From Clostridiales bacterium (lineage in GTDB: Bacteria; Bacillota; Clostridia; Peptostreptococcales; Acidaminobacteraceae): 32,753 nucleotides of DNA. Shown one piece after another: positions 1 to 32,753 of the stretch. Position numbers and translations under genes: made by a program. Each line of letters opens with the position of its first letter. Positions within the stretch are counted from its first letter, which is position 1. The notes beneath the pieces are model-generated. The model saw only the letters and a program-made list of their open reading frames with translations, made no database searches and had not been told where the DNA came from. Location: positions 1-32,753 of the forward strand of contig JAIOSU010000277.1 of the NCBI GenBank assembly GCA_021107455.1. The letters are read 5' to 3'.

Positions 1-71
1 CCGATGTTTTTATTGATCAGTTCAGCTTGCTCAATTGTTGGATATATTCTATATTTGTAGGCTCTGTGCAT
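1..71 (-). CDS. tnpB: IS200/IS605-type TnpB (OrfB) N-terminus, truncated by window edge
   Basis: Minus-strand translation from ATG (69-71): MHRAYKYRIYPTIEQAELINKNIG, a typical TnpB N-terminus. GGGG SD upstream and a -10 TATACT (93-98). Confidence 0.85.
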   Translation of the reverse strand, partial: MHRAYKYRIYPTIEQAELINKNI

Positions 72-92
72 ACGAATCAACCCCTTGAAAAT

Positions 93-128
93 AGTATATC
101 ACAATGCAATCAACAGAACAAGTGTTCG
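93..128 (-). promoter_or_regulatory. tnpB promoter overlapped by a LexA-like box
   Basis: Minus strand: -35 TTGTTC (116-121), 17 bp spacer, -10 TATACT (93-98). CGAACACTTGTTCT (115-128) matches the Gram-positive SOS box CGAACRNRYGTTYG at about 12/14 positions. Confidence 0.5.
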
Positions 129-150
129 TTTAAAAAATCAGGCAATTCAT

Positions 151-171
151 CTCCTACCTAAGAGGAAGGAG
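151..171 (-). mobile_element. Candidate IS200/IS605 left-end hairpin
   Basis: CTCCTTCC-TCTTA-GGTAGGAG: 8-bp stem with one internal mismatch, 5-nt loop, between tnpB and the truncated host gene. Confidence 0.5.
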
Positions 172-179
172 TATTCTTG

Positions 180-542
180 CTAGTGATGATAAAAATCAGC
201 CTCAAGTTCAAAATTACTGATCCCTGAAGTGTGAGTCAGCAAGTGATGGATAGTAATTTGATCTCCATTTGGAAAATCAGAGATATAATGATCGATAGTA
301 TCGTTTACATCAAGTAATCCTTTTTCTTGTAATTGCAATATTGCACATGCAGTAAACTGTTTAGTGATTGAGGCGATTCGAAACTTGGTTTTATTAGTGT
401 TTGGAATATCATGCTCAAAATTTGCATATCCAAATCCTTTTGACACTATTACTTGGTCTTCATATACAATTGATACACTACCATTGAATCCTTTTGAAAT
501 AATAATCTTCTCAACTTCATTAGCTTTATCAATAATATTCAT
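180..542 (-). pseudogene. Truncated serine hydrolase (beta-lactamase/PBP4 family), N-terminal 120 aa only
   Basis: SITKQFTA (SxxK) and HHLLTHTSGI motifs; good SD at the start. ORF stops abruptly after FELEADFYHH next to the tnpB element; a relative in this window is 370 aa. Confidence 0.75.
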
Positions 543-560
543 TTGGAACCTCCTTCTGGA

Positions 561-1760
561 CTATTTAACCATTTTCCAAACTAAAACACCTAAACTGTTG
601 ACTACAGTCAACACCGTTGCAACAATTGCCATTACTAAAAATGCCCGCGCCAAACCAAATGCATCACCCAAAATGCCCACAACAGGGAAAATAGTAATCA
701 TGAAAAAGCTGAACACCATACTGGCCATGGACAAAATTGTCGCACGTTTTTCACTTGGAATCACTTTATTGATATAGTCTCCAAGGGCGATGAAAATCAG
801 CCCTTCTGCCAATGACATCGGAATGAAAAATAAAAAATGCCATGATGAAAATGCAATTCCAAATAAACACACCGTAGAAACAATTGGCATATAAAGTAGA
901 ATACCCCGTTCTTTGATCACCGCTTCAATTTTATAAACCTGAGGAGCAAGAAGCGCTCCTCCAAGAGCTGAAACTGCGTATAAAGTACCTATCGCAATCT
1001 CACTATACCCATCTGATTTCATGTAGTTCTGCAGATAGTAAAACACAGTGGTCACGAAGCTCATAATAAGTTGCGAAAAAATGATTAGGAACATGACACG
1101 CTTATGCATTTTGAGAACTCCAACACTTTCCTTTAACTGTCTCAGCAAATGTCCCTTTGAAGAATGGTCAATATTATTTCTACCAACGCTTGGTTCCACA
1201 AATAAAAAAGAATAGCCAAAGGACATGGTCCCAACAATAATTGTAATCAAAAAAGCAAGGTCGTAATTCTTAGTTGCCAGGTATCCACCAAGCATAAATG
1301 AGACAATACCCGCCATCTGATAAATCATCTCTTTATTGCCACTGATCCGCATAAAACCAGATTCATCATCCAGCTCTTTCAGGGAATCATATATAAGTGC
1401 ATCACCTGCACCAGATTCCATATTATATGATAGTGCTGTTATTACAAAGGATATAGCAAACCAAACAAATGAGTTTGCCAAAAGAAGAATGACCACACTG
1501 GTCAGTGACAAAAATCTTCCTACAATTCTACTGACTCTTCTCCCGTATATGTCAGCTATAGCACCTGTAGGCACTTCCATTAGAAAAGATGTTATGTGAA
1601 AAATGGTTTCAAGCAAACCGAGTTGCGTCAGACTCATGCCCTTTGAAGCCAAATAGATCATCCAGATGCCTCGGGTTAGATCCAAATTCTGTATCATCGT
1701 AAAAACATAATTGCGTTTTATATTTTTCTTAAGTCGATTGTTAAATGTTAATGTTTTCAT
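561..1760 (-). CDS. MFS transporter
   Basis: 12-TM type protein with MEVPTGAIADIYGRR motif. Start moved to MKTLTFNN (1758-1760), preceded by SD CGAGGAG. Confidence 0.85.
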   Translation of the reverse strand: MKTLTFNNRLKKNIKRNYVFTMIQNLDLTRGIWMIYLASKGMSLTQLGLLETIFHITSFLMEVPTGAIADIYGRRVSRIVGRFLSLTSVVILLLANSFVWFAISFVITALSYNMESGAGDALIYDSLKELDDESGFMRISGNKEMIYQMAGIVSFMLGGYLATKNYDLAFLITIIVGTMSFGYSFLFVEPSVGRNNIDHSSKGHLLRQLKESVGVLKMHKRVMFLIIFSQLIMSFVTTVFYYLQNYMKSDGYSEIAIGTLYAVSALGGALLAPQVYKIEAVIKERGILLYMPIVSTVCLFGIAFSSWHFLFFIPMSLAEGLIFIALGDYINKVIPSEKRATILSMASMVFSFFMITIFPVVGILGDAFGLARAFLVMAIVATVLTVVNSLGVLVWKMVK

Positions 1761-1824
1761 ATATAATTCTCCTCGAGTATAATTTTTAGTAATTTCATCG
1801 CCCACCACCCGAGGTCTATCCATA

Positions 1825-1857
1825 CAAAAAAACTCTGAATGCAATCATCCAGAGTTT
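1825..1857 (-). terminator. Intrinsic terminator/attenuator upstream of MFS gene
   Basis: Minus: AACTCTG..CAGAGTT followed by T-tract. Confidence 0.6.
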
Positions 1858-1898
1858 AAGTCAATATCTTAAGACATAAGCTTTCTGTATTTTGCACA

Positions 1899-1997
1899 TC
1901 ACCAGATTTTTCGATTTTTGGACAGACCTCTCCCGTCATATCCAAAAATTCCTGAAAATCTATTGAGTTCAGCAAAAAATCCATTCATGCCCTTCAT
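1899..1997 (-). CDS. Small ORF (32 aa), unknown
   Basis: MKGMNGFFAELNRFSGIFGYDGRGLSKNRKIW with strong SD AGGAG 7 nt before ATG. An overlapping alternative frame also gives a 42-aa ORF. Confidence 0.35.
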   Translation of the reverse strand: MKGMNGFFAELNRFSGIFGYDGRGLSKNRKIW

Positions 1998-2027
1998 ATT
2001 AATCTCCTATTAAACGTGTTCACTCTA

Positions 2028-2213
2028 TTATACAGGAATTACTGCAATCAATTCAATACCCAAATCTTGTATACGACGCAGCACTCCGTAGAGCTCTGCT
2101 TGATCCACAAACTCACCACTCAGTTTTGTGGTGAAATCCTCTTGCTGGGTCATTTCAAACTCTTCAAACAAATGATCTTTTATATACCCTTTTATGACGA
2201 TCTCATATTTCAT
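2028..2213 (-). CDS. Conserved small protein of about 61 aa, adjacent to LuxR/MalT-type regulator
   Basis: MKYEIVIKGYIKDHLFEEFEMTQQEDFTTKLSGEFVDQAELYGVLRRIQDLGIELIAVIPV; start at 2213 after GAGGTG SD. Confidence 0.6.
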   Translation of the reverse strand: MKYEIVIKGYIKDHLFEEFEMTQQEDFTTKLSGEFVDQAELYGVLRRIQDLGIELIAVIPV

Positions 2214-2240
2214 ATGGCACCTCTTGTTCACATATTGAAT

Positions 2241-4838
2241 TTACAACAGACCAAGTGTTTTTGCTTTAGCAACGGCCTCTGTTCTGCGTTTGACCTCAAG
2301 TTTGCCAAATAAACTGTTGTTATAGCTCTTTACTGTACTTAGAGCAATAAATAGCATATTTGCTATCTCTTGATTGGAAAGGCCCTTTTCAATCAACTCA
2401 AGTACTTCAAGCTCTCTAGTCGTTAATGGCTCCCTAAGAGATAGATTGGCATGCACTTTATCAGAAATTGGAAGTGACTCTGAAAATTCCACAAATGGCA
2501 ATTCTATACCTTCATCTAAAGCCAACTGCTTTGCTGACGAAAGCAGAGATTGTTTAACAGCTTCACTTTTTATGAAGCGCATCATCAGCACACTATATTC
2601 AATGACATGCAGCCATCTCTTTTGAATCTTTGCACGATCCAACAAGATTCTGCAGATCGGCTCAAGTTTTGCTGCATAACTGTTTAATGGTGCAAATTTA
2701 AATATGAGCTTCCATTTCATTTCTGTGGTATACGAGGGATCATCCTCTAAAAAAGGCTCTAGAGCGTTTATTGCTTCATCGATACGATATTTTAGTGCAT
2801 GTTCATCCTCTTCGGTCTTTAAGGTGAGCCATAAGTCCATGTCCTCTATAGTGAAGCTCTCAGGAATTGGATTTTTAAAATCACTGTTTCGTCCTTTTAT
2901 AATGCATCTTCTAGCTAGATCCCAAGAACCATTTTGAATGTGAAGCCTCGCTTTCAAGGTGTAGTACTTATATTGCCAATCCATAAACTCATACTGATGA
3001 CCATACGATTTACTGGTCTCAAGCAATCCAAAAGCTTGATCCGTATCGCCCCTAAAGCTGGCAATCATGGCTAGATAAAGGTAATAAGTCGCCATCAAAA
3101 TTGGAACAATTCCTTCCCGCTTCACTTCTTCAATTGCTTTTTCCAGTAATATTTTCGCCTGGGTCAACTGTCCCTTTTGTATATAGAGTTCAGCAATCAC
3201 CCAGACCATTGAATTCTGGACAAGTGGATTCAAAGGGCCTAGCGCTTCATTCTTCACTCTCATCATATGATAGATGGCTTCATCGAGTTCCCCCCGTCCC
3301 CAATGCACAGTTGCTACAAAGGTTTCTAGTACCCATTGTTTTTTATTGTAGTGTTGCTCTGCCAATATTTGCAGTTCCTTTGTTATTTTAAGAAGCAGGG
3401 CATAGTCTCCCATTACTGCCGCAATGTAAGCTTTCGCATTCATCAAAGTCACTGGCATCTGCTTGAACTCTTCAAGATCATTCACCAGTATATCTCCTCG
3501 TAAAGCCCAATCTTGCCACTGATCATATAACTTTTTCGCAATGTCAAACCAGGCTTCACAGGATTCAACTTCTCCTCGATCAAGTAGTGCCCAACCCACA
3601 CCTAGAGAAAGTACCGGACTACGCTTAATTAAGTCCTCGGGCAATCGATTGGCCATGTCGAGCCAACTTGATGATCTGAGTTCCAAATCCATAGTTGCCC
3701 ACTTGAACTCAATCAGTGCAGCAGCAAGTTCATTATGTCCCCCATTCAAATAGTGCTCAATGGCCTCTTGATGACGTTCCTTGCCTTCAAACCACTTTCC
3801 AGCTCGAAGGTAGATTGTGGTGATGATGTCTCTCTCCATAAGGTTAAGACGTTTTCTCAATAGTTCTCTAAACAAATGATGGTATCGGAACCATCCACTT
3901 CCCATGGTGATCAAGAAGCTGTTTGTCTTTAAGAGAAATTCAATACATTTTTCCCCTTCACCCGGTTGGAGTTCCAAGACATCATCACAGAGTTCCGGAG
4001 AAAAGTACTCAAAAATCGAAGATTTTAGCAAAAACTGACGAATAGTCTCAGTATGGCGCTCAAGTACTTCTTCTAGCAAATAATCTATAATATAGTAATG
4101 ACTTTCACTAAAATCAGCAATAAAATGATCAATGTCCTCCACCCCTTGCAGAGACAGTGCTGTCAACTGTAGTCCAGCAATCCATCCTTCGGTACGTTCA
4201 AAGAGATACTTAAGTTGATTCGAAGTCAAAGACCGATTGAGATTTTTAGAAAAAAAAGACTCCGTTTCGAGCAGTGTAAACCTCAAGTCCGACATGCGTA
4301 GTGCCGTGAGTTGACGCTGTGAATGAAGTTTGGCCAGTGAAAATGGCGGATCTTCTCTAGATATAATGCAAAGGTGCATTGATAACGGAAAATGTCCAAT
4401 CAAAGCTCTCATCATCTGATGAATCATCTCATCATTAATCACATGATAATCATCAAGAACAAGAATATACGATTGACGGATATTATGAACAAGTGTTGTA
4501 AAGGATTTAATAAGTGCCTCATCTCCGATAGTCTGACGTGCGCTGAGCAGTTGATCCATCTGCCCTGAAACCTCTGGGGCAATAGTTTTGATCCCTTCTG
4601 TTAAATACGTTAAAAATTGAGCCAGATCATTATCCCACTCATCCAGTGAATACCAAATGTAAGGTTCTCCTTGATTGGACAGCCAGTGACTGACACTCGT
4701 TGATTTGCCTGAACCTGCTTGAGCGCTGACAATGTTTATTTTTGCTGTCGAGAGGAGCCTTGTTGTCTCCGGTTTGACGACCATATCGGGTGGAAATTGA
4801 GGCTTTTGTAGTTTAGTGGGCATTATTGATAACGTCAT
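2241..4838 (-). CDS. LuxR C-terminal-related regulator, MalT-like STAND ATPase
   Basis: Walker A SAQAGSGKST, Walker B YILVLDDYH, C-terminal HTH LTTRELEVLELIEKGLSNQEIANMLFIALSTVKSYNNSLFGKLEVKRRTEAV; SD GGAGG. Confidence 0.92.
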   Translation of the reverse strand: MTLSIMPTKLQKPQFPPDMVVKPETTRLLSTAKINIVSAQAGSGKSTSVSHWLSNQGEPYIWYSLDEWDNDLAQFLTYLTEGIKTIAPEVSGQMDQLLSARQTIGDEALIKSFTTLVHNIRQSYILVLDDYHVINDEMIHQMMRALIGHFPLSMHLCIISREDPPFSLAKLHSQRQLTALRMSDLRFTLLETESFFSKNLNRSLTSNQLKYLFERTEGWIAGLQLTALSLQGVEDIDHFIADFSESHYYIIDYLLEEVLERHTETIRQFLLKSSIFEYFSPELCDDVLELQPGEGEKCIEFLLKTNSFLITMGSGWFRYHHLFRELLRKRLNLMERDIITTIYLRAGKWFEGKERHQEAIEHYLNGGHNELAAALIEFKWATMDLELRSSSWLDMANRLPEDLIKRSPVLSLGVGWALLDRGEVESCEAWFDIAKKLYDQWQDWALRGDILVNDLEEFKQMPVTLMNAKAYIAAVMGDYALLLKITKELQILAEQHYNKKQWVLETFVATVHWGRGELDEAIYHMMRVKNEALGPLNPLVQNSMVWVIAELYIQKGQLTQAKILLEKAIEEVKREGIVPILMATYYLYLAMIASFRGDTDQAFGLLETSKSYGHQYEFMDWQYKYYTLKARLHIQNGSWDLARRCIIKGRNSDFKNPIPESFTIEDMDLWLTLKTEEDEHALKYRIDEAINALEPFLEDDPSYTTEMKWKLIFKFAPLNSYAAKLEPICRILLDRAKIQKRWLHVIEYSVLMMRFIKSEAVKQSLLSSAKQLALDEGIELPFVEFSESLPISDKVHANLSLREPLTTRELEVLELIEKGLSNQEIANMLFIALSTVKSYNNSLFGKLEVKRRTEAVAKAKTLGLL

Positions 4839-4918
4839 AAGTCCTCCAGTGGATTTGCTCTGAACTTAGCAATAGAAATTTCTAACCCTATACCCACATA
4901 CTAACGATTATATGCAAT

Positions 4919-5317
4919 TTAAGCCTTTGCTTCCTTCCATCTGAGAGCCATGATCATAATTGTAATCAGAGTTATCACTTCTATTGAAGCGAAGAAGATG
5001 TAATGTGGTGAAAATGAACCACCACCTATGATGAAGGCTATGACGACTAACGGCGCTACAATATTTGCAATACGATTAATGCGATACTTAGAAAGTCTAG
5101 AGACAAGAATCATCACGATGTTCACTTCTAGTAAAACCGCTGCAACAAGTAAGAAAATCGGTGTAATGACTACTCCTTCAGCAGTTCCAGTTTCAATCAA
5201 CCCTCTTAGAAATTCTCCATTTAAAAATGAGAGCAAATCGGCACTGATGACGTTAAATTTGACAAAGATCCATAACACCATAAGCTTTGTTTGCATGCTG
5301 ATCCCTTCACTTTTCAT
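4919..5317 (-). CDS. Small integral membrane protein, DUF6326-like
   Basis: About 4 TM segments; MQTKLMVLWIFVKFNVISADLLSFLN. Overlaps the 3' end of the dehydrogenase by 4 nt. Confidence 0.6.
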   Translation of the reverse strand: MKSEGISMQTKLMVLWIFVKFNVISADLLSFLNGEFLRGLIETGTAEGVVITPIFLLVAAVLLEVNIVMILVSRLSKYRINRIANIVAPLVVIAFIIGGGSFSPHYIFFASIEVITLITIMIMALRWKEAKA

Positions 5318-6258
5318 TTGAGGTGTCCTCCTACTGCATTAGAATCATGAGGAATGGTAATCGCTACATTACCTGTTTTCGAACCTTGGTCAACATAACG
5401 ATGTGCCAAGACTATCTCCTCAAGTGAGAAAGTGCGGTCAATAACTGCATTGAGCTTGCCTTCATCATACATTTGCACTAAAAGGTCCAGAAATTCTTTT
5501 TTTTCAGACGCAACCCCATGACCAGCCACTGATGTGAATGTGCCGCTAGGTTTTAGTAGTGAATCCACATCATTTTTTTTGATTTTTCCAATTGCATCAA
5601 AAATTAAATCATATTGCTTGGACTGTTTTTTATAATCCTGTTTTTTATAATCAATTACTTCATCTGCACCAATTGATTGGAGTGTTTCCACATGTTGTGA
5701 GCTGCACACAGCTGTAACACTGGCTCCTAAGTACTTGGCGATCTGAACCGCAGCAGTACCCACCGCACCGGAAGCACCATAGATCATAACTTGCTGTCCT
5801 TTTTTAATTCCAGCCTTTTGAAGAAAATGAATCGCTGCGGTTCCTCCAAAAGGAAGCACTGCGGCTTCTTCATATGTGGCTGTTTTGGGTTTCAGTCCCA
5901 TGCAACCTTTTTCGCTCAATACGGCATATTGCGCATGTCCACCAAAACGCATACCCGTCATGGCAAATATTTCATCTCCTACATCGAATAAAGAAACACC
6001 TTCACCAATTTCCACAATTTTACCCGCGAGTGCCACTCCTAAGATTGGCTTTCTCGGCTTTGTTATGCCGAGAACAAGTCTCAATGCCGTTTTAGTGACA
6101 GGACTTGCTATTAACCCTCTCACTCTGACATCGCCAGAATTCATGGAGCTTGCCATAACTTTTATAAGTACTTCACCTTTATTTACTTTTGGCACTTGGA
6201 CATCCAACAGTTTGATTTTGTCAGGTGAACCATAGCCTTCACATACAGCTGCTTTCAT
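5314..6258 (-). CDS. NAD(P)-dependent alcohol dehydrogenase / quinone-reductase-like MDR oxidoreductase
   Basis: MKAAVCEGYGSPDKIKLLDV start, MIYGASGAVGTAAVQIAKYLGA nucleotide-binding motif; SD AGGAGG. Confidence 0.88.
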   Translation of the reverse strand: MKAAVCEGYGSPDKIKLLDVQVPKVNKGEVLIKVMASSMNSGDVRVRGLIASPVTKTALRLVLGITKPRKPILGVALAGKIVEIGEGVSLFDVGDEIFAMTGMRFGGHAQYAVLSEKGCMGLKPKTATYEEAAVLPFGGTAAIHFLQKAGIKKGQQVMIYGASGAVGTAAVQIAKYLGASVTAVCSSQHVETLQSIGADEVIDYKKQDYKKQSKQYDLIFDAIGKIKKNDVDSLLKPSGTFTSVAGHGVASEKKEFLDLLVQMYDEGKLNAVIDRTFSLEEIVLAHRYVDQGSKTGNVAITIPHDSNAVGGHLK

Positions 6259-6345
6259 AAGCCACCTCCTAATGTAACTTCATCATAACATCTCGGAGGA
6301 CCCATCCCTAGCAACTAAAGTTGGTATTTGGAGTTGGAAATTCAA

Positions 6346-7458
6346 CTATCCCTTCATGCGTTTGATTACGGACAAAATATCGATCAATGCTCGAAAGCTA
6401 GGTACCATCTTGCTAGTGGATCCAAAATTGAGTACAATGTGTGTATCTGAAGTTGGGTCGTAAAACAAATGAGTGGATAGAATGCCAATATGACCTCTTA
6501 CAAGAGGAAGTTTAAGCAAAGGAAAAAACTTATTAAAGCGCACAGTCATTCCTCCACCTCCCGTATAAATGCCTTTTTCAAATTGATTCTCATTTGAGAA
6601 CATCTCAGAAAGTGATCGATCGGAAATCAAATTACCACTATGCAATGCAACACTAAACTTCTTTAATTCATCAAGCGTTGAAATGATACCACCTCCTGCC
6701 CAATCGACTGAAAGTGCATTTTTGTCACCAAACTCTTCTCCTTCGAGCCACAAGTCTGCAATAGGTAATGAATGATTCGACAAAGGTTTAGAGCGCATTG
6801 TCATGTATGAGTCAGTCATCGAAAGCGGTTCGAAAATTCTTTCTTCAAGTGCTTTCTCAAGCGATTTTCCTTCAACAATTTCAATCAGCATTCCCAATAG
6901 GATAAACCCTGTATCCGAATAAAGATAACCCTTTCCTGGTGCACTCACGGGTACTTGTCGTTCGCTGGAAAAATCCAGCAAATCTTGTGGTTGCCATATT
7001 TTATCGCTTTGGGTTCTTAAAAGTGTCCTCATGTTTTCTCCATCCAAAACTGGACCTTCAAAATAATCTGCGATACCAGAAGTATGGGAGAGCAAGTGCC
7101 TGTAGGTCACTATATCGCTATGATCCACACCATTATATACAAACAAATTTCCCAGCAGTTCTCTCTCAATAGTTTTTATAATTGGGGCATCAAGTATAAT
7201 TTTTTGCTCCTCAGCCAGTTGATAAATTATCGTTGCAGTAAAAAGTTTTCCTATGCTCGCCACATGAAAAGGTTGTCCTGCAGTCAGTTTCCCAGCTCTT
7301 TTTGATGAACCTTCCGCAAAGCTCCAATCTAGTTCAAGCATAGGAGAATAAACGTGTGCCTGTACACCTGAATAATTTTTCTTGATTTTGCTCGCTTTCA
7401 AAAAATATTTTGTAAAATGTGCGTATGCCCGATCTTTTGAATTTGACTTTTTAGACAT
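6346..7458 (-). CDS. Serine hydrolase (beta-lactamase/PBP4 family)
   Basis: SIGK, YSDTGFILLG, HLLSHTSGIADYF motifs; SD AAGGAGG. Confidence 0.88.
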   Translation of the reverse strand: MSKKSNSKDRAYAHFTKYFLKASKIKKNYSGVQAHVYSPMLELDWSFAEGSSKRAGKLTAGQPFHVASIGKLFTATIIYQLAEEQKIILDAPIIKTIERELLGNLFVYNGVDHSDIVTYRHLLSHTSGIADYFEGPVLDGENMRTLLRTQSDKIWQPQDLLDFSSERQVPVSAPGKGYLYSDTGFILLGMLIEIVEGKSLEKALEERIFEPLSMTDSYMTMRSKPLSNHSLPIADLWLEGEEFGDKNALSVDWAGGGIISTLDELKKFSVALHSGNLISDRSLSEMFSNENQFEKGIYTGGGGMTVRFNKFFPLLKLPLVRGHIGILSTHLFYDPTSDTHIVLNFGSTSKMVPSFRALIDILSVIKRMKG

Positions 7459-7507
7459 TGCTATTCCTCCTTCTTAAAGTTACAATAAAATATATAAACA
7501 GACATCT

Positions 7508-7526
7508 ATATTACTTAAAGTAATAT
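7508..7526. promoter_or_regulatory. Perfect palindrome, candidate PadR operator in divergent promoter
   Basis: ATATTACTT-A-AAGTAATAT between the divergent serine hydrolase and padR genes. Confidence 0.55.
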
Positions 7527-7554
7527 GACTTATAGTAACATAAAGGAGCCAAAA

Positions 7555-8082
7555 ATGGAATATGTAATTTTAGGATTATTGATGATCCAACCTTCTACAC
7601 TTTATTCTCTTAATAAATCCTTCGAGCAAGGCATCTCACTTTTCTTTAGTCCAAGCCTTGGTAGTATCAATAGTGCCATTAAGCGTCTTATCGATAAAAA
7701 GCTGGTTGCACAGGAACAAAGCATTGAAAATGGTAGAGCTAAAAAAATACTCACCATCACAGATATGGGGCAAAGTGCTTTCATCAACTGGATGCATGAA
7801 CCCCTTGACGCTAAGAATTTAGAAGTAAGTTTTCTCTCAAGACTTTATTTTTTAGGACTGATTGAAGATCAATCACAAAAAAAAGCCCTCGTTGAGGGCA
7901 TGTATCGATCTACCGTCGCTTCTAAGGCAACACTCGATGAAACTGAAATTATGCTGAACACCATGGAAATTCCTAAAGCCTATCAAGACATATTTCACTA
8001 TCAAAAAAAAGTCCTGCAATATGGCATTGATACTCATAGCTATACAATTGATTGGATTGAAAATTTGATTAAAGAACTGTGA
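7555..8082 (+). CDS. PadR family transcriptional regulator
   Basis: MEYVILGLLMIQPSTLYSLNKSFEQGISLFFSPSLGSINSAIKRLIDKKLV; start after AAAGGAG SD. Confidence 0.85.
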   Translation: MEYVILGLLMIQPSTLYSLNKSFEQGISLFFSPSLGSINSAIKRLIDKKLVAQEQSIENGRAKKILTITDMGQSAFINWMHEPLDAKNLEVSFLSRLYFLGLIEDQSQKKALVEGMYRSTVASKATLDETEIMLNTMEIPKAYQDIFHYQKKVLQYGIDTHSYTIDWIENLIKEL

Positions 8083-8683
8083 GTTTACCTCTAAACATCG
8101 CATACACAGTCAATTGATCTATTGTCCGTGCCTCAATGAGTTTATAGCCGAATCTTTCATAGTATGCAATATTGGCTTCATTTTCTGTATCCAGTCCGAT
8201 TCCCAAGCTTTCTGGATCTGCATCAACCTTCGCATGAATTTCTTCCAGAATGGCACGACCAATCCCACGGCCTTGGGCTTCGGGCGCAATGCCAATGAAT
8301 ACCAAATAATGATGAGGGTGCTTAGGCCTGATAGATGTAGTGAATCGCATGTAACGATTAAAGAATGTAAACCCTTCTGACGACATCATGCGCTTCAATT
8401 TGATGACCTCTCTCATAAAATCAAATTTCAACATTTTGAACAAACTCTTGATTATATTACCTGAATCCTTTTCGAAGCTAGCCACCCCAATAATCGTATC
8501 ATTCTCTTTTACAACCAGTCCATTCTCACCTAAATCTATAGATTTCTTTATTAGAAATCTTGAAAACAATTCTTTTTCTTCATCTGTACTTAGTGTGTGA
8601 GTAAAAAGCGGATCATTCTTAAAGGAGGAAGCAATCACATTAACACAACTTTCCACATCACTTGCCTTAAGTTTTTCAGTCAT
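8069..8683 (-). CDS. GNAT family N-acetyltransferase
   Basis: FIGIAPEAQGRGIGRAILEEI acetyl-CoA motif; ATGA overlap with upstream gene. Confidence 0.88.
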   Translation of the reverse strand: MTEKLKASDVESCVNVIASSFKNDPLFTHTLSTDEEKELFSRFLIKKSIDLGENGLVVKENDTIIGVASFEKDSGNIIKSLFKMLKFDFMREVIKLKRMMSSEGFTFFNRYMRFTTSIRPKHPHHYLVFIGIAPEAQGRGIGRAILEEIHAKVDADPESLGIGLDTENEANIAYYERFGYKLIEARTIDQLTVYAMFRGKLTVL

Positions 8684-9225
8684 GCTTTGCCTCCTTCATG
8701 GTCCACACCAAAACTATAAATTACTTTGATGACAAAAAATACTGACATTGTCAGGAATACTAAAGAGGCTTCGCTATAAAGATTCAGCGACGTAAATATT
8801 CCCATGCCCATCAAAGCACCCGCCACTACTCGTTGATGAATTGACCCCTTGAGAATATTCACCACACTTACTGAGAAAATTGTATATCCCCAAATCAAAG
8901 AAGCATTAAAAATTGAGCCCCCTAATAGCCATGCAATAAGGATCGGCTGTATATGAACCGCAATAAAGATCCATCGATTAACTGGTCTAGCCGCATAGTA
9001 GTCATTTGTCCCTTTAGTGAAATTGGCAACCGTTCCTGCAATGATATCCGCTAAAAGTAAAAATGCGAACGCTCCTCTTGTGATTCCATTTTGAACAAAA
9101 GCATCCCCTTCCGCCATAATAAGCCAGCCCATCACAGCAATTGTTACTGCTCCTATCATCATTAGTGATACATAATGGGTTTCTTCACCTAAAATATCAT
9201 GGAAAAACTTATGTACTTTTATCAT
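8680..9225 (-). CDS. Uncharacterised integral membrane protein
   Basis: About 5 TM segments, good coding context, overlaps GNAT start by 4 nt. Confidence 0.65.
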   Translation of the reverse strand: MIKVHKFFHDILGEETHYVSLMMIGAVTIAVMGWLIMAEGDAFVQNGITRGAFAFLLLADIIAGTVANFTKGTNDYYAARPVNRWIFIAVHIQPILIAWLLGGSIFNASLIWGYTIFSVSVVNILKGSIHQRVVAGALMGMGIFTSLNLYSEASLVFLTMSVFFVIKVIYSFGVDHEGGKA

Positions 9226-9246
9226 TTTTCAATCCTCCTGTTTTCT

Positions 9247-9262
9247 GACCGTTCGAACAGTC
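9247..9262. promoter_or_regulatory. TetR-type operator, copy 1
   Basis: GACCGTTCGAACAGTC near-palindrome upstream of the membrane protein gene. Confidence 0.6.
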
Positions 9263-9312
9263 TGTTTTTATGATAAAGAACAATTCTCGTACTTGACGAG
9301 AATGTGTTCTTT

Positions 9313-9927
9313 TTATTTTGACTTTAAATAGTTCTCCCAAAACTCAATTTGCATATTCCATACGTCATCCAAACGCGTCAATGATGGGTTTAACATATGA
9401 TGTAGACCACCGCCATCTAAAAAGCATAGAATCCCAAGCGCAACGATCTTAATCCGCTCTTTAATTTGCGAATTAACCAACCCTTGATCAGCACAAATCG
9501 AAGTGAGTTGGTGTTCTATCATTTGAAGTAAAAGAGCCGTACTTTCTTCCAGTCTCTTTCTAAAAATTTCAACGAATAGCCCTTCATTGTAAAAAGCATA
9601 AAATGCCTTATAGATCCGCATGTCTTCTTGGCTGCCAAGCAATGCATCACCTAGCTTTGTGAGATAAGTCTTTAAATCCGTCTCATCTACTGAAAATGAC
9701 ATTTCAAATCCTTCGTATATAAAATCATGCACACCAAGTAAAATGGCTTCCTTAGTCTTGAAATGATGAAAAATGTTACTCTTGCTCGTTCCAATGGCTG
9801 CCGCAATCTTTGCAGCTGAAACCTGACCGATACCTTCACTGCTAATGATGTCAATAGCGGCCAATAATATCGAATGTCTCATTTGCTCACCTTTTTTGAG
9901 TCTTTTATCTTCCTTAACGGTATCCAT
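9313..9927 (-). CDS. TetR/AcrR family transcriptional regulator
   Basis: ILLAAIDIISSEGIGQVSAAKIAAAIGTSKSNIFHHFKTKEAIL TetR_N HTH. Confidence 0.9.
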   Translation of the reverse strand: MDTVKEDKRLKKGEQMRHSILLAAIDIISSEGIGQVSAAKIAAAIGTSKSNIFHHFKTKEAILLGVHDFIYEGFEMSFSVDETDLKTYLTKLGDALLGSQEDMRIYKAFYAFYNEGLFVEIFRKRLEESTALLLQMIEHQLTSICADQGLVNSQIKERIKIVALGILCFLDGGGLHHMLNPSLTRLDDVWNMQIEFWENYLKSK

Positions 9928-9955
9928 GAGATCACACTCCTTATAGACACTATAA

Positions 9956-9971
9956 CACTGTTCGTTCGGTC
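9956..9971. promoter_or_regulatory. TetR-type operator, copy 2
   Basis: Minus GACCGAACGAACAGTG; 13/16 identical to copy 1, upstream of tetR. Confidence 0.55.
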
Positions 9972-9982
9972 AGTCAATATTT

Positions 9983-10705
9983 TTATGGTGTAATCAGAGT
10001 ATTTAGTGCTTCTTTTACCACAGAAAAACTCAACCCATTTTCAGTGCAATAACTTTTCACGCTTTGATTCTCAGGTGGCATTTTCGCACCGATAATAGAC
10101 TCGATTTCCTGCACTGAAATACCAAAATCTAGAACTTGTGAAAAGGTAGTATTCCCATTGACTTTCAAGCCTTCTGAATCAGGTTGAGTCTCAACTTCAG
10201 GAATAGCACCACTTACATTAGCTTCAACTTGATGATTTGCTAGATAATCCAGTACTTCTTTCGATCTATTGGGATCTACCTCGAGAAGCACTTGTACCGC
10301 ACTCATGGGAAGAAAAGCATCTGAGTCCTTAATATCCAGCTCTTTCATAATTGCGACAAAGACTTGAACCGACTCATTTCCAATTTCAATGTCTCCTTCT
10401 TGCTCACCATACAAGGATTCCAGATCCTTTGATTTTAGATCTTTTGCTACTTCAACATCTCCTAATTGAAAAGCTTCAACAAGCAATTTGATGTCGATTT
10501 CAAACAAACTGGATATCTCTCCGAAACTATATGATCCCCTAATGTCAAAAGGATCATATGTTCCGGCTCCAGTACCTTCAGTAATTTTTATAGGAACCTT
10601 ATCTGATTCGGTGGACCAAAGTCCGAACCCTTTTGCAATATAAATGCCTCCTATGAGGACAATAACAATCAATACCCCTATGTGACTATTTTTGAGTCTC
10701 ATCAC
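9983..10705 (-). CDS. Membrane-anchored protein associated with NapH-like ferredoxin
   Basis: N-terminal TM; repeated GSYSFGEISSLFEI / GNTTFSQVLDFGISVQEIESIIG modules; overlaps the upstream 4Fe-4S gene by 4 nt. Confidence 0.6.
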   Translation of the reverse strand: MMRLKNSHIGVLIVIVLIGGIYIAKGFGLWSTESDKVPIKITEGTGAGTYDPFDIRGSYSFGEISSLFEIDIKLLVEAFQLGDVEVAKDLKSKDLESLYGEQEGDIEIGNESVQVFVAIMKELDIKDSDAFLPMSAVQVLLEVDPNRSKEVLDYLANHQVEANVSGAIPEVETQPDSEGLKVNGNTTFSQVLDFGISVQEIESIIGAKMPPENQSVKSYCTENGLSFSVVKEALNTLITP

Positions 10706-11538
10706 TTCTCACCCCACTTTATTTCCACCGTTTCTGGAACTGGGCATATATTTTCAGAACTACACTCAAAACAGCTGATACACTGGAGCTGAGAGACCTT
10801 TTTACTGTTTGCGACATCAATATTCATTGGACAAGATTTACTACACAAATCACACGAGATGCATGTGGATTCATTTCTATGAAGTCTAAATATCTTGAAC
10901 TTGTTTGTAAATCCAAGTAGAGCCCCATAGGGACACAAATATTTGCACCAAGGTCTTTCCACAAATAATGAACCGACTGCTGTAAGTGATAAAATCCCTA
11001 GTGCCTGAATCGCCACTTCACCAGTCCAAAAGTTAAACAAAGCATAGTAAGGATCCACATTTGCAAAAACAAGAAGTCCCGTCTTGGCTGTGATATATAT
11101 TACCCATAAAAGTACAAAGATTCTAATGTAACGCATGTACCCATCTAAGCGTGTAGGCACAAAATTATTGTACCTCTTTTTAAAAATTCGCTTACCGATT
11201 TTTCCGATCCATTCTTGAAAAGTCCCAAGAGGACAAATCCACCCACAAAAAACTGGACCTAGTAACACAGCCAGTAGAAATACCAGTCCCATTAATATAA
11301 GTGCTGAACTATGAATCTTTTGGATATAATCTCCCACCGTCAATAAATTGTATATGGATACAACCCCTCCAAATGGACAAATCGAGTGAAGAGAAGCACT
11401 TGATAAAAATGAACTTCCTCCTCCATTTTCCACCAAGAACTTATTAACTGCAATTGTTGATACCAAAAGAAAAAAAACAAGTTGAACCCAATTTCTAAGT
11501 CGCCATTGCCGCTTTTTAGATCTAGCTTTATTCTCCAT
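10702..11538 (-). CDS. NapH/YccM-like polytopic 4Fe-4S binding protein
   Basis: GPVFCGWICPLGTFQEW, WCKYLCPYGAL, CISCDLCSKSCP and CISCFECSSENICP motifs. Confidence 0.88.
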   Translation of the reverse strand: MENKARSKKRQWRLRNWVQLVFFLLVSTIAVNKFLVENGGGSSFLSSASLHSICPFGGVVSIYNLLTVGDYIQKIHSSALILMGLVFLLAVLLGPVFCGWICPLGTFQEWIGKIGKRIFKKRYNNFVPTRLDGYMRYIRIFVLLWVIYITAKTGLLVFANVDPYYALFNFWTGEVAIQALGILSLTAVGSLFVERPWCKYLCPYGALLGFTNKFKIFRLHRNESTCISCDLCSKSCPMNIDVANSKKVSQLQCISCFECSSENICPVPETVEIKWGEK

Positions 11539-11642
11539 CTTAACCCCTCACAACTATATTTTATATTTACTATTTGTGATTATAAATGGTAAATGTGATA
11601 GATTCGTGATAGGATTTGCTTTCCATCATATGGATTCAGTAC

Positions 11643-11668
11643 AAAAAAAGATACCACAACTTTTTAAG
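11643..11668 (-). terminator. Intrinsic terminator overlapping the 3' end of the RDD-like gene
   Basis: Minus ACCACCACTTAAAAAGTTGTGGTATCTTTTTTT. Confidence 0.6.
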
Positions 11669-12188
11669 TGGTGGTAAGACTTTTATTTTTTTTATCTTTT
11701 TTTGATGTTTTGATTTTTTGACCATCTTTTGTTGTAAGATAAACAAGTAGAGAAAAGAATCCCGACTGTACAAATATTGTATCATATGAAAGAATATTCC
11801 CCATTGATATAGTATCCCACGTGTTCATAGCCATGGTATAGAATACTACAAGAAGGACAAAATCAAATATACGATTTTTACCTTTAGGATTGGTCCACTC
11901 TTTTTTACCATCAATTATTTTCTTGCCGACGCTAAGTTCACCCACACTTAAAAATAATGTCTTCTTAGCAAAAACTGAGTGATAGATTATTGAAACAGTA
12001 ATACATATAAGAGGTACCATGAAAAAAAACATAATATTATCTGTTAGTGGTCTATTTATTATTCTAGTCATAAGTGCTAAAATTGCACCGAGTACATATC
12101 CTCCAAAAGCGTAGTCAATGAATCCCGCCAATATAGGGTGACGCTTTATTTTGACCTCTTTAACTTTGATAACTTCCTCTTCGACCAT
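11664..12188 (-). CDS. Membrane protein, possibly RDD-like
   Basis: PILAGFIDYAFGGYVLGAI.. LSVGELSVGKKIIDGKKEWTNPKGKNRIFD pattern, several TM segments. Confidence 0.5.
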   Translation of the reverse strand: MVEEEVIKVKEVKIKRHPILAGFIDYAFGGYVLGAILALMTRIINRPLTDNIMFFFMVPLICITVSIIYHSVFAKKTLFLSVGELSVGKKIIDGKKEWTNPKGKNRIFDFVLLVVFYTMAMNTWDTISMGNILSYDTIFVQSGFFSLLVYLTTKDGQKIKTSKKDKKNKSLTTT

Positions 12189-12331
12189 TCAATGGATCCT
12201 CCTTTATTTGCTGTTTCAATTTCTTTTGATATATGTAATCACATGTAGATACAATTTATTATATAAAAAGAAAAATTGTCATTCTATATACCAAAGTCCT
12301 TTAGAGAGGGACCATGGTCCTTATGTTGCAC

Positions 12332-12375
12332 AAAAAGCGACGAAAATAGAATGTATATCTATCTTGTCGCTTTTT
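12332..12375. terminator. Bidirectional terminator, GCGACG-stem family, copy 1
   Basis: AAAAAGCGAC .. ATAGA/TCTAT inner stem .. GTCGCTTTTT. Confidence 0.7.
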
Positions 12376-12389
12376 TCATACTCACTCTA

Positions 12390-13358
12390 TTACTTTTCAA
12401 ATTTTTCAATAAATCTCATTTTCACCGCAATTAAATCCTCCAAAGAATAGAGATACTGATGAAGTGCAATTCTATTTTGAAGTTGATTGTGACTGGATGG
12501 AAGCTCTGATTCATAAGTGAAATGATGCTTGATGCTGTCAAGCATTTCAATTTGTGAAACGCAAGAATTCAATACTTTGGTGTTGTTGACAAAGTGATCG
12601 GTAAAATCCTTGAGCAGCTCAACTTCCTTTTTCTTCAGAAATTTCAATTTGATGAACTCCTGCATCGTCTTGACCGTGTAGTATTGCTGTTTTCGCATGA
12701 TAAAATACTCGGCATAGTAATTGTTTTCGTGAATATAGTAATTGTTTTTATAATCATAAGCACGTGCCTCAGCCTTTGATAGAACCGTTTTCAGTTTATC
12801 GAGATCTTCTTTGACCACTTCGGTTTTGCATTCGTTCAGAAGACATTTTCCCATATTCTGAAAAATACTGTCAAATAAGTTCTCCACCTCTTTTTGATAA
12901 CCAATGAGTTCATCTTCAATATCCAGTATGAACATATTGATAATAAGAGCCACTGAAACGCCAAGAATCATCAAACTAAATTCATTGAATAAAATGGCTA
13001 TGGAAATCTCCTCAAGAGAGTAAATGTGCATTACCAATACAACATTCAACACAATGGCAATTTTCGTGTCAAACTTATACATCAAAAAGGTGAATATTAA
13101 TATATACAGGGCAAACACAGGCAATGAAAACCCGAAAAATGTAAACAGGACAGATGAAAGCGTCAAAGATACAATTGCAGCCAATAGACGGGTTGCAGCC
13201 AATTTGATGGATTGTTTTTTGGCTGATAGCATACTGACTATCACAATTGTCGCCACAGATGAAGAAAATTCCATTTTCAGAGCCTGAGCAATCAAAATTG
13301 CAATTACAACACCAATAGTTATTTTAAAGCTTTTTATAATTTGTTCTTTGACTAACAT
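12390..13358 (-). CDS. FUSC / aromatic acid exporter family membrane protein
   Basis: N-terminal hydrophobic half (VVIAILIAQALKMEFSSSVATIVIVSML..), C-terminal soluble half typical of ArAE_1-type proteins. Confidence 0.7.
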   Translation of the reverse strand: MLVKEQIIKSFKITIGVVIAILIAQALKMEFSSSVATIVIVSMLSAKKQSIKLAATRLLAAIVSLTLSSVLFTFFGFSLPVFALYILIFTFLMYKFDTKIAIVLNVVLVMHIYSLEEISIAILFNEFSLMILGVSVALIINMFILDIEDELIGYQKEVENLFDSIFQNMGKCLLNECKTEVVKEDLDKLKTVLSKAEARAYDYKNNYYIHENNYYAEYFIMRKQQYYTVKTMQEFIKLKFLKKKEVELLKDFTDHFVNNTKVLNSCVSQIEMLDSIKHHFTYESELPSSHNQLQNRIALHQYLYSLEDLIAVKMRFIEKFEK

Positions 13359-13378
13359 ATATTCACACTTTCATTTTT

Positions 13379-13675
13379 CTATAACGCATTGACTTTTACG
13401 CCCTTAACACTCAGCGACGTGACAAATAGAAAAGTACTTGCTACAAACTCCAGTTTGCTATTGATAGTATTCACATTTTTCATAACATAGACTGTAATGC
13501 CATCACTTTGGTACGAATTGTAATGCTCCAGAACCTCTGGAACCTGATACCCAACTTCGGGCATCGAAAACGATCCACATCAGCCACCTCCGGAACGGAT
13601 TAATGAAACCGTAAGCACTGTTGATTTTTTCTTCTTTAGGAAGCTCTTGACTTCATTGTTGATGATGATTTCCAA
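13379..13675 (-). CDS. Probable selenoprotein (CC/Se-motif type), UGA at 13580-13582 read as Sec
   Basis: TTG start 9 nt after GGAGG. MEIIINNEVKSFLKKKKSTVLTVSLIRSGGG-U-CGSFSMPEVGYQVPEVLEHYNSYQSDGITVYVMKNVNTINSKLEFVASTFLFVTSLSVKGVKVNAL. Single in-frame TGA; the internal ATG used by the ORF track (13564) has no SD. Confidence 0.8.
13538..13582 (-). promoter_or_regulatory. Candidate bacterial SECIS element
   Basis: RNA UGA-UG-UGGA-UCGUUUUCG-AUGCCC-GAAGUU-GGGUAU-CAGGU-UCCA: apical 6-bp stem (one G-U pair) with GU-containing loop 21-26 nt after the UGA, plus a basal UGGA/UCCA pairing. Confidence 0.6.
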
Positions 13676-13690
13676 AATGCTTTACCTCCT

Positions 13691-14911
13691 TCAATTTTCC
13701 ATTATAAGCGATTGATCAAAAAACTCCAATACATAATCATGCTGAATTCTCGCTGATTCCTCTCTGCCGAGTTCTCCTGTGAACCCAATAATACCGGTAA
13801 GACTGGAGAACATATAAGACATAGTGAAGTCAATGTGCGTAGTCCCCTCTATTTGAATCAAACTAGCATCGCTACTCGCCTCTACCAGTGGTTTCAAGTA
13901 ATCATCATTTAGACCACCTTCCCATTGTTCACTTCTTAAAAACAATGCTGGAATCGATAAACCGCCAATCATCTCATCCATACCTAAAGGCTCTACCCAT
14001 GCATCCATCGCGAAAAGTGCCTTCACTCTCGCATCTCGTAGAGCAACTGCAACATCCGCACCACCACCAGTACTGTGCCCTATTAAACCAATTTGTTCAA
14101 AATTCATACTTCCAGTCATGATTTCAGAGTAATTTCCACTGTTGATCGATTCCATTGAATCCAAAACCAGACTTATATCTCCAGCATATGTGAGCACCAA
14201 TTGATTGGCGTAATTTAAAAAATCCGGTGTAGAGTCTCTATCAGGCAATGCACTATTATCGACTTCGGCGGCATAACCATCATTGAAGATTGTCATTTGT
14301 GCGCCGTAAGTATGATCAATTCCAATTACTATATACCCATTACTCGCTAAAAGTTCCGCATAATCATTGTGTAAATTTCTGAAGCCTTTCCAACCGTGAG
14401 ACAAAATGATCACTGGATAGTTGTCTCTATTCTCGCTTATGGGTGCTTCTAAATAAGCATTGGAAAGAACTTTTTCTGTGTGATCGAGTGCGAAAAATGG
14501 AAGTCTCATTTCACTAGCCAGGGATCTAGGCAACTTAATACCATCCTGAAGCCATGCGACACGTTCATGACCACTGACATCATCAGATGGATACCATACT
14601 TGAACCCGTATGCGCCGCTTAGAATCTGTTGAATTGACCTTGTCACCATACATTTCATTTCTATTTGGGTCCACCATATCAAAAGTGACAGTCCCAACGA
14701 AAAATTCGCCTTCCGGTGCGGGTATTTCATATATGGGAAAAGCCATTTTAAGTACTATGGAAATAGCGATTGCAATTGCTCCTAGAACTGCAAACCTTTT
14801 CTTGCTCCTACCCATTATTCTAGTATTTTTGTTCCTCAATATATCAATAATAACTATTAAACCGCTTAATAAAAAGAATAAAAATAAAGGATATAATTGC
14901 CAGTTTGTCAT
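13691..14911 (-). CDS. Alpha/beta hydrolase, membrane-anchored (PAF-acetylhydrolase/dienelactone-hydrolase-like)
   Basis: N-terminal TMs; VIILSHGWKGFRN, IGLIGHSTGGGADVA nucleophile elbow, GTTHIDFT catalytic His. Confidence 0.82.
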   Translation of the reverse strand: MTNWQLYPLFLFFLLSGLIVIIDILRNKNTRIMGRSKKRFAVLGAIAIAISIVLKMAFPIYEIPAPEGEFFVGTVTFDMVDPNRNEMYGDKVNSTDSKRRIRVQVWYPSDDVSGHERVAWLQDGIKLPRSLASEMRLPFFALDHTEKVLSNAYLEAPISENRDNYPVIILSHGWKGFRNLHNDYAELLASNGYIVIGIDHTYGAQMTIFNDGYAAEVDNSALPDRDSTPDFLNYANQLVLTYAGDISLVLDSMESINSGNYSEIMTGSMNFEQIGLIGHSTGGGADVAVALRDARVKALFAMDAWVEPLGMDEMIGGLSIPALFLRSEQWEGGLNDDYLKPLVEASSDASLIQIEGTTHIDFTMSYMFSSLTGIIGFTGELGREESARIQHDYVLEFFDQSLIMEN

Positions 14912-15087
14912 GTATATTTTTCCTCCTTATTGATTCCTTCTTTTGTCTTAATTATACTTCATTTATACTGATTATTATAGATGATGACACATATACTTGT
15001 TTCATAATTGTTAAAATATAAACATTGAGTGAACACGTCTAAAATGTTAGAATATTCTAAATACTATCATTTTATTTTGGAGGATCT

Positions 15088-15714
15088 ATGAACAAGTTAA
15101 TCACTAGATTAAAAGATGAACGCACATTGCTTTTATTGGCTTATTGTTTTAGCGTGCTAAACATTCTATTTGTTAATTTTGTAAATGTAGCACTTTTATC
15201 GAACCAAAATGAGGTCCTTACAATGTGGCTGCCTATATTGCGTGTAGTTTCAAGCGTCGCCTCTATACTAACATTTCTAGCAATATTGACCTTTATCTTT
15301 AAAAAAGCACCCAGGTTTAAATGGATTGGTTATACTTTACTTTTCACAACATTCATAGGCATAACTTACATGAGCAATAGTGCCAGTTTGAATGCTGATT
15401 CGTTGCAACATCCTATCTACATTGTGCTCAATTTAATACATATGTTTCTCAATATCATGATTGCTTACCTCGTTGTTTCGTACCATTTCTGTAGTAGAAA
15501 AATTTTCAACTATGTAATTGCGTTGAAGTTCTTTAGTACCTCTTTGCGCATGGGACTTCCGGTCATATCAGTATTCTTTAGTTCGGGAATCATACGGGTC
15601 ATCACAATCGTATTAATGAATACAGATATGATTCTTAGAATTATGGTCATAGTTGTTTTATTGCTGAGCATATTGTATAAACCTAATGAAAATCTACTTG
15701 AAAATAACCAGTAA
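15088..15714 (+). CDS. Uncharacterised polytopic membrane protein
   Basis: 208 aa, about 6 TM segments, SD GGAGG upstream. Confidence 0.65.
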   Translation: MNKLITRLKDERTLLLLAYCFSVLNILFVNFVNVALLSNQNEVLTMWLPILRVVSSVASILTFLAILTFIFKKAPRFKWIGYTLLFTTFIGITYMSNSASLNADSLQHPIYIVLNLIHMFLNIMIAYLVVSYHFCSRKIFNYVIALKFFSTSLRMGLPVISVFFSSGIIRVITIVLMNTDMILRIMVIVVLLLSILYKPNENLLENNQ

Positions 15715-15732
15715 AGTATTATAAATCATCTT

Positions 15733-15771
15733 AAAAAACCTTCTCCATATCACAAGCGGAGAAGGTTTTTT
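15733..15771. terminator. Bidirectional terminator between convergent genes
   Basis: AAAAAACCTTCTCC / GGAGAAGGTTTTTT perfect 14-bp arms. Confidence 0.85.
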
Positions 15772-15774
15772 GAT

Positions 15775-16023
15775 TTAGAATATCATTTTTCTTACTATCA
15801 CTGATTCAAGTGAAGCGAGCTCTGTTTCCATGGATTTGATTTCATCATCCTTATCAGGCAGGAATTCTAAAAGAATCAATCCTTTTGAGCTGCATTGATT
15901 TGTAGACGCTTCGTGTAGACCAAGTCTAGTCTTGATAATGCAGCCATGTTTTGTCAGAAGCTCTTGAACTTTAATTGCTTCATGCTCCCTATCTCCTACT
16001 TGTATTCCTAATATAACTCGCAT
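15775..16023 (-). CDS. Small ACT/ferredoxin-like fold protein, resembles TM1266 [FeFe]-hydrogenase system regulator family
   Basis: MRVILGIQVGDREHEAIKVQELLTKHGCIIKTRLGLHEASTNQCSSKGLILLEFL; start after GGAGG SD at 16023. Confidence 0.5.
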   Translation of the reverse strand: MRVILGIQVGDREHEAIKVQELLTKHGCIIKTRLGLHEASTNQCSSKGLILLEFLPDKDDEIKSMETELASLESVIVRKMIF

Positions 16024-16221
16024 TAGTACCTCCACTAATTTTGACATGAATTCATGTCTTAATTCGTTCAATACCCACGGATCCTCAAAATAATCGTTTT
16101 TCTTTTAACGAATTTGTCATGTCGTATGTACTCTGTCAGATACCATTTTAGAAAATTCCGTGATATAATTATATGACTTATTGGTAAATCACAAGATTAT
16201 TTAAAAGGTGGTGTTTCAGGC

Positions 16222-17337
16222 ATGTCAACCCTATTCGCACTAGATCTGTTTTCAATTGTGCCACTTCTATTTACAATCAGCCTTGCCAAACGACATATTC
16301 TTGAAAATAAAAAGAATACTTACTATATCGCTGCAGCTTGCATGACCATCATAATTCTGACTCTTGAAATCATTGCCAATTTGATTATCAACTCAAGTGG
16401 TGCTCAACTGGTCGTTGCACATAAAATCGTAAATGTCTTGGGATTTGCTTTGAGCCCGATTGTCCCATTCTTGTTTTTGAAATTTGTTGGTACAACTTCT
16501 CCAGTTTATGATAAGCAAAAACTTTGGGTATTGCCACTGTATCTTAACACTTTGTTATGTATACTCAGTTATTGGATGGGTTTCGTTTTCAAAGTGGACG
16601 CACTTAACCAATATGAAAGAGGCAGTCTATTTTTAGTACCGACATTGGTCTCCCTTTTTTATTTTAGTCTTGTCATATATGAGATCTTGGAAAACCGTGC
16701 AAAGATCGCCAGGCCGGATAAAACGATATTGGTTTTGATTTTTTCGCTCCCCATCCTATCATTTGTATTTCAAATCGCATACCCAAATCTACTACTGATT
16801 TGGCCGAGTGTCTCGTTGAGCTTGCTACTTTACTATATTTATTCCCTGGAAATGCAATACGATTTTGACATACAAACTCAAATCAAGAACCGGACTGCTT
16901 TTGATAAGGAAATGCTCAGGAAATCCGAGCGCAATAATGTCACTTTGTTTGTATTCGATCTTAATAATCTAGAAAGTGTTAACGATCAATTCGGTCATAA
17001 CGAAGGGGATATACTCATCAAGTCATCAGCAACTTTGCTGAATAGATGCTTTATAGAAATTGGTGAAGTATTCCGAATAGGTGGTGATGAATTTTGCGCC
17101 ATTTGTGAGGCTCTGACCGATGAAGATGCTGAAAATGCGCTTCTGACTTTAAAACAATTAATTGATACTTACAACGACAATGTGACAAACAAACTGGAAA
17201 TGGCTCATGGATACGCTCATTATGACCACCTTTCAGGTGAGACAATATACGAGGCACTATCCAGAGCTGACGATTTCATGTATGCCCATAAAGCATATCT
17301 AAAAGCCACATTCGGACGAAGAGCCACCGATCAATAA
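16222..17337 (+). CDS. Membrane GGDEF domain diguanylate cyclase
   Basis: Multi-TM N-terminus; C-terminal [19 protein letters not shown] and [10 protein letters not shown] motifs. Confidence 0.88.
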
Positions 17338-18257
17338 GATTGGGGCTCTTCAGCTCTTGATCGTAAAATCTTCTCCATCGCTTTACCTCTAGCAAGTTCA
17401 TCAACCAACTTATCGAGATATCGAATTTTTTGCATCAACTCGTCCTCAATTTCCTCTACCCTATAGCCGCAAATCACACCCTTGATCAAAGAAGCATTTT
17501 CATTAAACTTTGGGGCTTCATCAAAGAAATTTTCAAAATTGACTTCATGATCCAGTTGCTTCTGAAAACTGAGTGAATCATAGCCTGTGAGCCAAAATAT
17601 TATCTCATCCACCTCTGCTTTGGTTCTTCCCTTTTTTTCTGCCTTTTGGATATACAGCGGATAGACACTTGCAAATGACATATTAAATATTTTTGGTGTT
17701 TTCGCTTTGGAATCTTTTTTTACATCCATCAAAAAACCTCCCCATTCAAGTTCTAATTTGTCGGTAGTTTCTTGCCAATACTGCATTCGTTCAATATAGT
17801 AATCAATCTTTTCCGTTACGGGATCTGCAAAATCATTGATCCCATACTTCAAAACCATGGCTGTTAATTCATACATTGGTAAACCTATGGCATGTCCGGA
17901 GGTGTGTACTGTTGCACCCGCATGACCAATGGCATGACAAAGAGCACCATACTCAGCATCATCAATTTCTTTCGCTACTGCATGGGAGTCCAAAATCGCA
18001 CGTTTAGCAGTTGGCATCTTGATTTTGCCCCTCGCCCACGTTTCACAAATCTCAAGGCAAGTTCTAGGTCTACTCTCGTCAGGATATTTTGATTCCAACT
18101 GCTTAAGAGTCAATTTGGCACAATCTAGCGCCCACATTACAAGCGTTCTATGATTTTGCCTCTGAATCAAGTCATTCAAGTTTTGTAAACAAAGGCTTTC
18201 GCGTGAAAATAAAATTTTGTTTTTTTTCCTGAATCTTTTTTCTATATCTGCGTACAT
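17331..18257 (-). CDS. Fusion: Imm5-like putative immunity domain + DUF2200 domain
   Basis: N-terminal [55 protein letters not shown] (Imm5-like). C-terminal [41 protein letters not shown] (DUF2200). Confidence 0.78.
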
Positions 18258-18862
18258 CGTCTATACCTAAACGGCTCTGCAACTGTCTTTCTAAAAAAGG
18301 CAATGATCGGTCCCATGAAAAATGCGGTCACGAGAGTACCAATTCCAACAGTAGCCCCTAACGAAAACCCGATCAAAGTACAAATCAAATCTGTTCCTAT
18401 ACGGCAATACTGGAATTTAGCTACCTTCTTTTCCGCCATCACAAGTGCAACAGCATCATATGTCGACACTCCCAAATCTCCTGTAAAATAAATGGCCGCA
18501 CCAAAACTGATTGCCAATATTCCTGTTCCAAGTGCCAAAATTCTCACTAATATCGTAGGATCCGGAATCATCATCCCGAACAACAAGGATGAATATTCTA
18601 CCACATACCCCAGTAAAAAAATGTTGATCATCGTACCAAGGCCGATCTTCGTCCGATCAACAAAATAAATTACGACCAGCATCAGCAAATTGAGAAGCAT
18701 ATAAAATGTCCCGTAACCGATCCTAGTCAATCCCCAAACTCCATGTGCGAACACTTGAAAAGGGTCCATCCCGAAAAGCGAGAAATTGAACAGCCCTACA
18801 CTAAAACCACAAATCAAGACACCACCTACGGTCATCAAAACACGTCTTTGTTTTTCATTCAT
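18242..18862 (-). CDS. YczE/YyaS/YitT family membrane protein
   Basis: [29 protein letters not shown] and [12 protein letters not shown] signatures. Confidence 0.75.
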
Positions 18863-18930
18863 AATCTATCTGCCTTTCACATGGTTCATCATTTTTTATA
18901 TTTACTAGAATTATATCACTTTTTGATTCG

Positions 18931-18977
18931 AAAAAAGCGACGATCATAGAAGAATCTTCTAACATCGTCGCTTTTTT
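18931..18977. terminator. Bidirectional terminator, GCGACG-stem family, copy 2
   Basis: AAAAAAGCGACGAT .. AGAAGA-A-TCTTCT inner stem .. ATCGTCGCTTTTTT. Confidence 0.8.
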
Positions 18978-18995
18978 AGTTATTTCATTATTTGA

Positions 18996-21008
18996 TTATC
19001 TTTTCATGCGAGCCATCATTCTTGAAATTCCGCCACCATTCTCAACTTTTGTGAAACCGTAAGCTTTCAGAATTTGTAGTCCGTAGGCACTCCTTGCTCC
19101 AGAAGCACAGTATAAGATAGTCTCTCTTTCTTTATTATCAAGTTTTTTAGCTTGATACTCAAGTTCATCCAGAGGAATATTGATCGCACCTGGAATGGCA
19201 CCATATGAAAACTCTTCTGCGGTACGCACGTCGATAATCAATGGACCAGTTGGAGCCTCTTCCTTAACCTTTTCTTTCACAGCTTCCACTTTTTCTTCCT
19301 TGCTTGATTCTCCGAGTGTTTTCTCTACTGGAGCTGGAAGATCTAAAACAAAGCTTACCGGTGTGACTGCACTGACATAATTGGAAAGACTGATGAATCC
19401 ACCACTGACATTGAATACATTCGTAAATCCTGCACCAGTCAAAATACGAAGAGCCTGGTGACCTTTTTTACCTGTTTTATCATAGACGAAAATCAGTTGA
19501 TCCTTCTTTAGTTGATCAAGATTTGAAGCAAGAATTTCAATTGGAATATTCAAAGATCCTTCAACATGAGCTTTTTCAAATTCGAAAACATCTCTTACAT
19601 CTACCCATTGAGCTTTCTTTCCTTCCAGATATGCATCAATCTCATTGATTGTCATAGTAGGAGAGAAACCTGAGATTCTATTTTCAGCCACATATGCAGC
19701 CATGTTCATTGCATCGTTGGCATTTCCGAGTGGTGGAGAATAAGCAAAATCGATATCCGCTAAATCAGATACTGTAAGTTTTGATGCAACAGCCACAGCA
19801 AGAACATCTAGTCTTCTATCTGCCCCTGCATAGCCAGCAGTTTGTCCACCTAGTACGATACCAGTTTCTTTGTCATAAACAACAAGCAAACTCACCATCT
19901 CTGCTCCAGGATAATAGGAAGTATGGTGTTCTTTATGGACTACGATTGCATCAGCGTCAATACCTTCTGCTCTTGCAGCTTTTAATGAGAGTCCTGTCAT
20001 ACCTGCAACCGCTTCAAAAACTCTTACGATTGAGGTGCCTATTGGTCCACTGTATTCATGATTTTTTCCAAGTGCATTTTCAGCGGCGATTCTACCTTGA
20101 CGGTTTGCCGGTCCTGCAAGAGGAATTCTTACTTTTTTACCGAGAACACGATGTTCGAATTCAATCATGTCGCCAGCACCATAAATATTCTCATCACTCG
20201 TTCTGAGTGTTGAATCAACAAGCAGTCCTCCAGCTTCTCCCATGGCAAGACCAGATTCCTGAGCCAATTTAAGAGTAGGACGAACGCCGATTGAAAGTAA
20301 AACCATATCCGCATTCACGATTGTGCCATCTTTAAGTTTGACATTCTTACTTGCAATCTCAGCAAGCGCTTTGTTCGTATATAAATCGACTCCATAAGAA
20401 ATCATTTCCTGCTGGATAAATCCTGCTATTTCAGCTTCCATGATTCCCATGACATGTGGCATCATTTCGATAACGGATACTTTCATACCTCTTTTTGCAA
20501 GTGCTTCGGTCATTTCAAGTCCTATGAAACCACCTCCGACAACAACAGCTGTTTTTGGTTTTTCATTTTCTATAAAAGAATTGATTCGATCCATGTCATC
20601 AAGCGTCCATAATTGAAAAACATGATTTTGATCTGCACCTGGAAGTGGTGGTGCTATAGGTTTTCCACCTTGAGCCAGGATCAGTTTGGTGTATTCAAAT
20701 GTTTTCTTTTCACCTGTTCTCGAATCTACTGTATGCACAATTTTGTTTTCTCTGTCAATTTCTGTTGCAGTTGTATATATATGAACCGCTGTTTGATACT
20801 CGTCATTAAAACTCTCAGGACTTTGTAATATAAGTTTTGATCTGCTTTTAATATCTCCGCCAATATAATAAGGCAGTCCACAGTTAGCAAATGATATATC
20901 TGCACCAGCCTCTAGAATTGTAATTTGAGCGTCTGCCGAAAGTCTTCTCGCTTTTGCCGCCGCCGTAGCACCTGCAGCTACACCACCAATGATAACAATT
21001 TTCTCCAT
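18996..21008 (-). CDS. CoA-disulfide-reductase-like FAD oxidoreductase with two C-terminal rhodanese domains
   Basis: VIIGGVAAGATAAAKARRL, FANCGLPYYIGGDI (active Cys), then rhodanese 1 (LIFVYDKTGKKG) and rhodanese 2 (TILYCASGARS). Confidence 0.92.
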   Translation of the reverse strand: MEKIVIIGGVAAGATAAAKARRLSADAQITILEAGADISFANCGLPYYIGGDIKSRSKLILQSPESFNDEYQTAVHIYTTATEIDRENKIVHTVDSRTGEKKTFEYTKLILAQGGKPIAPPLPGADQNHVFQLWTLDDMDRINSFIENEKPKTAVVVGGGFIGLEMTEALAKRGMKVSVIEMMPHVMGIMEAEIAGFIQQEMISYGVDLYTNKALAEIASKNVKLKDGTIVNADMVLLSIGVRPTLKLAQESGLAMGEAGGLLVDSTLRTSDENIYGAGDMIEFEHRVLGKKVRIPLAGPANRQGRIAAENALGKNHEYSGPIGTSIVRVFEAVAGMTGLSLKAARAEGIDADAIVVHKEHHTSYYPGAEMVSLLVVYDKETGIVLGGQTAGYAGADRRLDVLAVAVASKLTVSDLADIDFAYSPPLGNANDAMNMAAYVAENRISGFSPTMTINEIDAYLEGKKAQWVDVRDVFEFEKAHVEGSLNIPIEILASNLDQLKKDQLIFVYDKTGKKGHQALRILTGAGFTNVFNVSGGFISLSNYVSAVTPVSFVLDLPAPVEKTLGESSKEEKVEAVKEKVKEEAPTGPLIIDVRTAEEFSYGAIPGAINIPLDELEYQAKKLDNKERETILYCASGARSAYGLQILKAYGFTKVENGGGISRMMARMKR

Positions 21009-21076
21009 TTAATCACCTCTAATAATTTATTCAATAGTGAAATTGCGAAGCCTGGTGACTTCGAATTTTTCATTTC

Positions 21077-21133
21077 ATACCCCCTACCCTGGGGGGTCAA
21101 TTACATTCTATAGGTAATTTCAGTAAATGTCAA
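21077..21133 (-). promoter_or_regulatory. SigA-type promoter with CsoR/CstR-like operator
   Basis: Minus: -35 TTGACA (21128-21133), 17 bp, -10 TAGAAT (21105-21110), then ACCCCCCAGGGTAGGGGGTAT dyad just downstream. Confidence 0.65.
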
Positions 21134-21138
21134 CCCAC

Positions 21139-21182
21139 AAAAAAGTGACGATCCAGAAATTATTCCATATCGTCACTTTTTT
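21139..21182. terminator. Bidirectional terminator, GYGACG-stem family, copy 3
   Basis: AAAAAAGTGACGAT .. ATCGTCACTTTTTT. Confidence 0.8.
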
Positions 21183-21191
21183 AAGTTTTGC

Positions 21192-22403
21192 TTATTCATA
21201 AATCATCGCAACTATATCACGTGCCCATATAAGCGAATCTCGATAATTCATTGAAAGCTCCCCCTCTGTTATTCCGAGATGTTGGCCAAGCAACTCCGCC
21301 GAAGACCAATCTCCTCTTTCATAGTTATGAATGACATTGTAGACCGGTGCGAGAACGCCTTGGTTCATTGTAAGCGCATCGAATACCGATTTTGGTAACG
21401 AGATGCCCTCCAGCGCTTCACTCATGGATTGGTCAAGCATTGCGTCAATAGTACTGAAGAGTCCCATCATGGATGCTTCATGCTTGATTTTTCTCATGTG
21501 ACCATTTGTTGCAATAAGTTCAGAAAATTTGGTCCGTACTAAAGCCAAGCGCATCAACTCTTGAGGTTTATGCTCACTTAAATCGCGAAGCATCATTATA
21601 CTGATCCATCTCTCGATTTCTTTAAGTCCCATATAAGTCAACGCTCGTTTGATGGAGTACACCAGGTCATTTCCAGCACGAGTGCTGATGACTCTCATCA
21701 AACGATAAGCAAGTTTAATATCTTTTTCGATAATCTCTGCTAAAATCTGATAGCTGGGTTCAATCTTTTTAAGTTCGGTCATTAGTCGAAAATACTGTAT
21801 TTTGGTAGTGGTCTTGTCTCCAGATTTTCCTATAATATCGGGTTTGCTGAAAAAGTAGCCCTGAAACAAATGAAAGCCCATTTCCTTAGCCATTTTAAAT
21901 TCCGCTTCCGTTTCAACTTTTTCAGCGAGTATAATTTTTCCTTGATTGAGTGCTTGCTTCACATCACTGCGAATCCTATCAAGTGGAGATGATAACATAT
22001 CAAATTTTATGATATCCGCCAGTGGAATGAGTGGATAATCATTGTATGATTCAGAGAAATCGTCAAGCGCTATCTTATATCCCTTGGATTTCAAATTCTC
22101 CAGTTGTTCAATTAAATTCTGATCCACAATTACAGTCTCAAGCACTTCTACAATCAAACAACTAGGTTCTATCAGCTCTGCCAAATCCATATTTAAAAAA
22201 GTGGCATCAAAATTGACAAACGCACGCTTATCTTCAACGTATTCTTCAATACCGGATTCAAAAAGACCACTAATGATAGTAGCCGTTGACTGGACATCCG
22301 ATGTTCCATCATATGCTTTTGAGTCATGCTCCGATCTGAATAGAAGCTCATATCCATACACTTCTAACATTCGATTAAATATCGGTTGTCTTGCAATGAA
22401 CAT
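21192..22403 (-). CDS. EAL-HDOD signalling protein (YuxH-like)
   Basis: MFIARQPIFNRMLEVYGYELLFRSEH; KIALDDFSE; LFQGYFFSKP; C-terminal HDOD region. Start at 22403 after AGGAGG. Confidence 0.85.
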   Translation of the reverse strand: MFIARQPIFNRMLEVYGYELLFRSEHDSKAYDGTSDVQSTATIISGLFESGIEEYVEDKRAFVNFDATFLNMDLAELIEPSCLIVEVLETVIVDQNLIEQLENLKSKGYKIALDDFSESYNDYPLIPLADIIKFDMLSSPLDRIRSDVKQALNQGKIILAEKVETEAEFKMAKEMGFHLFQGYFFSKPDIIGKSGDKTTTKIQYFRLMTELKKIEPSYQILAEIIEKDIKLAYRLMRVISTRAGNDLVYSIKRALTYMGLKEIERWISIMMLRDLSEHKPQELMRLALVRTKFSELIATNGHMRKIKHEASMMGLFSTIDAMLDQSMSEALEGISLPKSVFDALTMNQGVLAPVYNVIHNYERGDWSSAELLGQHLGITEGELSMNYRDSLIWARDIVAMIYE

Positions 22404-22572
22404 AGCGCCTCCTAAATCGATTGAATCCATGATTCTTTTCTCACAGTATATGCCTTATAACATTTAAAATCCTATGCAATTTGCATTATTTAATCACAAA
22501 TACTCATTCCCTAGTGCAATTATGATGAAAATATGATTAAATAGATTATATTGACCACAAGGAGAGCGCATA

Positions 22573-22947
22573 ATGGAAAATTTAGGTTTAATTATTTTTG
22601 GTGTATTGTTGGCTGTTGGAGCTGGTGTAGTTTTTTATTTGAATTACAATAGAAAGCGCAACCTCAACAAGTTGTTTGAGCAAGTGGCTGAAGCACTGAA
22701 AACAATTCCAAAGCAGAAGAAGAACAATTTCTTGCTTTTCATGTTCAAAGACAGCATGTCTGCATCAAAAAAGAAAACAAAAACAACATCTGCTTTAGAG
22801 AAAAACATGAGTCCAAAGCAACTTGAAATTCAAATGATTCAAATGGCAACAATTCTTAAAGACCGTTCTAAAGTAACTGATAAAAAAACCAAGAATGCCC
22901 TTAAATTGCTAGATGATTATCTGGCTTGGGAAAAAAATAAAAAGTGA
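22573..22947 (+). CDS. Small membrane-anchored basic protein, unknown
   Basis: N-terminal TM, lysine-rich cytoplasmic part; SD AAGGAGAG. Confidence 0.6.
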   Translation: MENLGLIIFGVLLAVGAGVVFYLNYNRKRNLNKLFEQVAEALKTIPKQKKNNFLLFMFKDSMSASKKKTKTTSALEKNMSPKQLEIQMIQMATILKDRSKVTDKKTKNALKLLDDYLAWEKNKK

Positions 22948-22964
22948 TCACTCGATCACTTTTT
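22939..22964. terminator. Bidirectional terminator shared by convergent genes
   Basis: AAAAAGTGAT-CACTCG-ATCACTTTTT, containing the stop codons of both genes. Confidence 0.7.
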
Positions 22965-24210
22965 TTATGTTCTCTACGCTCAAAAATCGATTGGCAATCA
23001 ATAATATGACACCAATGATCAAAAACAATATTGTTAATGAAAATGTATCTGCAATCCAGCCAAACAAAGGAGCCATCATCACCATTAGGAGAGCCCTAAT
23101 CTGACTTTCTATGGATAGAACAGTGACACGTTGTTCCTTCTTCATGTAGTCACTGGAAACATCCACAAAAACTGGACGCCTTGCATCCATCATCAGAAAT
23201 AGCACGAAATACATACCTATAGTAAGCAGCAAATATTCCATATAAATTGAAAAAGCCAAAATCAGCAGTGCAAATCCCATCAAATCGTACATTTTATTAT
23301 AGACGACTTCTGGAGTAAAACGATTCGTCACTTTATAGATATTTTTTGAAGCTTGAGAGCTGAAAATATAAAAAACACCATAAATCAGCCCAAGATAAAT
23401 TTTGACACTCTGCTCTCCTTCAAAACTCATTATAGAACCAATGCCGGCAGCTAAAACAATTGTGCTGAGAATGGGTTGAATATAATCTTTAATAGTTTTG
23501 AATACGCCATCATAAGAAGCAGCACTCATGACGATTTTTTTTATCTGAGCATTTTTAGAAATGGATTTCAAACTCTCGCTGCTCGCACGCCAAAATGCTG
23601 AAAAACTTCTTTGAGTAACATTTCTTTCATCAAGGAACTGTGGGTAACTTGCAATCAAAATAAAATCTAGGATGTAGGGTACAATGCTAATCAAAAACAC
23701 CCATCTGAGTGCAGGTAAGTTCAATACCAAGAGAATTGATGCAAAAGCAGAGAGCGACGAACCAAGCAATGAATAAGATCGAGTTCTTCCATAAACATAC
23801 CCTTTATGATAGTACCAGCCTTTGTGCTCCAAATAGCTTAATATCATCGCTTTGTGTGTGCCCGATCTGAAAGCTTCACCAAATCCAAAAAAAACCATTC
23901 CAATTGCCACTACTGCGAAATTTTTACCCCAGAAAAAGAATACAAACGAAATGATATAAAAAATAAAACAAAGAAGCAATTCCTTCTTTTTGCCGTAATG
24001 GTCGGCAAGAATACCACTAGGGACTTCGAAAATATAAGTGATCCCTTCCCGGATGGATAGCAATACTCCCACCTGAAACAAGTTGAGCCCCATTCCCATC
24101 AGATAAATCAAAAGATAGGGCTCGAAAAACTTCAGATTTTTAAAGAAGCCATAAAAGCAGAACTTCCATATTTGTAGATCTGTTTTAATAGACTTGTAAT
24201 TGATCTCCAT
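22948..24210 (-). CDS. MFS transporter
   Basis: YIFEVPSGILADHYGKKK motif, 12 TM segments; same subfamily style as 561-1760. Confidence 0.85.
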   Translation of the reverse strand: MEINYKSIKTDLQIWKFCFYGFFKNLKFFEPYLLIYLMGMGLNLFQVGVLLSIREGITYIFEVPSGILADHYGKKKELLLCFIFYIISFVFFFWGKNFAVVAIGMVFFGFGEAFRSGTHKAMILSYLEHKGWYYHKGYVYGRTRSYSLLGSSLSAFASILLVLNLPALRWVFLISIVPYILDFILIASYPQFLDERNVTQRSFSAFWRASSESLKSISKNAQIKKIVMSAASYDGVFKTIKDYIQPILSTIVLAAGIGSIMSFEGEQSVKIYLGLIYGVFYIFSSQASKNIYKVTNRFTPEVVYNKMYDLMGFALLILAFSIYMEYLLLTIGMYFVLFLMMDARRPVFVDVSSDYMKKEQRVTVLSIESQIRALLMVMMAPLFGWIADTFSLTILFLIIGVILLIANRFLSVENIKKVIE

Positions 24211-24223
24211 TTTTTAGCCTCAT

Positions 24224-24514
24224 CTATTTATTTAAGTAGCATGCAACACAATATACTTCATCTTCTTCACAGTCTATGGATACAAAGTTGAGTTCTTGAC
24301 CACACTTTATGCATCTTGACGTTTTAAACTGTGCTTCATCATCCAAACTTTCAAAATGCTCGCAAGTCAGCTCACACCCATCGAGCTCACAGACTATACA
24401 CTCGTCAGAAGGAAATCCATATACGCATTCCTCCGTAACTTCATTTTCATCTATACTTTTTTCATCGACTATACTCTTCAAATTTTTACAGTTGTTACAA
24501 ATACATACTTTCAT
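24224..24514 (-). CDS. Small cysteine-rich (zinc-ribbon-like) protein
   Basis: 96 aa with 13 Cys in CxC/CxxC arrangements (CICNNC, CIVCELDGCELTC, CIKCG, CVAC); SD GAGGCGG. Confidence 0.65.
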   Translation of the reverse strand: MKVCICNNCKNLKSIVDEKSIDENEVTEECVYGFPSDECIVCELDGCELTCEHFESLDDEAQFKTSRCIKCGQELNFVSIDCEEDEVYCVACYLNK

Positions 24515-24639
24515 TGTCTTACCGCCTCTTACTTTTTTTGATTTCCATTGATTATATCAAATCCGCGGATTGCAATCAAATAAAAAACTCTTGCATATCA
24601 TTGCAGTTTATGGTAAATTTCTCTCAACATATAATTTAC

Positions 24640-24838
24640 AGACTATGATTGAGGGATGAAGTATCAATAGCACTTCAAAGAGAGTTGGCGTTTGGTGAGA
24701 GCTAACAGGTGTCGATATGGATAAAGACTCATGAGTTGCTATTAAGCCGGTTAACGACCGTTATCCCGTCATAAGTTATAAATTAGGATGGTACCGCGTG
24801 AACACGCTCCTTACAGTGAATGTAAGGGGCGTTTTTTA
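24640..24838 (+). promoter_or_regulatory. T-box riboswitch (tRNA-Lys responsive) with terminator
   Basis: T-box AGGATGGTACCGCG (24785-24798); candidate specifier AAA (24723-24725) in GGAT-AAA-GAC; terminator CGCTCCTTACAGTGAATGTAAGGGGCGTTTTTT; upstream of lysS. Confidence 0.92.
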
Positions 24839-24888
24839 TTTAAAAAATTCAGAAGGAGGCAGCATGACATGGTCATGCGAAAAAAATT

Positions 24889-26382
24889 ATGAGTGAAAAC
24901 ACAACTGTAGTAAAAAAATTGAGTGAACAAGAGCAGATTCGAGTGGATAAGCTTAAAGAATTAGAAAATTTAGGGATAGATCCCTTTGGTGGCAAATTTG
25001 ATGTGACACACCACTCTGAATCACTGATAACAACCTACATGGACAAGACAAAAGAAGAACTTGATGAAACTGAAATAGATGTTGCTGTTGCTGGCAGAAT
25101 CATGACCAAGAGAAGCAAAGGCAAAGCAGGCTTCATGCATATTCAAGACAACGATGGACAGATTCAGATTTACCTTAGACAAGATACACTCTCTGAGCTT
25201 GACTACTCTGTATTTGATATGTGTGACATCGGAGATATAGTTGGAATTAGAGGTAGAGTTTTCAAAACAAACACTGGGGAGATCAGTGTCAAGGCAAAAG
25301 AATACATCCATCTCACAAAAGCACTTAAGCCACTTCCTGAAAAATTCCACGGCATTACTGATGAGGACGACAAGTTCCGAAAAAGATATCTCGACATTAT
25401 AATGAACCGCGATGTAAAAGAAATTTTCTTGAAAAAACAAAAATTCTGGAGTACAATCCGTAATTTCCTTATTGAAAATGACTTTCTCGAGGTAGAGACA
25501 CCGATTCTTGAGACTTCTTCAGGTGGCGCAGCAGCTACACCATTTGCTACCCACCACAACGCACTGGATATAGATGTCTTTTTAAGAATTTCGATGGGCG
25601 AGCTCTGGCAGAAGAAACTCCTGGTAGCAGGCTTTGAAAAGACGTTTGAAATTGGAAGGCAGTTTAGAAATGAAGGTATGAGCCCTGAACATCTTCAAGA
25701 TTATACTCAAATGGAGTTCTACTGGGCGTATGCCGATTTCAAAATGGGCATGGAATTTTGTAAAGATATGTACCGTCGAGTGACAAAAGCGGTTATGGGT
25801 ACATCCAAATTTAAGACTCGTGGCTTTGAAATAGACATGGATGACGAATGGATCATCTACGACTTTGAAACAATCATCGAAGAGAAAATGGGCATCAATA
25901 TTTTCAACACAACCAAAGAAGAAGTCATAGCCAAACTCGATGAGAAAGGTGTCGAATACGATCCTAAATCAGGTTTTTGGAGATTGGTCGACATACTATG
26001 GAAAGTTGTAAGAAAAGATCTTTCCGGTCCTGGATTCCTCGTTGGACAACCGGTTCAACTCAATCCACTTCCAAGAAGGCTCAAAGAAGATGAAAGAAAA
26101 GTGGCTCAAATGCAAATCATCCTAGCAGGATCAGAAATGGGCAATGGATACACTGAGCTCAACAATCCACTCGACCTTGAAGAACGTTTTAAAGAGCAAC
26201 GTTCAATGGGAGAAGCTGGTGACGAAGAAGCTCATGATCACGACGAAACCTTTGTAGAAGCTCTCCGCTACGGGATGCCTCCAGCATTCGGTTTTGGAGT
26301 GTCTGAAAGATTTTTCTCAGTCATGATGGACCGTCCGATTAGAGAGTGTGTAATGTTTCCGCTCATGAAGCCGAAGTCATAA
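24889..26382 (+). CDS. lysS: Lysyl-tRNA synthetase, class II
   Basis: SEQEQIRVDKLKELENLGIDPFG, FLEVETPILETSSGGAAATPFATHHNALD, FEIGRQFRNEGMSPEHLQDYTQMEFYWAY; T-box upstream. Confidence 0.98.
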   Translation: MSENTTVVKKLSEQEQIRVDKLKELENLGIDPFGGKFDVTHHSESLITTYMDKTKEELDETEIDVAVAGRIMTKRSKGKAGFMHIQDNDGQIQIYLRQDTLSELDYSVFDMCDIGDIVGIRGRVFKTNTGEISVKAKEYIHLTKALKPLPEKFHGITDEDDKFRKRYLDIIMNRDVKEIFLKKQKFWSTIRNFLIENDFLEVETPILETSSGGAAATPFATHHNALDIDVFLRISMGELWQKKLLVAGFEKTFEIGRQFRNEGMSPEHLQDYTQMEFYWAYADFKMGMEFCKDMYRRVTKAVMGTSKFKTRGFEIDMDDEWIIYDFETIIEEKMGINIFNTTKEEVIAKLDEKGVEYDPKSGFWRLVDILWKVVRKDLSGPGFLVGQPVQLNPLPRRLKEDERKVAQMQIILAGSEMGNGYTELNNPLDLEERFKEQRSMGEAGDEEAHDHDETFVEALRYGMPPAFGFGVSERFFSVMMDRPIRECVMFPLMKPKS

Positions 26383-26406
26383 AAATTATATTTAAAAATT
26401 AAAGGT

Positions 26407-26437
26407 GACAGCCGCTACGTTATTACGAGCGGCTGTC
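26407..26437. terminator. Bidirectional terminator, ACAGCCGCT family, copy 1
   Basis: GACAGCCGCT-ACGTTATTACG-AGCGGCTGTC. Confidence 0.75.
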
Positions 26438-27433
26438 TTTATTTATTTTGATCATGACCGATTCCTTTAATGCAGGTATATCATATAACTTATCAAGCTC
26501 ATTACAGGTATACGTATATTTGATCATATGAACGTCTTTTGAGTCAGATCCTTCTCGTATAATGTCTTCCCATTTTTTCTCTGAGATTACATGGCTACTT
26601 TCCTGAATAGTCAAGCCTTCAATAGTCAACAAATGCGTGATGATGCATGTTGTCATTATATCGAGAATCTCATCAAAATCTTCAAAGCGATCCTTTAAAC
26701 CGATTAGCGCTTGAAGTCCAGTTATGCAGTGAAGAATTATTATATTCTGATAATGGTCATGCATTGGTATTAAAAATCCCAATAATGTTCGGATCTTCTC
26801 TTCCTCACCGCCTTCAATGACAAACCCTTCATTCAAATAGTTTTGATCATTATACATGGCCTTGATCTTTTGTCCGGTAGATGGATTGGATTCCATTAAT
26901 TTATTAATATAAGGGTCATTCATCAAAGCTTTCATTTGATCGTTGAAATCAGAACTCTTGATCCTATTTTTAAATTTTTTTGCTTCTTTATAGCCAGTCA
27001 CATAATACGCCAGTGCTCTGGCAACCTCTTCTTTAAGCCCCTTGTCTACTTTAAATCCTTCAACAGCATAGAAAAGTCTAATTGTTGTATGAAAAAGACC
27101 AGAAGATATACCATAGGGATATCGATTTAGTGTTTTTCTGATCACCTCATCTAATCCTTCCGTTTCAATAGCTTCAGTCACTCTTTCTAGACAAGGTTCG
27201 TATGATTTCCTTTTCCCAAGACACTCTTCGATGGAGTCAACCTTGGTATAGTGACTATCCACTAAATTAATTTTAAAATTCTTAACATAATACTCTGAGT
27301 ATGACTTTATCTTTTTAAAGTCTTTGCTCAAATGATACAGTGCCAATTGTCCCATAGGTAAATGATTAACCAGTTCCCGCATATATGGCGTATAGGGCTT
27401 TGCATATTCATTGACTAATTCGCTTATGTACAT
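26423..27433 (-). CDS. Questin-oxidase-like family protein
   Basis: VNHLPMGQLALYHLSKDFKKIKSYSEYY; ISSGLFHTTIRLFYAVEG; ALAYYVTGY; ILHCITGLQALIGL. Start moved to MYISEL after AAGGAGGG. Confidence 0.65.
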   Translation of the reverse strand: MYISELVNEYAKPYTPYMRELVNHLPMGQLALYHLSKDFKKIKSYSEYYVKNFKINLVDSHYTKVDSIEECLGKRKSYEPCLERVTEAIETEGLDEVIRKTLNRYPYGISSGLFHTTIRLFYAVEGFKVDKGLKEEVARALAYYVTGYKEAKKFKNRIKSSDFNDQMKALMNDPYINKLMESNPSTGQKIKAMYNDQNYLNEGFVIEGGEEEKIRTLLGFLIPMHDHYQNIIILHCITGLQALIGLKDRFEDFDEILDIMTTCIITHLLTIEGLTIQESSHVISEKKWEDIIREGSDSKDVHMIKYTYTCNELDKLYDIPALKESVMIKINKDSRS

Positions 27434-27503
27434 CGTAACACCCTCCTTATTCAATCATCTGTTTACCCATGAAATACAAATGCAAAACATCCGCAACTGA
27501 AAA

Positions 27504-27535
27504 ACCGCCATATCCCTAAGTACGGATATGGCGGT
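27504..27535 (-). terminator. Intrinsic terminator of merR-GGDEF gene
   Basis: ACCGCCATATCC/GGATATGGCGGT 12-bp stem plus T-tract on the minus strand. Confidence 0.8.
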
Positions 27536-27541
27536 AACTTG

Positions 27542-28477
27542 TCATTTCATGATTTTATATTGACTTCTACCATTGCGTTTGGCTTCTATCAAAGCCTTGA
27601 AACTTTGATCTTTCATTTGGGCCACGTGCACTGGTTTTACGGTTTCTGTGATTCCACATGAAACGCTAATTTGTCTTCCACATCCAATGGAGGCAAAATC
27701 AAATGACCCTATTGCACTAAAAATACTTTCGACACTCTCGATTACTTTTAAATGATCCGCATTTTTTAGGAAGATACTGCATTCGTCTCCACCCAAGCGG
27801 GAAATCAACATCTCATCGCTTATTTTTTCCATTGATTCTTCCATTTCACGAACGATCATAGAAAAAACATTTAATATGACAGCATCTCCGACATCATAAC
27901 CATCAAAATCGTTGACATGCATAAAGTTATCAATATCAAAAGTAATGAAATGGTAAAGATCATTTCGATCCTTATCCAAAACTTCTTCCATTTTTTCCAT
28001 GAATACATCCCTGTTCATAAGTTGCTTTAAATCTACCTTTTCCACCATCTTTTTCTGACTTTCAACACTCATCATAATACTCCCTTCTAAATCCAATAAT
28101 TGATTGATAGAAGGAAAAGAGCTGGGGGATTGTTTTTCAAGGTGTAATATGGATCTTTTAAGCAATAGAAGACTCGATTTGATCACATCGGATTCTTTGG
28201 TCAGTTCAACCTCTCTGTCTTTCAGCAAATCTAAAAACTCTAATAAATTTACAGGTTTGCTCAGCAGTTCCTTTATGGTCGACAAAGTGAATCCAAGGTC
28301 TTTTAGAAATTGAATCTTTCGAAGTTCTATCATTTGATCTTCACAGTAATACCTGTAGCCATTTTCTTCATTTAAAGCTATAGGGCTGAATAGATCAAGC
28401 TTGTCATAATGTCTCAACATTCTTTTTGAAATTCCAGAGCGCTCTGAAAATTCACCAATCAAATAATTCTTCACCAT
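27542..28477 (-). CDS. MerR HTH - GGDEF domain fusion protein
   Basis: YLIGEFSERSGISKRMLRHYDKLDLFSPIALNEENGYRYY (MerR HTH); FDIDNFMHVNDFDGYDVGDAV and SRLGGDECSIFL (GGDEF domain). Confidence 0.88.
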   Translation of the reverse strand: MVKNYLIGEFSERSGISKRMLRHYDKLDLFSPIALNEENGYRYYCEDQMIELRKIQFLKDLGFTLSTIKELLSKPVNLLEFLDLLKDREVELTKESDVIKSSLLLLKRSILHLEKQSPSSFPSINQLLDLEGSIMMSVESQKKMVEKVDLKQLMNRDVFMEKMEEVLDKDRNDLYHFITFDIDNFMHVNDFDGYDVGDAVILNVFSMIVREMEESMEKISDEMLISRLGGDECSIFLKNADHLKVIESVESIFSAIGSFDFASIGCGRQISVSCGITETVKPVHVAQMKDQSFKALIEAKRNGRSQYKIMK

Positions 28478-28515
28478 AATACACTATCTCCCACGTACCT
28501 TTTTCCTATATCTTG

Positions 28516-28546
28516 AGTATAAAGGCTGACACAATGTCAAGGTCAA
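28516..28546 (-). promoter_or_regulatory. MerR-type promoter with 19-bp spacer
   Basis: Minus: -35 TTGACC (28541-28546), 19 bp spacer containing TGACA-TTG-TGTCA dyad, -10 TATACT (28516-28521). Confidence 0.65.
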
Positions 28547-28560
28547 GATATATTCCGAAA

Positions 28561-29103
28561 TTAAACAAGACGACCTTTTACTTTCCTCATCACAGCTTTC
28601 TTGTCCGCATGGAAAATATTATATATGGTCCTAAGCATGACAGTATCATTTCTGACATCATGATGTATGAGTTCAGAATCATCCGTAAGCACCTCATAGA
28701 CCTTTTTCAAACTGGGTCTGAACGAAAGATTGCAAAACTGTACGAACTCATCCTGAAAATCAACAATGTTGAACTCAAGTTCTCCTGCAATCTCGATACT
28801 ATTTTTATAAATGGCCTCAAGGTCCACATTTCCCCAAACATAAATAATGTCGTCCTCACTGGTATTATCAATCATCACTTCATAAAGTTCATCAAAACAA
28901 GGTTTTGACAATAAATCTTCTCTGGTGATTCCAGTGAGAGTAGTACAATATGGTGAGACTTCAAACGCCTCGTCATAAGGTCTAACAAAACTTGTCAGTT
29001 CATAATGATCATCTTCAGCCAGTAGACAGATTGCAATAATTTCATCTTCATATGCGAAATCCTCGTCACATAGAAATTCTAAATCCATAAAATAGGTATT
29101 CAA
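28561..29103 (-). CDS. DnaQ/RNase T-like 3'-5' exonuclease
   Basis: FMDLEF (Exo I), VWGNVDLEAI (Exo II), HHDVRNDTVML (Exo III). Confidence 0.75.
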   Translation of the reverse strand: MNTYFMDLEFLCDEDFAYEDEIIAICLLAEDDHYELTSFVRPYDEAFEVSPYCTTLTGITREDLLSKPCFDELYEVMIDNTSEDDIIYVWGNVDLEAIYKNSIEIAGELEFNIVDFQDEFVQFCNLSFRPSLKKVYEVLTDDSELIHHDVRNDTVMLRTIYNIFHADKKAVMRKVKGRLV

Positions 29104-29115
29104 TATTTGCCTCCT

Positions 29116-29952
29116 CTAATACACCAGTTCAAGACCAACGCCAACTTCAGCAATTTCAACTACATTTGATAGTGCGATTTTTGATTTAAGATCCGTGCAA
29201 TGGCAGGCATGAATAGATTTTATATTTGATTCTTGAAAATATTCTAAAGTTCCATTCAACTGTATATCAGTTGGATTTTGCAAATGAAATCCCCCCACCA
29301 CATCAAAAATGCGGTCGTCCCCACAGACTTTCTTAGCATAGTCCATTATGTTGCAAATACCAGAATGTGAGCATCCAGTTATAATTACTAGTCCATTTTC
29401 CGATTTGTAACAAAGAGCACTGTCATCCAAACTAAAATCATCTTTGGGGTTATTGTCAATTAGTATCTTTCCGATACTTTCTTTGGATTCAAAGTCATTT
29501 AAACGTGGAATCTGTCCAAGAAAAACTAGATTTTCAGTGACCCAAATAGGTTCTTTGGTAAGATTGTCCTCCATATATTTGAATACTTTGTCCGCACTGA
29601 CGTTCATGCCAAATTCGTCCATATCGTTAAACGCTCTCGGCACAAAAATATCCGGATGAGCGATGAGGCTTGGTCTTTTATATGTTCGACCTTCCATAAG
29701 CGTTTCATTAAAGCGCTTGAGAAGTGGTTCCATCCCCCAAGTATGGTCGAGATGACTATGACTGATCACAATCGCATCGAGGTCTAAAAAATCGATCCCC
29801 ATTTTGCTGCCATTTTCTAAATAAGCATCACTGTAACCTAAATCAAATAGCAGTTTTTTACCCTCGCATTCCAGAAAGTAACATACACCAGGCTCCCCCA
29901 GAAAATATCGATCAACAAGCGTGTTGTTATCTATTAGTACTTTGATTTTCAA
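29116..29952 (-). CDS. MBL-fold metallohydrolase
   Basis: ISHSHLDHTWGMEPLL, ITGCSHSGICNIM; probable TTG start at 29952 (MKIKVLIDNN) after AAGGAGG. Confidence 0.85.
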   Translation of the reverse strand: MKIKVLIDNNTLVDRYFLGEPGVCYFLECEGKKLLFDLGYSDAYLENGSKMGIDFLDLDAIVISHSHLDHTWGMEPLLKRFNETLMEGRTYKRPSLIAHPDIFVPRAFNDMDEFGMNVSADKVFKYMEDNLTKEPIWVTENLVFLGQIPRLNDFESKESIGKILIDNNPKDDFSLDDSALCYKSENGLVIITGCSHSGICNIMDYAKKVCGDDRIFDVVGGFHLQNPTDIQLNGTLEYFQESNIKSIHACHCTDLKSKIALSNVVEIAEVGVGLELVY

Positions 29953-30090
29953 ATTTTGCCTCCTTGAGTTCTCTCTCAATATTTAAGGGACATATTACAA
30001 TTTCTTCTTACATTATATAATATTCTATTTTAATAGGCATCAATTTGTGATACAATTTTCAAAGTTGTTTAAAAAAAGGAGTTGTAAAAC

Positions 30091-31338
30091 ATGAAAAATG
30101 CATTAAGCAAATGGAATCAATTAAGTTTGGTTAAAAGAATTGTGATTGGTCTTATGATTGGTATAATCATGGCTGTAACAATTCCAGAACAAGCAAAACC
30201 AGTTGTAATATTGGGGTCACTTTTCGTAGGAGCATTAAAAGCAGTCGCACCTATGTTGGTATTCTTCTTAGTTATGTCTGCAATCTCACAGCACAAGAGT
30301 GGACATAAAACCAATATGAAATCAATTGTATTTCTTTATTTGATGGGCACTTTTTTGGCAGGGCTAGTTGCTGTTTTAGCGAGCTTTATGTTCCCAGTTA
30401 CATTGCAACTCGTAGAGGGTGCTACTGGTGTGACACCTCCAGAAGGCGTTATTGAGGTATTAAGAACACTTTTGATGAATGTTGTTGATAATCCTATCAA
30501 TGCACTGGCAAATGCGAATTACATTGGAATATTGGCGTGGGCTTTAGTTCTTGGTTTAGCACTAAAAAACGCTCCAGCATCCACCAAGGTAATGATCACA
30601 AATTTCTCAGATGCTTTATCACAAGTGGTAAGATGGGTCATTAATCTTGCACCGCTTGGAATTATGGGACTTGTATTTGACGCCGTATCTACAAATGGCC
30701 TTGAGTCATTTAGAGAATACGGACAATTGCTTTTAGTATTGGTTGGATGTATGGCATTTATGGCACTTGTGGTCAATCCACTGATTACATTCATCTACAT
30801 TCGTCAAAACCCATATCCACTAGTTTTTAAATGCTTAAGAGAAAGCGGCGTAACAGCATTCTTTACTCGTAGCTCAGCAGCAAATATCCCTGTTAACATG
30901 AAGCTATGTGAAGATTTAGGGCTCGACAAAGATAACTATTCTGTATCAATTCCTTTAGGAGCAACTGTCAATATGGCCGGTGCTGCAATAACTATTTCAG
31001 TATTGACACTTGCGGCAGTCAATACACTAGGTATTCCTGTAGATTTACCAACAGCAATCATATTAAGCGTATTGGCTGCGGTGAGTGCTTGTGGAGCATC
31101 AGGAGTCGCTGGCGGATCACTGCTTCTTATACCACTTGCTTGTAGTTTGTTTGGAATTCCAAATGAAATTGCCATGCAAGTTGTAGGAGTAGGATTTATT
31201 ATTGGAGTAATTCAAGATTCATGCGAAACTGCTCTCAACTCATCAACTGACGCATTATTTACTGCGGTTTCGGAATTTGCCAACTGGCGTAAAGAAGGAA
31301 AAGTCATTGCTTTTGAGGCAAAAAAATTAGCAGCATAG
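30091..31338 (+). CDS. sstT: Serine/threonine:Na+ symporter
   Basis: DAACS family: [69 protein letters not shown]. Confidence 0.93.
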
Positions 31339-31352
31339 CATTACACACAATT

Positions 31353-31385
31353 ACAGCCGCTTCGTCTATAATGACGAGCGGCTGT
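31353..31385. terminator. Bidirectional terminator, ACAGCCGCT family, copy 2
   Basis: ACAGCCGCTTCGTC-TATAAT-GACGAGCGGCTGT. Confidence 0.75.
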
Positions 31386-31391
31386 TGTTCT

Positions 31392-31859
31392 TTACTTTAA
31401 GGATTGAGACTTTATAATTACTTTTAAAAGCCCCTCACATCCTTCTATAACATCAGAATAGGTACTATCAAAATCATCTGTATACCATGGATCATCGATA
31501 TCGCCAGGATGATTGGTATAGTCGAGCAGTTTTGAAATTTTATGCTTCGAATCCTTACCGATAATATCCAGTACTTGATTTACATTGCTTTCATCCATAC
31601 AGACAATCCAATCAAATTGATCATAGTGACTTTTCCGAAATTGTTGAGATTTTTTAGAACTACTCGATATACCCACTGAATTGAGTTTCTTCTTTGTTCC
31701 AATGTGAACCGGGCTATTTTCTCTAAAACTGTTCGTGCCTGATGATTCGATATGAAATTCATGGCTAAGGTGATGTTTCTCAACCAAATCTTTAAATACA
31801 AGTTCTGCCATTGGACTTCTACATACATTTCCAAGACATACAAACATAACTTTATTCAT
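31392..31859 (-). CDS. Low molecular weight protein-tyrosine phosphatase
   Basis: VCLGNVCRSPMAE P-loop and DDPWYTDDF motif. Confidence 0.95.
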   Translation of the reverse strand: MNKVMFVCLGNVCRSPMAELVFKDLVEKHHLSHEFHIESSGTNSFRENSPVHIGTKKKLNSVGISSSSKKSQQFRKSHYDQFDWIVCMDESNVNQVLDIIGKDSKHKISKLLDYTNHPGDIDDPWYTDDFDSTYSDVIEGCEGLLKVIIKSQSLK

Positions 31860-31952
31860 AAGTTATAACCTCCACGAGAAACTTTACACCACCGTGCCAA
31901 GATGCTATCATGTATACGATAGATAATCACTATTTAGAAACGGAGATGACAT

Positions 31953-32480
31953 TTGAGTAATTTGGTTTTAATTTTAATTATGCAACTTTTCTACGTGCCC
32001 ATGTTGGCACTTAGAACCATCTGTATGGTGAAGAAGCTGACTCTATTGACGACCATTTTTGGAGTCTTGGAATCTTTGATTTACGTTTTTGGACTGTCAC
32101 TGGTACTAACTGGCGAACAATCCATTCTTGAGATGCTCGTATATGCTTTTGGATTCGGGATAGGTTTGATTGTTGGCATCTATGTTGAAAATAAGCTTGC
32201 TATAGGCTATACTTCTGTGATTGCAAACATAAGAGAAAAGAACATGGCACTAATTAACCACCTCAGAGAAAACGGTTATGGCGTCACTGTCTTTGAAGGT
32301 GAAGGGCGAGAAAGTTCCAGATATAGACTCGATATTTTAACAAAACGATCGCTTGAAAACGAACTTTTGGAAATTATCAATCGCTTTGAACCGAGTGCTT
32401 TTATTATTTTCTATGAACCCAAACTCTTTAAGGGTGGATATATTTTAGAAATGATGAAGAAAAGGATATCAAGGAGATAA
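31953..32480 (+). CDS. UPF0316 / YebE-like DUF2179 membrane protein, TTG start
   Basis: VPMLALRTICMVKK..LESLIYVFGLS; C-terminal GYGVTVFEGEGRESSRYRLDILTKR; SD GGAG before TTG. Confidence 0.85.
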   Translation: MSNLVLILIMQLFYVPMLALRTICMVKKLTLLTTIFGVLESLIYVFGLSLVLTGEQSILEMLVYAFGFGIGLIVGIYVENKLAIGYTSVIANIREKNMALINHLRENGYGVTVFEGEGRESSRYRLDILTKRSLENELLEIINRFEPSAFIIFYEPKLFKGGYILEMMKKRISRR

Positions 32481-32488
32481 TCCTTTTC
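32459..32488 (+). terminator. Intrinsic terminator
   Basis: GAAAAGGAT..ATCCTTTTC followed by TTTTTT. Confidence 0.7.
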
Positions 32489-32498
32489 TTTTTTCATA

Positions 32499-32753
32499 TT
32501 ATAGCCTCTTCAAGTTTTTATTCTTCCTGTGCAATTGCACCACCTTTCTCACTATCAATCCTAAGATCACTAGTGACAGAATAACCAATAACGGAATTCC
32601 AATAAAAATCAAAAAATAGATATTTTTATCCAATGCATTCTTGAATTTATCCGACGTTGTGATTTCTTCCTTTTCATAAAGTGTGAAACTAAGATCCTCT
32701 TCAGGGAGAGTCTCGAAAGTTCCAACATAAGTTCCATCAGTCTCCTTGATTAA
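32499..32753 (-). CDS. C-terminus of a membrane-anchored protein, 5' end outside window
   Basis: Open from the edge: ..LIKETDGTYVGTFETLPEEDLSFTLYEKEEITTSDKFKNALDKNIYFLIFIGIPLLVILSLVILGLIVRKVVQLHRKNKNLKRL*, with a C-terminal TM. Confidence 0.7.
   Translation of the reverse strand, partial: LIKETDGTYVGTFETLPEEDLSFTLYEKEEITTSDKFKNALDKNIYFLIFIGIPLLVILSLVILGLIVRKVVQLHRKNKNLKRL

Follow-up and report, generated by a model that had tools for sequence, protein, structure and literature searches.

Shine-Dalgarno (SD) spacers that are shortened by RNA structure are known mainly from two genes of bacteriophage T4. In these phage genes, 25 and 38, studied in E. coli, a hairpin brings the SD closer to the start codon (27 nt are reduced to 11 in gene 25, and 22 nt to 5 in gene 38), destabilising mutations lower initiation, and the case has been proven by mutation and chemical probing (Nivinskas 1999; Malys and Nivinskas 2009; PMC3014915). 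The start region of a lysS gene in a Clostridiales bacterium, located within a stretch of 32,753 nt that was analysed as a whole and is called the window here, resembles them in every feature that can be read from sequence: the SD is distant (29 nt), an intervening hairpin would restore the spacing (to 12 nt), and the hairpin is present in close relatives and missing in distant ones, as it is for the T4 genes (PMC3014915). Unlike the T4 genes, lysS is a chromosomal gene of Clostridia, is under the control of a T-box and is known here from its sequence alone, and in one relative its layout is found before many genes. The principle of such a split site is thus already known, and its chromosomal, recurrent version is new; a literature search that missed most subscription papers returned no chromosomal split ribosome-binding site.

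Among the other described systems close to this locus are lysyl-tRNA synthetase (LysRS) genes preceded by a T-box, which, according to Foy et al. (2010; PMC2916919), are rare, being found in four species among 891 genomes and always on one of two LysRS. The window lysS (24889-26382, plus strand), which encodes a class II LysRS (NCBIfam TIGR00499, 454.7 bits, above the cut-off), fits this pattern, as it is the second LysRS copy of its genome, with 41% identity to the paralogue (G000:C304). It is comparable to Bacillus cereus lysK and Clostridium beijerinckii lysS2, in which a lysine T-box is likewise found on a second LysRS, and it differs from them in being a class II gene of the Fusibacter/Acidaminobacter group and in its start region, since the description of lysK and lysS2 in the same excerpted text mentions no hairpin between the SD and the start codon (PMC2916919). 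The lysine T-box that the original prediction had placed upstream of lysS is real: the leader at 24636-24814 (plus strand) matched RF00230 in cmscan with 85.4 bits (E 3.5e-19) over the full model, which is below the gathering score of 93, while the T-box of the lysS orthologue in genome G016 scored 93.4 bits and thus exceeded it. Stem I, the T-box sequence, the antiterminator/terminator and a lysine specifier were all found, and the specifier position (AAA) and the ATAAAG specifier region are identical in all leaders of this T-box type. The intrinsic terminator, a hairpin with a predicted 12-bp stem followed by a U run (ACGCTCCTTAC...GTAAGGGGCGTTTTTT), occupies 24804-24839 (plus strand). Orthologous lysS genes within one family carry two T-box types, a short variant near the Rfam cut-off, as in the window, and a standard one (L006/L007).

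The start region lies directly downstream. Its SD, AAGGAGG at 24853-24859 (plus strand), is the sole strong SD before lysS and is identical or nearly identical in all relatives; structure prediction left it largely free and mostly unpaired within the folded leader. From its core, GGAGG (24855-24859), 29 nt extend to the lysS ATG (24889-24891), and these contain a perfect hairpin with a 7-bp stem, GCATGAC-ATG-GTCATGC (24862-24878, plus strand), so that both the SD with its spacing and the hairpin were exact to the base in the original prediction. The stem was predicted to pair with a probability of at least 0.98 in every leader length tried, with a fold energy of -9.3 kcal/mol, and it exceeds chance expectation when the spacer is shuffled (P = 0.01 for stem length, P = 0.001 for energy). 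The hairpin is followed by an unpaired linker of 10 nt (24879-24888, plus strand), whose length is constant and whose sequence is variable in the relatives; a second SD was not found in this linker in any of the five species that have the hairpin. The hairpin as a repeated element was ruled out, as a search of the window genome gave a single occurrence of the inverted repeat GCATGA(N2-8)TCATGC, and the pattern GGAGGYAGCRTG..CATGC..ATG was found before lysS only, in five genomes. Rfam searches with the window hairpin and with hairpins of G016 gave no credible match.

We consider, with a probability of roughly 0.7, that lysS has a structure-shortened, or split, ribosome-binding site, a prediction that agrees with its distant and sole SD and with a stable hairpin located wholly between the SD and the start codon. 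A gap of 29 nt is too long for ordinary initiation. The 7-bp hairpin, beginning 2 nt past the SD, would fold away 17 nt and leave 12 unpaired nt (2 + 10), across which the 30S subunit could pair with the SD and set the ATG in the P site. The lysine T-box would then determine transcription into lysS, and the hairpin would act in translation of the lysS mRNA that results from read-through. The residual spacing of 12 nt, which is near the upper limit of known spacings, is the same in all five leaders that carry the hairpin; it would be compatible with initiation, T4 gene 25 having 11 nt. We infer that the ribosome would accommodate the hairpin and that opening the hairpin would lower lysS translation.

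About ten genomes of one family, those of Fusibacter tunisiensis and Acidaminobacter sp. JC074 among them, have a close orthologue of this lysS, and none was found outside that family in 396 genomes of the order and a 388-genome sample of the class; distant LysRS loci (L009-L030, about 43% identity) belong to a different LysRS group and were left out of the comparison. The hairpin is present in five leaders from two genera, those of the window species, G001, G002, G003 and G016, whose LysRS are 98%, 94%, 82% and, for G016, which belongs to another genus, 83% identical to that of the window. Among the orthologues, the lysS of Fusibacter tunisiensis DSM 24436 (L039) has the hairpin. All five share the order GGAGG, 2 nt, hairpin, 10 nt, ATG, even though the hairpin is 15, 17 or 21 nt long and the linker sequence differs in each species. 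The lysS genes of McD1.13 (L037), HSG29 (G053), G010 and JC074 (G055) have a plain SD at a normal distance without a hairpin, and so the hairpin goes together with the distant SD; McD1.13 has the same T-box type as the window, and yet the hairpin is absent. The LysRS tree does not order the branches of G016, McD1.13 and the window genus, and the hairpin may therefore have been either gained or lost. The G002 leader (L003) has an extra in-frame lysS ATG 1 nt after the hairpin; the start was tentatively placed at the ATG 10 nt after the hairpin, because that geometry matches the other hairpin leaders.

A sixth leader, from another genus and with the other set of T-boxes, may be an independent case and was kept only as such. 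In the lysS leader of G009 (L033, 2420-2500), the sequence is GGAG-TA-GTGGTA.TCTTT.TACCAC, followed by 10 nt and ATG, that is, an unrelated stem in the same geometry. When compared with shuffles, its energy had a P of 0.014 and its stem length a P of 0.25, and because the stem length alone is unremarkable, this hairpin may be convergent or due to chance.

In an alignment of the six leaders including G009, 6 of 8 stem pairs showed two-sided changes by pair counting, and 95% of the alignment cells were paired, compared with 2-50% in slid controls. The covariation score was 0.50 against 0.21 in shuffles, none of 500 shuffles scoring as high. The leaders with related stems, five in all, are a small set, and G009 contributes much of the two-sided variation; without G009, two pairs have two-sided changes (A-U to C-G in G003 and C-G to U-A in G016), to which U-G in G001 at the C-G/U-A pair and a change from A-U to G-U in G016 can be added. 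Across genera, the stem sequence (GCRTG/CATGC) shows partial conservation, while the loops (ATG, AAG and AAAAC) differ. As read from this alignment, the hairpin is conserved in related bacteria by matched mutations. The original prediction had offered as an alternative that the hairpin simply brings the SD near the ATG, and this alternative is now supported by the conservation of the structure through two-sided changes, by the constant distances on either side of a hairpin of variable length, and by the recurrence of the layout in G016.

This recurrence was found by scanning 2.4 Mb of the complete G016 genome, 24 kb of it masked; the scan had been prompted by two matches in the first 0.8 Mb, and both are included in the counts. 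At 23 sites, a perfect hairpin of at least 6 bp begins no more than 4 nt after AAGGAG; 16 of these sites precede the ATG of an open reading frame of at least 80 amino acids, 15 of them 7-11 nt past the hairpin, and reversed or complemented SD words gave 0 to 2. GGAGG reads the same when reversed, and its reversed control is thus uninformative. When sites were required to have a start codon at a distance of 24-45 nt and to lack one at 3-13 nt, 15 of 27 sites with an SD and a hairpin qualified (12/24 when four identical copies are counted once), compared with 68 of 1394 strong SDs without a hairpin (Fisher p 9e-13). Conversely, starts at a normal distance were found for 567 of the 1394 SDs without a hairpin and for only 1 of the 27 with one. 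A looser scan with weak SD words, in which a modest SD excess was seen at 7-12 nt, was dropped because it was swamped by chance (105 against 91 in controls), and the strict scans alone were used. An apparent open reading frame of 5733 amino acids in G016 was an artefact of masked N.

The genes with this layout in G016 are unrelated: they include hslO, thiG, and genes for an iron-type alcohol dehydrogenase, a DAK2 protein, a U32 peptidase, an SBF transporter and a Na+/H+ antiporter, as well as galE and trmB, which were recognised by eye only. Among 29 hslO leaders, the hairpin was found in G016 alone, and nearly all the others have an ordinary SD. Several of the G016 hairpins share a TATACT..AGTATA stem; in the rest of the order, this stem was found in G053 alone. 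On this evidence, it seems fairly probable that some Clostridia of the Fusibacter/Acidaminobacter group use an SD, 1-4 nt, a hairpin and a start codon 7-11 nt further on as a standing style of start site before at least a dozen unrelated chromosomal genes, lysS being the most widely conserved example seen, and that one G016 type (TATACT..AGTATA) has spread to many genes.

Near-identical leaders of the form AAAGGAGAGTTATACTAAA..TTTAGTATACAA-ATG, four of them identical copies, were observed before unrelated housekeeping genes in G016 (L209, L210, L211-L214 and L215) and in G053 (L205 and L207), and none of the 394 other genomes sampled from the order has them. Judged by sequence, this family of leaders looks like a start-site cassette that is spreading.

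Two short open reading frames overlap the window hairpin, and they are the basis of two other explanations. The locus resembles leader-peptide attenuation and short-ORF coupling in that a short open reading frame after the SD ends at the start of the structural gene; it differs from these systems in that the sequence, codons and frame of the short reading frame vary, and in that the overlap is set by the lysS start sequence. The original prediction had preferred control by a mini-ORF, MVMRKKL (24869-24892, plus strand), and the ATG at 24869 does open the frame ATG GTC ATG CGA AAA AAA TTA TGA. Ribosomes stalling at its two lysine codons would sense a shortage of lysine, as a second layer below the T-box, and two AAA codons do stand directly before lysS in the window species, while MRKKL is readable in G001. 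The leader alignment that had been proposed as a check conserves the hairpin and neither the lysine codons nor MVMRKKL, which is absent from all relatives: the frame reads MVMR* in G002, MRQK* in G003 and MRIIL* in G016, the ATG at 24869 is lost in three of the five leaders (G001, G003 and G016), and the lysine codons are gone in G002 and G016. The linker before lysS is simply A-rich. MVMRKKL is judged incidental, confined to the window species and rejected as a conserved control element, the frames of the relatives refute stalling as a conserved mechanism, and stalling has scarcely any probability left. Coupling through the other frame is a better candidate, even if an unlikely one. Here, translation would begin with the RTG of the 5' arm (24864), run for about 10 codons through the hairpin and stop at the lysS start, where ribosomes would re-initiate. 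In the window, the ATG at 24864 opens MTWSCEKNYE (24864-24896, plus strand; TGA at 24894-24896), and the RTG, 4 nt from GGAGG, is kept in the five leaders (ATG in four, GTG in G016; five of six if G009 is counted), and in none of the five is the frame interrupted before the lysS start. However, this RTG belongs to the conserved stem, and the peptides (MTWSCEKNYE, MIRSCVKNYE, MTWSCDEYNE, MQGMRQK and, from GTG, MIKTIMRIIL), with 0 or 1 lysine, are alike only among the closest species. The stop of either mini-ORF at the lysS start is automatic, because lysS begins with ATGAGTGA, which closes both other frames and is also found in L037, where there is no hairpin; the ATGA overlap noted in the original prediction is present, therefore, and is rejected as a sign of coupling. 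Furthermore, the sole 5'-arm start codon of G009 is in frame with lysS, and the hairpins before other genes of G016 mostly contain no ATG, and hence the layout is independent of a mini-ORF.

The hairpin could instead be a regulatory site at which a protein, for example LysRS itself, or an RNA binds and blocks or frees the start codon. GCRTG/CATGC is conserved across genera beyond what spacing alone requires, and the gene encodes a tRNA synthetase, autogenous control being known for genes of this class; against this, the loop differs in sequence and size, the G009 stem is unrelated in sequence, and no single ligand fits, because in G016 the layout precedes unrelated genes with other stems. We regard a regulatory site as improbable, to about the same degree as coupling or slightly more so. 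Inverted repeats can also serve as operators, and stem-loops near 5' ends can slow decay, so that the repeat might act in DNA or in mRNA stability, its position between the SD and the ATG being incidental. This is very improbable, since the window genome has a single copy of the repeat, its half-site spacing varies, the G-U pair in G016 suits RNA and not DNA, and the post-SD hairpins of G016 precede start codons at a narrow distance.

If the split-site reading is true, a real class of start sites escapes gene finders and expression models in which the SD must lie 5-10 nt from the start. The lysS gene, which encodes a tRNA synthetase and is already under T-box control, would be a conserved chromosomal member of this class, and the counts in G016 give a statistical sign that the layout recurs across one bacterial genome. 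A natural set of such hairpins would allow the handling of a folded spacer by the 30S subunit to be studied, and it also bears on the response of such sites to temperature, helicases and ribosomal protein S1.

Two other genes of the window, both on the minus strand, were noted. The product of 27542-28477 carries a MerR-type DNA-binding region at its N-terminus (residues 5-76) and a GGDEF domain at residues 142-309, and is predicted to be a regulator fused to a diguanylate cyclase. The gene at 18996-21008 encodes a CoA-disulfide-reductase-like flavoprotein with C-terminal sulfurtransferase-like matches.
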